Of a DNA stretch of 64,000 nt, positions 1 to 64,000 are shown in pieces. How positions within the stretch are numbered: position 1 is the first letter of the stretch; each line of letters starts with the position of its first letter. A program made the translations under genes and the position numbers. This stretch comes from Silvibacterium acidisoli (GTDB lineage: Bacteria; Acidobacteriota; Terriglobia; Terriglobales; Acidobacteriaceae). Location of the stretch: positions 3,658,001-3,722,000 of the forward strand of contig CP085323.1 of assembly GCA_022870745.1 (NCBI GenBank), written 5' to 3'. The notes beneath the pieces were generated by a model, which saw nothing but the letters and a program-made list of their open reading frames with translations, made no database searches and was not told the DNA's origin.

Positions 1-330
1 ATGGACATCGGGATCTGTGACACTCCAATGGAAGGTCGTTCCCGAGCGCCGCGCTTGTTCGAGCTGACCTAGAAGGCTGGCGGCGTCAAAGCGCTTTCCT
101 CCGTCAAAGATGTAAAACCCAGGCTCCAGGTGAGACTGGAATGCGCGCGCATCTCCGCCTTCAGCGGCTTTGAGGGTGTCTGACACTGTGTCTACAACAG
201 CCGCTCGGGCGTGATCCTGCGCGGATGACGTCTGCGCTGATGACGGGACTAGGCTGCCTCCCGCAAGTGCAAGAGCCGAAAGCATGATGGCAGTATGGAG
301 GCGAGACTGAGTCAGTCGATAGTTAGGCAT
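1..330 (-). CDS. Secreted NTF2/SnoaL-like (DUF4440-type) protein, C-terminus beyond window
   Basis: The minus strand is open from an ATG at 330 to the window edge (110 codons, no stop), so the gene is cut by the left boundary. The first 35 residues form a signal peptide: a short basic start, a hydrophobic stretch (AIMLSALALAGGSLV) and an Ala-rich cleavage region. The mature part contains DTVSDTLKAAEGGDARAF and FYIFDGGKRFDAASL, the pattern of the first helix and strand of NTF2-like/DUF4440 domains, which often carry SnoaL-like or ketosteroid-isomerase-like folds. The substrate cannot be told. It lies downstream of the NHL-repeat gene on the same strand, 138 bp away. The family call is moderate because only about half the domain is visible. 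Confidence 0.6.
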   Translation of the reverse strand, partial: MPNYRLTQSRLHTAIMLSALALAGGSLVPSSAQTSSAQDHARAAVVDTVSDTLKAAEGGDARAFQSHLEPGFYIFDGGKRFDAASLLGQLEQARRSGTTFHWSVTDPDVH

Positions 331-468
331 GTTGGTTCGATGGGGAAAAGGAAGAATCGAAAACAGCTTCATGCGACAGAAAGGCCACGAAAACTGCCTT
401 TCGCGACGAACGAAAGCAGAGAAGGAGCAGCGACAACAGGTCTAGCTTTCTGCTCAAGCCGTACAGTA

Positions 469-1437
469 TCAGCGCTGCGAGAAGAGAAGGAGGCCCTGGC
501 TCGCGGTGACTACAATGTCTGTTGGTGAGAGCAGGTCGATCGCGTGGCCCTGACGCTGATCGGGCACATTCACATGCCCTATGATCTTCCCGCTCTTGGG
601 ATCTAGCTTTACAAGCCAGCCCGGCGACCCTGGGTCCTGGCCCATGGGGCTCATGCTTGCCCACAGCGCTCCGTGCGCGAGTACCAGCGAGTAACATCTC
701 CCAAGTTGATCGATTGTTCCGAGGAATTTTCCATTCAAGTCGAACTTTTCAATGCGCCCATTCTCTCGATCGGCAACGTAAACGACACCATTTGAGGCGA
801 TCTGGATCGCGTGCGGAAGATGAAACTCGGCGCTTGCTGTGCCGGCGTGTCCCCATTCCCGTAGTTTTTTGCCGTTGGCCGAATACTCAAGGACACGGGC
901 ATTGCCGTAGCCGTCAGTGATGTATACGTTGCCGGCCGGGGCAAACGCTACATCCGTGATGCCTCGAAACGGGCTTCCGGTGTCAGGGACGGGTTCGACA
1001 GAGATTGTAAGAAGCTTCTCTCCCACTGGCGAATACTCGATCACCCTGGATGATCCCGCATCCACAGCCCAGACATTGCCCTTTGCATCGAGCCTCAGGC
1101 TATGCGGGAGCGTGAAGTCTCCAGCGCCCCACGAGCGCAGAAGATTGCCTCGCTTGTCAAAGACCAGAATGGGGTCAGCTTTCGTACCCCGCTGAATCAC
1201 ATACAGGTCTCCACTCTTCGCGGCGGCTACTCCAGATATAGATCCGACCTCCCAGCCGGGGAGCGAAGCGTGCAGGACCAGCCGCTGCTCCCTGAGCGAC
1301 AGGACGGGAGAGCGCTCAATTCGTCGAGCGAGTGCGATGTCTGAGGTCTCAGTGGATTGCTGGGAAAACGAAGCGCCTGGCGCCGTAAGGAGAGTGAGGC
1401 TGAAAGCCAGGAGCCAGCGGAAGCGTGGACTTTTCAC
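469..1437 (-). CDS. Secreted NHL-repeat beta-propeller protein
   Basis: The protein consists of a signal peptide and a single propeller. From the GTG at 1437 the start is MKSPRFRWLLAFSLTLLTAP followed by GASFSQ, a clean Sec signal. The frame stays open to an ATG at 1533, but that start would add 32 polar residues before the signal and has no ribosome binding site, so GTG is preferred. NHL-type blades repeat along the chain: GDLYVIQRG, GNVWAVDAGSSRVIEYS, GNVYITDGYGNARVLEYS, GVVYVADRENGRIEKFD. The blade pattern matches six-bladed propellers, including peptidylamidoglycolate-lyase-like and other NHL proteins. No catalytic residues can be assigned. It is probably periplasmic or extracellular. Confidence 0.75.
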   Translation of the reverse strand: MKSPRFRWLLAFSLTLLTAPGASFSQQSTETSDIALARRIERSPVLSLREQRLVLHASLPGWEVGSISGVAAAKSGDLYVIQRGTKADPILVFDKRGNLLRSWGAGDFTLPHSLRLDAKGNVWAVDAGSSRVIEYSPVGEKLLTISVEPVPDTGSPFRGITDVAFAPAGNVYITDGYGNARVLEYSANGKKLREWGHAGTASAEFHLPHAIQIASNGVVYVADRENGRIEKFDLNGKFLGTIDQLGRCYSLVLAHGALWASMSPMGQDPGSPGWLVKLDPKSGKIIGHVNVPDQRQGHAIDLLSPTDIVVTASQGLLLFSQR

Positions 1438-1618
1438 TCGATAAGAATATCTCGATCTTTGCGATGTTTTATTGGCACGTATTGCGGTGACGTTGTCCGG
1501 AAGAGGAAGCTCTTGGAGAATGCAGCAAGGCATCAGATGGCAGTGAGAGTAAGCAGGCGCGCAGCGGTATTGGATTGCGGCGCCGAAGCTGAACTCATTC
1601 TTCAGAGGTGACCTTCCT

Positions 1619-2767
1619 ATGCAAGCGCGTCACGGATTTTTCTGCACATTTATAGGTGTCCTTAGCCTTGGTTTGTCCGCAACCATGAGCAGCTGTAGCT
1701 CGGGTTCGGCGCCGAAGGTTCTTCCTGGCCAAATCACGCTGGTGAACAACCGCCTCATGCGGGATGGTCAACCATGGGTTCCCCACGGCTTCTTCCAGGT
1801 CGCATTCCAGGCGTCTCCGAACGAGCAGAATGTGCCTAACTTCGAAGCCCAGGCACAGGCGAACTATACGCCGCTGGAGTATTCAAACATGGTGAAGGCA
1901 GGCGCCGATTCTGTTCGAGTCATGCTTGGACAAACCGTCGGGGATCCGCAGAATACACAGTTCTACTCCAAGGATTTTGTGAATCAGTTCATCGCTGCGG
2001 TTCAATCGGCGCGTAATGCCGGCCTCACGGTCATCGTGAGTATTCAAGACGAATCGATCGTTCAGGATCAGAACCCGACGCCGCTGCCGAACGATGCGAC
2101 GCAACGTGTGTGGGCTCAGCTCATGCCCGCGTTCAAAGACGATAAAGGGATTGTGCTCGAGTTATTCAATGAAGCCGGAACAGGACCCACCCAGGTACCC
2201 ACGGCTACCGACTGGCAGAACTGGGCAGCGGCGATGAACGCAACGATCGACAGCGTCCGCTCCGAAGGCGCAACGAATGTGGTTGTTGCCGATGGCCTGG
2301 CTCATGCAGGAACGCTCTCAGGAGCACCCGATCTGACGGATAAGTTGAATTCGGTGGCCTATGCCTCTCACCCCTACACCTTCAGTGCAGACAGCGAAAA
2401 ACCCGCCAATGAGCAAAGCTTCCTCGACGTCAGCTTTGGTAACTTCGCAGCAAACCATCCAGTGATCATTACAGAATGGGGGCAGGGATATTATTGCGGA
2501 CCCACGAACCCCGGCTTCCTGATTTACTTCCTCAACTACCTCCAGCAAAAAGGTATCGGCCTCGAAATGAGCTTTTGGGATTGGGGTGGTCCGACTGCAT
2601 TCGGCGGTACCCAGTACAACTTTCCCAACACACAGGTCTCGATGTACTACGACAACGGATCTCTGATTCCGTGTTCCACAAATGGCAGTCCTACACCGCA
2701 GCGCGGGCCCGGACAAACAATCAACACCTGGTATGCCACGGGCACGATTCCGGATAAAGCCATTTGA
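1619..2767 (+). CDS. GH5-like glycoside hydrolase, predicted lipoprotein
   Basis: This 382-residue protein starts with a lipoprotein signal (hydrophobic 6-22, cysteine at residue 26 within TMSSCSSG). A (beta/alpha)8-type cellulase fold follows. RDGQPWVPHGFFQ resembles the first strand of GH5 enzymes ('G.p....G.n'). LFNEAG places the acid/base Glu at residue 185 (the NEP motif region) and IITEWGQG the nucleophile Glu at residue 286. HPYTFS is the active-site His/Tyr segment seen between them. The fold and both glutamates support a retaining endo-acting glycanase, but the substrate (beta-glucan, mannan or other) cannot be set. It stands alone between the divergent NHL gene and a hydrolase cluster. 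Confidence 0.8.
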   Translation: MQARHGFFCTFIGVLSLGLSATMSSCSSGSAPKVLPGQITLVNNRLMRDGQPWVPHGFFQVAFQASPNEQNVPNFEAQAQANYTPLEYSNMVKAGADSVRVMLGQTVGDPQNTQFYSKDFVNQFIAAVQSARNAGLTVIVSIQDESIVQDQNPTPLPNDATQRVWAQLMPAFKDDKGIVLELFNEAGTGPTQVPTATDWQNWAAAMNATIDSVRSEGATNVVVADGLAHAGTLSGAPDLTDKLNSVAYASHPYTFSADSEKPANEQSFLDVSFGNFAANHPVIITEWGQGYYCGPTNPGFLIYFLNYLQQKGIGLEMSFWDWGGPTAFGGTQYNFPNTQVSMYYDNGSLIPCSTNGSPTPQRGPGQTINTWYATGTIPDKAI

Positions 2768-2852
2768 GACCTGGCTATTCACCGGGCGGAAGTAGCAGTA
2801 AGTCACTTTGCAAACCATAGAACGCCATAGAGGCGTAGCGGTGAGGAGCTTC

Positions 2853-2972
2853 ATGAAGAACGGCACAATCTTTTCTGTATCTGGAGAACCGATCGAGATC
2901 ATCGCGTCCAGCGAGGCTACCGCCTCAACAGGAGCCAGCGTTATTGTCCGTTGGGATGGCTGTTCTGGCTGA
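2853..2972 (+). pseudogene. Possible remnant of a small cupin protein
   Basis: A 39-codon reading frame begins at ATG 2853, four bases after GAGGAG, and ends at TGA 2972. The start (MKNGTIFSVSGEPIEIIASS) and the following EATASTGASVIVR resemble the N-terminal strands of single-domain cupins ('GE.iEilasgE.TGG...vvr'). The expected PPGGGPPPH.H metal-binding segment does not follow in any frame. I read it as the decayed 5' end of a cupin gene. It could equally be a real short peptide or chance. Apart from this, 2768-3041 shows nothing recognisable. Confidence 0.25.
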
Positions 2973-3041
2973 AGTCGAGCTATGTCATTCGGCCCGAGAT
3001 TCATCTAATAAGTTGAGAGTCATTCACAGAGATCAGGAGCA

Positions 3042-3791
3042 ATGTTCTTGCAAAAGGAAGAGACGAAAGTTGTCTTTGTGCACGGCGTGGCCGACACCTA
3101 CCGCATCTGGGATTGCACGCGCGAAAGTCTGAAGGACGATAACACGATCGCTCTTGCTCTGCCCGGTTTTGGTGCTGATATTCCCAGGGGATTCCGGTCG
3201 GAGAAGGAAGACTACGTGCAGTGGATCATCGGAGAACTCGAAGCGATTGGAAGTCCGGTCGATCTTGTCGGACACGACTGGGGTTCGATTCTGGTTCTGC
3301 GCGTGGCTTCACTACGGCCGGACCTGGTCCGAAGCGTCGCCGCTGGCAATGGGCCGATCAGCAGCGAGTATGAGTGGCATCAACTCGCGAAGATCTGGCA
3401 GACACCGGGAGAGGGAGAGGCGTTCATGCGCGACCTGGATGCGGAAAAGCTTGCTGGGCTGTTGCAAGGGCTGGGAGTCGAGGCAGCGGATGCGTTGGAG
3501 ACTGCGCAACGTGTTGACGATCGGATGAAGGACTCAATCCTCAAGCTTTACCGGTCTGCGCTTCATGTTGGGGAGGAATGGGAGCCGGGCCTTTCGAATG
3601 TCTCTTGTCCTGCGTTGATCTATTGGGGAAGGCAGGATAACGAGTGCCCGATTCTATATGCCTACTCCATGGCGCAGCACTTAAGGTTTTCCCGGGTCGC
3701 CGAGCTCGATTGCGGCCACTGGGTACCACTGAATAAACCAGTGGCTCTTGCTGAGCTGCTTGATGAGTTCTGGGAAAGTGAAAAGCATTAG
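3042..3791 (+). CDS. Alpha/beta hydrolase with Asp nucleophile (epoxide hydrolase / haloalkane dehalogenase type)
   Basis: A 249-residue alpha/beta hydrolase without signal peptide, so cytoplasmic. The oxyanion-hole segment is VVFVHGVAD (residues 10-18). The nucleophile elbow reads VGHDWG with Asp79, not Ser; Asp at this place is typical of epoxide hydrolases and haloalkane dehalogenases. The acid is probably Asp199 in WGRQDNECP and the base His226 in DCGHWVP. The gene ends 21 bp before the FAD oxidase at 3813 and is likely co-transcribed with it, suggesting that the two act on the same or successive compounds. The cap region is short, so the substrate stays open. Confidence 0.8.
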   Translation: MFLQKEETKVVFVHGVADTYRIWDCTRESLKDDNTIALALPGFGADIPRGFRSEKEDYVQWIIGELEAIGSPVDLVGHDWGSILVLRVASLRPDLVRSVAAGNGPISSEYEWHQLAKIWQTPGEGEAFMRDLDAEKLAGLLQGLGVEAADALETAQRVDDRMKDSILKLYRSALHVGEEWEPGLSNVSCPALIYWGRQDNECPILYAYSMAQHLRFSRVAELDCGHWVPLNKPVALAELLDEFWESEKH

Positions 3792-3812
3792 AAGAGCCGG
3801 AGTTGAAATCCA

Positions 3813-5243
3813 ATGCCTGATACAACGCAATCTATGTCGAAAATACCGCAGGACACCGGCGTTCCACTCTCTTCTGGATTTGTAACTGAGATGAAGCGTT
3901 TTGTTCCTGACTTCCTTCCATGGGGAGATGCCGCGGAAGAGCTTCTCCGAAATGCGGTCTTCAACGGGCAGGTTGTACCGCGGGCTCTCGGTGTCGTAGC
4001 GTGCCGCAACGAGACTGTAGTAATGGAAGCGATTAAAGTGGCTGCCCAACATGGTGTCCCGCTATCCGTACTGGCTGGCGGTCACGATTTTGCAGGGCGT
4101 GGCCTGGATGGCCGCAGTCTTTTGCTGGATCTCCGGCCGATGAACAGGGTCTCTGTTGATGCCTCTCAGGGACTTGTGACGGTGGAGGGTGGGGCGCTGG
4201 CATCGCATCTGCTCGATGCGATGCCGGACGATCTGGTAACTGTTACCGGAACCGCACGCTCCGTTGGTGTTGCTGGCTTTGCAGTGGCTGGAGGCTACGG
4301 GCCACTCAACAGCCGGTTTGGGCTGGGTGCCGATTGCATCGAGTCTGCTCGTATTGTGCTGGCGAACGGAGAGATCGCTACGGCAAGTGAAGAAGGAGAT
4401 AGGGATCTCCTGTGGGCGATACGGGGTGGTGGAAGTGGCTTTGGGGTGGTAGCTTCACTCACACTGCGAATGCATCGCCTGGAAAGGGTGTTAGCCGGAA
4501 CGCTTGTGTTCCCGCTTCATCGTGCCAAAGATGTTCTTCTCTATGCCCAGAAATTGCTGGCACTCCACCCGTTCGAGCTTTCTCTGTTTTCTGGCCTGGC
4601 CACAATACCGGGCCATGGTCCGATGCTCTTTATGGAGCCGCTTTGGACCGGTAATTCTTCGAGGGGGGACCGCATCGTCGAGGAGCTCCAGACACGTTTT
4701 GGCGCGACGGCCCTCGGACTTGCGTGGGCTCCCTATAAGACCACGTTCAATGACGAACAGGAGGAGAAGTCGCACCCTCGCGGATTCCATTACGACCTGC
4801 GCACGAGATTTGCCCGTGCGATAAACGCGGAGATCCTCGACGTGTTAATCGCCGCCGCGGAACGCTTTACTTCTCCCTATTCTGTCATTCTGTTGCACGA
4901 CTTCCATGGCAGGGCATCTCAGATAGAGGCGGCTGCGACGGCATTCCGCCTGCGGGAGAATCACACGCTCGTCGAGGTCATCTCTGCATGGTCACCGGAT
5001 GATGCTAAATCGAGTGCTGTACACGAAGGATGGAGAGCGCAGACGGTTCGGGAACTGGCTCCGTACGTGCTTCCCGGTACCTACTCGAGTCTTGCAGTTC
5101 TATCGGAAGCGGGGCGTGTCAGTGACTTCTTTGGAAATTCGGCAGAGCGTCTATCCTTTGTTAAGAAGCGAGTCGACCCGGATGATCTCTTCCGATCCGG
5201 CATTGGACGTCTTGCTGTCCCGGCAGTTGAAGATACCGCTTAG
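3813..5243 (+). CDS. Berberine-bridge-type FAD-linked oxidoreductase
   Basis: This 476-residue protein carries a PCMH-type FAD domain (about residues 55-225) and a BBE C-terminal segment ending in DPDDLFRSGIG. His91 in LAGGHDFAG is the residue that binds the FAD 8-methyl group covalently in this family. The second attachment residue, a Cys before VGVAGFAVAGGYG in bicovalent members, is Ala here (GTARSVGVAG), so FAD is predicted to be attached through one bond. Family members oxidise alcohols, sugars, phenols or alkaloid-like compounds with O2. It follows the Asp-type hydrolase by 21 bp. A paralogue lies at 10149-11510 on the other strand. Confidence 0.85.
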   Translation: MPDTTQSMSKIPQDTGVPLSSGFVTEMKRFVPDFLPWGDAAEELLRNAVFNGQVVPRALGVVACRNETVVMEAIKVAAQHGVPLSVLAGGHDFAGRGLDGRSLLLDLRPMNRVSVDASQGLVTVEGGALASHLLDAMPDDLVTVTGTARSVGVAGFAVAGGYGPLNSRFGLGADCIESARIVLANGEIATASEEGDRDLLWAIRGGGSGFGVVASLTLRMHRLERVLAGTLVFPLHRAKDVLLYAQKLLALHPFELSLFSGLATIPGHGPMLFMEPLWTGNSSRGDRIVEELQTRFGATALGLAWAPYKTTFNDEQEEKSHPRGFHYDLRTRFARAINAEILDVLIAAAERFTSPYSVILLHDFHGRASQIEAAATAFRLRENHTLVEVISAWSPDDAKSSAVHEGWRAQTVRELAPYVLPGTYSSLAVLSEAGRVSDFFGNSAERLSFVKKRVDPDDLFRSGIGRLAVPAVEDTA

Positions 5244-5296
5244 GTAGACAGCAAATTTTCTCCCGTTACCATAGCGAGGTGGGAGCACGAAGCGGA

Positions 5297-5926
5297 ATGG
5301 AGCAGAAACCAATAATCCGAGTGATGCTCGTCGATGACCATCCGGTGGTTCGGGAAGGGCTGCGCGCCATGATTGAATCGCAGCCCGACATGCAGGTCGT
5401 TGGAGAGTGTGAGAATGGAAAGGATGCGATCGCGTCTTTCCACACCTTGCGTCCCGAAATCATTTTGCTCGATCTCAAATTGCCGGATATGGATGGCATT
5501 CAAGTGATCGAGGTGATTCGCGAGAGCGTTCCAGATGCGCGAATCATTGTTCTGACCACCTATGTTGGTGACGTTCAAGCCAGGCGGGCCCTGAGGGCAG
5601 GCGCAAAGGGGTATCTTCTCAAAGCGTCGCTGCGCCGGGACCTGCGCGATTCCATCCGAGCGGTCCATGCCGGCGGCATCAAAGTACAATCTGAGGTCGC
5701 GACCGATCTCGCCAGGCATGAGGCTGCGGAGCACCTCACACAACGCGAGCTGGAAGTGCTCGCACTGATCGCGAGCGGCCTCTCTAACAAGCTCGTGGCG
5801 GATCGGCTTGGCATTCGTGAAGACACGGTGAAAGCCCATGTCACCAGTATTCTCAACAAGCTGAAGGCAAACGACCGTACGCATGCGGTGACGATTGCCC
5901 TGCAGCGCGGGTTCCTGGAACTGTGA
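5297..5926 (+). CDS. NarL/FixJ-type response regulator
   Basis: Two domains are visible. The receiver (about residues 5-120) has the acidic pair VDDHPVV and the phospho-acceptor Asp59 in ILLDLKLPDMDG, with the conserved Thr/Thr and Lys in IVLTTYVG and AKGYLLK. The C-terminal LuxR-type helix-turn-helix (about 145-200) reads LTQRELEVLALIASG and then KLVADRLGIREDTVKAH. The ATG at 5297 follows a GGTGGGAG-like ribosome site; an in-frame GTG at 5279 would add six residues. Its stop overlaps the GTG start of the histidine kinase (GTGA), so the pair is translationally coupled and should form a two-component system. Target promoters are unknown; neighbouring oxidases and hydrolases are candidates. Confidence 0.92.
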   Translation: MEQKPIIRVMLVDDHPVVREGLRAMIESQPDMQVVGECENGKDAIASFHTLRPEIILLDLKLPDMDGIQVIEVIRESVPDARIIVLTTYVGDVQARRALRAGAKGYLLKASLRRDLRDSIRAVHAGGIKVQSEVATDLARHEAAEHLTQRELEVLALIASGLSNKLVADRLGIREDTVKAHVTSILNKLKANDRTHAVTIALQRGFLEL

Positions 5927-8919
5927 AGACCCTTCTGGGCGTGCTCCAGCATCTTCTGCTGGTCGTTGTATTCGTGCCGCAGATTCTTCTCGCGCAGTCA
6001 GAGACGCTGGGCCAGATGCAGCACAACTCATGGGCCGGTCACGACGGCGCTCCTCTTGGAATTCATGCGGTGACCATGAGCCCGGATGGCCTGTTGTATC
6101 TCGGAACGATGAGCGGAGTGTATCGCTTCGACGGCGCCAGCTTTGAAGCAGTACCTACCCCGGGTGTCAAAAGCACGTCAACGGTGCGCAACCTTTTCTT
6201 TGACCAGCAGGGGGATTTGCTGATCATGCTGGCGCACGGTGCTCCAATACTTCTTCATAAGGGAAACGGGCAAACTGAACTGCTCGACCGTATCGATTCC
6301 GGCTTGCTTGAGACGATAAGTAATGTGCAACAAACGCCTGATGGCAGGCTCTGGGCCGTTATCAACGAGAGAGGGCTGGTCCAGCTAGGGCAAGACCACG
6401 TTTGGCATACAGTTCCAGATCCGCAGAACGGACACGGTCACATGACCCACCTGTTCGCCGATCCCCGGGGAACACTGTGGCTTGTCGTCGAAGATCATCT
6501 TTACCGGCTCCCACCCCATCAGAAGTCGTTCCTTCCAACGTCGATTTACGTCTATGGCGAAGGCAAAATCATGTCGGGCAATCATTCCGACCTGTGGATC
6601 GCCACTTCGGGGCCGGCAACATCGCCTGTACCTGCAAAGCATCTTCAACACATCAGCGATACCGGAGAACCGCTGCCGGCACCAGACATGAGCCTGCCGC
6701 TATCGGCTGCTTACCAGGCTCCTGACGGCTCGCTTTGGCTCCTCACCACGCAAAGCGCCTTAATCCATCTGCCAGGCGAGATTCTGGGCAGCTCTACCCC
6801 GGTTGATGTGGGCCACTGGAAAGATCAGCTCGTTCTTCGCAGCGCGACGCGTGAAGATGGTGCGTATGCTTTTTTCCCAGCGCATGACGGATCCATCTGG
6901 GTCGGTGGGCTTGGAGGTGTCGAACATTTCAAGCAGGCGACTCTCGTCCCGCTGCTTCAAAATGTCCCGGCTGGCCTTTGGGAGCAATGTTCAGAGAAAG
7001 ATGGCTCGCAATGGATTCTGGCCTCTGACAGGACGGTTTATCGGCGCGATCAAGACGGTTCGATGAAGGTCAAAGAGCATCTGGGAGATGCGTTGCATTG
7101 TTCGGAATTCGGAACTCTTGTCAGTAGCGACGCGGGTCTGATCAGTGTCAGTAATGGTGGTGAAAAACTACTGCCCACCTTGCCAGGACTGAAAGGGTAT
7201 GGCAATCACTATATCTTTACCGGAGCAACCTGGACGTCGCGGGGCACGATCGTGGCGGCGGCAGCGGGCGGAGCTTTGGGGCGCTCGCTGTGGGAGTATC
7301 GTGCGCAGGCCTGGCATCGACTCGATTCAGGGAATCCAAGCTCAGAACTTTCTGGCATGGCAGCATGGCCTTCAGGAGAAGTGTATCTCGGCTTCCGGGA
7401 CGGAACAGTTGGCATCCTGGATCCCGGAGCCGAGCGAGTGCGGCTAGTCGCGAACTGCAATTACAGACCCGTACTCGGTTTTTCGCGAACATCGAAGGGG
7501 CTTATCGTCTACGGGGTAGGTGGCATCTCTCTCGCGGAACAAGAGAAATGCCGGACGCTTCAATTCGAAGACCAGTCTCTTTCCAAGGTAATTACTGGAG
7601 TAGCAGAGACCCCGGATGGAGACATCTGGCTGAATGGAGCCAGGGGCATTGTGCGGGTCTCTTCACGAGAGTTCGCAGCCGCGACTCTCGATGCCCGGCA
7701 TCGCCTTCTTGCAAACAACATCTCCGAAGGGGATTTCACCGGTCCAGCGGCACCACGTTTGTTTGCCCACTCTGTCCAGTTTGGGGTGCAGGGGCGTGTG
7801 TGGTTCAACACCCTGAATGGGGTGGTCTCCATCGCGCCTGGAACTGTGCATTCTCCGGAACCGCCGCCCCTGGTCATAAAAGATGTGCGGGCGGATAATG
7901 CTCCGCTACCCGCGAATAACACCCTGGCGCCCGGTGTTAATACGTTGAGCATCGGTTACATCGGCATCGATTTTTCCGACCCTTCCGGCCTCACCTATGC
8001 CTATAAACTTGATGGCTACGACAATGCATGGCAGGATGTAGGATCGCGCACCGAGGCGGTCTACACGCATCTGCGTGCCGGAAAGTATGTCTTCTCCGTG
8101 AAGGCACGGAATGCTTATGGCATCTGGACCGATCCAGTCAGCCTGCCCCCCTTTTGGGTGCTGCCGCATTTCTACGAGCGTGGATGGTTCCTTGCAATTC
8201 TGGCTCTTCTCGCGCTACTGGCCGTGTGGGTCGCACTTCAATTTCGGCTGCGTAAGGCCGCTGCAGAGATTAGGCAGCGAGCAGAGGAGCGAGCTGACGA
8301 ACGCGTAAGGATAGCTCGTGATCTGCATGACACTCTTCTCCAGGGAGTGCAGGGGCTTCTTCTCAGCTTCCACGCTGCGATCGAAGGTGTGCCGTCAGAG
8401 CACGCGTCGAGGCCGCCTTTAGAGCGAGCACTTACAACGGCCGAGAAGCTTATCCTGGAGGGTCGGGATCGGGTGAAAGGGCTTCGCAAGACAGAAATGT
8501 CGGGCGATGAACTCGGCCAGCTCTTTGTGGTAGTGGCAGAAGATCTTGCCTGCGTCGAACGATTCCGCCTGGTCGTATCGCCAAATTCCACGGCGAGAAC
8601 GCGTCTTCGAGACTCCATCGCGGCCGAGTTATTCCTGATAGGGAGAGAAGCGATCGTCAATGCTGCCAGGCACTCCGAGGCGACACAAATTATCATGCGT
8701 CTTCATTTCGCCGAAGATTGCTTCACCCTGGAGTGCGAAGACAACGGCGTCGGTTTCGATCTGGAAGATCCGGACTTCATAAAGAGGCAGTCGCACTGGG
8801 GAATTTCCGGCATGCGAGAGAGGGTAGAAACACTGCAAGGAGTTTTGCGGATCCATAGTGCACCTGGGGATGGGACATGCCTCAGTGTCCAGGTGAAGGC
8901 GAAGCAGGCGTATCTCTGA
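5923..8919 (+). CDS. Hybrid-propeller sensor histidine kinase (Reg_prop/Y_Y_Y, HisKA_3)
   Basis: A 998-residue membrane sensor. After a signal peptide (hydrophobic 9-22) comes a long periplasmic propeller region (about 30-640) with repeated 'pDG.lWl.t..Gv.r' units such as SPDGLLYLGTMSGVYRFDG and TPDGDIWLNGARGIVRV. Next are a Y_Y_Y-like Ig domain (about 660-735), one membrane helix (about 750-770), a HisKA_3 dimerisation helix with phospho-acceptor His802 in ARDLHDTLLQGVQG, and a HATPase domain with REAIVNAARHS, DNGVGFD and WGISGMRERV. This architecture is common in polysaccharide- or metabolite-sensing kinases of Bacteroidota and Acidobacteriota. It starts with GTG inside the regulator stop codon. 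The ligand is not predictable. Confidence 0.92.
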   Translation: MKTLLGVLQHLLLVVVFVPQILLAQSETLGQMQHNSWAGHDGAPLGIHAVTMSPDGLLYLGTMSGVYRFDGASFEAVPTPGVKSTSTVRNLFFDQQGDLLIMLAHGAPILLHKGNGQTELLDRIDSGLLETISNVQQTPDGRLWAVINERGLVQLGQDHVWHTVPDPQNGHGHMTHLFADPRGTLWLVVEDHLYRLPPHQKSFLPTSIYVYGEGKIMSGNHSDLWIATSGPATSPVPAKHLQHISDTGEPLPAPDMSLPLSAAYQAPDGSLWLLTTQSALIHLPGEILGSSTPVDVGHWKDQLVLRSATREDGAYAFFPAHDGSIWVGGLGGVEHFKQATLVPLLQNVPAGLWEQCSEKDGSQWILASDRTVYRRDQDGSMKVKEHLGDALHCSEFGTLVSSDAGLISVSNGGEKLLPTLPGLKGYGNHYIFTGATWTSRGTIVAAAAGGALGRSLWEYRAQAWHRLDSGNPSSELSGMAAWPSGEVYLGFRDGTVGILDPGAERVRLVANCNYRPVLGFSRTSKGLIVYGVGGISLAEQEKCRTLQFEDQSLSKVITGVAETPDGDIWLNGARGIVRVSSREFAAATLDARHRLLANNISEGDFTGPAAPRLFAHSVQFGVQGRVWFNTLNGVVSIAPGTVHSPEPPPLVIKDVRADNAPLPANNTLAPGVNTLSIGYIGIDFSDPSGLTYAYKLDGYDNAWQDVGSRTEAVYTHLRAGKYVFSVKARNAYGIWTDPVSLPPFWVLPHFYERGWFLAILALLALLAVWVALQFRLRKAAAEIRQRAEERADERVRIARDLHDTLLQGVQGLLLSFHAAIEGVPSEHASRPPLERALTTAEKLILEGRDRVKGLRKTEMSGDELGQLFVVVAEDLACVERFRLVVSPNSTARTRLRDSIAAELFLIGREAIVNAARHSEATQIIMRLHFAEDCFTLECEDNGVGFDLEDPDFIKRQSHWGISGMRERVETLQGVLRIHSAPGDGTCLSVQVKAKQAYL

Positions 8920-8920
8920 C

Positions 8921-8938
8921 CCCCCACTTTAGTGGGGG
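8921..8938 (+). terminator. Hairpin directly after the kinase gene
   Basis: CCCCCAC (8921-8927), loop TTTA, GTGGGGG (8932-8938): a perfect 7-bp GC-rich stem that starts one base after the kinase stop codon. No run of T follows, so it is either a weak terminator or an mRNA-end stabiliser separating the two-component operon from the AraC-type gene at 9024. Confidence 0.5.
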
Positions 8939-9023
8939 ATCGCGAGTGGATGATCGAGCTATAGATATTGACCCACGTTCTATCGCAGGATGGTTGAAGC
9001 AGAAGGAGACTTTGATCATCACT

Positions 9024-10064
9024 ATGCTTGCGACCATCCCCACGCCTCGCAATACCTCCGACTCGAATTTTCAATGGACGCCGCACGAACTCACAACCTC
9101 AGAGCCGCGCCGGATCGTCATCGTAACGCAAGGTGCTTCTGAGAGCGTTGAGCCACAGCTGATTCGTCACGTTTTCCAGGAGGCTGGACGCGTGCCGGAC
9201 GTGGAGCGATCGTATTCGATCGAACTCGTTTCACTCGACAGGCGCGCGGATCGGAACGACTTGTATCCATTGGACGCAATCGACCCTTCCGATGCGATCG
9301 ACACCATATTCATTACTGGTTCGTACGAGCCAGCTTTCTGCGAACTGGAGCGAGAGTGTCTTAGCTGGCTCAAGGATCACTGTATGCGAAGCCGTCGCAT
9401 TGTTGCGACCGCTGGCGGGATCCTGTACCTAGCCGCGATGGGGCTCCTCAATGGCCGGGCGGCTGTAAGTCATTGGAGTATGCACAGTCATATCGCAGGC
9501 GCGTCTTCAGAAGTCTCCGTTCGTTCGGACATCCTGTATACGCAGGACGGAAACATATACACATGCGCCGGGGCTCTGGCGAGCGTGGATTTGGTTTTGA
9601 GCCTGGTTGAGGAAGATCTGGGAAATGCAGTGAGCTCTCATGTAGCGCGCCATCTTCTCGTCCCATTTCAGCGGACAGCCATTTGCAGTCAGATCAGTTC
9701 GACACTCCAGGCACAAATCTCTGTCAAGCATCCTATCTCCGACCTGCTTGCATGGCTGCCAGATCAGCTTGCTTCAAATCTCTCTGTTGCGAAACTGGCT
9801 CGTCGCGTGGCGATGAGCCCTCGAAACTTTGCCCGTCGATTCCGTGAGCAAGTGAAAATGACTCCAGCGCACTACATTGAAGACCTGAGATTCGAGGCCG
9901 CGAAGAGAGAGCTCTTCCGTGAAGGCGAATCGATCAGCGAGGTAGCTGCACGCTGTGGCTTCAACAATGTTGAATCGCTTCGACGCCTCTTCCAGCGCCG
10001 TCTAGGCATGACGCCAAAGGCCTTTCGCGACCGCATGATTGGGTGTCCATCCTCGATGCAGTAG
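9024..10064 (+). CDS. GlxA-like transcriptional regulator (DJ-1/PfpI domain + AraC HTH)
   Basis: Residues 25-190 form a DJ-1/PfpI (class I amidotransferase-like) domain, residues about 245-335 an AraC-type double helix-turn-helix: LSVAKLARRVAMSPRNFARR is the first helix-turn-helix and SISEVAARCGFNNVESLRR the second, followed by GMTPKAFR. In the amidotransferase-like domain the nucleophile elbow is ATAGGILYLAAMGLLNGR, so the Cys usual in the family (CTGA) is replaced by Ala and the domain should only sense a ligand. The ATG at 9024 follows AAGGAG at some distance; the frame is open upstream to 8877 inside the kinase gene, which is not favoured. It lies between the two-component operon and the second FAD oxidase, which it may control. 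Confidence 0.85.
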   Translation: MLATIPTPRNTSDSNFQWTPHELTTSEPRRIVIVTQGASESVEPQLIRHVFQEAGRVPDVERSYSIELVSLDRRADRNDLYPLDAIDPSDAIDTIFITGSYEPAFCELERECLSWLKDHCMRSRRIVATAGGILYLAAMGLLNGRAAVSHWSMHSHIAGASSEVSVRSDILYTQDGNIYTCAGALASVDLVLSLVEEDLGNAVSSHVARHLLVPFQRTAICSQISSTLQAQISVKHPISDLLAWLPDQLASNLSVAKLARRVAMSPRNFARRFREQVKMTPAHYIEDLRFEAAKRELFREGESISEVAARCGFNNVESLRRLFQRRLGMTPKAFRDRMIGCPSSMQ

Positions 10065-10148
10065 TGACCCTGGCGAAACGCGTGTGCTGCTCTGGGCAGG
10101 GAGCTGCGCCCACATTGAGGCCGAAGGCATGTGGCGTGAAACAACAGC

Positions 10149-11510
10149 TCAAATTTTCGAACTGGATTCTGGCAGTGAAATCGCATTGAATAGTCGATTC
10201 GGATCGTAGCGTTGCTTCAGGCTCAGTAGCCGGCCGGCGTTCTCGCCGTAAGCTTGTGCTGCCTGGTCAGGGCGATCTGTTCCGAAATAATTAGGGTATG
10301 AGCTGGTAAGCGCAAAAGGCTTCAACGCTGCCTCGACTCCGTCCGCCCATGCGCGATGAGGAGCCTCTTCGCCAGGTTGCCATGCAGTATAGATTCCAAC
10401 CATGAAGTGTCGCGTCCGAATTCCGAAAGCAGTCGAACGGAGAGGGATTCTTTCACCGGCTCCGTAGAACGGATGTGAGGCGATCCAGCTCAGCGGTGAG
10501 CTGCGATGTTCCATGGCTCGGCGAATAACTTGAATTGAGGCGGGCGTTAACTCCGGCAAAGTGACAGTACGGACAATCCAGTGAATCCCTGTCATTGTTC
10601 TCCGCTCAGCCTCCTTCAATACTTCGGCAAGAGTTTTTCTGCTCACCTGCACGGTCGTGGGCGCGCCGAGACTTTTTACTCGTTCAATCATCCGTTCATC
10701 CTGGGCCTGATCACCGCACCATGCAAGGTGGAAGACGATGCTCAGCTTACCGTCCGGTGCAGCGAAGAATGTCGGCATCACAGTCAGGCCGTCAGGCAAC
10801 GTAGCAATCATTGCGCTGTACGCCTTGAAGACTTCCCCTGCCTGCTCCCAGGGAAAGGCGATGATTCCATCCGCGATATTTGCTACTGGATGCAACTTGA
10901 GGCGAAGCTGAGTGACAACACCGAAGTTTCCGCCACCACCTCGAATTGCCCAGAAGAGATCCGGTTCCTGTGTTTCATCGGTCTGGATTACTCGCCCATC
11001 GGCGAGAACAACCTCCGCGCCAACGATATTGTCCAACGCCATACCGAATTTGGCGGTCAGGTGTCCGTAGCCGCCGCCCAAAGCGAGTCCGGCTACACCA
11101 ACGCTTCCTATAATCCCCGTTACAGCAGTCAGACCCTGCGCGCTTGCTGCCTCTGCAAGGTCAGTGGAGATGGTGCCGCCGCCGATGGTGGCCACGTGCC
11201 CATCGATCGCCACACCCCTCATTCGCGTGAGATCGGCCACCACCTGCCCATTGACGGAGCGTCCTGCCCAATCATGTCCTCCGCCTCGAACAGAAAAAGA
11301 TAATTTGCAGCTTGCAGCTGCCAGGACAGCGGCCTGCACGTCGCTGGTGTTTTCACATAGAACGACGATCTGCGGATACAGCTGCACTGCGGCATTCCAT
11401 ATATTCCGTGTTTTTTCGTAATCAGTGCCTGACGAAACCACCTTAGAGGTTCCCAGTCGAGTGGTGAGTATTCGAAATGCTTTCTCGATTGTGCCAAACT
11501 CTTCCTGCAT
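10149..11510 (-). CDS. Berberine-bridge-type FAD-linked oxidoreductase (second copy)
   Basis: A 453-residue paralogue of the enzyme at 3813-5243. The FAD domain contains SVRGGGHDWAG with His79, VATIGGG, and SVGVAGLALGGGYGHLTAKFG. As in the first copy the bicovalent Cys is missing (TGIIGSVG), so one covalent bond to FAD is expected. The C-terminal BBE segment ends RYDPNRLFNAI. The ATG at 11510 is chosen because AAGAAGGG lies nine bases upstream; the frame remains open to 11663 but the extra 51 residues are not family-like. It converges with the AraC-type regulator and diverges from the hydrolase at 11916. The substrate is unknown. Confidence 0.85.
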   Translation of the reverse strand: MQEEFGTIEKAFRILTTRLGTSKVVSSGTDYEKTRNIWNAAVQLYPQIVVLCENTSDVQAAVLAAASCKLSFSVRGGGHDWAGRSVNGQVVADLTRMRGVAIDGHVATIGGGTISTDLAEAASAQGLTAVTGIIGSVGVAGLALGGGYGHLTAKFGMALDNIVGAEVVLADGRVIQTDETQEPDLFWAIRGGGGNFGVVTQLRLKLHPVANIADGIIAFPWEQAGEVFKAYSAMIATLPDGLTVMPTFFAAPDGKLSIVFHLAWCGDQAQDERMIERVKSLGAPTTVQVSRKTLAEVLKEAERRTMTGIHWIVRTVTLPELTPASIQVIRRAMEHRSSPLSWIASHPFYGAGERIPLRSTAFGIRTRHFMVGIYTAWQPGEEAPHRAWADGVEAALKPFALTSSYPNYFGTDRPDQAAQAYGENAGRLLSLKQRYDPNRLFNAISLPESSSKI

Positions 11511-11915
11511 GATCGAGTGTCCCTTCTTGGCTTCAAAGTTTATGGAGGCGCTTGCAGAGATGCCGCGGGGCATCGTCTTACCGCTGTACTTACCCACGAT
11601 ATTTCGACGTTGCAAGCTGCCTGCGGGTACAGGTTGTAAGCTGCCAAAGCTCAGACGATTCACGCCTCATTGATGCCGCAATGTGCTTGCGGCAATCCAA
11701 TAGCACCGCCCTCATTGGGTGAGATCACAGCCTCTGCGATGGTTCGAAGGAAAGCTTGGGACACAGGCCATAGCCTTTTGGGCAAGCAGTCGCAAAGGTT
11801 ATGGCAGGATACGCAGCAGATTTGTCTTCTCCGGTGGGGTCTCTGAGAAACGATCAGGCGTCTCACAAAATGTGGTCTGCCTTCGAAATGGACCGCCGCC
11901 CAGTGAATAGATCTG
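11511..11915. other. Divergent intergenic region
   Basis: About 400 bp between the FAD oxidase (leftward) and an alpha/beta hydrolase (rightward). It must hold the promoters of both genes. A short minus-strand frame (11660-11866) has no recognisable content. I see no clear -35/-10 pair or long palindrome. Confidence 0.4.
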
Positions 11916-12692
11916 ATGAAACATATCTTTCTGAATGGACATCGTTTTGCTTACGACCTGCAGGGAACCGGACCGATCACTGTGATTCTTGAAACTGGCC
12001 TCGGTGCTGAGGCCGGCGAGTGGCAAGTCGTCGCTGATAAGATCAACAGCCGCGCCACCGTGTTTCTGTATGACAGGGCTGGCCGTGGAGAGAGCGATCC
12101 ACCGTCAACTGCGCGCGACGCTGTGCAGCTGCATCGGGACCTCAATATGCTGCTCGCGGAAGCAGCGGTACATCCCCCATTTCTCCTGGTCGGGCATTCA
12201 TTCGGCGGCGTACTCACACGGGTGTTCGCCCGGCGAAGGCGAAATGATGTTCGCGGCCTGGTTCTTGTAGAATCCATGCATCCCAGACAATTTGAGGAGA
12301 TAGGCCCTGCGATTCCAGAGTTATCGGCTCAAGAACTTCCAGCGCTCACACAGATGCGTGAGTTTTGGCGGCACGGTTGGGTGAAGGCCGAATCCTCACC
12401 TGAACTTATCGATCTTCCTCGGTCCTTGCAGCAGGATGAAGCATTGCAGAATCTCGGTGTTTTGCCGCTGCATGTCATCACAGCTGCATCTTTCCGGAAG
12501 CTGCCATTCTTGCCTGATCTCGATGCAGGGCAGCGGCTGCAAAGCATCTGGGATAGTCTCCAAAATGATTTTGTGGCATTGTCCCCGAAAACAAACCACA
12601 CACGCCTCGATGACAGCGGCCATTTTGTGCAAAGAGACGCACCGATGGCGATCGTCGAGGCCATCATGCCTATGCTTTTGGCTCCCGACTGA
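11916..12692 (+). CDS. Alpha/beta hydrolase, serine type
   Basis: A 258-residue cytoplasmic alpha/beta hydrolase. Features in order: TVILETGLGAE (oxyanion region), YDRAGRGES (typical strand-4 motif), nucleophile Ser95 in LVGHSFGGVL, and the catalytic His in DDSGHFVQ near the C-terminus. The cap between about residues 125 and 190 is rich in Leu, Glu and Trp. Motif order fits carboxylesterase or proline-iminopeptidase-like hydrolases, and the reaction cannot be fixed further. It is divergent from the FAD oxidase at 10149, mirroring the hydrolase-oxidase pairing at 3042-5243. Confidence 0.8.
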   Translation: MKHIFLNGHRFAYDLQGTGPITVILETGLGAEAGEWQVVADKINSRATVFLYDRAGRGESDPPSTARDAVQLHRDLNMLLAEAAVHPPFLLVGHSFGGVLTRVFARRRRNDVRGLVLVESMHPRQFEEIGPAIPELSAQELPALTQMREFWRHGWVKAESSPELIDLPRSLQQDEALQNLGVLPLHVITAASFRKLPFLPDLDAGQRLQSIWDSLQNDFVALSPKTNHTRLDDSGHFVQRDAPMAIVEAIMPMLLAPD

Positions 12693-12773
12693 CGTCGACG
12701 CAGGGCAACGGCACGAGGCAGTAAGGCAGCAATACCACTCTAATAGTATTTTTCGGCCAGGAAGTACGAATCT

Positions 12774-14132
12774 ATGGATCTAGCAACCGGCACCTCGACC
12801 TACCAATCTCGCTCAGAGCAACAAGCAGACTGGTCGTTCGGCTCACGTGCCTTATTCCGTCTGGTGGCGGCCTTCACGCTTCTTGCCCTCACCCTGAACT
12901 ACTCGCCGTGGAGTGTGATTCCGGTAGTCGGAAGGTATATGAGTGATGCCGTCGCAAAACCGCTGCAAGCGATCGCAGGCTGGCTCATCTCACATGTGTT
13001 TCACGTTGCCGGCATTGCTGCGACACAGCATTCTACAGATTCGCGCGACACCGCTTTTGACTGGGTCTCGATGCTGACGGTGCTCGTCCTGTCGGCGGTC
13101 GTTGCAATCGTGTGGAGCGTACTCGATCGAAAGAAGCGTAGCCTCAGCACGCAGGCTACCTGGCTGCGACACATTACCCGTCTCATGCTCATCTTCGTGA
13201 TGGTGCGCTACGGTATCTTCAAGATCTTCCCGATGCAGATGAGCCGTCCGTCATTGGGAGTGCTCAATGAACCGGTTGGCCAAAGTTCGCCGATGTCTCT
13301 GCTCTGGACACTTATCGGCTTGAGTCCGGCGTATCAAATACTCAGTGGGGTGTTTGAAGCGCTTTGTGCCGTCCTCTTGTGTTTTGAAAAGACGGCTCTG
13401 CCTGGCACTCTGCTCGGCATCGTCGTAATGAGCAACGTCGTGCTGTTCAACTTTTGTTTTGACGTGCCTGTGAAGTTGGGTGCATTGCTCATTCTTTTCG
13501 GATTCATCGTGCTGCTCTGGCAGGATGTCCCTACGTTGTACAGCTTTTTCAGCAGGCGTGGCATACGTCTCCACACTCGTTGGCGGCCTGTTTTTAAGAC
13601 GGCTCGCTTGAAGAGACTCGCCTACGGGGTCGAGCTCTTCTACGTAATGTGTGTCATCTACGTGTTGGTTCCACCAGCTTACACAAGTGAAAGGCGAGAG
13701 GCGGCGCATCTGAGATCCCCGTCGTCCCTGGCAGGCCAGTGGCATGTCGAGTCGGCCACAAAGCGCGAAGGAAGTGAAACCGTCGATGCGCCGGTTCTCA
13801 CGGCCGAGCTCCTTCCCTTGACTGATCTTTATCTCGAACCGGATGGCCGTGCGATGGCGCGTTCAAGCGATGGACGACTGTGGCGAAGTACGGCCGACAT
13901 AGACGAGGCAGGCTCCAGCTTGTCTCTCTACTCGTATTATTTCGATGGCGAACGCTTTCAGGCGACTTATCACTATTCCTACAAAGATAGTCAGCATCTC
14001 CTGCTGGTTCCCGTCGGAAAAGACTCCGCCTCCGAGAGCACGCTTATCCTTGAGCGCGTGGCGTTGCCTGAAAGCTATCCACTTCTGCATCCTCATTTTC
14101 ACTGGGTGGAGGAGTGGGCTCTTGAGCGATAG
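12774..14132 (+). CDS. DoxX-like multi-pass membrane protein with C-terminal soluble part
   Basis: A 452-residue protein with hydrophobic segments near residues 28-48, 65-82, 96-115, 133-150, 175-200, 207-225, 232-250 and 285-300, so seven or eight membrane helices. The helix RYGIFKIFPMQM and the later GVFEALCAVLLCFE block resemble DoxX/DoxD-type proteins. About 150 residues follow the last helix and lack a recognised domain; they contain ADIDEAGSSLSLYSYYFDGERFQATYHY and look like a beta-rich periplasmic or cytoplasmic domain. AGGAAG precedes the ATG by about ten bases. The role is unknown; DoxX-like proteins have been linked to redox and quinone functions. Confidence 0.65.
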   Translation: MDLATGTSTYQSRSEQQADWSFGSRALFRLVAAFTLLALTLNYSPWSVIPVVGRYMSDAVAKPLQAIAGWLISHVFHVAGIAATQHSTDSRDTAFDWVSMLTVLVLSAVVAIVWSVLDRKKRSLSTQATWLRHITRLMLIFVMVRYGIFKIFPMQMSRPSLGVLNEPVGQSSPMSLLWTLIGLSPAYQILSGVFEALCAVLLCFEKTALPGTLLGIVVMSNVVLFNFCFDVPVKLGALLILFGFIVLLWQDVPTLYSFFSRRGIRLHTRWRPVFKTARLKRLAYGVELFYVMCVIYVLVPPAYTSERREAAHLRSPSSLAGQWHVESATKREGSETVDAPVLTAELLPLTDLYLEPDGRAMARSSDGRLWRSTADIDEAGSSLSLYSYYFDGERFQATYHYSYKDSQHLLLVPVGKDSASESTLILERVALPESYPLLHPHFHWVEEWALER

Positions 14133-14351
14133 ACGAGTTTCCAACCAGGTGGTCCTGGTGCGCCGTGATTGTTCCGAATGCATGGCAAGCATTATCTTGA
14201 GGACGATTTTCCCAATCGACAAGGAGATCTGGCAGCAATTACATGCCTTATGTCTCTTATTGCAACTCTGCGTAAGTGATCGGCTTGCGTCTAACACAAT
14301 TAACACGGGAGCTTGTGTGGTTTGTACAGCGACTCTCAGAGAGATTTCCTG

Positions 14352-15068
14352 ATGAATGAGAACAAGAACGTATTTGTGCTCGTACATGGTGGCTGGCACG
14401 GCGGGTGGTGCTGGAGGCGTGTGGCAGATCAACTACGAATGAAAGGCCACGATGTGTTTACGCCTACGCTCACCGGCTCAGGCGAACGAGCTCATCTCAT
14501 GAGCTCAGGCATCACGATGCAAACGGGAATTGAAGATGTCGTAGGCGTGCTTGAGGCTGAAGAGTTGGAGCATGTCACCCTTGTCGGACACAGCGCTGGT
14601 GCTGCTGTTGTTGCAGGCGTAGCAGATCGGATCCCCGAGCGGATCGCATCGCTGATCTGGCTGGATGGGCTCATTCTCAAAGATGGAGAGAGTCTACGAA
14701 CGTACTTCACCGAAACACAGGAAGCAATTTTTCAGGCGGGGCTCGAAGCAGGAGGCATCCCGTTCCCGGCGCCTCCACCCCAGGGATTTGGCGTACCGAC
14801 GGGTGCTGACGCGGACTGGCTGGAGAGACGCTTGACACCGCAGCCCTTCGGAACTGCCTCGAGCGCATTGCAGATCAGGTCTCCTTTAGGGAACGGCTTA
14901 CCCTGCACCTACATCGCGTGCGTGAATCCGCCTCACCCTTTCGTCGCTGCATCTCACAGCTTCGCACAGGCTCAGAGTCATTGGCGCTGGCGTGAGATAA
15001 GCGCTTGTCATGATGCCATGATCACCGACCCGGTCATGGTGGCGGACGCGCTGCATCAGCTGGCGTAA
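14352..15068 (+). CDS. Alpha/beta hydrolase, salicylate-esterase/EstC-like
   Basis: A compact 238-residue hydrolase. FVLVHGGWHGGWCWRRVADQ, TPTLTGSGERAHL and Ser81 in LVGHSAGAAVVAG are the hallmark segments of the plant-methylesterase/EstC-like branch; the final His is in ISACHDAMITDP. No signal peptide is present. The ATG at 14352 opens MNENKN and sits after AGAGAG; an upstream in-frame ATG at 14313 adds 13 unrelated residues. Such enzymes cleave small esters or act as hydroxynitrile-lyase-like enzymes. It is separated from the DoxX-like gene by about 220 bp. Confidence 0.8.
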   Translation: MNENKNVFVLVHGGWHGGWCWRRVADQLRMKGHDVFTPTLTGSGERAHLMSSGITMQTGIEDVVGVLEAEELEHVTLVGHSAGAAVVAGVADRIPERIASLIWLDGLILKDGESLRTYFTETQEAIFQAGLEAGGIPFPAPPPQGFGVPTGADADWLERRLTPQPFGTASSALQIRSPLGNGLPCTYIACVNPPHPFVAASHSFAQAQSHWRWREISACHDAMITDPVMVADALHQLA

Positions 15069-15093
15069 CTGTTACGTATTCCATTCAACTGGG

Positions 15094-16452
15094 TTGTTGA
15101 GTAGCCAGAACGAGGACATTTTCTTGCAAGTTAACTACCGTCATCCGCATAACAGGTTCGGCCTTACGAATATCGCGAGGCTCATCGTCTCTTGTGCTTC
15201 ATTGTGTACATTCATGCTCGCAGTCTCCGGCTGCGGAGGTTCGTCGATGTCGTCATCCGGTACGGGGGGAACTACACCGACGGCTCCCGCCATCCCCGCA
15301 GGGATCCACCCCTTGACGCAGGTGGACGCTACAGCCAATACGGGTTACTTTGAAGACCCCCTGCCCATCCATCTCGCACAGACAGCGGGCTCATACATTC
15401 CTTCGATTGCGGGGACAACGCATCAGGTCTTGACCTGCACGACCCTAGCTTCCGGATGCTACAGCTCGAGCGCAATCACGATTACGACCGGCGCAGCGCT
15501 GATGGCACAACTTCCAGCGAATACCAAGCTCAATGGCTATCAGAACAACAACATCTATCAGGACAACGCTGGCAACTGGCAAATGGCGACGACAGTCACC
15601 GTGAACAATCCTGCGGCCAATCCTAATGGCCTGCCCTGGAATGTGATCCTTCATGCAAGCCCGGTCAGCGGTAGCGCCACGAGTTCTGCGGGAGTTCCTC
15701 TTGCCTGGTCTTCTGACGCGCTGCTCATCGGCTCGTTCACAAACCAGGAAAATGCGAATTACGACGGTAAGTACCTTGAAGATAGTGGGAAGCTCTACCT
15801 GATCTACAGCAGGCGGCTGCAGGACTCGCCCTCTGCGCAGGACGGCATCGTTGCGCAGCTCATGACGTCGGCGCAACAGGTGGACAGCAGTTCTCCCACA
15901 ACGCTGCTGGCGCCGGAGAATAATTCAGATGGCGGATATAAGTCGGAGCTCTTCGACTGTGCGAGCGCTTCGAATCAGTTCAAGCTGATCGAGACCGGCA
16001 ACATCACCGTTGTGAACGGTAAATATGCGATGGCTTATTCGACAGGCTCCTTCGAAACTCCATGCTACAAAGTCGGAATTGCATGGTCGGACACATTGAC
16101 CGGACAATACAAAAAGATTCTGCAGGCGGATACTTCAAATGTCTGGCAGAACCCTTCACCAGAGCCTGAGGTGTTATACCTGATCCAGGCCCAGCAGTCC
16201 GCCTGGCCAAACTATGTGAACTCGAGCGTGCAGGGGCCGGGAGTTCCTTCCCTTGTGCAATACCCGGCAGGCACGTGGTATCTCTACTTCGCGGGCTATG
16301 ATCCTTCCGTTCCGCTCGACTCCGGCATGTTCAACCCCAAGCTTCGTCAGCCCTACTTCATGAGATTGAATGTCGCGATTCCCGCAAACGCGACCGTTGC
16401 GGGAACATCGAACTCCGATCTTGCAGGATGGATCTCCGCAGCTACGCAATAA
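15094..16452 (+). CDS. Predicted lipoprotein with five-bladed propeller (GH43-like)
   Basis: The product is up to 452 residues. It starts at TTG 15094, and a start at TTG 15124 is also possible since neither has a strong ribosome site. The signal ends in a lipobox, LAVSGC, followed by a Ser/Gly/Thr-rich linker, typical of exported lipoproteins of this group. The body shows WSSDALLIGSF, YLEDSGKLYLIYSRR, NGKYAMAYSTGSFETP, YKVGIAWSDTLTGQYKK and GTWYLYFAGYDPS, the strand pattern of GH43/GH32/GH68-type five-bladed propellers, where such 'Y.iyS...' segments line the active site. Catalytic Asp/Glu residues cannot be assigned safely. It is probably a surface enzyme on an arabinan-, xylan- or similar glycan. 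Confidence 0.6.
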   Translation: MLSSQNEDIFLQVNYRHPHNRFGLTNIARLIVSCASLCTFMLAVSGCGGSSMSSSGTGGTTPTAPAIPAGIHPLTQVDATANTGYFEDPLPIHLAQTAGSYIPSIAGTTHQVLTCTTLASGCYSSSAITITTGAALMAQLPANTKLNGYQNNNIYQDNAGNWQMATTVTVNNPAANPNGLPWNVILHASPVSGSATSSAGVPLAWSSDALLIGSFTNQENANYDGKYLEDSGKLYLIYSRRLQDSPSAQDGIVAQLMTSAQQVDSSSPTTLLAPENNSDGGYKSELFDCASASNQFKLIETGNITVVNGKYAMAYSTGSFETPCYKVGIAWSDTLTGQYKKILQADTSNVWQNPSPEPEVLYLIQAQQSAWPNYVNSSVQGPGVPSLVQYPAGTWYLYFAGYDPSVPLDSGMFNPKLRQPYFMRLNVAIPANATVAGTSNSDLAGWISAATQ

Positions 16453-16526
16453 TTCATCGGATCGCGATGCAGCGGCGGCAGGTAATCGTGCCGCTCCGAT
16501 AAGCTGGAGCGGTATCTCTCTGGGCG

Positions 16527-17435
16527 ATGGAGGCGGCATTGGATTCACGGATATGGTTTGGGAGACGAGCGGCGACGTGTGCCAGGCAAGTCGCTCGTTT
16601 GAGTTACCTGGGCAGCCTGACTCTGCTCGTTGCGGGCTTCGGACTGAGTGCGCAAACCAGCGCGCCGGGTCCGGAGTTTCCTCCCTCAATGAAGCATCCA
16701 CTTATTCCCAGCCACGGCAGCAATTTGCTCGGAGTGTTTTATCTTGCTGCCGGCGCTGGTCCGCATCCGACCGCTGTGCTTTTTCACGGTTTCCCGGGAT
16801 ATGAACAGAATCTCGACCTGGCGCAGGAGCTGCGACGTGCAGGCTGGAATGTACTTGCTGTGCATTATCGCGGCTCATGGGGAGTTGCAGGGAAGTTCAG
16901 CTTCCTGGGTTCCGCGGAAGATGCGGATGCGGAAGTGAATTTCGTCCTCGACCCTAGGAACACTGCGGAGTATCGCATTGATCCTGATCGGATCGTGGTC
17001 ATTGGCCACAGTATGGGTGGCTTCATGGCTGCGTCCGCAGCCGCGCATAATCCTCGGGTAAAAGCTGCTGTTCTTCTGTCGGCGTGGAACATCGGTGCGG
17101 CGAGACCCAACGAGGCCGATGAAGCGAAGGCTCTTGCGAGCGGCGAAAACCTCGCTCCCATCTCCGGCACCGACGGCACAACGCTCGCCCATGAAGAGTT
17201 CACGCATCGTGCAGAATTGGATATGGTGAACCTCGCTCCTTCGATTGCTCCGAGGCCAGTATTAATCGTTACCGCTCATGACGGATCCGACCAGTTTGCA
17301 GTTCCATTTACCGAAGCTCTCCGCTCTGCCGGAGATACGCATATCAGTCACTCTCATTTCGAGACAGATCATTCCTATTCGGGTAAGCGCCTGGAACTTG
17401 CGAATGTCGTTCTCGATTTCCTGAAGACTGAGTGA
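16527..17435 (+). CDS. Secreted alpha/beta hydrolase (S9-peptidase/dienelactone-hydrolase-like)
   Basis: A 302-residue exported hydrolase. A hydrophobic signal runs from about residue 27 to 42 (YLGSLTLLVAGFGLSAQ). Then come VLFHGFPGYEQN, VHYRGSWGVAGKFSF (similar to the S9 'nyRGs.GyG' motif), nucleophile Ser162 in VIGHSMGGFMA, Asp in TAHDGSDQ and His in ETDHSYSGKR. The order and HYRGS block point to the acylaminoacyl-peptidase-like/dipeptidyl-peptidase catalytic domain without its propeller. It may be a periplasmic peptidase or esterase. It follows the lipoprotein gene by 74 bp on the same strand. Confidence 0.75.
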   Translation: MEAALDSRIWFGRRAATCARQVARLSYLGSLTLLVAGFGLSAQTSAPGPEFPPSMKHPLIPSHGSNLLGVFYLAAGAGPHPTAVLFHGFPGYEQNLDLAQELRRAGWNVLAVHYRGSWGVAGKFSFLGSAEDADAEVNFVLDPRNTAEYRIDPDRIVVIGHSMGGFMAASAAAHNPRVKAAVLLSAWNIGAARPNEADEAKALASGENLAPISGTDGTTLAHEEFTHRAELDMVNLAPSIAPRPVLIVTAHDGSDQFAVPFTEALRSAGDTHISHSHFETDHSYSGKRLELANVVLDFLKTE

Positions 17436-17617
17436 AGCGCAAAATCCGCGGTGTTGAGATCGTCAACGAAAGATATCTGACTCGCTTACACCCGGAAGCC
17501 TGACCGCGCAGATACAGACGAAAGACAATTCGTTATAAATACCCCAATTCGTCACACAACAGGGACACATGCGGGCACTCTCGCTGTGCCCTATAAGCTG
17601 CTCTTCTACAGTGATCG

Positions 17618-17649
17618 ATCCTAACTGGCGCATCTGCGCCAGTTAGGAT
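17618..17649. promoter_or_regulatory. 32-bp near-perfect palindrome, candidate operator
   Basis: Left arm ATCCTAACTGGCGCA (17618-17632), spacer TC, right arm TGCGCCAGTTAGGAT (17635-17649): 15 matching base pairs on each side. It lies 61 bp upstream of the promoter-like -35 box at 17711. The two-base spacer makes an RNA terminator less likely than a dimeric-protein binding site, though it could end transcription of the hydrolase gene upstream. Confidence 0.65.
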
Positions 17650-17710
17650 ATTGGACGTCGTGGCTATCCGGGGATTACTTAGTCTGACGGATCTTTCTTG
17701 CAAGATTTTC

Positions 17711-17739
17711 TTGACTGCCCGGATACCGGCGTCTAGTAT
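17711..17739 (+). promoter_or_regulatory. Sigma70-type promoter of the sulfatase gene
   Basis: -35 TTGACT (17711-17716), 17-bp spacer, -10 TAGTAT (17734-17739). Both hexamers differ from consensus at few positions and the spacing is ideal. Transcription would start near 17746, leaving a leader of roughly 218 bases before the ATG at 17964. Confidence 0.6.
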
Positions 17740-17963
17740 TCGCACGGTTGCAGGCCGCTTGTTGCCGGTGCCCGTTCCCGGCCCACCCCGTTCCGTTCTT
17801 AGTTGCCCCCACTGTCAGTAGAAGGCTCAGGCATGCTTTGCCTCGGCTAAGGGCCCAGGCCGTCATTCCAGATTCCGCTCTTACTCGCGTCCGCTTCGAG
17901 AGAAGACCGGTCTGTGTTGGGCCTGTGTATCGCATTTCGCGCAATGCACCACGGAGACATGAA

Positions 17964-19865
17964 ATGAAAAGAAGAGACTTCATCAAGTCGACGGCTGCCG
18001 TCGCTGGCGCAACCGTTGCCAGCCGTTTGGGAATGGCTCAAACAAGCGAGCCCGGTCCTCCGCCAAACATTATCTTCATCCTCGTCGATGAACTTCGATG
18101 GCCCTCCGTGTTTCCAGCTGGAGTGAACGGTCCGGAGGACTATTTCAAGCGTTTTATGCCAAATCTTTATCGCCACATGTGGAAGAAGGGAGTGAAGTTT
18201 TACAACTACCATACGGCTGCGAATGCATGTACGCCGGCTCGCGGCATCATCTTTACCGGCTTGTACTCTCATCAGACGTGGCTGATGTCTACCCTCCTCA
18301 ACAATCCCATTACACCTGTGCTCAATCCCGCTTTCCCAACATACGGCAAGCTGCTCAGGGAGGCCGGTTACACGACTCCGTATGTTGGTAAATGGCATGT
18401 ATCCGTTCCGTCCGGTCCCCAAGATACACAGGCCTACGGATTCGACTGGAATAGTCCTCCCGATCCGTGGGGAGAAAACCTGCAGGGAACTTATGGCGAC
18501 TTCACTTCGGACCCGCCGTTCCATAACGATGCGTATACGGCGAACCAGGCGATTTCCTACCTGAAGACCGTGAAGACCACAGACGCTCCCTTTTGTCTCA
18601 CCGTGGGATTTATCAACCCGCACGATCGTGAATTCTTTCCAGCGGGAACGGAGTTCCTGACATTCACCGACCTCTTTGCCAGTTACAACAATCATCATCC
18701 CGGCCAGGAGCTCGACGAGCTCATCGATTACACCACGACCCCGCCTATCGTGAACTGGGCAACGAACAAGCTCAAGTCGCCGCCCTCCTATGGCTACTCC
18801 ATCGTTCCTCCGAACTGGCAGGATCCGAATCAGTATGCGAAATACAACAAGCCCACGACACATACATTCATTCAGAAGTTCTCAGGCGCAGTGTGGGGAA
18901 ACATCACGTCGAGCCCAGGCCAGGCAGGTTTCCGTATCAAGCCATATCCAAATGGCGACCTTGGCCTTGGTTACGCCGAAGCGCCTTTCTACTACTGGCA
19001 GCGGGGTCTGGATAGTTACACGCAGGTTACGCAGCTTGTGGACCAGCAGATCGGCGCGGTTCTCGCCCAGTTGCAGAAACTCCCGTCAAGCATTGTCGAC
19101 AATACAGTCATCGTGTTCGCCGCCGATCACGGCGAGTACAGCGGGGCGCACGGGCTGGTACAGGGGAAGATCGGTACCGTCTACGATGAATGCCTCCACA
19201 TTCCACTGATCGTGATGGACCCAAGCGGCCGCTTCACCGAGGATGCTGACATTGTCCGCAAAGGCATGTGCTCCTCCGTCGATCTCTCGCTTATGCTGGT
19301 CACGCTCGGTCACAAAGGCAACACCACATGGCTCGAGCAGGCGCCGTACAGCCAGATTTACGCGAACCGGCACGACATGTACTCGATGCTGAAGTCGCGA
19401 TGGGCGCCGGGTCGCGATTACATCCTTTTCGCCACCGATGAGATCGCGCCGGAGTTCTACAACTTCAACAGTGCACCTACCAATATCGTTGCCCTTCAAA
19501 CCGGCAGCGGAAAGGTGGGCGTCTATGCAGATTGGAAACCTTTATCGACGCAGATCGATCCCTCTACCGTTCAGCTGGAGTACTACGATTACGGAACAAG
19601 AGCAGGGCGTCTCGAGTTGTACAGCAGTCCACAGGACAGTCACGCGCAAGAGGGGTACGACCAGTTGGTTGAAAACTATATCCCCAACGAACTGGCGCAG
19701 CCTCTTCCCGGAAGTCCGCTTGACCCGAGCTCGTTGCGGGCACAACAGATCAAATCCGAGATCGTCCACCTGGCCTTCCGTGACCTGATCAAGAATGAAC
19801 CGGATAGTACATGGCAGTCAGGGAACGGTCTCTTCAAGCTGCTCGGTTATGGTGGGCCGTTCTAA
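17964..19865 (+). CDS. Tat-exported sulfatase (S1 family, formylglycine type)
   Basis: A 633-residue sulfatase. The start is MKRRDFIKSTAAVAGATVAS, a twin-arginine signal, so it should be folded and matured in the cytoplasm before export. NIIFILVDELRWPS supplies the first metal-binding Asp. ACTPARGIIFTGLY is the C-x-P-x-R sulfatase signature with Cys89, the residue converted to formylglycine. GKWHVS and VIVFAADHGEYSGAHG complete the active site. GGAG seven bases before the ATG supports this start; the frame extends to 17748 but without a signal. It is likely to remove sulfate from a glycan or small ester. The maturation enzyme is not in the window. Confidence 0.9.
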   Translation: MKRRDFIKSTAAVAGATVASRLGMAQTSEPGPPPNIIFILVDELRWPSVFPAGVNGPEDYFKRFMPNLYRHMWKKGVKFYNYHTAANACTPARGIIFTGLYSHQTWLMSTLLNNPITPVLNPAFPTYGKLLREAGYTTPYVGKWHVSVPSGPQDTQAYGFDWNSPPDPWGENLQGTYGDFTSDPPFHNDAYTANQAISYLKTVKTTDAPFCLTVGFINPHDREFFPAGTEFLTFTDLFASYNNHHPGQELDELIDYTTTPPIVNWATNKLKSPPSYGYSIVPPNWQDPNQYAKYNKPTTHTFIQKFSGAVWGNITSSPGQAGFRIKPYPNGDLGLGYAEAPFYYWQRGLDSYTQVTQLVDQQIGAVLAQLQKLPSSIVDNTVIVFAADHGEYSGAHGLVQGKIGTVYDECLHIPLIVMDPSGRFTEDADIVRKGMCSSVDLSLMLVTLGHKGNTTWLEQAPYSQIYANRHDMYSMLKSRWAPGRDYILFATDEIAPEFYNFNSAPTNIVALQTGSGKVGVYADWKPLSTQIDPSTVQLEYYDYGTRAGRLELYSSPQDSHAQEGYDQLVENYIPNELAQPLPGSPLDPSSLRAQQIKSEIVHLAFRDLIKNEPDSTWQSGNGLFKLLGYGGPF

Positions 19866-19891
19866 GAGCAAAGTGGCAAGTCGCTCCGAGT

Positions 19892-19915
19892 GCCCCGGCC
19901 GGTTGGCTGGGGCAT
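19892..19915 (+). terminator. Terminator-like hairpin between convergent genes
   Basis: TGCCCCGGCC (19892-19901), loop GGTT, GGCTGGGGCA (19906-19915): a 10-bp stem with one G-T pair, placed 27 bp after the sulfatase stop and before the convergent ADOP gene. No T tract follows. Confidence 0.5.
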
Positions 19916-20026
19916 TCCATTCCCATCGGCATGCGCCTTCGCGGACCAGAGGCAGGTCATGATCCCATTGCAGTCCCGCTACATCGCCTGTAAGCGGCTG
20001 GCAGGCGCCGGGTTCTTCACCACGGA

Positions 20027-22495
20027 CTACTCAGCGCGCAGCGCCTCCACGGGATTCACCCGGGCCGCACGGCTTGCCGGCACGACGGAAGCGATGACCG
20101 CCGCAGCCAGGATAATGAAGGAAGAGAGGAAAAACGAAAGCAGTCCGGGCTGGCGCACCTCTACGATGTACCGGGCGATTCCATTCGAGAAGATAACTCC
20201 GCACACAATTCCCACGCCCACGCCAATTCCAGCAATCGTTAGACCCTGCAATAACACATCTTTGAGGATGTTCCCACGTTGTGCGCCAAGCGCCATGCGA
20301 ATCCCGAACTCGCGAGTACGGCCGCTGACCGAGAAGGCAAGCACGCCGGCCACGCCGACGACTGAAATCAGAAGCGCCACGGCGGCAAATCCACCAAAGA
20401 CGACTGCGTTAAGCTTGTCCGGAGTCATGACTTCCGCGCGGATGTCGTCGAGTGTGCTGGTCTTCTCCACCGGCTGCTCAGCAGAAATTTCATGAATGGT
20501 GCGGGTGATAGCCGGGGCCAGGGCGTAAGGATCCTCGGTCTTCGAGCGCACGAACAACCGCCCTTGCCAGCCTTCCTGATCGGTTGGCTGGTAGATGGTC
20601 ATCGCCGGTGCAGGAATAAGGTTTTCATCATCGATGTCAGGCACGACGCCGACAATGCGGCGAGGTTCATAACTGATCCCGATGAATTTCATCACGCCGT
20701 CGCTCCAGTGCAGCTCGCGGTTTAGCGCACTGCCATTGGGGAACAGCGTCTTGGCGAGGCTTTCGCTTACGATGACCACCCGCTCGGTGCCGGCTTTGTC
20801 CGTATCCCGGAAATCCCGCCCTTCCCGCAACGGCACGCCCAGCGTGTCGAAATAGCCGGGCGAGACTGAGCGGAACTTCGCTCGCCAGTCATCCAGGCCA
20901 TTCTTGCGTGCGGCGCCGGGTATAGCAAAGGCGAAACTGATATCCAGCCCCTGATCGTCGCGCCACGGAACGCTGAAGCCTGTGGAAACATGCGCCACGC
21001 CGGGCAGAGCGCCCACGCGGCGTTGCACGTCATGATAGAAGTCCTGCACCTGCTGAGGTGTTCTTCCATAGGTAAGGACAGGGAGATTTACCGCGAGAAC
21101 GTGCGAGGTGTCGAATGGTGGACGCGTGTTCTCAAGCGTGTAAAGCGTGCGCATGAGAACCGCCGCTCCGGTCAGCAGCAGGAACGATGCAGCGATCTGC
21201 ATGACCGCGAAGATACGCAGCCGCCGGTTGCTGCTCCCCGTGCTGCTGCGCGATCCACTGCTTGCGAGGCTGGTGCCGAGTTGCGCGCTCGCCGAGGGAA
21301 GTCGGGGAATGTAAGCAAGGAAGACCGCCGCGGCCAGCGCCAGTGCGATGCCGAACCACACCAGGTTGAAGTCGAGTGTCAGGCCCTCCGCCCGTACTGA
21401 GAACCGCGCGGCATAGTGCCCAAGTACGGCGACCATCGGCCATGCGACCAGCAAAGCTGCCAGCACACCGCTTCCGCAAAGCACAAGGCTCTCAGCCAGC
21501 AGCGACCGCCGCAGCGATGCCGTGCTGGCCCCAAGGGCCGAGCGCACCGCCAGTTCGGATTCGCGGCGAACTGTTCGGGCAAGCACCAGGTTCGCGACGT
21601 TTGAGCACGCAATCACAAAGAGCAGGCCGGCTGCCGCAAAGAGCACCCACAGAACGGTATTTGCGCGGGAGTTGATCTGCTCATGCATCCGCTTTACTTC
21701 GATCTGGTAGTGATTGTCGGGCCTGTATATGTCAGTGTGCTGGGAGAGCATGGCCGCATAGCGCGTGCGTAGCTCCGAACGCGCGGCATCGAGCGTGGCG
21801 TTTGGAGCCAGCCGAGCGAAGACCTCCGTCATCCGGTGTTCGCGGCCCGTGACCATGGTGGCGGAGAGATGATGCGGGCTGGTGACGACATTGGCTATGA
21901 TCTCCGTCGCCACTGGATAGGGTACCGAGGGCTCAAGTACCCCAACAATCGTCGCGTTGCGTGGTCCACCGAAGCTCTCAAGGTGAACGGCCTTGCCGAT
22001 CACGCTCGGGTCGCCGTGCAGGGACTCCTTCCAGAAGCGATACGTCAGTACGATCGCTCCGGCCGCGTTAGGGCCATCATCGGATGTCGTCAGCAGCCGG
22101 CCCAGCACTGGCCGCAGTCCCATCACCTCGAAGTAATGGCCATCGACAACACCCGCCGGAATCTCGCGCGGCGTTCCCAGGCCGATGATGGTAAAGTCCA
22201 GCGTCGAAAATGTCCCAAGCTCTGTGATGGTCTTGAGATTCTTGCCCAGATCGTCGATCTCGGGGATGGAAAAGGCCGCGTTTTGTATGCCCAGTCCAGG
22301 AGCGCTCTGCCGGATATATAGCAGGTGGTCTTCGTCGCGATTCGCAAGCGGCCGCAGCAGTACGGCGCGCACCACGCTGAAGATGGCGGCGTTCGCACCG
22401 ATGCCGAGGGCCAGCGTGATGGCAACAGTAAACCACAGCGAGCGCACAGACCAGAGGGAACGCACGGCGATTTTCAGATCGCGAAGAAATAACAT
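20027..22495 (-). CDS. ADOP-family ABC transporter permease
   Basis: An 822-residue permease of the 'acidobacterial duplicated orphan permease' type. It contains two FtsX/MacB-like halves. The first starts with helix LWFTVAITLALGIGANAAIFS and a MacB-type periplasmic core, then a helix pair near FAAAGLLFVIACSNVANLVLA followed by RESELAVRSALGAS. The second repeats the layout: LRIFAVMQIAASFLLLTGAA, a second periplasmic core, and FAAVALLISVVGVAGVLAFS followed by REFGIRMALGAQRG. It ends VNPVEALRAE, the family's C-terminal signature. No ATPase gene is adjacent, which is usual for this group. The substrate is unknown; it may be an efflux pump or a lipoprotein/peptide exporter. Confidence 0.92.
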   Translation of the reverse strand: MLFLRDLKIAVRSLWSVRSLWFTVAITLALGIGANAAIFSVVRAVLLRPLANRDEDHLLYIRQSAPGLGIQNAAFSIPEIDDLGKNLKTITELGTFSTLDFTIIGLGTPREIPAGVVDGHYFEVMGLRPVLGRLLTTSDDGPNAAGAIVLTYRFWKESLHGDPSVIGKAVHLESFGGPRNATIVGVLEPSVPYPVATEIIANVVTSPHHLSATMVTGREHRMTEVFARLAPNATLDAARSELRTRYAAMLSQHTDIYRPDNHYQIEVKRMHEQINSRANTVLWVLFAAAGLLFVIACSNVANLVLARTVRRESELAVRSALGASTASLRRSLLAESLVLCGSGVLAALLVAWPMVAVLGHYAARFSVRAEGLTLDFNLVWFGIALALAAAVFLAYIPRLPSASAQLGTSLASSGSRSSTGSSNRRLRIFAVMQIAASFLLLTGAAVLMRTLYTLENTRPPFDTSHVLAVNLPVLTYGRTPQQVQDFYHDVQRRVGALPGVAHVSTGFSVPWRDDQGLDISFAFAIPGAARKNGLDDWRAKFRSVSPGYFDTLGVPLREGRDFRDTDKAGTERVVIVSESLAKTLFPNGSALNRELHWSDGVMKFIGISYEPRRIVGVVPDIDDENLIPAPAMTIYQPTDQEGWQGRLFVRSKTEDPYALAPAITRTIHEISAEQPVEKTSTLDDIRAEVMTPDKLNAVVFGGFAAVALLISVVGVAGVLAFSVSGRTREFGIRMALGAQRGNILKDVLLQGLTIAGIGVGVGIVCGVIFSNGIARYIVEVRQPGLLSFFLSSFIILAAAVIASVVPASRAARVNPVEALRAE

Positions 22496-22860
22496 GATGG
22501 CTCCTAAACGCTTCTCAGGCTACGCTAACCTTCGATCCACCATCTTGCCATCGCGACGTGAGCCAGGGAGCCGGGTGGGGACGCGGTTTGACGACGTATG
22601 TTGATATCAACACATTTGCTGCGGTGTCAAGCTGGAAATCCGAAGCGACTCATGCCCGGCGCCCTCGATAACGTTGTCCTGTCGTTTTGCAGCAACATCA
22701 AACCTTCGTGCGCCGCATGAAAATGGGGTGATATGTAGCGTTGCATGCGTTGGGTCAATGCTCGGGTGGACCATCTATGCTTGTGAAAACGCCGCTTGTG
22801 TCCGGAAGTCGACACATTGATACATTGTTGACACATTACTGATAGCGGCGCGGGGAACAG
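22496..22860. other. Divergent intergenic region with palindrome
   Basis: About 365 bp between the ADOP permease (leftward) and the GAF-GGDEF-EAL gene (rightward). TGTTGATATCAACA (22599-22612) is a perfect 14-bp palindrome about 104 bp before the permease start, a candidate operator. Just before the second gene GACACATT occurs twice (22811-22818 and 22830-22837), and TTGACA (22829-22834) could be a -35 box. GGGGAA precedes the ATG at 22861. Confidence 0.45.
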
Positions 22861-24672
22861 ATGCGAGGAGATATTCAGCAGGAAATCCTGGATATGATCG
22901 CCAGGGGATGCTCCGTTGCAGAAACAGCAGAGCACATTTGCCGCCACGCGGAGCGGCTTGCCCCCGGTGTCATATGTTCAGTAGTTCGCATCGATCATGA
23001 GGGCATCATTCATCCGCTTGCAGGATTGAACGTGCCCGCGGTTTACTCTGCCGCTCTGGATGGTCTGGCGATCGGCCCCTCCGTGGGCTCCTGCGGTACA
23101 GCTGCTCATTTTCGTGTACCGGTCGCCGTCAGTGATATCTTCACCGACCCATTGTGGCGTGAATACCAGTACTTTGCGGACCTGCTCTTCAGTGCAAAAG
23201 GGATCAAGGCTTGCTGGTCCAGTCCGATTCTGCAGAGTGATGGCAGGGTTCTGGGAGCCTTCGGCTTTTACTACAGAGAGAATCGCGGTCCCACCAATGA
23301 AGAGAAAACGCTAGTAGCCGAATGCATCGACCTGTGCGCCCTCGCTCTTGAACGAGAGGAAGTAAGAGCTGAGAATCACCGGCTGGCTTATTCAGACATC
23401 CTTACCGGGCTGGGCAACCGGGCGAGCTTCATGAAGACCCTGGAAGAACGCGCGGAAAGCGGCGGTGAGGCGTTCGCGATCCTTCTGCTGGATATCGATC
23501 ACCTCGAGCGATTCAACCAGGCACTCGGTCATGAGGCCGGTGACCGGCTGATACGCGAAGTCGGCGAGACCTTCGCACAGATTTCCGCCCCGGCGAAAGT
23601 CTTCAGAATCGATGCGGATGAGTTCGCCTTGTTGATTGACGAAGGAGACGCGGAGCTGGCGCTATCCAGAATCAGCAGTACAGCGCTGGAGACGATTCCG
23701 AAGCTCTCCCAGAGAAGCGGCAGTTCCAGCCTGCCTCTTTCGATCAGTTGTGGCGGCGCGCTTTCCGATCAGCCAGCCCGATGTGATGTGCCGGCATTAC
23801 TTCAGCGCGCTAATCTTGCCCTTCACCACGCGAAGCAGACGGCCCGGGGGACCTTCGTCCTCTATCATGAGGGCATCAGCAGCACGATCGCACACGAATT
23901 TCGTGTTCTGCAGACCCTTACCAGCGCACTTGCCGAGGACCGGGTCGAAGCCCACTATCAGCCGATTGTGAACCTCGATACCCATGAAATTGTCGGCTTG
24001 GAGGCTCTTTGCCGCATCCGCACGCAGTCAGGCCAGATTATCCAGGCCGGCCAGTTTGCGGAAGCATTGCAAAGTCTCTCCATGGGAAACTTCCTGACCG
24101 ATCGGATGCTGAAGCTGGTAGCAGCCGATCTTCGGTGGTGGCTCGATGATGGAGTGCCGTTGCGCTATGTCAGCGTGAATATCTCCATGGCGGATTTTGG
24201 CAAAGGCAGCCTGCGGGATAGAGTTGCGGAAGCGTTTGCCCTTCAATGCGTGCCACTCGAGCACGTGGTTCTGGAAGTTACCGAATCGGTCTACATGGGT
24301 GAAAGCGACCACCGTGTTGCCGAAGAAATTGAGAAGCTTCGGGCCGACGGTCTGCTCGTTGCGCTGGATGACTTCGGAACCGGCTACGCATCCTTGACCC
24401 ACCTGCTGAACTTCCCGGTCGATATCATCAAGATCGATAAAAGCTTCGTCGACCGGATGTCGGACGGAGGCTCAGGCGAGATCATCATCAAGGCCTTAAT
24501 CGACATGGCCGACGGTCTCGGAATGCGGATAGTCGCAGAGGGCGTGGAAACAACCGATCAGGCTACGCGGTTGCAACGATTGGGGTGTAGGCTCGCCCAG
24601 GGCTACCTGTTCGGTTATCCCGCCGATCGCGAGAAGACGACCGAGATATTACGACTGGGTACGCCGCAATAA
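22861..24672 (+). CDS. GAF-GGDEF-EAL protein, predicted c-di-GMP phosphodiesterase
   Basis: A 603-residue cytoplasmic protein with three domains. The GAF domain (about 15-165) contains GPSVGSCGTAAHFRVPVAVSD. The GGDEF domain (about 175-335) has DILTGLGNR and LLLDIDHLERFN, but the signature loop is DADEF (residues 251-255), so cyclase activity is unlikely and it may bind GTP allosterically. The EAL domain (about 345-595) is intact: GLEALCR (Glu381), VSVNIS, LEVTES, LDDFGTGYASL (from about 502) and AEGVET. It should cleave cyclic di-GMP under control of the GAF sensor. It is transcribed alone, divergent from the ADOP permease. A separate active cyclase is encoded at 53600. Confidence 0.9.
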   Translation: MRGDIQQEILDMIARGCSVAETAEHICRHAERLAPGVICSVVRIDHEGIIHPLAGLNVPAVYSAALDGLAIGPSVGSCGTAAHFRVPVAVSDIFTDPLWREYQYFADLLFSAKGIKACWSSPILQSDGRVLGAFGFYYRENRGPTNEEKTLVAECIDLCALALEREEVRAENHRLAYSDILTGLGNRASFMKTLEERAESGGEAFAILLLDIDHLERFNQALGHEAGDRLIREVGETFAQISAPAKVFRIDADEFALLIDEGDAELALSRISSTALETIPKLSQRSGSSSLPLSISCGGALSDQPARCDVPALLQRANLALHHAKQTARGTFVLYHEGISSTIAHEFRVLQTLTSALAEDRVEAHYQPIVNLDTHEIVGLEALCRIRTQSGQIIQAGQFAEALQSLSMGNFLTDRMLKLVAADLRWWLDDGVPLRYVSVNISMADFGKGSLRDRVAEAFALQCVPLEHVVLEVTESVYMGESDHRVAEEIEKLRADGLLVALDDFGTGYASLTHLLNFPVDIIKIDKSFVDRMSDGGSGEIIIKALIDMADGLGMRIVAEGVETTDQATRLQRLGCRLAQGYLFGYPADREKTTEILRLGTPQ

Positions 24673-25004
24673 TGAAAGAACATTGAATTGGCGTTCCGGC
24701 GTTTACTGACTGCGCCGTAGAAGTCTCCCGCCTTCATTTTTTGCCTGCGGCTACGCTCATCAGCATCTACCGCAAACAGTCTGCCAAGTCATGGAAATCT
24801 GATAGACAGATCCATTCCGCTGCGATATCGTTGCCCTGCAATTGGCCCCGAAGAGGCCTTTTTAAGGGAAGCGCCGACAAATCTCCGTCTGCTCCGTTTT
24901 GCGTTCCCGTTGCCTGTAGACCCTGTTCCCCAAAACTGGGATGAGGAGTCGTAGCTGGTCGATCGGCTATCGACTCTTGTTTGCGTTTCAGCCGGAGGTT
25001 CGCC
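24673..25004. other. Intergenic leader of the large surface protein gene
   Basis: About 330 bp. A small hairpin GGCC-(7)-GGCC followed by TTTTT (24844-24863) could end the preceding transcript. GGAGG at 24994-24998 sets the start codon at 25005. I found no known riboswitch pattern. Confidence 0.4.
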
Positions 25005-28000
25005 ATGTTGGTGGGTTCTTCTTGTAATGTCCTGCGCAAAACTGTGCATCGTCTGTTTGTGCTCTTCGCCATCATGGCCGCTGGTGCGGCAGGTTTACCG
25101 ATGGCCTGGGCGGCTTCCGCCACATCCACTACCCTTGCTGTGACGAGCGCAGGAAATCCGGTTAGCTCGGTCGCCACGGGCAGCGTTGTCACTCTGACTG
25201 CGACAGTAGTCTCCGGAGGCACACCGGTCACGCCCGGCCTGGTGAAGTTCTGCAACGCATCGGCTCCCTCCTGCGTTGATGGCGCGATACTTGCCACCGC
25301 CCAGTTGAATGCCTCGGGTACGGCAAGCTACAAACTCAGACCAGGTATAGGCAACCGTAGTTACCGCGCAATCTTCGTCGGGACTACCGCTTATACAAGC
25401 AGTTCGTCACCCGTCGCCAAGCTCGCGGTTACCGGCCAATATCCGACCACAACCAGCATCGTTTCCTCCGGTTCAGCCGGAGACTACACATTGACCGCGA
25501 ACGTCACCAGCCTGGGAAGTGGGACGATTGTACCAACCGGCGATGTGGCTTTTCTCGATACGACGAACGGCGATGAAAGCATTGGCACGGCAACCCTTGG
25601 AGCCTCGACGCAGGGACCGAACTTCACAAAGTTTGTAGTGACGACGAGTCCTCCGAGCATTCCGAATTTCGGGATGGCCGTGGGAGATTTCAATGGAGAT
25701 GGGATTCCTGATCTTGTCGCAACCAACGGCCTGATCGGGGTTCTGCTGGGGGCAGGTGACGGAACGTTCTCGTTGTTCTCCTATCCCCCCACAGGAAGCC
25801 AGCCCGGGACTCCGGTGGTTGGAGATTTCAACGGAGACGGCATTCTGGATCTGGCTGTGCCTGAGGTTGCGGACAATACCGTCTCAATATTGTTAGGCAG
25901 CGGAGACGGCAACTTTACGCTCAAGTCTTCGCCGAGTGTCGGCAGTAACCCTTCCTCCGCGGTGGTTGGAGACTTCAATAACGATGGGAATGCTGATCTG
26001 GCCGTAGTGAACGGCAATGACAATACTTTGTCCATCCTGCTCGGCAACGGAGACGGGACCTTTACGCTTAAATCGTCGCCTGCTGTCGGGAGCAATCCGG
26101 CGTCTGTAACAGCAGGTGACTTTAATGGGGACGGCATCCTTGACCTGGCTACGGCAGATTGCGGAACTTGCCATCAGGGGTTCGGCGGCAACACGCTGAC
26201 TATCTTACTGGGTAAGGGTGATGGAACCTTCACACTCAGTTCCTCACCCGAGGTCGGCTATGGTCCGAGTTCCGTCGCGGCAGGGGACTTCAACGGAGAC
26301 GGAATCACCGATCTCGCAGTAACGAATTCAGATGACTATACGCTCAGCATCCTGCTCGGAAAAGGTGACGGTACCTTCACTCTGAAAACGACATTCGCTG
26401 TAGGCATTCAATCAACCAGCATCGTCGTGAACGACTTTAATGGCGATGGTGTTACCGATCTGGCTATAGCCAACTCCTACGACAGCAACTTGCAGATCCT
26501 GACAGGTAAGGGCGATGGAACATTCTCAATCATCACCACGCCGAAGATTCTTACGCCGGAGAGTCTTGTGGTTGCCGATTTCAATGGCGACGGCGCGCCG
26601 GATCTGGCCGCGCCGAGTGCCACCAACACCCCAACGATCACGGTTGTCCTGAACCGGGTTCCCCAAACAGCAACGGCGGTGCTAAGTAATATCGCCATTT
26701 CCAGCAGCGGCGGCAACGTACATCAGGTCGAGGCCAGTTTCCCGGGCAACGCAACTCTGCAGACGAGTGTTTCGGGAACGATTCCTCTGCTCTTTGAGAA
26801 GATAGCCACGACGATCCTGCTTACCGCCAGCCCCAACCCATCGCCTTTTTCCGGCGCGAACGTCACCCTGACCGCGACACTCAGCCCTTACACCGAAGCG
26901 GGCTTCATCACTGACGGAGAGACCATCACGTTTCTTGCCGGGAGTAAGGTCGTAGGGTCAGCCGCGCTTTCGTCCGGAGTAGCAACACTCAACACCACCG
27001 CAATACCTCCCGGAACGAACACCGTCACGGCTACCTTTGCTGGAGACTCGAACTTTTCAACCGCGACGAGTAATGCCGTTATGCAACAGGTAAGTGCCGC
27101 TTCCTTTCCAGCTTTTGTAGTAACGGTGGCAACTGACACTACGACAGGAACGGCCGCGAACTGCACCGGTTCGGGCTCGGCGAATTGCAGCCTCCGCGAT
27201 GCCCTGGCAGCCGTGGCCGCCGCCGGAGCAGGGAACATCACCTTCGATCCATCCGTGTTCACGAGCGGACCGGCCATTGCAGTGGCCAATAATACATTAA
27301 CCGTTCCCTCGAACACCATCATCACCGGACCCAATACAAGCGTCGCGATAACTCCGGACATCCTCGGTGATCCGATCTTTACCATCAATGCCGGAACTGT
27401 CAACGTGACGATTGCAAATATCTCAATTACCTCTGGTGGGTTTTGGGGGGGCGGTGGTGTTTACAACAATGGAGTCTCGACAGTTCGCAATTTCTCGGTC
27501 TTGAATGCGTACACTCAGGGGGCAGGAGTTGGCGTATACAACGATACGTCCGGAACTATTACCGTCGTAGGCTGCAACTTTTCCAACAATCAGGGAGCGG
27601 GTCTCGCAACCTATCCGGGGCTGGCTGTCGTCAATTTGGGAACCATGACGATGATAGGCACCTCTGTCAACAGCAATAGCGTCCGCGGGTCCAGCGCTCC
27701 GGGAATCTCCAACGGCGGCAACCTGACGATGATTAACAGCGGCGTCGGGGGGAACGTGATTTACGACTTCGGAGATGGAGCCGGCATCGACAACGGAGGC
27801 ACGTTGAACATGACCAGCAGCTCCGTCTCTGGAAACCAGGCGCCGCTGGTAGGCAACGGGAGCGGCATCCACAACAGCGGAAAGATGACGATCACCAACA
27901 GCATCGTTTCCGGCAACAGCAATAATTTCGGTGATCCGCCAAACTCTGGCGATCCGCCTTCACAGGAAGATGATTGCGACGGTCCGGGTTGCCCGGTCAA

Positions 28001-29615
28001 CGGAGTCGATGGGAATGTCGTTGGACCCAACGCCTCCACATCGCCGGGGGGCAATGCCCTTTGCGCGGGCCTGCTGGCGGACCTGCCTGCAGGTATTACG
28101 ACTGACATCAACGGAGCCCCGCGCACATCGACCTACAGCACTCCATCAGGCAACGTCGTCTGTCTTGATTCCGGAAATACCCAGTCTGACTATGCGCTGG
28201 CCTTCACCAGCCAGCCTCCTGCGACGGTTGCTGTTAATACCAGCTTCTCCGCCGCGCTGTTATTCTCACTCAACGGAAAGCCTTATCCGTACGGAGCCTA
28301 CAGCATTCCTATCGGGCTTGCGGCCCAGGACAGTGGAACTCTGAACACCGCGGCTCTCATGACTGACGGCAACGGCAATGCAGCCTCAAGCACACTTCAG
28401 GTCAACGCTGCCGGAAGCGGCGACACCCTGGTTGCAACACTTCCGATTACAACCTCGCCGCCGCCGCCCCCTTTGACTGAGGCCATCACGATCAGCGCCG
28501 TCAGTTCGCCATTTAACGTGACCGCAGACTCGCAGACCATCACCTTCACGACTCTGCCTTCGACAGCAGCGTTCGGCGCGCCGCCAATAACGCTCAAGGC
28601 AACGGCCAGCAGCGGATTAACAGTCACCTACAGTGCAACCGGTCCGGCATCCATCAGCGGAAGCACGCTCACCATCACCGGCGCTGGAACCGTGGTTGTC
28701 ACCGCATCACAGGCAGGGAATGGAACATACGCAGCAGCCACCCCCATTTCGCAGACTATCGCTGTAGCACAGGCTTCCACCGCTACCGCGCTTACTTCTT
28801 CCACAGCAAGTGGCAACCAAGGGACAGCGATCACCTTCACTGCGACCGTGACCTCATCCATCAAGGCTGTTCCGACTGGCACTGTTCAGTTTCTTGACGG
28901 GACATCGGTGCTTGGCAGCAGCCAGTTAAATGCACAGGGTGTTGCGACCTATGCCACCAGCGCGATCAGCATCGGTTCGCATACTATCCAGGCTGTTTAC
29001 TCTGGCGATGCGAACTTCAGCGGCTCGAGTGGAACCTTCACCCAGGTCATTATTGCATCCGGCTTTTCGCTGGCTGCTTCGCCGTCTTCGCTCTCGGTTG
29101 CGCAAGGTAAGAGCGGTCAGGTGACCATCACCCTCACTCCCACAGGCGGCTACACCGGTTCTGTGACTATAGGTTGCAGCGGCGCTCCCGCGAACGCAAC
29201 CTGCACCCTTAGCCCATCGACGCTTACGGCTGACGGCTCGAATACAGCCGTCAGCTCTACGCTCACCATCGCTACGGACGTTGCCAGCAGCAGCGCCAGA
29301 TCGACACCGCCCGCATCGGACGAAGGCTCAGCGCTCCGCCTCGCCTTCCTGCCTGCGGGAGTTTTCGCGATGATCCTGTTCTGGCAGAGAAAGAAACTCG
29401 GTGGCGGTATTCAATGTGTTCTATGGGCCGCGATTCTGCTCGGTGCCTGTACTGCCATCACAGCATGCGGAGGCGGCAGCATGAAGGGCTCAGGCAACCC
29501 AACCGGCCCGACAACTCCTACCACTCCGGCCGGAACATCGACACTCACTGTGACTGCGACAGCCGGCGGAGGAGAAATGTCCACAATAAATGTAGCAGTG
29601 ACGGTCACACAATAA
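25005..29615 (+). CDS. Giant FG-GAP / Ig-like / anchor-Q surface protein
   Basis: A 1536-residue exported protein. A signal peptide covers about residues 1-37 (VLFAIMAAGAAGLPMAWA). In order: an Ig-like domain, seven FG-GAP/VCBS units ('GDFNGDG..DLAv', about 225-545), a second Ig-like domain ending near 705, a CSLRDALAAVAAAG segment starting a right-handed beta-helix/'choice-of-anchor Q' region (about 720-1040), further Ig-like domains (SPSSLSVAQGKSGQVT at about 1360), and a C-terminal membrane helix (LAFLPAGVFAMILFW) followed by RKK, a second hydrophobic stretch and TACGGGSMKG. A Thr/Pro linker and an Ig-like fragment close the chain. GGAGG six bases before ATG 25005 fixes the start. It is probably an adhesin or matrix protein. 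Confidence 0.85.
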   Translation: MLVGSSCNVLRKTVHRLFVLFAIMAAGAAGLPMAWAASATSTTLAVTSAGNPVSSVATGSVVTLTATVVSGGTPVTPGLVKFCNASAPSCVDGAILATAQLNASGTASYKLRPGIGNRSYRAIFVGTTAYTSSSSPVAKLAVTGQYPTTTSIVSSGSAGDYTLTANVTSLGSGTIVPTGDVAFLDTTNGDESIGTATLGASTQGPNFTKFVVTTSPPSIPNFGMAVGDFNGDGIPDLVATNGLIGVLLGAGDGTFSLFSYPPTGSQPGTPVVGDFNGDGILDLAVPEVADNTVSILLGSGDGNFTLKSSPSVGSNPSSAVVGDFNNDGNADLAVVNGNDNTLSILLGNGDGTFTLKSSPAVGSNPASVTAGDFNGDGILDLATADCGTCHQGFGGNTLTILLGKGDGTFTLSSSPEVGYGPSSVAAGDFNGDGITDLAVTNSDDYTLSILLGKGDGTFTLKTTFAVGIQSTSIVVNDFNGDGVTDLAIANSYDSNLQILTGKGDGTFSIITTPKILTPESLVVADFNGDGAPDLAAPSATNTPTITVVLNRVPQTATAVLSNIAISSSGGNVHQVEASFPGNATLQTSVSGTIPLLFEKIATTILLTASPNPSPFSGANVTLTATLSPYTEAGFITDGETITFLAGSKVVGSAALSSGVATLNTTAIPPGTNTVTATFAGDSNFSTATSNAVMQQVSAASFPAFVVTVATDTTTGTAANCTGSGSANCSLRDALAAVAAAGAGNITFDPSVFTSGPAIAVANNTLTVPSNTIITGPNTSVAITPDILGDPIFTINAGTVNVTIANISITSGGFWGGGGVYNNGVSTVRNFSVLNAYTQGAGVGVYNDTSGTITVVGCNFSNNQGAGLATYPGLAVVNLGTMTMIGTSVNSNSVRGSSAPGISNGGNLTMINSGVGGNVIYDFGDGAGIDNGGTLNMTSSSVSGNQAPLVGNGSGIHNSGKMTITNSIVSGNSNNFGDPPNSGDPPSQEDDCDGPGCPVNGVDGNVVGPNASTSPGGNALCAGLLADLPAGITTDINGAPRTSTYSTPSGNVVCLDSGNTQSDYALAFTSQPPATVAVNTSFSAALLFSLNGKPYPYGAYSIPIGLAAQDSGTLNTAALMTDGNGNAASSTLQVNAAGSGDTLVATLPITTSPPPPPLTEAITISAVSSPFNVTADSQTITFTTLPSTAAFGAPPITLKATASSGLTVTYSATGPASISGSTLTITGAGTVVVTASQAGNGTYAAATPISQTIAVAQASTATALTSSTASGNQGTAITFTATVTSSIKAVPTGTVQFLDGTSVLGSSQLNAQGVATYATSAISIGSHTIQAVYSGDANFSGSSGTFTQVIIASGFSLAASPSSLSVAQGKSGQVTITLTPTGGYTGSVTIGCSGAPANATCTLSPSTLTADGSNTAVSSTLTIATDVASSSARSTPPASDEGSALRLAFLPAGVFAMILFWQRKKLGGGIQCVLWAAILLGACTAITACGGGSMKGSGNPTGPTTPTTPAGTSTLTVTATAGGGEMSTINVAVTVTQ
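25675..26640 (+). repeat. Seven tandem FG-GAP/VCBS repeats inside the surface protein gene
   Basis: The translated unit 'vGDFNGDGi.DLAv.N..dntlsiLLG.GDGtFtl' occurs seven times, about 110-150 bp per unit, with a Ca-binding-like D-x-N-x-D-G loop in each. Copies 2-6 are the most alike, suggesting unit duplication. Confidence 0.85.
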
Positions 29616-29629
29616 GATGGCACGAAAAG

Positions 29630-29662
29630 CGCGGCCAGCGATCTTTCGCTGGCCGCGTTTTT
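29630..29662 (+). terminator. Strong bidirectional intrinsic terminator
   Basis: CGCGGCCAGCG (29630-29640), loop ATCTTT, CGCTGGCCGCG (29647-29657), then TTTTT; AAAA lies on the left flank. A perfect 11-bp stem between the convergent surface-protein gene (stop 29615) and GH2 gene (stop 29681), able to stop both transcripts. Confidence 0.9.
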
Positions 29663-29680
29663 CATTCTGCCTGGTCGCTG

Positions 29681-32600
29681 TTAGAAGTTAATCGTCTCCT
29701 GCTTCTGATTCCAGCCGCGCATAAGCAGCCGTAGCATATTGTGCGGCAGCGAATCGGGGACCTTCACGGTTACAGTCTGTTCTTCGCCAGGCATCAGTGA
29801 GATGTAGTTGTCGTCGAAGTAGACAGGCAGCAACTCGTTGCCTTTGCTGTCTTCGAGAACGAACTTCGTCTCCAGGCTCGGGGTCGTGCCGTGATTCTTC
29901 AGCACGATCTGAATCGTTCGCTCATCTGCGTCATTCTTGTTGTCGAGCAGATGCGCCGTCGCCGAGACCTCCGCCTGTGCCATGGTGTTCAGCGCGCGAT
30001 AGCCCGCCTCCGTGGCTGCTCGCCAATAGATATTGCGCGAGATCAGCTTGCCGCTGCTGTCATGCAATTCAAGGCGCACAAGCACCGTGCCGTCACCCAT
30101 CAGCGATGCGAGGTCGAGACGGCCAACTACGCTGACGTTATCGGTGATCGCCGGAGCGGGATGTTCCGTATGCTGCAGCAGTTTCCCTGCGAGCGAGAAG
30201 ACATCGGCGGACACGGTGGCGTTCTCGAGCGATTCACGCGTCGTGTTCACGACGGCGATGTCGTTGTTCGAGAGATCCATCTGTACGTGAAGCGGTTCGT
30301 TGGCCTTTCGCGTGGCATAGAACGAGGCCTGGGTGTCATAGTCCGAGCTGATGATTCCCCATAGCATGCTCGGCCATGCTGGCTGGGTCATCCAGAGCAG
30401 GCGGCCGCCATTCGGCGCCCACAGGTGTTGGTTGAAGCCCTCGAAGATAGCGCGATAATCCACGTAGTTCATCATCTGCGATTTGCGCACGTAGTCTTCG
30501 AGCGAATCGGACGCGCCAAGCTCCTCCTGCATCGCCTTGTTGAAGGCGTCATGCGGGTGCCAGTTGTGATAACCCCACGCATCGTCGATCGGCCACTGAT
30601 CTTCCTTCGGAAGCCAGCGATGGAACCACTCAAGCGTCGGCAGCGAAGGCGTACCTACTTCGACGGCGAATCCGCGATCGAGCTTCGTGTAATAGTCTGC
30701 CGGATCTTCCCAGGAATATGGTCCGCTGTTTTCCAGGTTCACCCGATTCGAACTGGGCGTGTAGTAGCGAGTGCCGTCAAGCTCATGCGTCAACTTGATC
30801 ATGCCGGTATTGATCGCTGGCTGCGGCACGCCTTCATTGCGCCCGCACCACATCACGATTGAAGGATGGCTCTGGTAGCGGCGGATCGTGTCGGCCGCAT
30901 TCTTCAGGAAAAGATCCGAGTCGCCGGCTTCGGCATTCGAGTCCTGCGTCACCTCCCAGAAGTCGTTCCACACGAGCATGCCGTATTCATCGGCAAGATC
31001 GTAAAAGACCGGCTCGGTATTCTGCCCCTGCCAGTTGCGGATGATGTTTACGTTCGCCTCTTTGTCGAGACGGAAGTAAGGCTCAAGATGATCACGGCTG
31101 ATGCGCTTGCGCGTATCCTCCATACCCCAGCTGCCGCCGCGCACCGCGATGCGTACACCGTTCACGCGCATTATCAGATCCGGTGTGGCGCGAGCGTCTG
31201 CAACGGGCTTTAGCGCCGGCGAGTTGTCTGCACCAGCTGCAACGGACGAAGCCCATCCGCCCGGCACCTGCCGCATGGACTCATGCGTCACCGACACGGC
31301 AGAATGCGGAGCATTGCGATCGAGCGTCGGGTCATACTCCAGCCGGCTCAGATCGCCGCGGTTGTCGAGCAGGCTCAGCTCGTAGCTGACCTCACGTACA
31401 CCGAAGCGAAGGGCCTTCGTCGCTGACGTCTTGCCATCGATCGAGAACTCCGCCTTCAGGTGGTAAAGCTCGGGCTTGCCATAGCCGTTCGGCCACCACA
31501 AGCGCGGATGTGCCAGGTGCAATTGTGCGAACTTCGTTGGAGCAAGCGTTACGGTGGATTCGCCGGGAGCTGCTGTCACTTTCTCGCTGATCTCCACGCC
31601 TTCGAACTGCACATGCAGCATGCCGTCGACCGGCGTGTTGGTGCTGTTCTCAAGTGGGATCGCCAGCGTCACATCGGCCTGCGAGATATCGGGCAAGGGA
31701 AGATGCGTGACGACCTTTACGTCGCCCATGGTAACCGCATCATTCGCGACCAGGTGCACATCCTGCCAGAGACCGGTGTCGCGATCGTGCATTGGGGGAA
31801 ACCAGTCCCAGCCCTCGGTCGCCATGAAGGTTGGCCCATCGAGCGCCATGGCTCCGCCGTTCAGACCGGAGCCCAGCGCGATCGACTGCATATTGGGAAT
31901 ACCAGGGTGAGGCGCAGGCGAGACGCGAATCGCAACCACGTTAGGGCCATCATGGCGAACGTCTGCGCCAATGTCGAAGACGCCGCGCTTGAACGCTCCA
32001 GTCATCTCGCCCAGGCTCTTGCCGTTGAGCCACACCTCTGCGTGGTAGTTCACGCCATCGAAGCGCAGCCGCAGCGAGCGATGTTCAGCATCAGCTGGAA
32101 CGTTGAAAGAGGCGCGATACCAGTAGTCCTGCCTTGCAAGCTTTTCCGGAATCGCAAGGTTATCCATGCCAAAGTCCGGATCCGGATACCTGCCGTCGGC
32201 AATCATGCTGGTCAGCACCGTACCGGGAACGATGGCAGGCATCCAGCCGTGCGTGCTGAAAGACGGCGTCGAGATCTCTTCGCCCGATGCAGTTACCTCA
32301 GGCGCCTCGCCAAGCATCCAGCCGCCGGAGAGTACCCAGTCACCATCGCCATCCGCCTGCAACGTAGTCTTCGACGCTGGTGGAGCGCTCAAAACCGGTT
32401 TGCTGAAAGGTGCTTTCACAGCCGGACGCATCGATGGATCCTGCGGAGCAACATTGCCTACATACTGAATCGTCTGGATTGGCCACGGCTTCGAGGCGTC
32501 TTCGAAAGGAAGCAGTTCGAAGTCCGGCCGAGAATGAAACAGGGCGGCAATCTCATTGCTGCTGATTTCACCGGGCCGCAGCGACAGCTCCGCAATGCGT

Positions 32601-33169
32601 CCGCCGAAGTGTGGACACACAAGCTGCGCGCAGGCGGGCTCGACAGGTGCAAGCTCCAGGGCGTTTCTCACTTTATCCGCGTGCAGAGGCAGGGAGCCGA
32701 TAGCCGCCCCGTCGATGAAGAACGTGACCCTGGAACTGCCGTAGGTGGCAGCCAGCAAATGCCATCCGTGCGTCAGCGGTGCCGAAGCGCGAATCTGATC
32801 GCGCGCGCTAAGCCGCAATGCCGGTTTGCCATCGGAGAGCACGAACAGGCGCGAGTCCGCATCGCTGGGTAGACCGACGCCCGCGATGGCCACATCGTTC
32901 GACGTACCAGGTTCCACCTCGACCCACGCGCTCAGCGTCCACGCCGCTTCCGGTTTCAGTACCGGATCAGCCTCGGGCAGCGGCTTCGTCAGCCCGATAC
33001 CGCCGCGAAGAACATTTGCGCTATACGGACCGTACTGCGCCGGGGTCACCGACGTCATGCCCGGGTAATGCGGGTCCGGGACAAACGGCTCGAACTGCGC
33101 ACGAACCGGCAGGGAGAGTGAGACCGCGGCAAAGGCCGCCAATAGAAGCTGTGCACTCCGATGATTCAA
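29681..33169 (-). CDS. GH2 glycoside hydrolase with N-terminal LamG-like domain (beta-mannosidase / exo-glucosaminidase type)
   Basis: An exported enzyme of 1162 residues. The TTG at 33169 is chosen because AAGGAG lies eight bases upstream and it yields a tidy signal peptide (AQLLLAAFAAVSLSLPVRAQ); the frame continues to 33277. Residues about 60-200 form a LamG/concanavalin-like domain (AWTLSAWVEVEPG, WHLLAATYGSSRVTFFIDG). GH2 sugar-binding, Ig-like and TIM-barrel domains follow: YWYRASFNVPA, LRFDGVNYHAEVWLNGKSLG, VNIIRNWQGQ, and SIVMWCGRNEG with the acid/base Glu near residue 779. The NWQGQ and WCGRNEG blocks resemble exo-beta-glucosaminidases and beta-mannosidases rather than LacZ. It is downstream of a TonB receptor on the same strand, in the mannan-type locus. 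Confidence 0.85.
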   Translation of the reverse strand: MNHRSAQLLLAAFAAVSLSLPVRAQFEPFVPDPHYPGMTSVTPAQYGPYSANVLRGGIGLTKPLPEADPVLKPEAAWTLSAWVEVEPGTSNDVAIAGVGLPSDADSRLFVLSDGKPALRLSARDQIRASAPLTHGWHLLAATYGSSRVTFFIDGAAIGSLPLHADKVRNALELAPVEPACAQLVCPHFGGRIAELSLRPGEISSNEIAALFHSRPDFELLPFEDASKPWPIQTIQYVGNVAPQDPSMRPAVKAPFSKPVLSAPPASKTTLQADGDGDWVLSGGWMLGEAPEVTASGEEISTPSFSTHGWMPAIVPGTVLTSMIADGRYPDPDFGMDNLAIPEKLARQDYWYRASFNVPADAEHRSLRLRFDGVNYHAEVWLNGKSLGEMTGAFKRGVFDIGADVRHDGPNVVAIRVSPAPHPGIPNMQSIALGSGLNGGAMALDGPTFMATEGWDWFPPMHDRDTGLWQDVHLVANDAVTMGDVKVVTHLPLPDISQADVTLAIPLENSTNTPVDGMLHVQFEGVEISEKVTAAPGESTVTLAPTKFAQLHLAHPRLWWPNGYGKPELYHLKAEFSIDGKTSATKALRFGVREVSYELSLLDNRGDLSRLEYDPTLDRNAPHSAVSVTHESMRQVPGGWASSVAAGADNSPALKPVADARATPDLIMRVNGVRIAVRGGSWGMEDTRKRISRDHLEPYFRLDKEANVNIIRNWQGQNTEPVFYDLADEYGMLVWNDFWEVTQDSNAEAGDSDLFLKNAADTIRRYQSHPSIVMWCGRNEGVPQPAINTGMIKLTHELDGTRYYTPSSNRVNLENSGPYSWEDPADYYTKLDRGFAVEVGTPSLPTLEWFHRWLPKEDQWPIDDAWGYHNWHPHDAFNKAMQEELGASDSLEDYVRKSQMMNYVDYRAIFEGFNQHLWAPNGGRLLWMTQPAWPSMLWGIISSDYDTQASFYATRKANEPLHVQMDLSNNDIAVVNTTRESLENATVSADVFSLAGKLLQHTEHPAPAITDNVSVVGRLDLASLMGDGTVLVRLELHDSSGKLISRNIYWRAATEAGYRALNTMAQAEVSATAHLLDNKNDADERTIQIVLKNHGTTPSLETKFVLEDSKGNELLPVYFDDNYISLMPGEEQTVTVKVPDSLPHNMLRLLMRGWNQKQETINF

Positions 33170-33342
33170 CTTGGGAACTCCTTGTTGCTGCGAAGACAGA
33201 AATGGCCGCGCGTGCGAGCCAGCGAAGGGTGCAGGTGATCCGGGAAACGTCGAGCACTGCGCACTGCCCTTGAACATCGACGTTCAAGGACAATTTTATT
33301 GGCTTTTCGCGGATCGTGTCGGCGCGGTCGCGCCCCAGAGGA

Positions 33343-33365
33343 CGGGAGGGATGGCATCCCTCCCG
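33343..33365 (-). terminator. Perfect hairpin after the TonB receptor gene
   Basis: CGGGAGGGAT (33343-33352), loop GGC, ATCCCTCCCG (33356-33365): a perfect 10-bp stem ending 12 bp from the stop codon of the receptor gene that runs leftward. No T tract is present. It probably reduces read-through into the GH2 gene and protects the 3' end. Confidence 0.6.
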
Positions 33366-33376
33366 AATTGCGGTGC

Positions 33377-36271
33377 TTAAAAGCGGAAGAACAGATCGAA
33401 CCGGACAGTGCGGTTGGCCGATGACGGGCCGGTGAAAGTACTGGCGAGCGCGGTGGATTCGCCGAAGAGCGGGGAACCAAGCACACCGACGGGCTGCGCA
33501 AGGTTCACCATGTTGAAGATGTTTGTAGCGCCAGCGGAAAGCCCCAGGTTGTACTTCCGCTCGATCTCTTTCTTAACCGGTTTAGCCGGCGTCGCAGCCT
33601 TGGCATCCTTCGCGGCCCCCGCTTTCGCCGCAGGTGCGGGCGCTGGAGGATTTTCGTCGGGAAGCTTCGGGCCAAAGCTGAAGAGCTTGGTAACGCGCAG
33701 GTTGGCCTGGAAGAAATTCGGGCCCTTGCCGTAGTTGATCGGAATGATCTTCTGGCCGGTGATCGGATCGGCATCGAAGTTTCCCCACTTCGTGCGATAG
33801 ACACTGGCCCGGGTCAGATCGGTGGCAAATGCCGGGCGATCGTTGAACTGCGTATCCCCGTTGAGGTCCTGACCTACGGTGATATTGAAGGGTGTGCTCG
33901 AGTTGTACATCAGGAAGGGGCTTATCTGGAACTGCCCCGGCAGCCTGAAATAGCCGAAGAGGAAAGCGCGATTGCGAATGTCCTCTGCGGCGCGGCCGTA
34001 ATCCAGGTGAAGATCGTACTGATCAGAAGGAAAACTGGTGACGCCGGAGGTGTTGGCGTCCCGCTTGCCCAGCATGTAGAAGGCATAAACGCCCATCTTC
34101 TTGCCCTGAACGCGGGCGTTCAGGAAGAAGCGGTTCGTAGAAGACGCACCCTCCGACTCGTACTGATAGATGTTCTCATTGCTGCCAAGCGGACGCGTGC
34201 CGCTGGTCGGGTCATCCGGGTTATAGGTGCCAGGCATCGGTGCGTTGATGTTGCGCGTGAGGTACAGATGCACGCCGCGCTGATACAGGTAGTTTGCCGA
34301 GATCGAGACGTGCTTGCCGATGGGCTTGTCCATGCTGAAGCCCCCAACGGAAACATAAGGTGCGCGCAGAAACGGATTGATACTGAAGATGGTCGGCGAG
34401 CTATCCGTGTCTCCGGTGCAGTTTGCCGGATCGGAACTGCAGGTGCCGGGATAGAAGTTAGGGGAATTTACTGAGATACCCACCTGGTCGATGCCGTTCT
34501 GGCGTTTTGCTTCAAGCACGTTGGTCGAAGCAAAGCGCGTGTAGAACAGTCCGTATCCGCCACGGAAGACCGCGATCGGCGGTTTGTTTTTGCCGCCATT
34601 GATGGAATAAGAGGCTCCGAAGCGCGGTGCGAAGTCGGCATGGTCGGAGATCTGTGTCTGCGTCTCGTAACGCATGCCATAACTGACTGTGAAGTTCGGA
34701 CGCACCTTCCAGGTATCTTCGGCATAGATTCCGGCGTCGAGCACCGAGACTACGATGCCCGGCGTGCCGTGCGTCTGCGAGAACAGGCTGGCGCCGCCGC
34801 CGTTGGCCCGTATCTGCGCCCAGGTGAGGTTATTCTTTAGTCCCTGCAGCGTCGCCTGGTATGCGCCGATCGATGCAAAGGTGAAGTTGCCATTGAAATT
34901 CGATGTCGAGACATTCGCGTCGCGCACATCGCGGATGCGGGCTCCAAGATTGAACTCGTGGTTGCCGTGCTCGATCTGCAGATAGTCCTGGAACTCGTAG
35001 TGGTCCTGATTATCGCGGTTGATGCCTGTATTGTTGCCTCCGCCGGTGAATCCGCCCTGAACGGTGATGGTGGGCGTGAAGTCGACAGGGTTCTGGTTGT
35101 TGCGGTCGCGAATGTATTGGAAGCGGGTCTCATTCACAATGTGCGCGCCATACATCTGCGTATCCGCAAACTGCAGTACCTGCTCGGTCTGGTCACTGTT
35201 GTAAGCCTGCGAGGCAAGCGCAAACTGCCCGATACCTGCATTCGATGCGGTACTGCGCTGCAGGGAATAACGGAGGCTGATCGTCTGCACCTTGCCGGCC
35301 TGAAAGTCGATGCGAGGATTCACCGTGACCATGTTGGTCGGCGAGGTCACAGCCTGAGTAAAGGTGGTCTGGTTAAGGTTGGAATCGAGCACCACAGCGT
35401 TTACAACAGAATCATTGATGGCATGCTGATTCTGCACGCCCGCGAAGAACGATGTGAACTTGTTGATGGGCCCGTTGACATCGCCGTCGAGCATGTAGGA
35501 GTAGTAAGGCGGCTGATTAGCGACGAAGGGGTTCTGCGTATTAAGAGCCGAGTCATTGCCCTCGACCCATAGTTCGCCGTGAAGCTTGTCCGTACCGGGC
35601 TTGGTGAAGATCTCGATACGTCCAAAGCCAAGTGCGTCGTACTGCGCGGAGAACGGATTCTGATTGATGCGAATCTCACGAATCGAGGACTTGGGCGGCA
35701 TCTTGCCGCCGGAGAATCCATCGACATAAAACTGCGTGCCGCCGTCGGGATTCGCGCCGGCTACTGCCTGTAGCTGATCCTGCAATTCGGTGGGGTCGTT
35801 CGAGAGCGCATCGAGATCGGCGCCCTTGATTACGATTGCTCCTCCGTTCTTTTCAGGGCTGGTATCGAGGCCCGAGTCGGTGACAACCGTCTCCTGTTGT
35901 TGCACCTCGATCTGCAGAGTGATGGCCTGATGTAGAACCTTGCCCGCCGAGATCTCGACACCATCGATGACGGTCGCGCGGAAGCCCGGCGCGTTTGCCT
36001 CAAGCGTATAGTTGCCGGGCGCGAGACCGGAGATGGTGTAATGCCCCTGGTCGTCAGTGGCGGCGCTGGAAACAGCAACACCAAAGTGCTTCGCCTGGAC
36101 ATCGGCACCGGGAATCAATGCGCCCGATGGGTCCACTACTGAGCCTGAAATGATGCCGGCAGGGCTGGGGCTGGTTATCTGAGCGTAGGCAGTCGCCTGA
36201 AAACCCAGCAGCAGGATGATCGCAAAACAGATGCGGCACAGAACAGAATACGAGCGGCAAATCTGAGGCAT
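33377..36271 (-). CDS. Oar-like TonB-dependent receptor with carboxypeptidase-regulatory-like domain
   Basis: A 964-residue outer-membrane protein. A signal peptide (ICFAIILLLGFQATAYAQ) leads to a carboxypeptidase-regulatory-like Ig domain (about 38-118: GSVVDPSGALIPGADV, GHYTISGLAPGNYTLEANAPGF). The plug follows (about 130-235, with QFYVDGFSGGKMPP and FGRIEIFTKPG) and then the long beta-barrel, ending in aromatic FRF. The chain is shorter than the other two receptors here (1190 and 1173). Near the C-terminus a stretch of about 35 residues rich in Lys, Ala and Pro interrupts the barrel (PAKPVKKEIE at its end). It likely imports an oligosaccharide released by neighbouring hydrolases. Confidence 0.9.
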   Translation of the reverse strand: MPQICRSYSVLCRICFAIILLLGFQATAYAQITSPSPAGIISGSVVDPSGALIPGADVQAKHFGVAVSSAATDDQGHYTISGLAPGNYTLEANAPGFRATVIDGVEISAGKVLHQAITLQIEVQQQETVVTDSGLDTSPEKNGGAIVIKGADLDALSNDPTELQDQLQAVAGANPDGGTQFYVDGFSGGKMPPKSSIREIRINQNPFSAQYDALGFGRIEIFTKPGTDKLHGELWVEGNDSALNTQNPFVANQPPYYSYMLDGDVNGPINKFTSFFAGVQNQHAINDSVVNAVVLDSNLNQTTFTQAVTSPTNMVTVNPRIDFQAGKVQTISLRYSLQRSTASNAGIGQFALASQAYNSDQTEQVLQFADTQMYGAHIVNETRFQYIRDRNNQNPVDFTPTITVQGGFTGGGNNTGINRDNQDHYEFQDYLQIEHGNHEFNLGARIRDVRDANVSTSNFNGNFTFASIGAYQATLQGLKNNLTWAQIRANGGGASLFSQTHGTPGIVVSVLDAGIYAEDTWKVRPNFTVSYGMRYETQTQISDHADFAPRFGASYSINGGKNKPPIAVFRGGYGLFYTRFASTNVLEAKRQNGIDQVGISVNSPNFYPGTCSSDPANCTGDTDSSPTIFSINPFLRAPYVSVGGFSMDKPIGKHVSISANYLYQRGVHLYLTRNINAPMPGTYNPDDPTSGTRPLGSNENIYQYESEGASSTNRFFLNARVQGKKMGVYAFYMLGKRDANTSGVTSFPSDQYDLHLDYGRAAEDIRNRAFLFGYFRLPGQFQISPFLMYNSSTPFNITVGQDLNGDTQFNDRPAFATDLTRASVYRTKWGNFDADPITGQKIIPINYGKGPNFFQANLRVTKLFSFGPKLPDENPPAPAPAAKAGAAKDAKAATPAKPVKKEIERKYNLGLSAGATNIFNMVNLAQPVGVLGSPLFGESTALASTFTGPSSANRTVRFDLFFRF

Positions 36272-36400
36272 AGGAGTGCGATTTGCTCCTTTGTCGAGCA
36301 GTGGGTTTTGTAACTTGGCTTACATGACGATCGGAACACGCAGGTAGCCGCATTCCCTGGCATTGCAAAATCAGTGGACAATGCCGAGGTCTTCGCGCTT

Positions 36401-36422
36401 CCTATCTGACGAATCAGATAGG
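36401..36422. promoter_or_regulatory. Perfect 9-bp inverted repeat between GH130 and receptor genes
   Basis: CCTATCTGA (36401-36409), spacer CGAA, TCAGATAGG (36414-36422). It lies 130 bp upstream of the leftward receptor gene and 130 bp after the GH130 stop. No T tract follows on the minus strand, so an operator for the receptor is as likely as a terminator for GH130. Confidence 0.5.
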
Positions 36423-36552
36423 AAAATCGCTCCTGTAAATTTCAAAAATATAAGTAATTCATTCCGCAACGGGATAGTTGAGTGCCCGAACAAACTGCGG
36501 GAGGGCTTACTTCACCGCAATTTGTCCCGGCAATGGCAAGGATGTTCCTGTT

Positions 36553-37665
36553 TCATTGACCGCTGAATACAACTCCCACAAACGAATCCGCACAGCCATA
36601 GTAGGCAAACCACTTCTGGTGGAAGTAAACCAGGCTCTCTATAAATGTAGTTCCCGCTGCGTACTGGCCGCTGCGTTCGAATGGCATCTTCGGAGTAAGA
36701 AATGGAGTGTCGTTGCGATGTAGAAGCTTCTCGGGATGATCTGCAGAAAAGAGTGCCTGCCCCGTCGAATAAGTTCCAGCCTGCAGCGATTTATCTCCGT
36801 CGGTATCGGAGTTTTTGCCATTGTAGAGAAGCAGGATGCCATCCTTAGTCAGCAGCGGAGGCGCGCCCACTTCAGGCAGGGCACTGTCAAACTTTCCCGA
36901 ACGCGTCGCGAGTAACAACAGTGGTGTGCCGCTCTTATCTTCCACCGGAGTCCAGTGGATCAGGTCGGTCGAAGAAGCAAGGCCCACCTTCACCTCACCC
37001 CAGTACATCCAATACTTGCCGTGAATGCGCGCAGCCACCAGGTGCCCATCTTTGAGTTGTGTCACAATGCCTGCGGATTTGTACTTGAGTGACGCATATT
37101 TGCCGCTTGTACCAAATGCAGGCCCGTACTTTGTCCAGTGCGTCAGATCTCTGGATGTGGCTACTCCAACGGAGTAAGTCTGGCGATTCCATTGCGTGTA
37201 AGTCAGCACATACATGCCATCTTCTGTCTCCGCAATACGCGGATCTTCTACGCCGCCAGGCCATTCGCGCGACTTCTGCCCATCGTTCGCGGGGTAGAAG
37301 ACCGGTTCGGACATCTGCTTGAAATGAATGCCATCGTCGCTCTCAGCCATGCCCAGCCGCGAAGTGTGTTCGCCGATGGCCATCGTTCCGCTGTTATCTT
37401 CCGCGCGATACAGCACAATCACTTTGCCATTTCGCACCACGGCTGCTGGATTGAAGGTGTGCAATGCCTCCCAGTGAACCGGCTTTTGCGTAATCGGATC
37501 GGTGAAGGTCGCTTCCGGCTGTGGCTTGATGATGGGATGGCTATCCGCCGGCCGTTCGAAGGGACCAAGCATCCACTGCTCTTTCGGTGTCTGTGCCAGG
37601 GCAAGATTCGCAGAATAGAACATGAACAGAAATGCAGCGAGCGCGGTGCGTCGATATTCAGGCAT
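36553..37665 (-). CDS. Secreted GH130 beta-mannoside phosphorylase/mannosidase
   Basis: A 370-residue five-bladed propeller enzyme of family GH130. From ATG 37665 the start is MPEYRRTALAAFLFMFYSAN, a Sec signal; an upstream in-frame ATG at 37701 adds 12 residues. Family blocks are TFNPAAVVRNGKVIVLYRAED, GGVEDPRIAETEDGMYVLTYTQW with the catalytic Asp near residue 141, and ESLVYFHQKWFAYYGCADS. GH130 enzymes cleave beta-1,4- or beta-1,2-mannosides, by phosphorolysis if phosphate-binding Arg/His residues are present or by hydrolysis if not. Export suggests hydrolysis, because phosphate is normally used in the cytoplasm. It sits beside GH2, GH5 and GH27 genes. Confidence 0.88.
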   Translation of the reverse strand: MPEYRRTALAAFLFMFYSANLALAQTPKEQWMLGPFERPADSHPIIKPQPEATFTDPITQKPVHWEALHTFNPAAVVRNGKVIVLYRAEDNSGTMAIGEHTSRLGMAESDDGIHFKQMSEPVFYPANDGQKSREWPGGVEDPRIAETEDGMYVLTYTQWNRQTYSVGVATSRDLTHWTKYGPAFGTSGKYASLKYKSAGIVTQLKDGHLVAARIHGKYWMYWGEVKVGLASSTDLIHWTPVEDKSGTPLLLLATRSGKFDSALPEVGAPPLLTKDGILLLYNGKNSDTDGDKSLQAGTYSTGQALFSADHPEKLLHRNDTPFLTPKMPFERSGQYAAGTTFIESLVYFHQKWFAYYGCADSFVGVVFSGQ

Positions 37666-37749
37666 GGAAGCCAGCTTAATATGCGCGCGGAAAAGCAGCA
37701 AAATCGACGTGAGGTACCGGTTCCTGAAATCTGGCGCGGGAAACGAAGT

Positions 37750-37778
37750 TAACTATCTCGTTAATTATGAGAGGTCAA
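37750..37778 (-). promoter_or_regulatory. Sigma70-type promoter for the GH130 gene
   Basis: Read on the minus strand: -35 TTGACC (37778-37773), 17-bp spacer, -10 TAGTTA (37755-37750). It would start a transcript near 37743, about 78 bases before the GH130 ATG. A plus-strand TTGACA at 37789-37794 could serve the divergent receptor gene but lacks a good -10. Confidence 0.45.
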
Positions 37779-37846
37779 CAATGGATACTTGACAGCTGAT
37801 TACCGAGAGGTCTAAAAAGGCTCCCCAATTGAACAGGAGGGGCTCT

Positions 37847-40800
37847 GTGAGCGCACTGCCCGAAGTTGCTGAACGGGGTTGGATACCCCTGCGCCTTGTA
37901 GAATCGCTACGCTTTTTCACATCGTTTCACCGCAACCTGTGTCGAAGTCTGGTCTTCTGTGCACTCGTGCTTGCGGTTGCGGTGCCAGGTTACTCGCAGG
38001 CCACCAACGGAACCATCAACGGCACGCTCAGCGACCAAAGCGGAGCCGTTGTAGTTGATGCGAAGGTAACTCTCACAAACATTGGTACATCGGACTCAAG
38101 AACCTCCCAGACCAACTCTGCGGGCTTCTACCAGTTCATCAACCTGCCTCCGGGAAATTACAAAATCACAGCGGAGAAAGAAGGCTACAAGCAGCTTATT
38201 CGTCAGCCTGTCGTTCTACAGGTCGCGTCCACTCTGCTGGTCGATCTCTCGCTGGCTGTAGGCAGCAACACGCAGCAGGTCGTGGTGACAAGCGGCACGC
38301 CGCTGATCCAGGCAGAGAGCGCAACGCTCGGCGCAGTGGTCGATCAGCGCCAGACAACCGAGATGCCGCTCAACGGTCGTAATCCTATGAGCCTCGTCGC
38401 CCTCGTGCCTGCTGTGGTGCCGCAAGGGCAGTCGCAGCAGACGCCGACAGGTAGCAATCCCTTCGGCTGGGGCAACTATCAGATCGGCGGCGGCTTCGCC
38501 AACCAGAGCGTGACGTATCTGGATGGTGCGCCCGTCAACACCGAATACATCAACGCGACGGCGCTCATTCCGACTCAGGACTCGCTGCAGGAATTTCGCG
38601 TGATGACCAACAACCTGCCGCCTGATTACGGCCGGCTTGCAGGCGGAGCCATCCAGTTCCGCACCAAGTCAGGAACAAACACCCTGACCGGAAGCGCATG
38701 GGAGTACATTCGCAACAAGGTGCTGAATGCGAACACCTTCTTCGGCAACCAGGCACATCTGCCTAATCCCGCCTTCACGCAGAACCAGTTCGGCTTCAAT
38801 GTTGGTGGTCCGGTTTACATCCCGCACGTCTACGACGGGCATAACAAGACATTCTTCTTCGTCAACTGGGAAGGTTTCTCGCTGCGGCAGGGAATCACTT
38901 ACACAACCACCGTTCCCACGGCGGCAGAGCTGACCGGCAACCTGTCGGATCTCGGCACCACGATCTACGATCCGACGACGACATGCGGTGTCGCGGGAGG
39001 GCCTGCCTGCACAGGCAATCAGAAACAGTACGATCGCCAGCCCTTTGCCAACGCAACGATCCCGGTGAACCGTCTCAATCCGACTGCGCTGGCCTATCTC
39101 AAGATGTTCTTTCCAGCTCCCAATCTGGCGGCGGCTCCGGGTACGCCAAACTACACCACCACCGGGAGCAGCGGCGGGAACAACTATGAAACGGTCGTGC
39201 ACATCGATCACAACCTGTCGTCGAAGCAGCATCTCTCCGGACGCTACACCTACTGGGAAAACACCAACCTGCCGACGGACGCTTTCAACGGAATCTGCGA
39301 AGACCGTTGCGGCGAGCAGTTCACAACTAACAGCGTCGTCATCTCAGACGATTATGCTTTCAGCAGCAAGACCCTCCTCGACGTTCGCGTGAGCTACCTG
39401 CGTTTCGTCTACGGGCGCACAGCGCTGCTTAACAAGTTCGACGTAACCAGCATTGGCCAGCCGGCCGCGCTGCAGTCACAAATCGAATACCCTGGGCCTC
39501 CAGTGATGGTGATCACTGGTTTCGATCCTTCGGGAATTTTCAATAGTGCCGGTGCTGACAGCACCATTCACAACGCAACTGACGACGATCGTATTTCCGG
39601 CAACCTCACCAAGTTCGTCGGCAATCACACGCTCACCTTCGGCGGCGAATATCTGCGTGCCACCTTCAACTATGTGCAGACCAACCAGTCGGCGGGTCTG
39701 TACGACTTCACCCCTGGCTTCACTTCTCTGAATGGTCTTACCGGAGGTGACGGCCTCGGCCTCGCATCGTACATGCTCGGTTATCCATCGGGCGGCAACA
39801 TCAACTATGCCCAGCCGCTTGCTGCTGAGCAGCTTTATCCCGCGGTGTACGCCAACGACAACTGGCGCATCGGGAGCAAGCTCACATTGCAGCTTGGTGT
39901 GCGCTGGGAGAATACCCGTCCCTTCACCGAACGCCACAATTGGCTGAGCTACTTTGACTATGGCGCCGAGAATTCTGTGCTCGCAAACGCAGGCATTCCC
40001 AATGTTCCGGGCCAGGTTGGATTAGTCGATTCCAGCACCCGCAAATCACGTCTGCCGATCGACAACGATCTGATGCAGTTCTCACCGCGAGTCGGCCTCT
40101 CATATCAAGCCATGCCTAACACTGTCTTCAGTGCCGGCTATGGCATCTTCTGGCTGCCAAACGATCTCACCGGTCTGCCTTACTCCGACCCTGTAACATC
40201 TTCGACCACCAACGTCCCCTATACCAACAACGGCGGACTTACACCGGCTGTAACCATCGACAACCCCTTCCCGAATGGAATCGTGCTGCCTGTACTGCGC
40301 GGAGCGAACTTCCAGAGCACGCTGCTTGGTTCGGGAAACAACTACTACTACACGAAGGACCCTTACGCGTACACTCAGCAGTTCAATGCGGGAGTACAGC
40401 AGCAGATCGGGAACAGTTTCATGTTCAGCATCATCTACGGCGGAGCGAAGGGAACGCATCTGCCGATCGGAGGTCTGAACATGGACACGCTGCCCCATCA
40501 GGACATGGCACTGGGAAGCGCACTCGTGAACAATGTAGCCAATCCCTACTACGGACAGATCAGCTCCGCATACAGCCTCGGGTCCGCAACGATTCCTGCG
40601 GGGCAACTTCTCCTTCCTTTTCCCGAGTACTCGTCGGCGGGAATCATGGCTGCGAACTTCGGCAGCTCCACGTATCACTCGTTGCAGCTGACAGCGCAGC
40701 AGCGATTCGCGAGAGGTGCATCGATCAACGCGTCTTACACCTGGTCGAAGCTGATCAGCAATGCCGATACGCAGACGACATGGCTTGAATCGTCTGTGCC

Positions 40801-41419
40801 CGGCATTCAGGACCCACGCAACCTGCAGGGTGAGAAGTCGCTCTCTGCAAACGATGCTGCGCAACGCCTGGTCGTAAGCTACGTCTACGATCTTCCCGTG
40901 GGTCACGGACAACGCTTCCTGGCAAACTCGCCGGGCTGGGTGAATCAGATCGCCGGTGGCTGGGGTGTCGGTGGTGTGACCACGCTTATGAGCGGCTTTC
41001 CGCTGGGCTTCGGCACGGCGCAAAACCTGACCCAATCCTTTGGTGGCGGATCGCGGCCGAATTACGTTTCCGGCTGTCAGAAGAGGGTTGAGGGAAGCGC
41101 CCAGGCTCGTTTGAACGAGTGGTTCAACACCGCGTGCTTCGCGCAGCCTGAGGCGTTTACCTTCGGCGATGAACCTCGTCTCGATCCGCAGCTTCGTGCG
41201 GCTGGCGTAGCCAACTGGGATGCTTCCGCATACAAGACCTTCCCGCTCGCACACAGCGGACTGGTCAACATGCAGTTCCGTGCGGAAGCCTTCAACCTCT
41301 TCAACCGCGTACAGTTTGGTTATCCCGGCCTCACCCAGGGCGCGTCGAACTTCGGTATCGTGAACACGCAGTTGAACAATCCTCGACTGTTGCAATTCTC
41401 CATGCGCTTCAATTATTGA
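37847..41419 (+). CDS. Oar-like TonB-dependent receptor
   Basis: A 1190-residue outer-membrane receptor. The GTG at 37847 is placed six bases after AGGAGG; the frame extends upstream to TTG 37829. The signal peptide has its core at LVFCALVLAVAVPGYSQ. The carboxypeptidase-regulatory-like domain follows (INGTLSDQSGAVVVDAKVTL, AGFYQFINLPPGNYKITAEKEGY), then plug (EMPLNGRNPMSLVALVPAV, YLDGAPVNTEYIN, GAIQFRTKSGTN) and barrel ending MRFNY. It is the first gene of the rightward arm of the glycan locus, 93 bp before the GH5-like gene. No SusD-like partner exists, in keeping with the phylum. The ligand is inferred to be a mannan-type oligosaccharide. Confidence 0.92.
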   Translation: MSALPEVAERGWIPLRLVESLRFFTSFHRNLCRSLVFCALVLAVAVPGYSQATNGTINGTLSDQSGAVVVDAKVTLTNIGTSDSRTSQTNSAGFYQFINLPPGNYKITAEKEGYKQLIRQPVVLQVASTLLVDLSLAVGSNTQQVVVTSGTPLIQAESATLGAVVDQRQTTEMPLNGRNPMSLVALVPAVVPQGQSQQTPTGSNPFGWGNYQIGGGFANQSVTYLDGAPVNTEYINATALIPTQDSLQEFRVMTNNLPPDYGRLAGGAIQFRTKSGTNTLTGSAWEYIRNKVLNANTFFGNQAHLPNPAFTQNQFGFNVGGPVYIPHVYDGHNKTFFFVNWEGFSLRQGITYTTTVPTAAELTGNLSDLGTTIYDPTTTCGVAGGPACTGNQKQYDRQPFANATIPVNRLNPTALAYLKMFFPAPNLAAAPGTPNYTTTGSSGGNNYETVVHIDHNLSSKQHLSGRYTYWENTNLPTDAFNGICEDRCGEQFTTNSVVISDDYAFSSKTLLDVRVSYLRFVYGRTALLNKFDVTSIGQPAALQSQIEYPGPPVMVITGFDPSGIFNSAGADSTIHNATDDDRISGNLTKFVGNHTLTFGGEYLRATFNYVQTNQSAGLYDFTPGFTSLNGLTGGDGLGLASYMLGYPSGGNINYAQPLAAEQLYPAVYANDNWRIGSKLTLQLGVRWENTRPFTERHNWLSYFDYGAENSVLANAGIPNVPGQVGLVDSSTRKSRLPIDNDLMQFSPRVGLSYQAMPNTVFSAGYGIFWLPNDLTGLPYSDPVTSSTTNVPYTNNGGLTPAVTIDNPFPNGIVLPVLRGANFQSTLLGSGNNYYYTKDPYAYTQQFNAGVQQQIGNSFMFSIIYGGAKGTHLPIGGLNMDTLPHQDMALGSALVNNVANPYYGQISSAYSLGSATIPAGQLLLPFPEYSSAGIMAANFGSSTYHSLQLTAQQRFARGASINASYTWSKLISNADTQTTWLESSVPGIQDPRNLQGEKSLSANDAAQRLVVSYVYDLPVGHGQRFLANSPGWVNQIAGGWGVGGVTTLMSGFPLGFGTAQNLTQSFGGGSRPNYVSGCQKRVEGSAQARLNEWFNTACFAQPEAFTFGDEPRLDPQLRAAGVANWDASAYKTFPLAHSGLVNMQFRAEAFNLFNRVQFGYPGLTQGASNFGIVNTQLNNPRLLQFSMRFNY

Positions 41420-41511
41420 TGGCTGAGACCACGGCAGGCGAGTCCCTCGCCTGCCATGGTCCCGGGCATTCGCACTTGCGTTCCATCCGCCGCTCAAGTA
41501 GAACGGTGCGG

Positions 41512-42687
41512 ATGGCTCCCAACGACTCCACCAGACGCCGTAACCTTCGCCGCATATCTGTTGCCCTGCTGTTTCTCACTGTCTTAACCGCCGCACCTCT
41601 GATTTCGAATGCTCAACGCTCCCGCTGGACTGAAGAGCGGGCCAATGCCTGGTATGCGAAACAACCCTGGCCTGTCGGCAGCAACTACCTGCCCGCCGAC
41701 GCAATCAACCAACTCGAAATGTGGCAGGCCGATACCTTCAACCCGAAGGAAATCGACCGCGAGCTCGGCTGGGCTGAGAGCATCGGAATGAACACCATGC
41801 GCGTCTTCCTGCATGATCTGCTCTGGCAGCAGGATGAAGCCGGTTTCAAACAGCGCATCGACACCTTTCTCACTATCGCCGCGAAGCATCACATCAAGCC
41901 CGTCTTCGTCCTCTTCGATTCCTGCTGGGACCCCATGCCAAAGCTTGGACCGCAGCATCCGCCGATTCCAGGCGTACACAATTCCGGATGGGTGCAGAGC
42001 CCCGGACGCGCCATGGCCGATCCCGCGGAGTATCCAAGGCTGAAAACTTACATTCATGGAGTAGTTGCCGCCTTCGCCAACGATGACCGCATCCTCGCAT
42101 GGGATGTGTGGAACGAGCCCGGCAATACAAACAGCGGCTCTTACGGCAAGCTCGATCCTCCGAACAAGGAAGAGCTCGTGCTCAAGCTGCTGCCGCAGGT
42201 CTTCGAGTGGGTTCGTTCTGCCAATCCATCGCAGCCGCTCACCAGCGGCATATGGGGAAGCGAGGATTGGAGCTCCATTGATAAGATGACTCCCATTGAG
42301 CAGGTGCAGTTCAAGGAGTCCGACATCATCTCGTTCCACAACTACGGGTGGCCGGAAGTGTACGAGCGCAAGGTGCATGAGCTGCAGCAGTACCATCGCC
42401 CGATCATCTGCACGGAGTATATGGCGCGCGGTGCCGGCAGTACCTTCGACACCATTCTGCCCATCGCAGAGAAGAATCGCGTAGGCGCCATCAACTGGGG
42501 CTTTGTTGCGGGCAAGTCGCAGACCTACCTGCCCTGGGATTCATGGAGGCATCCGTATACACAGGAAGAACCGCCTGTCTGGTTTCATGATGTCTTCCAT
42601 CCGGATGGAACACCGTATCGCGTTCGCGAGACGGAGATCATCCGTCAGCTCACTCAGCAGGCGGCAGCGCAGCCGGCTTCAAACTAA
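41512..42687 (+). CDS. Secreted GH5-like glycanase
   Basis: A 391-residue exported enzyme starting at ATG 41512 (in-frame ATG 41416 overlaps the receptor stop and adds unlikely sequence). Signal core: ISVALLFLTVLTAAPLISNAQ. The barrel shows GMNTMRVFLHDLLW, HIKPVFVLFDSCWD, ILAWDVWNEPG with acid/base Glu202, ISFHNYGWPEVYER, and IICTEYMARG with nucleophile Glu302. The layout matches clan GH-A cellulase-fold enzymes. The precise specificity (mannanase, glucanase or exo-mannosidase) cannot be read, though the neighbours favour mannosides. It lies between a TonB receptor and the isomerase-like gene, in one likely operon. Confidence 0.85.
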   Translation: MAPNDSTRRRNLRRISVALLFLTVLTAAPLISNAQRSRWTEERANAWYAKQPWPVGSNYLPADAINQLEMWQADTFNPKEIDRELGWAESIGMNTMRVFLHDLLWQQDEAGFKQRIDTFLTIAAKHHIKPVFVLFDSCWDPMPKLGPQHPPIPGVHNSGWVQSPGRAMADPAEYPRLKTYIHGVVAAFANDDRILAWDVWNEPGNTNSGSYGKLDPPNKEELVLKLLPQVFEWVRSANPSQPLTSGIWGSEDWSSIDKMTPIEQVQFKESDIISFHNYGWPEVYERKVHELQQYHRPIICTEYMARGAGSTFDTILPIAEKNRVGAINWGFVAGKSQTYLPWDSWRHPYTQEEPPVWFHDVFHPDGTPYRVRETEIIRQLTQQAAAQPASN

Positions 42688-42733
42688 CACTTCACTGTTT
42701 CAATTTGTATTGTTTGCCGAAAGGATCGAATTA

Positions 42734-43609
42734 ATGAATCGCCGCCATTTTCACAAGCTCGCTGCCGGTGCAGCCCTGGCTTACGCTGCCAGAAACGCAT
42801 GGTCACTGCCTGCCGCTGCCGGACCGAAGTTCTCCGTCATGCTGTGGACGCTGACAGGGAAAACATCGTTCGACAATGCATTGAAGATCGTTGCCGATGC
42901 AGGCTACCAGGGCATCGAGTTGACCGGGCAGTTCCAGAAGTGGAGCGACTCCGAAACGCAGCAGTTCCTCAAACGAATCCAGTCACTGAATCTGTTAGTA
43001 GACTCCATGAGCGGCTTGCGCGCAGGCTTCTGCGTGCCGTCGGAGTCGGATGTATTCCTTAAGCAATTTCAGGAACACATCGATTATGCGGTGAAGCTCC
43101 ATTGCCCGCAAGTGATCCTGCTCTCAGGCAAGCGGGACGCATCGATGTCTGTCGATCAGCAGAAGCAGGTCTCGGTAGAAAATCTGCTGAAGGCCTCCGA
43201 CATCGCAGCCAAGCACGATATCGAAATCGTCATCGAGCCCATCGACCCGCTGGAGAATCCAACCATCTTCCTGCAGACCGTGACAGACGGCTTCTCAATC
43301 GCGCGGGCAGTGAATCGCCCCAACGTAAAAGTGCTCTACGACTTCTACCATGAGCAGCGCGCCTTCGGAAACCTGATCGAGAAGTTAGACAAGAATATCG
43401 ACCTGATCGGCCTTGTCCATATTGCAGACGTCCCCGGCCGCAATGATCCCGGAACCGGTGAGGTCGACTACAACAATATCTACCGCAAGTTAGCCTCACT
43501 CCATTACAAGCGTTACATCGCCATGGAGTTCTATCCGACTACCGAGCCGGTGGCTGCGCTCAAAAAAGCGCGGCTCGACGCAGAAAAAGCTTTTGCTACA
43601 AACGCCTGA
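42734..43609 (+). CDS. Hydroxypyruvate-isomerase-like TIM-barrel protein, Tat-type signal
   Basis: A 291-residue protein of the xylose-isomerase-like TIM-barrel superfamily (COG3622-like). The start MNRRHFHKLAAGAALAYAA is a twin-arginine signal and AAAGGA lies eight bases before the ATG. The active-site set of hydroxypyruvate isomerases is present: VIEPIDP (Glu), VLYDFYHEQ, HIADVPGRNDPGTGEVDYN (His/Asp) and IAMEFYP (Glu). Export of an isomerase is unusual and occurs in the sugar-phosphate isomerase/epimerase group common in Acidobacteriota and Planctomycetota; the substrate is probably a free sugar or sugar acid rather than hydroxypyruvate. Confidence 0.85.
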   Translation: MNRRHFHKLAAGAALAYAARNAWSLPAAAGPKFSVMLWTLTGKTSFDNALKIVADAGYQGIELTGQFQKWSDSETQQFLKRIQSLNLLVDSMSGLRAGFCVPSESDVFLKQFQEHIDYAVKLHCPQVILLSGKRDASMSVDQQKQVSVENLLKASDIAAKHDIEIVIEPIDPLENPTIFLQTVTDGFSIARAVNRPNVKVLYDFYHEQRAFGNLIEKLDKNIDLIGLVHIADVPGRNDPGTGEVDYNNIYRKLASLHYKRYIAMEFYPTTEPVAALKKARLDAEKAFATNA

Positions 43610-43740
43610 TTTTTTGGCAGTTATTAGGCGCGCAGTCATTTCCGATGCGCGCCGGTTATCAAAAGAATAAAGAGGTCCAGGCTCCCCCTCCAGAACCAGC
43701 CGCATCCTAGTTGCGGTTGTACGACTTCTGGAGGCAACGA

Positions 43741-46700
43741 ATGCAACGCCATCTCAGCTGCGCCTGGCGCGCATGGACGAGCCTGTCTGTTCTGGCTATC
43801 TTCACGGTACTTTTCAACCTTCCTCTCCACGCACAGTTCAACGGGCATCTTGCCGGAACCGTCACGGATACAACCGGCGCTGTCGTAAGTGGTGCGACCG
43901 TTAAGCTGACGAACGAAGGCACAAACGTTGGCAAGACTGCCACTACCAATGCCTCGGGTTATTACAGTTTCAATGAGCTCGGTCCGGGATCATACACCGT
44001 TGAGGTCTCCGCGAGTGGTTTCAAAGGTTCCACGTTGAATCACATCGGCCTCGCCGGGGAGGCTGCACGCAACGTCGATGTAAAACTCGAAGTCGGCGGA
44101 AGTGCACAGACCGTGACCGTAAATGGAAGCGATGTGCCTGCATTGCAGACATCGGATGCCAACATCAGCGGCTCCATCGACAACCAGCAGCTGCAGCGCA
44201 TCCCTGCATACGGACGCGATCCCTACGAACTACTCCGTCTTACACCTGGCATCACCGGTGACGGCGCACGCGCTTCCAACGGACAGAGCGTCTTCCTTCC
44301 GAACGGCGCGGGCCCGGGCGGATCGAACTCCGGCATCTTCCAGACAGAGAATCAGGTACAGATCAGCGCTAACGGCCAGCGCATTGGCGATAACAACTTC
44401 CTGGTCGATGGGGTAAGCGTAAACAGTCTCTCGCATGGCGGCGCAGCAGTCGTCACGCCTAATATTGAAGCGGTCGGAAACATCACGGTAATCAGCAGTG
44501 CGTATTCGGCAGAGTACGGGCGCAACACCGGCGCACAGATTCTCACTACCACTCAAAGCGGTACAAACGGCTTCCACGGCAGCAGCAGCTTTACTTATGA
44601 TGAGCCGGGACTCAATGCCTACAACAAGTACGGCGGTCCGTCTGAGCAGCCCACCGTGCGCGTGCAGAACAAGGAGCGCAACTGGGCCGCGGGCGTTGGC
44701 GGACCCATCATCAAGAACAAGCTCTTCCTCTTCGCTTCATACGAGGGGTTCAAGGAAAACAACCCGACATACGAATCGCAGTTCATCGAGACGCCACAGT
44801 TTCGCTCGCAGGTAGCGGCGCTTGGTGGAGTATCGGCCGGTATCGCCAGCGCATCGGGTGAAGTGCCTCGCGTCAATGCGTATCTACCTGTCAATTGCGG
44901 CGTAGCATCTGCGACGCAGGTAGCCACTGTCGTGACGGGCAATCCCGCCGCATATCCGACCACGCAGTATCCCTGTAATGCCGTCGCTGGCGGCCTCGAC
45001 TTCGGCTCTCCATTTGCCGGAGGCACAGGCGTCTACGTTCCCACTCCACCTACGGGTGTGACCACAGCGTATTCGTCGATCGGCGGCGGCCTCGACAATG
45101 TTCCGGACGTGCAATACGCGCAGCTGCTTCTGCCGTCGCGAGCACGCGGCAACCAGTTCAATGCACGCGGCGACTGGTATATCACTCCCAAGGATCAGCT
45201 TGCGGGCATCATTTACGTTACGAAGCTCGACAACTTTCAGGCTGGCGGAGCGACCGGTTCGCGTGCCGATGGTGACGTGCCCTTCAAGCCACTTAATTCG
45301 GCGCTGACCGCAATCTACATTCACACCTTCGGACCGAACACGATAAATGAGTTCCGCGCCAATGCGACACGCTTTACCGATAACGGCGTGAAGGACTCTG
45401 CTGGCGTCGTGAACTGGGGCATTCCATACATCAATATCCAGGGCATGTCCTTTGACGGAACCAACGACATCAACTACGGCCCCGCAGCAAGCTCGACCTC
45501 ACCCGCTATCTTCGCCGAGAACACCTACGAAGTTCGCGACATGGTGACACACACCATCGGCACGCATACATTCCGCATGGGCTTCGAATATCGCCTCGAG
45601 CAGGACAACGACAACCTCGCGGGTGACGCACGACCCACATACGCCTTCAACGGCATGTGGTCGTTCGCAAGCAGCACGCCAGACTACGAAGCCATTTACG
45701 CCGATCCTTCTACCGGTGGTACGCCAAACACTGCGCGATACCTCTGGGATCACTACTATGGCGCATTCCTCCAGCATGACTGGAAGGTCTCGCAGAACCT
45801 GACCCTCAACACCGGCCTGCGCTGGGAGTACTTCGAGCCTCTCTACAATCACGGCTTCGAAATCAATTACCCGACGCTCGGCCCTGCAGGCAATGAGCTT
45901 GCCGGAGCCACGCTGCTGCCGCGCAATCATCTCTGGAACTCGCAGTACAACAACTTCTCGCCGAAGCTCGGCTTCGCTTACACGCCGCCCAACATGGGCG
46001 ACAAGATGGTCATCCGCGGTGGCTTCGCAATGGCCTATAACCGTCTTCCGGTAGCGCTTTTCAATAACGCAATCGAGAACGGCCCCGGCTTCTTTAACTA
46101 CTCTCTGTGCTGCGCCACCACTTCGCCGGATACAGGCGCAGGCATCGTGCAGTACCAGACAGGCAGCAGCACCTCGCCATACAGCTATGCGGCAAACTCT
46201 TCGCTGATCACGCAGGTCAATGCGAATGGCTTGCCCGTAACCAGCACCGGAGCCTTCATTCCGATCGAAGTCTACGGCGCGCAACAAAACCTGAAGACTC
46301 CTTACAGCTATCTCTACTCGCTCGAAGTGCAGCGCGAACTGCCATGGGACTTCGTCGCTACTGTCGGCTACCAGGGCAGCACCGGCCGCCACTACACGCG
46401 CCTCGTCAACCAGGAATTTCTGTACGACAACACCAATTCGCCCTTCACGCAGGGCGCATACTTCGCACAGAGCGATTCCAACGAGTACTACAACGGCATG
46501 AACCTGCACCTGTCGAAGCGCATGCGCCACGGCCTGCAATTCGATGCGGTCTACACATGGTCGAAAGCCATGGATCAGGTTTCAAATGGCGACCAGGCAG
46601 ACTCCGCGGCGAACCAGACAGATCCTGCAGACAATCGCACCGAGCTTGGTCCGTCGGACTACGACATACGCCATCGTGTCACCGTGAGCGGCGTGTGGAC

Positions 46701-47262
46701 GATTCCCGGCACGCATGGCAACGGTATTGTCAGTTCCTTCACCAATGGCTGGCAGATCAACGGTGTCTGGACCTGGCACACCGGCTTTCCATTCACGCCC
46801 GTTACCTACAACCTGCATGGAGTGCCGTCGGTTGAGAACGCTTCGGTCGTCACTCCGGTTCGTCCCCTCGGCTACTACGGAGGCGCGCGCACGGGCTGCG
46901 ACAATTCGCTCTTCGAGCCGGGCGCGGGCAACGCTTTTGCAAACGGAGGATCGAGCTACTTCAACATCACGCCGCCCCCGGGTGGAGCAGGTACCAACCC
47001 AGGCATCGGCCGCAACTCCTTCCGCGGCCCCTGCTACCAGGACACTGACATCAGCGTTGCCAAGGAGCAGAAGATCAAGTGGCTCGGAGACGCCGGCATG
47101 GTGCGCTTCCAGGCTAACTTCTACAACATGTTCAACAACCTCAACCTCACGCCCTTTACCTTCTCGACCAATGCCACCATCGTCGAGAACGCGCAGTTCG
47201 GCCAGGCACAGTCTGCCTCGGCTGGCCGCGTGATTGAGTTCCTCGGGCGATTCCGCTTCTAG
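43741..47262 (+). CDS. Oar-like TonB-dependent receptor
   Basis: A 1173-residue receptor. The ATG at 43741 follows GGAGG by six bases; the frame extends to 43711. Signal: LSVLAIFTVLFNLPLHAQ. Carboxypeptidase-regulatory-like domain: AGTVTDTTGAVVSGATVKL, SGYYSFNELGPGSYTVEVSASGF. The plug contains RIPAYGRDPYELLRLTPGITG, NNFLVDGVSVNSL and EYGRNTGAQILTT, and the barrel ends FLGRFRF. It closes the rightward arm that begins at 37847. It is more like other long Oar-type receptors than the 964-residue copy. The gene is 131 bp downstream of the isomerase-like gene. Confidence 0.92.
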   Translation: MQRHLSCAWRAWTSLSVLAIFTVLFNLPLHAQFNGHLAGTVTDTTGAVVSGATVKLTNEGTNVGKTATTNASGYYSFNELGPGSYTVEVSASGFKGSTLNHIGLAGEAARNVDVKLEVGGSAQTVTVNGSDVPALQTSDANISGSIDNQQLQRIPAYGRDPYELLRLTPGITGDGARASNGQSVFLPNGAGPGGSNSGIFQTENQVQISANGQRIGDNNFLVDGVSVNSLSHGGAAVVTPNIEAVGNITVISSAYSAEYGRNTGAQILTTTQSGTNGFHGSSSFTYDEPGLNAYNKYGGPSEQPTVRVQNKERNWAAGVGGPIIKNKLFLFASYEGFKENNPTYESQFIETPQFRSQVAALGGVSAGIASASGEVPRVNAYLPVNCGVASATQVATVVTGNPAAYPTTQYPCNAVAGGLDFGSPFAGGTGVYVPTPPTGVTTAYSSIGGGLDNVPDVQYAQLLLPSRARGNQFNARGDWYITPKDQLAGIIYVTKLDNFQAGGATGSRADGDVPFKPLNSALTAIYIHTFGPNTINEFRANATRFTDNGVKDSAGVVNWGIPYINIQGMSFDGTNDINYGPAASSTSPAIFAENTYEVRDMVTHTIGTHTFRMGFEYRLEQDNDNLAGDARPTYAFNGMWSFASSTPDYEAIYADPSTGGTPNTARYLWDHYYGAFLQHDWKVSQNLTLNTGLRWEYFEPLYNHGFEINYPTLGPAGNELAGATLLPRNHLWNSQYNNFSPKLGFAYTPPNMGDKMVIRGGFAMAYNRLPVALFNNAIENGPGFFNYSLCCATTSPDTGAGIVQYQTGSSTSPYSYAANSSLITQVNANGLPVTSTGAFIPIEVYGAQQNLKTPYSYLYSLEVQRELPWDFVATVGYQGSTGRHYTRLVNQEFLYDNTNSPFTQGAYFAQSDSNEYYNGMNLHLSKRMRHGLQFDAVYTWSKAMDQVSNGDQADSAANQTDPADNRTELGPSDYDIRHRVTVSGVWTIPGTHGNGIVSSFTNGWQINGVWTWHTGFPFTPVTYNLHGVPSVENASVVTPVRPLGYYGGARTGCDNSLFEPGAGNAFANGGSSYFNITPPPGGAGTNPGIGRNSFRGPCYQDTDISVAKEQKIKWLGDAGMVRFQANFYNMFNNLNLTPFTFSTNATIVENAQFGQAQSASAGRVIEFLGRFRF

Positions 47263-47302
47263 CGTGGAGGTTTGTCTCAGCAAGTTGTGCTCCGGCAGCA
47301 AA

Positions 47303-47381
47303 TTGTCATCCCGAACGAAGTGAGGGTCTGCACTTAAACTTTCGGAACAGCGATAACTCCTGAAGAAAGTGCAGCTCCCTC
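47303..47381. repeat. Dispersed intergenic repeat, copy 1, with inverted ends
   Basis: TTGTCATCCCGAACGAAGTG (47303-47322) continues with AGGGTCTGC and closely matches the start of the element at 58431. GAGGGTCTGCACTT (47322-47335) pairs imperfectly with AAGTGCAGCTCCCTC (47367-47381), so the segment folds into a hairpin with a long loop. It lies between a receptor gene and the amine oxidase gene. Confidence 0.6.
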
Positions 47382-47400
47382 GTCCGGTTAACATGAACAA

Positions 47401-48654
47401 ATGAACTTCGACACTATCGTGCTCGGCGCAGGCGTCGCCGGACTCGCCGCTGGTCGCTCTCTCGCGGAAGCAGGCCAGCGGGTCGCTATCCTTGAAGCAC
47501 GCGACCGTGTAGGAGGTCGCATCTTTACCACGCACTCTCCGGGCACGGATTATCCCATCGAACTGGGAGCGGAATTCGTCCACGGCTGCCCGCCGGAGTT
47601 GCTGCAGCTCATCGAAGAAGCCGGATTGCCGATTTACGAGCGCGACGGCAGGGCTCTTTGCTTCGAGAATGGCCGATTGGAAGACTGCAGCTTCGGTGAC
47701 GCATTCCATGTTCTGGATGAGCTGCCCGCCTCGCCGGACATGACCTTTGCCGAGTTCCTCGCAACGAAGACACTCCCCGAGGAAACCGCGCAGCGCACCG
47801 CCAGTTACGTTGAAGGCTTCAATGCGGCAGACGCGCAGCGGATCGGAACGGCATCCCTGCTGAAACAGCAGCAGGCCGAAGAAGAGATCGAGGGCGATCG
47901 AGGATTTTGTATTCGCAACGGGTACGAAAATCTGCCGCTGTATCTGGCCAAGCGATTCCGTGAAGCTGGAGGCGAAATTTATCTTCAGACCCTCGTTGAA
48001 AACATCACATGGAAACCCGGCCACGTCACAGTGCACACCGGGAATCCTGCAGTCAGCCAGCTTTCGGCACCTCGCGTTGTAATCGCCCTGCCGCTGGGCG
48101 TTCTGCAGTCCGGCTCGGTCAGAATCGCTCCGGCAGTCGGTACGCAATCGGCCATCGATAAACTGGCCATGGGCACCGCGGCGCGCATTACCATGGTCTT
48201 TCGCGAGCGCTTCTGGCTCGACGCCGCTCCCGATCTCAGCTTTCTCTTCTCACGCGAGCAGATTCCCGCGACATGGTGGACCGTCTCGCCCGATCCCGCG
48301 CCCGTGCTCACCGGATGGGTCGGCGGACCCCGCGTCCATCAGCTGCCATCCGGTGAAGCGCGGAAGAACCAGGCACTCGCCGTGCTGCAAAGAGCCTTTT
48401 CGCGGAGCGATCTCGCGGAGCTGCTTGTCTCCTGGCATACGCACGACTGGCAGGACGATCCGTTCAGCAGGGGAGCTTACAGCTACGCACCCAAAGGCGC
48501 CTTGCAGGCATCCAGCGAACTGGCTCAGCCCAACGACAACACCATCTACTTCGCTGGAGAACACACCGACATCACCGGCCATTGGGGCACGGTGCACGGA
48601 GCGCTGCGCTCGGGCCTACGGGCTGCAACACAGATCCTTTCGCAGGTCTCTTGA
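47401..48654 (+). CDS. Flavin-containing amine oxidase
   Basis: A 417-residue FAD amine oxidase/monoamine-oxidase-type enzyme. The N-terminal Rossmann motif is VLGAGVAGLAAGRSLAEAG with Glu at ILEARDRVGGRI, the usual FAD ribose contact and 'GGR' block. The C-terminal flavin segment is YFAGEHTDITGHWGTVHGALRSG. There is no signal peptide. The substrate pocket sequence VIALPLGVLQSG is typical of polyamine/L-amino-acid/monoamine oxidases. It begins 19 bases after the repeat element and may be transcribed by itself; no link to the glycan genes is evident. Confidence 0.88.
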   Translation: MNFDTIVLGAGVAGLAAGRSLAEAGQRVAILEARDRVGGRIFTTHSPGTDYPIELGAEFVHGCPPELLQLIEEAGLPIYERDGRALCFENGRLEDCSFGDAFHVLDELPASPDMTFAEFLATKTLPEETAQRTASYVEGFNAADAQRIGTASLLKQQQAEEEIEGDRGFCIRNGYENLPLYLAKRFREAGGEIYLQTLVENITWKPGHVTVHTGNPAVSQLSAPRVVIALPLGVLQSGSVRIAPAVGTQSAIDKLAMGTAARITMVFRERFWLDAAPDLSFLFSREQIPATWWTVSPDPAPVLTGWVGGPRVHQLPSGEARKNQALAVLQRAFSRSDLAELLVSWHTHDWQDDPFSRGAYSYAPKGALQASSELAQPNDNTIYFAGEHTDITGHWGTVHGALRSGLRAATQILSQVS

Positions 48655-48722
48655 AACCTCAGGCTCCTCGCATCGTGTAAACTTCGCTGCGAAACAAAAA
48701 TAAATCGGGGAGCCACGCCCAA

Positions 48723-49895
48723 ATGTCTCGACGTTTGTTGTCGTTTATTGCCGCCTTCATTTTTCTCACCGCTTCTGCCTTCGCACAGAAAGTCGCAGCA
48801 ACTCCGCCGATGGGCTGGAACAGCTGGAACCACTTCGCCGACAAGGTGACCGATGCCGATGTCCGTGCCGCCGCCGATGCGATCGTATCCAGCGGCATGC
48901 GCGACGCTGGATACATCTACGTCAACATCGACGACACCTGGGAGGCCGGACGCGATTCGAACGGCAACATCCAGACAAACAAAAAATTCCCTGACATGAA
49001 GGCTCTCGCCGACTACGTTCACTCGAAGGGACTCAAGCTCGGCATCTACTCCTCGCCTGGACCCAAGACCTGTGCCGGTTATGAGGGCAGCTACGGCCAC
49101 GAAGAGCAGGATGCGAAGACCTATGCAGCCTGGGGCATCGACTACCTCAAGTACGACCTCTGCGGCCTGCGCGAAGTCATGGACAAGCAGTCCGGCGGCG
49201 ATCGCCTGAAGGCCTTCGTGATTCAGAAGGCAGCTTACGAAAAGATGCACAAGGCGCTCGTTGCAACCGGACGCCCGATCCTCTTCAGCCTCTGCCAGTA
49301 TGGCTGGAATGACGTATGGGCATGGGGCCCTGAAGTCGGCGGCAACGCATGGCGCACGACCGGCGACATCAACGATACCTACGCCCGCATGGAAACCATC
49401 GGTTTCTCCCAGGCGGGATTGTCCAAATACGCTGCACCCGGCCACTGGAACGACCCGGACATGCTTGAAGTCGGCAACGGGGGCATGAACGCCGACGAGT
49501 ACCGCACGCACATGGCCCTGTGGGCGGTTCTGGCCGCGCCGTTGCTCGCCGGCAACGACCTCAGCAAGATGTCGAAGGAAACACTCGGCATGTTGACCAA
49601 CAAGGACGTGATCGCAGTTGACCAGGACGCGCTCGGCAAGCAGGGTGACCGCCTCTGGGCTGTCGGTCCCTACGAGGTCTGGGCCAAGCCGCTCTCCGGC
49701 GGAGCCAAGGCCATTGCGCTCTTCAATCGCGGAGAGCTCGCCTCACCGATGACCCTTCGCCTCAAGGACGTGGGCTTCCCGCAGGGAGCAAAGCTTCGCG
49801 ACCTGTGGAAGGGAACCGAAGTGACTGCGAAGAACGGCGAAGTCACCCAGGTTGTGCCCTCGCACGGTGTCCTTTTCCTTAAGGTGAGCCAGTGA
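48723..49895 (+). CDS. Secreted GH27 alpha-galactosidase
   Basis: A 390-residue exported enzyme of family GH27. A signal peptide (LLSFIAAFIFLTASAFAQ) precedes PPMGWNSWNHF, the family's opening motif. The nucleophile is Asp145 in YLKYDLC and the acid/base Asp215 in RTTGDI. WNDPDMLEVGNGG and AAPLLAGNDL follow. A beta-sandwich C-terminal domain starts near residue 310. The length and both acids fit a full enzyme that removes terminal alpha-galactose, for example galactosyl side chains of galactomannan. Its stop overlaps the next gene (GTGA). Confidence 0.93.
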   Translation: MSRRLLSFIAAFIFLTASAFAQKVAATPPMGWNSWNHFADKVTDADVRAAADAIVSSGMRDAGYIYVNIDDTWEAGRDSNGNIQTNKKFPDMKALADYVHSKGLKLGIYSSPGPKTCAGYEGSYGHEEQDAKTYAAWGIDYLKYDLCGLREVMDKQSGGDRLKAFVIQKAAYEKMHKALVATGRPILFSLCQYGWNDVWAWGPEVGGNAWRTTGDINDTYARMETIGFSQAGLSKYAAPGHWNDPDMLEVGNGGMNADEYRTHMALWAVLAAPLLAGNDLSKMSKETLGMLTNKDVIAVDQDALGKQGDRLWAVGPYEVWAKPLSGGAKAIALFNRGELASPMTLRLKDVGFPQGAKLRDLWKGTEVTAKNGEVTQVVPSHGVLFLKVSQ

Positions 49896-50392
49896 GCCTG
49901 CCCGGCATCTCCGGCGAAGAGCTGAAGGCATGGGTTGAAAACATGGCCTCGGAGTGGCGGCAGCTTCTTGCCGCCCACCCCGAAGCGCTTGCAATCCCCT
50001 GCGACATTCGTGAAACCACGAACGTCGCAGGCCTGCTGCAGCACATCGTCGCCGTAGAACTGCGTTATGCGCAGCGCCTCAACGAGCAGCCCGAAACCGC
50101 GTACGAAGACGTCCCCAGCGATTCGGTGGAGAGCATTTTCGCCACTCACGATCAAGCCATGGCGATGCTCGATAACTTAAAGGGCCGTGACGAAGCCTTC
50201 TGGAATGAGTGGTTCACCATGACCACGCGCAAGGGTGGAACCTTCCGCGCCCAGCGCCGCATCGTTTACGGGCACCTGCTGCTTCACGCCATCCGGCACT
50301 ATGCCCAACTCGCCACATTGCTGCGCCAGCACGATCTTGCGCCGACCTGGCAGATGGATTTCATCGCCATGGCTGTTCCCGGTCTGAAGTAG
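49892..50392 (+). CDS. DinB-like metal-binding four-helix protein
   Basis: A 166-residue all-helical protein. Metal-binding histidine segments typical of DinB/DUF664 proteins are visible: LLQHIVAVELRYAQR, and RIVYGHLLLHAIRHYAQL. It lacks a signal peptide. The GTG start sits inside the stop codon of the alpha-galactosidase gene, so translation is coupled. Members of the family bind a metal ion and serve as thiol-dependent or unknown hydrolase/transferase enzymes; the particular role is unknown. The coupling to an exported galactosidase has no clear functional reason. Confidence 0.8.
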   Translation: MSLPGISGEELKAWVENMASEWRQLLAAHPEALAIPCDIRETTNVAGLLQHIVAVELRYAQRLNEQPETAYEDVPSDSVESIFATHDQAMAMLDNLKGRDEAFWNEWFTMTTRKGGTFRAQRRIVYGHLLLHAIRHYAQLATLLRQHDLAPTWQMDFIAMAVPGLK

Positions 50393-50417
50393 CCGCGCGC
50401 CGGGTGATAAACGCGGG

Positions 50418-50510
50418 TGCGGGTGCCCCATCCATGACAGCCTTATCGTCATGGGCGGGCTCGCACACTTCCCAAATGGGTGCCCCATGTTTCGCTTGTG
50501 AGACATGGGC
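50418..50510. repeat. Tandem hairpin repeat ('GTGCCCCAT' unit pair)
   Basis: Two units share GGGTGCCCCAT. Unit 1: CCATGAC (50432-50438) pairs with GTCATGG (50448-50454). Unit 2: CCCATGTTTC (50484-50493) pairs with GAGACATGGG (50500-50509) with one T-G pair. This looks like a REP-type pair between the DinB and 2-oxoglutarate dehydrogenase genes. Apart from it, 50393-50676 shows a TAAAAT -10-like box at 50599 with no convincing -35. Confidence 0.5.
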
Positions 50511-50676
50511 TTGCAGCTTAAATCTTTCAGGCGTTGCCGAATTGGGAACGCCAAGCTCAACTCCTGCAATGATTTCGCGCCACCGGTCTGGAAAGAGCTA
50601 AAATAAAGTTTGCGATGCGGCGAGCGCGGAACGCCTGGAGCCTGAGCGCCCCAGAAAATCAGCCGGCTGCATCCCC

Positions 50677-53205
50677 ATGGATATGAGTACAACCAAGCTG
50701 GCACCCGACCCCTCGACCGCCCCCTCCGTACAGCAGGCTTCCCTTACGCGCGAACAGATTTTCGAGACATTCCGTCGCTGGGGCTACCTCCAGGCGAATC
50801 TCGATCCCCTCGGACAGTACCTTCCGCCCGAAAAAGTCTCCGAACTCGACATCGCCGGCCCCGACGCGGACGAAGCCCGCAAGTATTACTGCTCAACCGT
50901 CGGCGCTGAGTTCATGCACATTCCGTCTCCCGAGCGCAGACAGTGGATCGCCGAACGGCTCGAGGCCGATGCCCTCGCTGTCGACGAAGCCGCGCAGCAC
51001 CGGATTCTGGAACTGCTGACCCGCGCCGACATGTTCGAGCAGGTCATCCAGTCGCGCTACCTCGGTACCAAGCGTTTCTCGCTCGAAGGTGTCACGGCGC
51101 TGATCCCGTTCCTCGATGAGCTGTTGAACCGCGCCTCCGAGTTAGGGGCAGAGAAGTCGATGATGGCCATGAGCCATCGCGGACGCCTCAGCGTCATGGT
51201 GAACACCTTCGGCAAATCCGCCAGCGATATCTTCTCGAAGTTCGAAGACGTCGACCCGCGCAGCATACTGGGCGGCGGAGACGTGAAGTATCACGTCGGC
51301 GCGACCGGAACCTACCCCACGCGCAACGGCGAAACGATGGCGCTTCACCTGGTCTCGAACCCCAGCCATCTTGAGGCTGTCGACCCTGTCGCCATGGGCC
51401 GCGCACGCGCCAAGCAGCAGCGCTATCCGGAAAAGGGCGAAGAAAAGGTTCTGCCGGTGCTCATCCACGGCGATGCCGCTTATGCCGGGCAGGGAATCTG
51501 GGCCGAGACGCTGACCCTCGCCACCATTGAGGGCTACACCGTCGGCGGGACGATCCAGATCATCGTCAACAATCTCATCGGCTTCACCGCCGAGCCGGAA
51601 GAATCGAACTCCACGCGTTTCTCCTCTGACATTTCGCGCCGCCTGCCTATTCCCATCTTCCACGTCAATGCGGAAGACCCGGCAGCCGTTGTGCGCATCG
51701 CCGCGCTGGCCGCGGAATATCGCCACGCCTTCAAGAGCGACGTAGTCATCGACCTCATCGGCTATCGCCGCCACGGTCACTCCGAGGTCGACGACCCGAC
51801 CATCACGCAGCCGCTGCGCTACGCGCGCATCAAGAACCATCCTCCGCTCTACGAGATTTACGCCAAGCAGATCGGTGCGGACATCGCTCCGCGCGTGCAG
51901 GAACTGCAGGCCGAGTTCGCCGAGGCCCAAAAGCAGGCCACGACCATGCAAAAGATGGCCGTGCTCGCCAAGCTGCCCGAATACTGGTCGGCCTACACCG
52001 GCGGCCCTTACAAGCCGGAATACGAAGTGGAGACCGGCATCAGCCGCGAGGAGATCGGCGAGCTGACCAGGGCGCTCACCAGCTATCCCGAGAGCTTCCA
52101 CATCCACGCCAAGATCAAAAAGTTACTGGAACAGCGCGCCGAGATGGGCAGCGGGCAGAAGCCCCTGGACTACGGCATGGCCGAGGCCGTCGCCTTCGCC
52201 TCTCTGTTGAAGTCGGGAACGCCGGTTCGCCTCAGCGGGCAGGACAGCCAGCGCGGCACCTTCAACCAGCGCCACTCCGTGCTGATCGACATCGAAAACG
52301 AAGAGTCGTGGGTTCCGCTCCGCCATCTCTCCGATGATCAGGCGAAATTTGAAGTCTACAACTCCATGCTTTCCGAGGCCGGCGTTCTCGGCTTCGAGTA
52401 CGGATACAGCCGCGACTACCCTGAATGCCTCATCCTGTGGGAGGCCCAGTTCGGCGATTTCGCCAACGGCGCACAGATCATCATCGATCAGTTCATCTCC
52501 TCGGGCGAAGACAAGTGGGGGCTGCTCGGCGGCGTAACCCTGCTGCTGCCGCACGGCTACGAAGGTCAGGGCCCGGAGCATTCCTCGGCGCGCGTCGAGC
52601 GCTACCTGCAGCTGGCCGCGCATGACAACATGCAGATCTGCCAGCCTTCCACCGCCGCGCAGTACTTCCACCTGTTGCGCCGCCAGGCTCTGCGCAAGTG
52701 GCGCAAGCCGCTGGTTGTGTTTACGCCGAAGAGCATGCTGCGCCACCCCGACGCGGTATCGCCGATCGAGGATTTCAGCCGCTCACGCTTCCTCAACGTA
52801 CTTCCGGAGACGGAGATCCAGGATGCGAAGCGCCTGCTGATCTGCACCGGAAAGATCGGTCACGAGCTGCGAGTCGAACGCAAGAAGCGCGGCGACAACA
52901 CTACCGGCATCATCTTCCTGGAGCAGATGTATCCGTGGCCCGAGGCCGAGCTGGCAGCTGCCATCCAGGCGCATCCCCATGCTCATGAAGTCATCTGGGT
53001 ACAGGAAGAGCCGGAGAACATGGGTGCGCATGCCTACGTACTGCCGCGCCTGCGCCGTGTAGCCCGCGACCGCCAGGTGCTCAGCATCAAGCGTTCGGCG
53101 GCGGCATCGCCTGCAACCGGTTCGCCCAAGGCGCACGAGATGGAACAGCGCACCTTGATTGAGCTGGCTCTCAGTTCCGGACTGCAGGAAAAGCTCAAAA
53201 GATAG
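50677..53205 (+). CDS. sucA: 2-oxoglutarate dehydrogenase E1 component
   Basis: A thiamin-diphosphate-dependent decarboxylase of the citric acid cycle, 842 residues. Landmarks: ANLDPLGQYLPPE (about 39-51), AMSHRGRLSVMVN (ThDP-proximal His), VSNPSHLEAVDPVA, IHGDAAYAGQGIWAETL, IGYRRHGHSEVDDPTITQP, SGQDSQRGTFNQRHSV and WEAQFGDFANGAQIIIDQF. E. coli SucA has about 930 residues, and the difference is mostly at the N-terminus: the ANLDPLG block starts near residue 39 here, so the arm that contacts the E2 core is absent or very short. No sucB or lpd gene is adjacent. ATG 50677 is used; a second ATG follows at 50683. Confidence 0.95.
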   Translation: MDMSTTKLAPDPSTAPSVQQASLTREQIFETFRRWGYLQANLDPLGQYLPPEKVSELDIAGPDADEARKYYCSTVGAEFMHIPSPERRQWIAERLEADALAVDEAAQHRILELLTRADMFEQVIQSRYLGTKRFSLEGVTALIPFLDELLNRASELGAEKSMMAMSHRGRLSVMVNTFGKSASDIFSKFEDVDPRSILGGGDVKYHVGATGTYPTRNGETMALHLVSNPSHLEAVDPVAMGRARAKQQRYPEKGEEKVLPVLIHGDAAYAGQGIWAETLTLATIEGYTVGGTIQIIVNNLIGFTAEPEESNSTRFSSDISRRLPIPIFHVNAEDPAAVVRIAALAAEYRHAFKSDVVIDLIGYRRHGHSEVDDPTITQPLRYARIKNHPPLYEIYAKQIGADIAPRVQELQAEFAEAQKQATTMQKMAVLAKLPEYWSAYTGGPYKPEYEVETGISREEIGELTRALTSYPESFHIHAKIKKLLEQRAEMGSGQKPLDYGMAEAVAFASLLKSGTPVRLSGQDSQRGTFNQRHSVLIDIENEESWVPLRHLSDDQAKFEVYNSMLSEAGVLGFEYGYSRDYPECLILWEAQFGDFANGAQIIIDQFISSGEDKWGLLGGVTLLLPHGYEGQGPEHSSARVERYLQLAAHDNMQICQPSTAAQYFHLLRRQALRKWRKPLVVFTPKSMLRHPDAVSPIEDFSRSRFLNVLPETEIQDAKRLLICTGKIGHELRVERKKRGDNTTGIIFLEQMYPWPEAELAAAIQAHPHAHEVIWVQEEPENMGAHAYVLPRLRRVARDRQVLSIKRSAAASPATGSPKAHEMEQRTLIELALSSGLQEKLKR

Positions 53206-53221
53206 CGAGACCAGTGAACAC

Positions 53222-53253
53222 GAGAAGAGGAGGCGAATACGCCTCCTCTTTTC
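53222..53253 (+). terminator. Strong intrinsic terminator after sucA
   Basis: AAGAGGAGGCG (53225-53235), loop AATA, CGCCTCCTCTT (53240-53250) then TT. The stem can be extended outward to about 13 bp. It is 16 bp after the sucA stop and separates it from the small gene at 53353. Confidence 0.9.
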
Positions 53254-53352
53254 ACGTCATACACCCCGGTACCAATTTGTTTTACATTTAGTAAACTCCT
53301 GCCTCGATCATTTCGCACTTCACCGTAACCGATTTACCATAGGTGAAAATCT

Positions 53353-53592
53353 ATGACGAAGGCGAACATGGAGAGTCCGACAGAGTCGATTGCTCAGAAC
53401 GCGTTCTCAGATCTTGATGTACCTCCCCAGTTGGAAGACAGCCTTCGTCGCCATCGTGCGAACCTTATCCAGTTCATTCGCAACCTGCAGACCGCAGGCA
53501 TCAACGACATGCAGATCGAAGAAAGCGTTTCGCTGATGATCGCCTCCTACCGGGAGGAACTGGTTCGGACGATCAAAAGCATGGTGAGGTAA
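53353..53592 (+). CDS. 79-residue helical protein of unknown function
   Basis: A short soluble protein with no recognised domain. The middle (PQLEDSLRRHRANLIQFIRN) and end (SVSLMIASYREELVRTIKSM) are amphipathic helices separated by LQTAGINDMQIEES. There is no Cys, no signal and no membrane segment. An alternative start at the second Met (53368) is preceded by AAGGCG. It ends seven bases before a diguanylate cyclase gene, so the two are almost certainly co-transcribed and it may be a partner or regulator of that cyclase. It resembles no family I know. Confidence 0.75.
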   Translation: MTKANMESPTESIAQNAFSDLDVPPQLEDSLRRHRANLIQFIRNLQTAGINDMQIEESVSLMIASYREELVRTIKSMVR

Positions 53593-53599
53593 ACCGGAC

Positions 53600-54565
53600 A
53601 TGGACGAAAAACTAGCCGACGAATCGGGGCGCCTTGCTGCTCTGCAGCGGTATGAAGTTCTGGATACGCCTCGCGAAGCCTCTTTCGACCGCATCACGAG
53701 TCTTGTTCAGGCCATCTTCAATGTGCCGATCGTTCTCGTCTCCCTCGTGGACCGCGACCGCCAGTGGTTCAAATCATGCATCGGGCTGGACATCGACAGC
53801 ACCAGCCGCGACATATCCTTCTGCACTTACACGATTCAGGCGCGTGAACCGCTTCACGTTCCCGATGCGCTGGAGGACAGCCGCTTCGCCACCAGCGTAC
53901 TCGTCACCGGCAAGCCTTATATCCGCAGCTATCTCGGCATCCCCCTCACCACCAGCGACGGCTACAACGTAGGCTCGCTCTGTGCCATCGACACCAAGCC
54001 TCGCGAATACTCTGCCGAGCAGATTCAACTGCTGGGAAGCTTCGCATCTCTTGTAGTCGACGAGCTCGAGCTGCGCCGCATCGCACAGACCGACTCACTC
54101 ACCGGGGCGGCTACGCGTCGCGGCTTTCTTCTCGAGATGGAAAAGCTCATTGCCCGCTCCAGCCGTAACGGGCGGCCGAATTCTCTGCTGCTGCTCGACA
54201 TTGACCATTTCAAAAGCATCAACGACACGCACGGGCATCCCGCTGGAGACACAGTGCTGCGCAGCGTCAGCGACCGGCTCTACCAATTGCTGCGTGCCGG
54301 TGATGTGCTGGGACGCATCGGGGGCGAAGAGTTCGGTGTCCTGCTTCCCGACACCGATATCCAGGGAGCGTACGAGACCGCCGAGCGCCTGCGCACCGGA
54401 ATCGCCGCGGCTCCACTCTGCTTCAATCCGCTGCTCAATGTAACTGCAAGCTTTGGGGTCTGCAGCTGGCAGCCCACGTATACGGCGGACGAATGGCTGG
54501 CCGGAGCCGACAAGGCGCTCTACGAGGCCAAGCGGACCGGACGCAACCGCTCCTGTCTCAACTAG
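53600..54565 (+). CDS. GAF-GGDEF diguanylate cyclase
   Basis: A 321-residue cytoplasmic c-di-GMP synthase. The GAF domain (about 15-155) contains VDRDRQWFKSCIGLD and FCTYTIQAREPLHVPDA, close to the bacterial GAF-2 type. The GGDEF domain (about 165-318) is intact: TDSLTGAATRR, LLLDIDHFKSIND, HPAGDTVL and GRIGGEEFGVLLP. RAGD, five residues before GGEEF, is a complete product-inhibition I-site (RxxD). It should be active and feedback-inhibited, balancing the EAL protein at 22861. It follows the 79-residue gene with seven bases between them. Confidence 0.93.
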   Translation: MDEKLADESGRLAALQRYEVLDTPREASFDRITSLVQAIFNVPIVLVSLVDRDRQWFKSCIGLDIDSTSRDISFCTYTIQAREPLHVPDALEDSRFATSVLVTGKPYIRSYLGIPLTTSDGYNVGSLCAIDTKPREYSAEQIQLLGSFASLVVDELELRRIAQTDSLTGAATRRGFLLEMEKLIARSSRNGRPNSLLLLDIDHFKSINDTHGHPAGDTVLRSVSDRLYQLLRAGDVLGRIGGEEFGVLLPDTDIQGAYETAERLRTGIAAAPLCFNPLLNVTASFGVCSWQPTYTADEWLAGADKALYEAKRTGRNRSCLN

Positions 54566-54596
54566 ATCGCTCCAGTTAAACCCGGGCCGCGAAACT

Positions 54597-55508
54597 TCAC
54601 GCGGCCTCAGGTTTCGTGGGATCCGGATGATGTCCGAGGCCTTCCAGAGCGTGGGCCGCATCGCGAAATGCCCGGTAAATCACGCCCTTCGTATGGTCGA
54701 TCGTTGCAATCTTTCCTGGCTCCATGGGGTGCAGCCCAAGCCGCCGCATACGCGCGTTCACCCTGAAGGCATCTGCCACGTCATCGTTCCGGCGCTTGAA
54801 ATTCACGCTTACCGAGATCGATACCTCCGGTCCGTTCCGCACCCAGTGAGGAAAGAGCACCGGGTTGCTCACTCCGATTCCAGGCTGCAGACGGAAGCAC
54901 CATGCCCGCGACTGCAGCGCCTCCCGGTAGGTGGCTGCGTGAATGTCGCCTGTCCAGAAGTGTTCGATTTCTATAGCCGGAAGTATCTCGCGGTCGGTCC
55001 CGTCGAAGATATAAATGTCTTTCATGCCCTGTATCTGCATAAGAAGATTTGCCTCGCCGTCAATGTGGTACGGAGTCACGCGCTCTGGAGAGGCAATCAG
55101 AATAGTGATTACAGTGTCCCGATAATGCGACCGCATATCGATGCCGGTCATCTGCGTGAGCTCGTTCGTCAGCTCCTCGGCAACATCGGCGTAGTCGGGT
55201 TCGGCCTGCACTCTCTTCAGCATCACCAGTGACTGCCGCTCTTTGAGCGTCCGCAGGCTTTCGAGCAGCGAAGCCGAAGGCAGGCGGCTACCCCATCCCA
55301 TACCCGGATGCGGCTGACCTTCTTCGATGTAGTACCTTCCGGGAAAAGCTGATAACCGCTCGGCCAGGGCAAGCAGCGAATCCATGCGGAACAGCGGCGA
55401 CTCGTGCAGGGAGTGTGAGAAGGAAAACGCGGTGCGATCGAAGTTGTTATGGAATGACCTGTCGGCAAGCATTCCGTCCTGCAGACAGCGGGGCTGAAGA
55501 GAGTCCAT
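54597..55508 (-). CDS. JmjC/cupin-8-like protein
   Basis: A 303-residue soluble protein. The ATG at 55508 follows GAGGAG by seven bases; the frame extends to 55535. Metal-binding residues expected for a double-stranded beta-helix are visible: YHIDGEANLLMQIQG (His and Asp at about 148 and 150) and a second His in FPHWVRNGPEVSISVSVNFK. IYIFDGTDREILPAIEIEHFW lies between. These features match the cupin-8/JmjC-domain group of Fe(II)/2-oxoglutarate hydroxylases, whose bacterial targets are mostly unknown. It converges with the cyclase gene. The call is good for fold, weak for role. Confidence 0.75.
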   Translation of the reverse strand: MDSLQPRCLQDGMLADRSFHNNFDRTAFSFSHSLHESPLFRMDSLLALAERLSAFPGRYYIEEGQPHPGMGWGSRLPSASLLESLRTLKERQSLVMLKRVQAEPDYADVAEELTNELTQMTGIDMRSHYRDTVITILIASPERVTPYHIDGEANLLMQIQGMKDIYIFDGTDREILPAIEIEHFWTGDIHAATYREALQSRAWCFRLQPGIGVSNPVLFPHWVRNGPEVSISVSVNFKRRNDDVADAFRVNARMRRLGLHPMEPGKIATIDHTKGVIYRAFRDAAHALEGLGHHPDPTKPEAA

Positions 55509-55854
55509 GGAAAACTCCTCGTCAGGGTTTTGCACTCGCCCGAACCAGCGCGGAGGTCCGACCGTTCACTGCTGACTTCAGACAAAGTTTCCAGGGTAAC
55601 GCATGGGGGATATGCGTGGACCAAAAGTACCACCGACTTATAGGTACAGCAACAGGATTTTTATAAGTCGTTCATCCGCCAAGATACTAAGTTCAGAAGC
55701 TGGCGTAGCATGGCACGGCTGGCCGCCGGCAGCGGATCTGGTATCAATGCGCGGCTTCGGCTTCAGCCGGGCCGATCCGGCGAAAGACAAAGCCCGGAAC
55801 CATCCGGAATTTCTTCCGTCTGGTGCCGGGCTTTTGTCCTGTGTTCCTGGCAGC
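55509..55854. other. Intergenic region with bidirectional terminator
   Basis: About 345 bp. AAAGCCCGG (55789-55797) pairs with CCGGGCTTT (55826-55834), with inner pairs ACCA/TGGT and CGGAA/TTCCG, giving a long interrupted stem; a T lies right after it on the plus strand and TTT on the minus strand. It ends the isomerase-like gene (stop 55855). The rest holds the upstream region of the JmjC-like gene. Confidence 0.7.
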
Positions 55855-57264
55855 TTACTCGTGGTGATGCATCTCCCAGCCAAGATAACGAACCGCTGCT
55901 TCATAGATCGGGCTTGCGGTGGTCGAGAAGTTTGCCGCAACGTGATGCTCGAAGCCCTTCTCGCAGATGTAGCGCAGCAGCTTCTGCATGTTGGGAATCT
56001 TTACCACGCCCGCGCCGCCGAATGTTTCCAGCGGATCGTTCGTGAACTCGCCTTCGCCGACATAGCCGCGGATCTTTCCCGAGAATTCGTCGGTAGAGAA
56101 GCGCAGGTAGGTCATCGCGCCCGGCTTCACGCGGCCCACGCAGGTGCCGAAGGTGTTTTCCTTGCCCACGGTTCCGGCGATGATCGCCTGGAAGTCCATC
56201 ACCACGTCCTGGAAGAAGTGCTTGGGCAGGTTCGAGCAGTGGAAGCAGACAGCCTTGTCCGGATCGTTGCCGTAGTTGTTGTTCCAGTCGAGCAGCGCGC
56301 TCGGCGTGCCGCTGGCCAGTGCCATCGCATGCATCGAAAGCACGCCGACGACGTCCACTTCGCAGGCGCTCGGCAGCAGGTTCTCGCTCATCATGCTCAT
56401 GATGGTGCAGGGAACCACGCCGAAGTATTCTTCGAGCGAGGTCCAGCACTGGATCGCGCTGATAGAGCAGTAAGTCTGCGCCATCCACTGTTCGATCACC
56501 GTGCCCAGCTTGCTCATCTTGATCAGCGCTTCGGTCGGAATGCCGTTCGTCGAGACGTACGCCTTGATCGCGGCCAGCTTGGCCTGCACAGCGTCGTCGT
56601 TGTCCTTGAGGCGATCGATGCGGCCCATCACTTCCGACAGGTCCAGCGTTTCCACCGAAATCCCCGAGCGCTCCAGCAGCTTTTCGCTGTAGCGGACAGT
56701 ATTGAATGCCGCCGGACGCGCGCCCAGCGCGCCGATGCGCAGGTTCCGGAATCCGCCGACGACACGGCAGACAGCGGCAAACCATTCGAGGTCCTTGAGG
56801 AACTCTTCCGACTTCGGAGCCACCGTGTGCAGCGCCGTCAGCGAGTAGGGAATGCCGTACTGCATCAGGTTGTTACAGGCAGACATCTTGCCGCAGAAGC
56901 TGTCGCGGCGATGCGAGATCTTCATGATGTCGGTGCGGTCAGGCGTCGCCTGCACCAGCACCGGAACCTTCAGCGTCGAGTAGCGGATCGCGTCAGCAAC
57001 GCCGCGCTCATCGCCGAAGTTCGGCAGCGTCACGATAATGCCGTCGATCTCATCCCGATGCTTGCGGAAGAGGTCGCCGCAGCGGCGAGCCTCCTCATGC
57101 GTTTCGACTGCGCCATATTTCGATTCTTCCGGTGTAAGTGCGATTACGCGAATGCCCGCGCCCTCGAGCACGGCAATCATCTCTTCGCGGCCTTCCTTGG
57201 CCAGGTGATCCGGGAAGAACCCACGGTTGCCCACGACTAATCCAAACGTCAATTGCTTCTTCAT
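55855..57264 (-). CDS. L-fucose/L-arabinose isomerase superfamily protein
   Basis: A 469-residue cytoplasmic protein with the two-part fold of FucI/AraA-type isomerases: an N-terminal Rossmann-like region (LVVGNRGFFPDHLAKEGR, VTLPNFGDERG) and a metal-binding core (QCWTSLEEYFGVVPCTIMS, ACEVDVVGVLSMHA, DWNNNYG). Glu and Asp in the SACEVDVVG and LLDWNN segments are candidates for the Mn-binding set. The C-terminus ends GWEMHHHE, adding more possible ligands. Length is below that of FucI (about 590) and near that of AraA (about 500). No fucose or arabinose pathway partners are nearby, so the sugar is unknown. It is 18 bp downstream of a LysR gene on the same strand. Confidence 0.8.
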   Translation of the reverse strand: MKKQLTFGLVVGNRGFFPDHLAKEGREEMIAVLEGAGIRVIALTPEESKYGAVETHEEARRCGDLFRKHRDEIDGIIVTLPNFGDERGVADAIRYSTLKVPVLVQATPDRTDIMKISHRRDSFCGKMSACNNLMQYGIPYSLTALHTVAPKSEEFLKDLEWFAAVCRVVGGFRNLRIGALGARPAAFNTVRYSEKLLERSGISVETLDLSEVMGRIDRLKDNDDAVQAKLAAIKAYVSTNGIPTEALIKMSKLGTVIEQWMAQTYCSISAIQCWTSLEEYFGVVPCTIMSMMSENLLPSACEVDVVGVLSMHAMALASGTPSALLDWNNNYGNDPDKAVCFHCSNLPKHFFQDVVMDFQAIIAGTVGKENTFGTCVGRVKPGAMTYLRFSTDEFSGKIRGYVGEGEFTNDPLETFGGAGVVKIPNMQKLLRYICEKGFEHHVAANFSTTASPIYEAAVRYLGWEMHHHE

Positions 57265-57282
57265 CTTTTCCCTCGCCGATGC

Positions 57283-58218
57283 TTATTTCGTCTGTCTGGT
57301 CTTGCTGGTTGTAGCAGGTGGAGTTGCGGGCACATGCGGACGCGAACGTCCGGTAGCGATTTCAAGGAATGCGTGCGCCGCGCGGGTCAGTGTCTTGTCC
57401 TTGCGGTAGATCACGGCCAGCTCGCGGTTCAGGCGCACGCCTTCCACACGGATAATCTCGAGCAATCCCAGCTTCTGGTCGGCCAGCACGTTGGCGCGGG
57501 GCAAAAAGCCCATGCCCAGCCCTGCGACCACCAGCCGCTTCAGCAGCTCACTCGACTCAACTTCCATCGCCACACGCGGCTGCACGTCATGGCTGCGGAA
57601 GAGGTCTTCAATCAATTCCCGCTGGCGGCCCTGCTTCGGCAGCAGAAGGGAATGCTGCAGAATCTCGGCAAACTTGACCGTATCGCGCTCGGCCAGCGAG
57701 TGGCCCTTCGGCGCAACCAGGACAATCTCGTCGCGATGAATGCTGTCGACGGTCAGCCGCGCGTCTTTCAACGGCAGCGAAACCACGCCGAAGTCCACCT
57801 CGCGGCTCAGTACCGACTCGACCGACTGAGCGCGGTCCGCACGCACAATGCTCAGCCCAACCCGGGAATATTGTCGTTTGAACTGCGCAAAAACGGAAGG
57901 AAGTACATAGAGGCTGGTCGCCTCGTTCGCGCTTACGGAGATCTCACCGCGTGGCGAGCGGTGCAGCTCTCCCACGGCGACCATAATATGGTTGTGACAC
58001 TGCAGGCAGTGCTCGGCGAAGGGTTCGAAGACCTTGCCCGCTGCCGTGAAGGTTACCTTGCCGCCATCGCGGTCAAAGAGCCTCGCTCCCACTTCATTTT
58101 CCAGCGTCCTGATCTGTGCCGAAATCGCTGGCTGCGTTACTGACAGCTTCTCTGCCGCCCTCGAGAAGCTGCGCAAACGGCAGACCTCCAGAAAAGTGCG
58201 TAGCTGCTCAAAGTCCAT
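57283..58218 (-). CDS. LysR-family transcriptional regulator
   Basis: A 311-residue regulator. The winged helix-turn-helix (about 1-62) reads MDFEQLRTFLEVCRLRSFSR and then AAEKLSVTQPAISAQIRTLE, the typical LysR start. An effector-binding domain (about 90-290) follows, ending in a short Pro/Thr-rich tail. ATG 58218 is chosen since the DNA-binding domain begins there; the frame extends to 58425. It lies directly upstream of the isomerase-like gene in one transcription unit, an arrangement different from the usual divergent layout, so it probably autoregulates and controls that gene. The inducer is unknown. Confidence 0.92.
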   Translation of the reverse strand: MDFEQLRTFLEVCRLRSFSRAAEKLSVTQPAISAQIRTLENEVGARLFDRDGGKVTFTAAGKVFEPFAEHCLQCHNHIMVAVGELHRSPRGEISVSANEATSLYVLPSVFAQFKRQYSRVGLSIVRADRAQSVESVLSREVDFGVVSLPLKDARLTVDSIHRDEIVLVAPKGHSLAERDTVKFAEILQHSLLLPKQGRQRELIEDLFRSHDVQPRVAMEVESSELLKRLVVAGLGMGFLPRANVLADQKLGLLEIIRVEGVRLNRELAVIYRKDKTLTRAAHAFLEIATGRSRPHVPATPPATTSKTRQTK

Positions 58219-58535
58219 GCCCGACTGACCTTCCCCAAATGTATTGCAAGCATAAAGAATTGTTTTGCGGCTTGTAAGCCTATCCTTACACCGGCCCGGA
58301 TTCTCCGCAATCCAGTCCAAAATGGTCGTATTTGTATACAAATAATCCGGCAGAGTCTCAGGGAGCTTCCGTGGGCAGGGGACTGCCGGCAAGAGACACT
58401 TCATATCCACAACCACCGGCGACATCTCACATGGTTGTCATCCCGAGCGCAGTGAGGGATCTGCATTTCCCCCGCGCAGGCGAAACCGTCCGCAGAGCCG
58501 GGAAATGACAACCATTCGAAGCGATGTAAAGAAGC
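58219..58535. other. Intergenic region between UDP-glucuronate decarboxylase and LysR genes
   Basis: About 317 bp. The promoter of the LysR unit should be here. It holds the 85-bp palindromic element at 58431-58515. The rest shows nothing recognisable. Confidence 0.4.
58431..58515. repeat. 85-bp palindromic element (MITE/REP-like), dispersed repeat copy 2
   Basis: Terminal inverted repeats ATGGTTGTCAT (58431-58441) and ATGACAACCAT (58505-58515), extended by CCCG/CGGG with a two-base bulge. The left half, TTGTCATCCCGAGCGCAGTG then AGGGATCTGC, matches the 47303 copy at about 90%. No coding capacity. The shape suggests a nonautonomous mobile or palindromic repeat family. Confidence 0.65.
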
Positions 58536-59468
58536 CTACGCCGGCTCGACAGAGCGGAAGTAGTCCAGGCTTAACCTCAGCCCGGTTTCAAGATCGACCT
58601 TCGGTTCCCAGCCCAGCAGGCTCATTGCTTTGGAAATGTCCGGCTTGCGCTGCATGGGGTCATCCTCGGGCAGCGGGCGATGAACGATCCGGCTCTTCGA
58701 GCCCGTTACCTTGAGCACGGCCTTCGCGCAATCCAGGATCGTCCACTCGTGCGGATTGCCGATATTTACCGGCAGATGCTCGTCTGACCATGCAAGAGCC
58801 AGAATGCCGGCGATCTCATCGGAGACATAGCAGAAGCTGCGCGTCTGGTCGCCTTCTCCATACACCGTCAGGTCTTCGCCATGCAGCGCCTGCACCATGA
58901 AGTTCGAAATCACGCGGCCATCGTTCTTCTGCAGCCGGGGTCCATAGGTGTTGAAGATGCGTACCAGCCGCGTGTCGACGCCGTGGTAGCGGTGGTAGGC
59001 CATTACCAGCGCCTCGGAAAAGCGCTTCGCCTCGTCATACACCGAGCGCGGACCGATCGGGTTCACATTGCCCCAGTACGATTCTGTCTGCGGATGCTCC
59101 TTGGGATCGCCGTAGCATTCGGAAGTCGAAGCGTGCAGAAACTTCGCGCCATAACGCTTCGCTACTTCCAGAGAATGCTTCGTGCCCGCCGAGCCGACTT
59201 CCAGCGTCTCCACGCCCAGCCGGTTGTAGTCGACCGGACTCGCCGGAGAGGCGAAATTGAAGACATAATCCACCTTGCCTGGATCGAAAGGCTGGCAGAT
59301 GTCCAGCTCGCGAAATTCAAAGCGGGATTCTCCTTCGAGGTGTCGCAGGTTTTCGAGCGAACCGGTCGAAAGATTGTCTACTCCAACCACGGAATGGGAC
59401 TGTTCCAGAAGGGCATCGGCAAGATGGGATCCCAGGAAGCCGGCAATACCTGTAATCAAAACGCGCAT
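58536..59468 (-). CDS. UDP-glucuronate decarboxylase (UDP-xylose synthase)
   Basis: A 310-residue short-chain dehydrogenase-fold enzyme that turns UDP-glucuronate into UDP-xylose with bound NAD. Motifs: [20 protein letters not shown] (NAD site, GxxGxxG), [42 protein letters not shown] (catalytic Tyr and Lys) and [11 protein letters not shown]. The pattern NTYGPRL with ASPASP is that of the UXS group rather than GalE or RmlB. ATG 59468 opens MRVLITG. It is divergent from queG with 42 bp between them. The product would feed exopolysaccharide synthesis. Confidence 0.9.
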
Positions 59469-59510
59469 AAGCAACTTGTCCGATACTAAGGAACCGTTTT
59501 TGAAAACGCA

Positions 59511-60650
59511 ATGAACGGCTCATTGCCACAGTGTGTCAGTCTAAAAGGAGTGCCATTTACCTCCTCCATTGTCGATGCTCTTGCCCGCGAGGCCGGGTTC
59601 GCCCGTGGCGGAGTTGCCGCTCTGCCTCCGCCCGGTGACCCCGAGAGCGCAGAAGAGCGCAACCGCTTCGAGCATTGGATCGCCACTGGAGCCGCCGGTG
59701 AAATGGAGTACCTGAAGCGCCGCAACGAGCAGGGCGAACTCCTGCGCACCTCAGTTCGAACAGTATTTCCCTGGGTGCGATCCGTCATCGTCTGCCTTGC
59801 AAACTACAACGCCGCCCAACCGCGCTCCATCGATCCCGCCCCACCCTCCACCGGCTGGATTGCCCGCTACGCATGGTCCGGCCTGCGCGACGATCGTGAC
59901 GCCATGCGGCCCTCGGATTACCACAAGGTCCTGCTCAAGCGGCTGAACCACCTCGACTCGGCTCTCCACGAGCAGATGGGTGCATTCGAGTCGCGCTGCT
60001 TCGTCGATACCGGTCCGCTCGTCGAGCGCGTCTACGCCCGCTACGCCGGCCTCGGATGGACGGGCAAGAATACCTGCATCCTCAACCAGCAACTCGGCTC
60101 ATGGCTCTTTCTCGGCGTCATTCTCACCGCGCTCGAACCGGAAGAGCTCACCCTGCCCGCCGCGGATCGCTGCGGGAGCTGCACGCGTTGCATTGATGCC
60201 TGCCCCACGCAGGCGCTCACCCCATACCAGATGGACGCGAGCCGCTGTATCGCTTACCTGACGATCGAGAAGCGTGGAGAGATTCCGGAAGCATTCCGGG
60301 AGAAAATCGGCCGGCAGGTCTTCGGCTGCGACATCTGTCAGGATGTCTGTCCCTGGAACCGTCGCGCACCCATCAGCAACGATCCCGCACTGGCAACCAG
60401 AGAAGAGCTGGTGAATCCGGCGCTCGACTGGCTGGCGTCGATGTCGGAAGAGGATTACGCGAAGTGGTTCTACGGCTCACCGGTCAAGCGGGCAAAGTGG
60501 GAGGGCTTCCAGCGTAACCTGGCTGTCGCAATAGGCAACAGCAAAGATCCGAGCCTGCGGGAACGTCTTGAAAACTGGGCAGAGTCTGAAGATCAGGTGC
60601 TGGCCGAAACCAGCCGGTGGGCACTCAATCAATTCATTCCAAAACCCTGA
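59511..60650 (+). CDS. queG: Epoxyqueuosine reductase
   Basis: A 379-residue enzyme reducing epoxyqueuosine to queuosine in tRNA, using cobalamin and two [4Fe-4S] clusters. [20 protein letters not shown] with GKNTCIL is the QueG core with its catalytic Asp. Ferredoxin-type clusters are [18 protein letters not shown] and [21 protein letters not shown]-like repeats close the chain ([19 protein letters not shown]). Length is typical for the family. It is divergent from the decarboxylase gene and converges with a cold-shock gene. Confidence 0.95.
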
Positions 60651-60665
60651 CGCTGGTTCTTTATC

Positions 60666-60715
60666 GACACGGTCAGCCCTTTGCAGTTGAGGGGAAGGCA
60701 AAGGGCTGCCGTGTC
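60666..60715. terminator. Long hairpin between queG and the cold-shock gene
   Basis: Left arm 60666-60684, right arm 60698-60715, loop of 13. The arms GACACGG and CAGCCCTTTGC pair fully with GCAAAGGGCTG and CCGTGTC around one bulged T: about 18 bp. It lies 15 bp after the queG stop and 18 bp from the end of the convergent cold-shock gene, so it could end both. No T tract is next to it. Confidence 0.7.
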
Positions 60716-60733
60716 CCGGGAAAACTCGATCGT

Positions 60734-60940
60734 TCAGGCAGCGCGAATGACGTTGGCCGCGTTCAGCCCCTTCGGGCCCTGCTGGCACTCGAACTCCACG
60801 GATTCGCCCTCGTTCAATGTCCTGTATCCGTTGTCCTGGATCGCGGAGAAATGTACGAACACATCCTCCCCGGTCGAACGCTGGATGAACCCGTACCCCT
60901 TGGCGCCGTTGAACCACTTCACGATTCCGTTCTCTTTCAC
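60734..60940 (-). CDS. Cold-shock domain protein (CspA family)
   Basis: A 68-residue RNA/DNA-binding protein. The nucleic-acid motifs RNP1 and RNP2 are both present: KGYGFIQRS and VFVHFSAI. The opening [13 protein letters not shown] and the closing [12 protein letters not shown] are typical. The GTG at 60940 follows AGGAG with five bases between; an upstream GTG at 60967, six bases after GGAGG, would give a 77-residue form. Proteins of this family act as RNA chaperones during cold or growth. It converges with queG. Confidence 0.92.
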
Positions 60941-61308
60941 GTCCACTCCTTTGTTGAAGCTGCCCACATTTCGCCTCCAGGTAAGTCTCACTGAACATCG
61001 AATCCGCTGGCAGTTTCCACTCAGGCATTTCGACAGTTCGGAGAACACGCTGAAAGCAACGCAATCCATGTGCAGAAAAACAGGTCTGTTCCAATCCACT
61101 TTCCCCGCGAGGTAGAAAAATGGTCCTCATGTTATGGCAGGAAAATGAATTCGAATCAAGAGAAAATTGCGGTCACATGAAGGGCTATCTTGCAGATTAC
61201 TAAAGGCCAATGTCCGTCAGTAATCACCAATGGTCCGACCAATTTGGCATTGCGCGGCTCCGGCGTCCATCCATCTCCCCAAGCCTCTGCTAGCATCTCC
61301 GATTAGGA
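60941..61308. other. Divergent intergenic region, cold-shock gene to YihY gene
   Basis: About 370 bp. It should hold the promoter and possibly structured leader of the cold-shock gene. An inverted repeat ATTACT ... AGTAAT is seen near 61195-61225. No gene recognised; a longer in-frame extension of the cold-shock frame up to 61099 is not believed. Confidence 0.4.
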
Positions 61309-62244
61309 ATGATCACGATCCGGCCCGCGCGCAAGACTCCTGCAAGGCCCAAGGCACCCGGCAGCTGGGGGCCGTGCTGCAGCTCCCTCTGGAAGTATCT
61401 GCTCCAGACGGAGGTTCATACTTATGCCTTCAGCGTGGCCGCTAATACCATCCTTTCGCTCTTCCCCTTCATCGTGATGACGTGGACTATCGAGCGCCGC
61501 TTCTTTCACTCTCCCGCGATGGAAAGCGTGCTCGGTGACATGCTGCGTTACTACCTGCCGGCTCACCAGGATTTCGTCCTGCGTAACATGGGGCTGCTTG
61601 CCCATGCGAAGGGTAAGGTACAGGTCATCTCCGTGGTCTCGCTGCTGATTTCATCCACCGGAGTCTTTCTACCGCTCGAAGTCGCGCTGAATCGCGTGTG
61701 GGGAGTTGCGGAGAACCGCACCTACTGGAAGAACCAGTTTCTCTCCCTGGGGCTGGCCTTCGCCGTCGGGTTTCTCGCACTGTCGTCCATCGCCTTTACG
61801 ACTTTTCAGAACCGGGTGCTCACGGCCTTCTTCATGGGCAAATGGCACAACCTTTCGACCGATCTTCTGGCGCATGTCTTCCTGCGCGTATCGGCGGCGC
61901 TGTTCAGCGTGGCCATCTTCTTCCTCATTTACTGGGTATTGCCCAACAGAAAGCTGCCGATCCGAGCGGTTCTGCCTACGGCTATCGTGACCGGCCTGCT
62001 CTGGGATCTTGCCAAGAGCCTCTACGTGCGTGTGCTGCCTCACATGGATCTCGAATCTGCGTACGGGCCTTTTTCGGTGTCCGTCAGCCTGATGATCTGG
62101 GCATTTCTGACCGGGTTGATCCTGCTCGCCGGTGCGCATCTCTCCGCCACTCGCTACACGTTGCGCCTGGCTTATCTCGCGGACCTTGAGGAGCAGCGCA
62201 AAAAGCAGGAAGAGGAGGCAGGGAAGTCAATGGAAAAGCAGTAA
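61309..62244 (+). CDS. YihY/BrkB-family integral membrane protein
   Basis: A 311-residue inner-membrane protein with about six helices (near 38-55, 98-122, 140-160, 188-215, 222-240, 250-270). FSVAANTILSLFPFIVM, ISTGVFLPLEVALNRVWGV-like and GPFSVSVSLMIWAFLTGLILLAGAHL are the conserved YihY blocks (the second reads SSTGVFLPLEVALNRVWG). The C-terminal tail is charged (EEQRKKQEEEAGKSMEK). Despite old names such as ribonuclease BN, the family's role is unsettled. It is 68 bp upstream of the phosphatase gene on the same strand. Confidence 0.85.
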   Translation: MITIRPARKTPARPKAPGSWGPCCSSLWKYLLQTEVHTYAFSVAANTILSLFPFIVMTWTIERRFFHSPAMESVLGDMLRYYLPAHQDFVLRNMGLLAHAKGKVQVISVVSLLISSTGVFLPLEVALNRVWGVAENRTYWKNQFLSLGLAFAVGFLALSSIAFTTFQNRVLTAFFMGKWHNLSTDLLAHVFLRVSAALFSVAIFFLIYWVLPNRKLPIRAVLPTAIVTGLLWDLAKSLYVRVLPHMDLESAYGPFSVSVSLMIWAFLTGLILLAGAHLSATRYTLRLAYLADLEEQRKKQEEEAGKSMEKQ

Positions 62245-62312
62245 TCATCTGTGTTTCAACCTCATCCTCTGCTATGCCGTCACCGTCCAACGCTGTAGAC
62301 TCAACAGCATAG

Positions 62313-64000
62313 ATGGCTACTCTGCGCAATTTTGAAACCCGCGTTTTTCGAAAGCTTCGGCGCGAACCTCCGCAGAGCAAGCTTCATCGCCTTGCGTTCT
62401 GGTTTTTCATCATCTATCTCGTGCAGGACGTCCTGCGCTTCATCCCCGGGGCTGCGGGCCAATTCTTTGCGGCTACCGGACTCTTCACTCTTCTCATCCT
62501 GCTCGGCCTCTGCATTCCTCTCGCCTGGCGCTGGATTTTCAAAAGCGCTCTCTGGAAGGTTCGCAACCGTCTGGTCGTCACCTATTTGTTAATGGGGCTG
62601 GCGCCGGTCATTCTCTTCGTCACGCTGGCGCTGATTGCGCTTTATGTGTTCTGCGGCCAGTTTGCCATCTTCGCTGCCACTGCGCAGATTCAGTCAGAGC
62701 TGGCCCATATTTCTTCGGAGAACCGTACCTTCGCCACGCACCTGGCCCATGCGGAGGTGTCTCCCGCCGACAAGTTGGGAATCGCGCTGCCTGAGGCAGT
62801 GGAAGCAGACCACGTTCATCCCGGCTTGAAGGTGCAGGCGCTGCGCGACGGGAAACCTCTCACGCTCTCACCCTCGATACTCAATTCGGATAACCCGGAA
62901 CCGCTGCCCGCCTGGCTCAACCGGCCCTTCAGCGGAGTCGTCGTAGAACAGGGACATTTTTATCTGTGCGCCGTCGATCTCCATTCAGGCGAAGGCCACA
63001 CGGTCGTGAGCGTTTCCACCGTGCCCCTCACGCGGTCGATCGTTGACCTGGTCGCGCACGGCCTGGGGCGAGTCACCATCATCGATCCCGTGCAGGACAG
63101 CGGCAAACCGCATCCCAAGGTACCCATCCGGAGCGAAGACGATGGCCATGACGTGGACATCGATGGGCACGACATCGACGTAGCCGCAACGCAAAGGCAC
63201 TCTATACAGGGTGGTCATCTCGTTCCGGGCGAGCATTTCTACGACGTCCCGGTCACGTTCTATTCGCCGTTTACGGCGCTCGAATGGAGCAACGGAAGCC
63301 AGCACACGACCTTCATGTACGTCAGCTCGCGGCCGTCACTGCTCTACCAGCGCCTGTTCAGCTCGTCGCTTTCAACCGGCATGATTACCTCGCTCAAGTC
63401 CGGGGCTATCATCCGCGACATCCTGATCGGCATCGCGATCTTCTTCGGGATCCTCGAGCTTTTTGCCTTCGTCATGGCGGTGCGCCTCAATCGCACCATT
63501 ACCGAATCGATCCGCGGTCTTTACCAGGCCACGCTCGCCATCGACAGGGGAGATTTCGCTCATCGCATCGAGGTCACCCGTCGCGACCAGCTCGCGGCGC
63601 TCGGCACCTCCTTTAACAACATGGCCTCGTCGCTCGAACGCCTGCTTGAAGAGCAGCGTGAGAAGGAGCGCCTGCAGAACGAGCTGGCCATTGCCCAGGA
63701 AGTGCAGGCAAATCTCTTCCCGCGCGCCAGCATCTCGCTGCCCAATCTCGAACTGCACGGCGTCTGTTACCCGGCCCGCAGCGTCAGTGGCGACTATTAC
63801 GACTTCCTGCTCTTCGGGCCTACCGGCCTCGGCATCGCGCTGGGCGATATCAGCGGAAAGGGAATCTCGGCGGCGCTGCTCATGGCCACGCTGCACTCCG
63901 CTGTCCGCGCTTATCGCTTCGCCGGAGAAGAGCTGGTGCACGCAGCCGCTCCGGGCATCGCGACTATCTCAAGCACGCATGTGGCCGACGATCCCGAAGA
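62313..64000 (+). CDS. Membrane sensor phosphatase (HAMP + PP2C/SpoIIE), cut at right edge
   Basis: The frame from ATG 62313 is open to the window end (562 codons). Membrane helices lie near residues 28-46, 52-72 and 92-115, followed by a large extracytoplasmic sensor part, a further helix (about 368-392: DILIGIAIFFGILELFAFVM) and a HAMP region (about 393-445). The start of a SpoIIE/PP2C catalytic domain then appears: ELAIAQEVQANLFPRASI, CYPARSVSGDYYDFLLF with metal-binding Asp residues, and LGDISGKGISAALLMA. Such phosphatases usually act on anti-anti-sigma factors. An Asp/His-rich stretch (DDGHDVDIDGHDIDV) lies in the sensor part. Confidence 0.88.
   Translation, partial: MATLRNFETRVFRKLRREPPQSKLHRLAFWFFIIYLVQDVLRFIPGAAGQFFAATGLFTLLILLGLCIPLAWRWIFKSALWKVRNRLVVTYLLMGLAPVILFVTLALIALYVFCGQFAIFAATAQIQSELAHISSENRTFATHLAHAEVSPADKLGIALPEAVEADHVHPGLKVQALRDGKPLTLSPSILNSDNPEPLPAWLNRPFSGVVVEQGHFYLCAVDLHSGEGHTVVSVSTVPLTRSIVDLVAHGLGRVTIIDPVQDSGKPHPKVPIRSEDDGHDVDIDGHDIDVAATQRHSIQGGHLVPGEHFYDVPVTFYSPFTALEWSNGSQHTTFMYVSSRPSLLYQRLFSSSLSTGMITSLKSGAIIRDILIGIAIFFGILELFAFVMAVRLNRTITESIRGLYQATLAIDRGDFAHRIEVTRRDQLAALGTSFNNMASSLERLLEEQREKERLQNELAIAQEVQANLFPRASISLPNLELHGVCYPARSVSGDYYDFLLFGPTGLGIALGDISGKGISAALLMATLHSAVRAYRFAGEELVHAAAPGIATISSTHVADDPE

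Follow-up and report, generated by a model that had tools for sequence, protein, structure and literature searches.

Gene content and organization of the locus

All seven genes named in the preliminary description are present in the window (the whole 64-kb stretch of DNA analyzed) and were identified as it had read them. They lie in the order hydrolase 1, oxidase 1, response regulator, propeller kinase, GlxA-like regulator, oxidase 2, and hydrolase 2, and are given here with the neighbors discussed below:

1619..2767, + strand: GH5 (cellulase-family) glycosidase with a lipoprotein-like N-terminus (PF00150, E 2e-23)
3042..3791, + strand: hydrolase 1, alpha/beta fold, with a GHDWG (Asp-nucleophile-like) motif (PF12697/PF00561)
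3813..5243, + strand: oxidase 1 (BBE1), EncM-like VAO/BBE flavoprotein (PF01565, PF08031, above cut-off)
5279..5926, + strand: NarL/LuxR-type response regulator (PF00072, PF00196)
5923..8919, + strand: propeller sensor histidine kinase (PF07494 Reg_prop, PF07495 Y_Y_Y, PF07730 HisKA_3, PF02518 HATPase_c)
8877..10064, + strand: GlxA-like regulator, DJ-1/PfpI and AraC-type HTH (PF01965, PF12833, above cut-off)
10149..11663, - strand: oxidase 2 (BBE2), EncM-like VAO/BBE flavoprotein (PF01565, PF08031, above cut-off)
11916..12692, + strand: hydrolase 2, alpha/beta fold, with a GHSFG (Ser-nucleophile-like) motif (PF00561)
12774..14132, + strand: multi-pass membrane protein, DoxX-like by eye, without a Pfam or NCBIfam match
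15094..16452, + strand: GH43 glycosidase, lipoprotein-like (PF04616)

The response regulator probably starts at 5297 (ATG), which by eye is preceded by a better ribosome site, and the true starts of the GlxA-like regulator and oxidase 2 are probably about 9023 and 11510, respectively. Glycosidase genes of families GH5, GH43, GH2, GH130, and GH27 occur in the window.

Hydrolase 1 and oxidase 1 are in tandem with a gap of 21 bp, oxidase 1 is followed after 35-53 bp by the response regulator gene, and the latter overlaps the kinase gene by 4 bp. As these four genes share one strand with such tight spacing, they are likely to be co-transcribed. Oxidase 2 and hydrolase 2 are divergent, and the GlxA-like regulator and oxidase 2 genes are convergent. 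The mirrored hydrolase/oxidase pairs proposed earlier to surround three regulators are therefore seen in gene order and not in strand, and the two hydrolases come from different families.

A shared operator motif was considered and rejected. A 15-base near-match joins positions 2775-2789, upstream of hydrolase 1, to positions 11896-11910, in the gap between oxidase 2 and hydrolase 2. Its score was reached by 17 of 1500 shuffled pairs and by 34 of 1500 pairs drawn at random from the window (the 1500 include overlapping draws, which were skipped), but of the ten region pairs compared this one scored highest, and so it is not significant after correction. At up to three mismatches, this motif occurs six times in the window, where 3.19 occurrences would be expected; the score of a second, 14-base match was reached in 25 of 1500 cases. 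Promoter and terminator scans gave results at chance level.

The oxidases and hydrolases

Both oxidases contain FAD_binding_4 and BBE C-terminal domains above Pfam cut-offs, and for each the top solved match is EncM (E 1.5e-41 for oxidase 1, E 1.6e-63 for oxidase 2). They are 31% identical to one another. In the tree, two copies carried by genome G072 clustered with oxidase 1, and oxidase 2 stood apart; a topology test did not reject a grouping of both window oxidases (p-AU 0.311). Close copies of oxidase 1 were found in three others of 150 family genomes, and oxidase 2 has a 46% identical copy in G026.

The flavin-binding His is retained in both enzymes, and the second FAD-linking Cys is absent from both, as first noted, being replaced by Ala148 in oxidase 1 and by Ile in oxidase 2. 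Its loss is ruled out as a special trait common to the two, as the Cys is missing from 113 of 119 related sequences and present in only 6; a missing second Cys is the norm in the EncM-like branch. Mono-covalent members of the VAO/BBE-like flavoproteins are described (PMC11375781), and thus a missing Cys does not exclude family membership. At the site of EncM Thr139 both oxidases have Val, the residue also found in 34 of the 36 nearest relatives, while 24 of 31 other copies of the family have Thr there. As a T139V change is reported to have conferred oxidase activity on EncM (PMC7662398), both window enzymes are predicted to be plain mono-covalent oxidases. That EncM is the best solved match for both could suggest a natural-product cluster of the EncM type with flavin-N5-oxide chemistry. 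We regard this as very improbable, given the Val that turned EncM itself to oxidase activity and given that no polyketide or peptide synthase was noticed by eye among the window ORFs.

The hydrolases show only a 16-residue match to each other by BLASTP (E 0.031), and by eye their motifs differ (GHDWG versus GHSFG). Being unrelated by this measure, and with the oxidases only 31% identical, they rule out a duplicated mirror pair. The nearest solved chains of hydrolase 1 are an epoxide hydrolase and haloalkane dehalogenases, and the GHDWG motif and a C-terminal GH are present in its alignment to solved chains. Copies of hydrolase 1 occur in three others of 398 genomes (G072, G359, and G239; 48-51% identity), where they adjoin TetR genes and none has an oxidase beside it. 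No close copy of hydrolase 2 was found in the 8 genomes searched, the best full-length-like match being 32%.

Gene neighborhoods in other genomes

A direct scan of genome contigs with oxidase 1 alone gave no match, and an alignment-based scan confirmed 585 oxidase relatives, of which the best 80 were taken. Neighbors were searched by tblastn, with match ends for most loci set uniformly to 10001-11260, and 59 of the 80 loci had full 3-kb flanks. Among these 59 (from the best 80 of 585), an alpha/beta hydrolase was a neighbor in 2, a response regulator in 2, an AraC-type regulator in 3, and a propeller kinase in none. Oxidase neighbors thus vary among relatives, which counts against the sensed oxidative pathway suggested in the preliminary description. 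A Pfam tally of 119 neighboring ORFs from 154 candidates, excluding ORFs of more than 450 residues and two Agrobacterium loci, contained six alpha/beta hydrolases, two LysR, two AraC, and three aldo/keto reductases; one-member families are listed only partly in this tally, so that a lone kinase or regulator could have escaped notice there. Oxidase-1 relatives in G072 and in G142 adjoin AraC regulators, and on Agrobacterium plasmids a 44% identical relative has AraC and GlxA regulators as its neighbors, or LysR, cupin, and hydrolase genes.

The kinase, response regulator, and GlxA-like regulator recur together in two other genera (G072 and G356) at about 50, 70, and 41% identity, respectively, on a single island that these genera have come to share recently. 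Full-length kinase copies (51%) are present in both, with a weaker match in G306; response regulator copies (69-71%) are present in all three, and GlxA-like copies (40-41%) adjoin the response regulator in G072. G072 and G356 have one 99% identical stretch of about 18 kb in common and therefore count as one lineage, and such identity between two genera indicates that this type of region moves. Eight more distant loci have a kinase homolog: the response regulator lies on the same 18-kb stretch in all eight and less than 1 kb away in three, and no oxidase or GlxA gene was detected on these stretches.

In both G072 and G356, a shortened GH43 copy (65-66%) directly adjoins the gene for the response regulator and lies next to a GH5 remnant. 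Both being truncated, they show past adjacency to the regulator module and not present use. Copies of the GH43 gene occur in G072 and G359, a 70% identical GH5 copy lies about 45 kb from the kinase in G072, and a 51% copy of the membrane protein lies about 8 kb from the module in the same genome. Also about 8 kb from the kinase in G072 and G356 is a broken oxidase-2-like remnant, and the module may thus once have been associated with an oxidase. No relative was found to have the gene order of the window.

The kinase sensor contains Reg_prop propellers and Y_Y_Y above cut-off (PF07494, PF07495) and matches the Bacteroides HTCS sensor chains 4a2l and 3v9f, mainly over the C-terminal part. Four HTCS-type sensors are reported to have bound oligosaccharides (PMC3243724).

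A dedicated, sensed pathway for oxidation of aromatics or a small specialized metabolite, for which the two oxidase/hydrolase pairs would supply the enzymes, would suit the co-directional operon, the two related oxidases within one 9-kb stretch, and the several regulator classes beside oxidase-1 relatives. We consider it unlikely: the hydrolases are unrelated, the kinase adjoins none of the 59 full-flank oxidase relatives, the sensor type points to sugars, and the only relatives carrying the kinase trio have oxidases that are either broken or 70 kb distant from it. In two other genera, the regulators instead accompany each other and GH5/GH43 genes or what remains of them, which speaks against the part first assigned to them in such a pathway.

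Interpretation and comparison with known systems

The explanation we prefer, at about an even chance of being right, is that a two-component module of the oligosaccharide type, lying in an accessory island for plant polysaccharides, here also drives recruited cytosolic oxidase and hydrolase genes. The kinase and response regulator would form a two-component pair with a periplasmic double-propeller/Y_Y_Y sensor, which, judging from its family, most likely binds an oligosaccharide that is set free by glycosidases like the GH5 and GH43 lipoproteins encoded on either side. The phosphorylated NarL-type regulator would turn on local genes, with the GlxA-like regulator as a second local input. Spacing suggests that hydrolase 1 and oxidase 1 came to head the operon and share a transcript with the kinase pair. 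Both oxidases would be cytosolic, mono-covalent (His-linked) enzymes with O2 as acceptor, acting perhaps on aglycones or phenolic decorations freed along with the sugar, and the hydrolases would be separate recruits rather than matched partners.

The main rival is a functionally unlinked mosaic, in which accessory oxidases and hydrolases drifted into a recombining island near an independent two-component pair. Oxidase 1, hydrolase 1, GH43, and the kinase each have their own genome distribution, the G072 copy of hydrolase 1 sits between identical mobile-element copies, and the lack of any relative keeping the window's order and the 18-kb identity between genera agree with it as well. The single-strand run from hydrolase 1 to the kinase argues for one transcript and against this rival, which we judge less probable than the preferred module, though a serious contender.

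The gene grouping in this soil acidobacterium is lineage-specific and resembles a reshuffled accessory island more than it does a new kind of system; the parts are known and the arrangement is new. It is a long shot that an oligosaccharide-sensing kinase outside the Bacteroidota co-regulates extracellular glycosidases together with EncM-like oxidases and alpha/beta hydrolases of the cytosol, such that freed phenolic or aglycone decorations are oxidized in step with polysaccharide breakdown. If the module reading is true, flavoprotein oxidases have been brought into the operon of an acidobacterial sugar-type propeller kinase, which would hint modestly at a connection between redox tailoring and the sensing of plant polymers in soil. 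Should the mosaic reading be true, the locus cautions against inferring function from striking gene order in recombining islands.

Like EncM of Streptomyces maritimus, to which they match over the full length, both window oxidases belong to the same fold family and have a flavin attachment site with His only, without the Cys. Unlike EncM, they have Val in place of Thr139 and lack a polyketide context, and identity is in the 25-33% class. The GlxA-like regulator has the DJ-1/PfpI-like domain followed by an AraC-type HTH seen in the GlxA family, but falls far under the cut-offs curated for FtrA, GbdR, and other named members. Hydrolase 1 resembles the epoxide hydrolase/haloalkane dehalogenase branch in its GHDWG motif and nearest solved chains, but has only 249 residues and lies under every curated cut-off. 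The kinase resembles the Bacteroides HTCS (4a2l, 3v9f) in its Reg_prop propeller and Y_Y_Y sensor feeding a histidine kinase and in its adjacent glycosidase genes. In an HTCS, a single chain comprises the kinase, the receiver, and an AraC-type output, whereas here a HisKA_3-type kinase and a NarL/LuxR regulator are encoded by separate genes. Thus, the window kinase pair would work like an HTCS but is not one.

Gene content and spacing of the locus

All seven genes named in the preliminary description are present in the window as open reading frames (ORFs) with domain matches, in a 5.36-Mb genome assembled as one contig:

3042-3791, plus strand: hyd1, alpha/beta hydrolase
3813-5243, plus strand: BBE1, EncM-like VAO/BBE oxidase
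5279 or 5297 to 5926, plus strand: RR, NarL/LuxR-type response regulator
5923-8919, plus strand: HK, propeller sensor histidine kinase
about 9023-10064, plus strand: GlxA, GlxA-like regulator
11510 or 11663 down to 10149, minus strand, oriented towards GlxA: BBE2, EncM-like VAO/BBE oxidase
11916-12692, plus strand, oriented away from BBE2: hyd2, alpha/beta hydrolase

What the analysis establishes is which genes are present, how they are spaced, which domains and site residues they have, and what recurs among relatives. The hyd1-BBE1 and BBE1-RR gaps are 21 bp and 35-53 bp, RR and HK overlap by 4 bp, and about 100 bp separate HK from GlxA. Judged from this spacing, hyd1, BBE1, RR and HK are probably co-transcribed.

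Inspection of the bases directly 3' of the HK stop, ahead of GlxA, showed a strong hairpin (8920-8945) with no clear T-run. A 15-base near-match in opposite orientations lies upstream of hyd1 (2775-2789) and hyd2 (11896-11910), and is not significant after correction. Further along, a membrane protein (12774-14132) has no family match in Pfam or NCBIfam, and 29681-49895 holds a mannan/galactomannan-type set of GH2 (beta-mannosidase-like), GH130, GH5 and GH27 (melibiase) genes with outer-membrane receptor genes.

Oxidases, hydrolases and their neighbours

BBE1 and BBE2 are VAO/BBE-family flavoproteins with 31% mutual identity; the best solved match of each is EncM, and neither has an evident signal peptide by eye. 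A passage of a review (PMC7662398) places the EncM flavin on His78, and the flavin-binding His is retained in 114 of 119 EncM-like sequences when both window oxidases are aligned with copies taken from 112 loci. The second FAD-linking Cys is indeed absent from both oxidases, as the preliminary description had it, but this is not a distinctive trait: the Cys occurs in only 6/119 of these sequences, and passages of PMC11375781 describe bicovalent FAD as typical while noting mono-covalent BBE-like oxidases, so that its absence is ordinary. At the EncM Thr139 position both oxidases carry Val, as do 34 of their 36 nearest relatives; of the 31 copies that come from the same family as the window, 24 have Thr. 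Since T139V conferred oxidase activity on EncM (PMC7662398), BBE1 and BBE2 are predicted to be plain oxidases. EncM is the sole known case of N5-oxide use in the subfamily, according to the passages of PMC11375781.

The hydrolases did not match when compared directly: hyd1 (GHDWG motif) weakly matches epoxide hydrolases and haloalkane dehalogenases, and hyd2 (GHSFG) esterases and related proteins. Close hyd1 copies (48-51%) occur in three other family genomes of 398 searched (G072, G359 and G239). All three have TetR genes close by, but no oxidase of the BBE1/BBE2 type; in G359 a GH5-GH43 pair lies ~3 kb away. In G072 (locus L081) the hyd1 copy, a TetR gene and a flavin-monooxygenase-like gene sit between two identical recombinase/transposase-type element copies (4682-6996 and 11966-14280).

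Some BBE1 match was found in 80 of 150 family genomes, close only in G072 (39%, with one in-frame TGA; a second copy at 33%), G026 and G142 (35%); outside these three, no relative exceeded about 33% among 347 phylum genomes. By eye, an AraC-type gene lies downstream of the G072 copy and upstream of that in G142, and RNA-polymerase sigma-like and methyltransferase-like ORFs adjoin that in G026. A tblastn survey of the best 80 of 585 confirmed relatives (59 with full 3-kb flanks) detected an alpha/beta hydrolase near 2 loci, a response regulator near 2, AraC, LysR and TetR genes near 3 each, a second oxidase near 3, and HK near none. In a Pfam tally of the 34 nearest loci, an alpha/beta hydrolase domain occurred in 6 of 119 neighbouring ORFs (from 154 candidates, without ORFs >450 residues and two Agrobacterium loci). 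On Agrobacterium plasmids, 44%-identical oxidases adjoin LysR, cupin and hydrolase genes, or stand between AraC and GlxA genes. One recurrent theme is thus an adjacent one-component regulator of shifting class; HK does not recur. Two Actinoplanes-group genomes (L113, L123) carry two adjacent oxidases of this EncM-like branch, divergent in sequence.

The preliminary description took this density of regulators around two oxidases to suggest a sensed oxidative pathway. With oxidase neighbours that vary among relatives, a dedicated pathway of this kind appears improbable. The open-licence literature yielded no report of an Acidobacteriota locus pairing a berberine bridge enzyme with a histidine kinase, though other print may differ; titles and abstract openings combining Acidobacteriota with berberine bridge likewise described no such locus.

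The regulators and their relatives

HK comprises Reg_prop repeats, Y_Y_Y, HisKA_3 and HATPase_c domains, and GlxA combines DJ-1/PfpI with AraC. The S. acidisoli genome has six Y_Y_Y matches, so kinases of this type are not rare in it. No kinase in the other eight genomes of the genus exceeded about 28% to HK over full length; among 398 family genomes the copies are at 51% (G356 and G072), 39% (G306) and then about 33%. In G306 only RR is retained beside HK (6.4-kb contig). Eight more distant HK loci all have an RR homologue within the 18-kb stretch compared, 3/8 of them within 1 kb, and neither oxidase nor GlxA was detected.

In G072 and G356, HK is divergent from a GH5 remnant, truncated GH43, RR, truncated GlxA and GlxA, in that order, and the RR copies are 70-71% identical to that of the window. 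G356 (L173, C8 1-18000) and G072 (L192/L193) share ~18 kb at 98-99% DNA identity, this module included, and are assigned to different genera; they therefore count as one lineage with a laterally mobile region, and the identity points to recent lateral transfer. The following homologues in G072 make up a scrambled counterpart of the window neighbourhood, best kept in HK and RR.

Homologues of window genes in G072, 6.687-6.897 Mb
NHL: 61%
GH5: 70% and 40%
GH43: 65% (truncated), 41% and 36%
RR, HK and GlxA
Membrane protein (12774-14132): 51%, ~8 kb from the regulator module
BBE1: 40%, ~72 kb from HK
BBE2-like remnant, broken: 8 kb from HK

The regulators are found most constantly with one another and next most consistently with GH5/GH43, the latter a tie that is historical since both are truncated in the G072/G356 lineage; oxidases were also once nearby there and are now broken. 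A functionally unlinked mosaic we consider possible if doubtful. Because the regulators keep together, with GH5/GH43 next and the oxidases broken, we favour, at an even level of confidence, an accessory island for polysaccharide use, in which the two-component module would now also head an oxidase/hydrolase operon. The oxidases would then come under kinase control. The HK sensor matches 4a2l and 3v9f, both sensor chains of Bacteroides HTCS proteins, and four Bacteroides sensors built likewise bound oligosaccharides specific to the polysaccharide degraded by their own locus (PMC3243724); by analogy, the ligand of the HK sensor may be an oligosaccharide.
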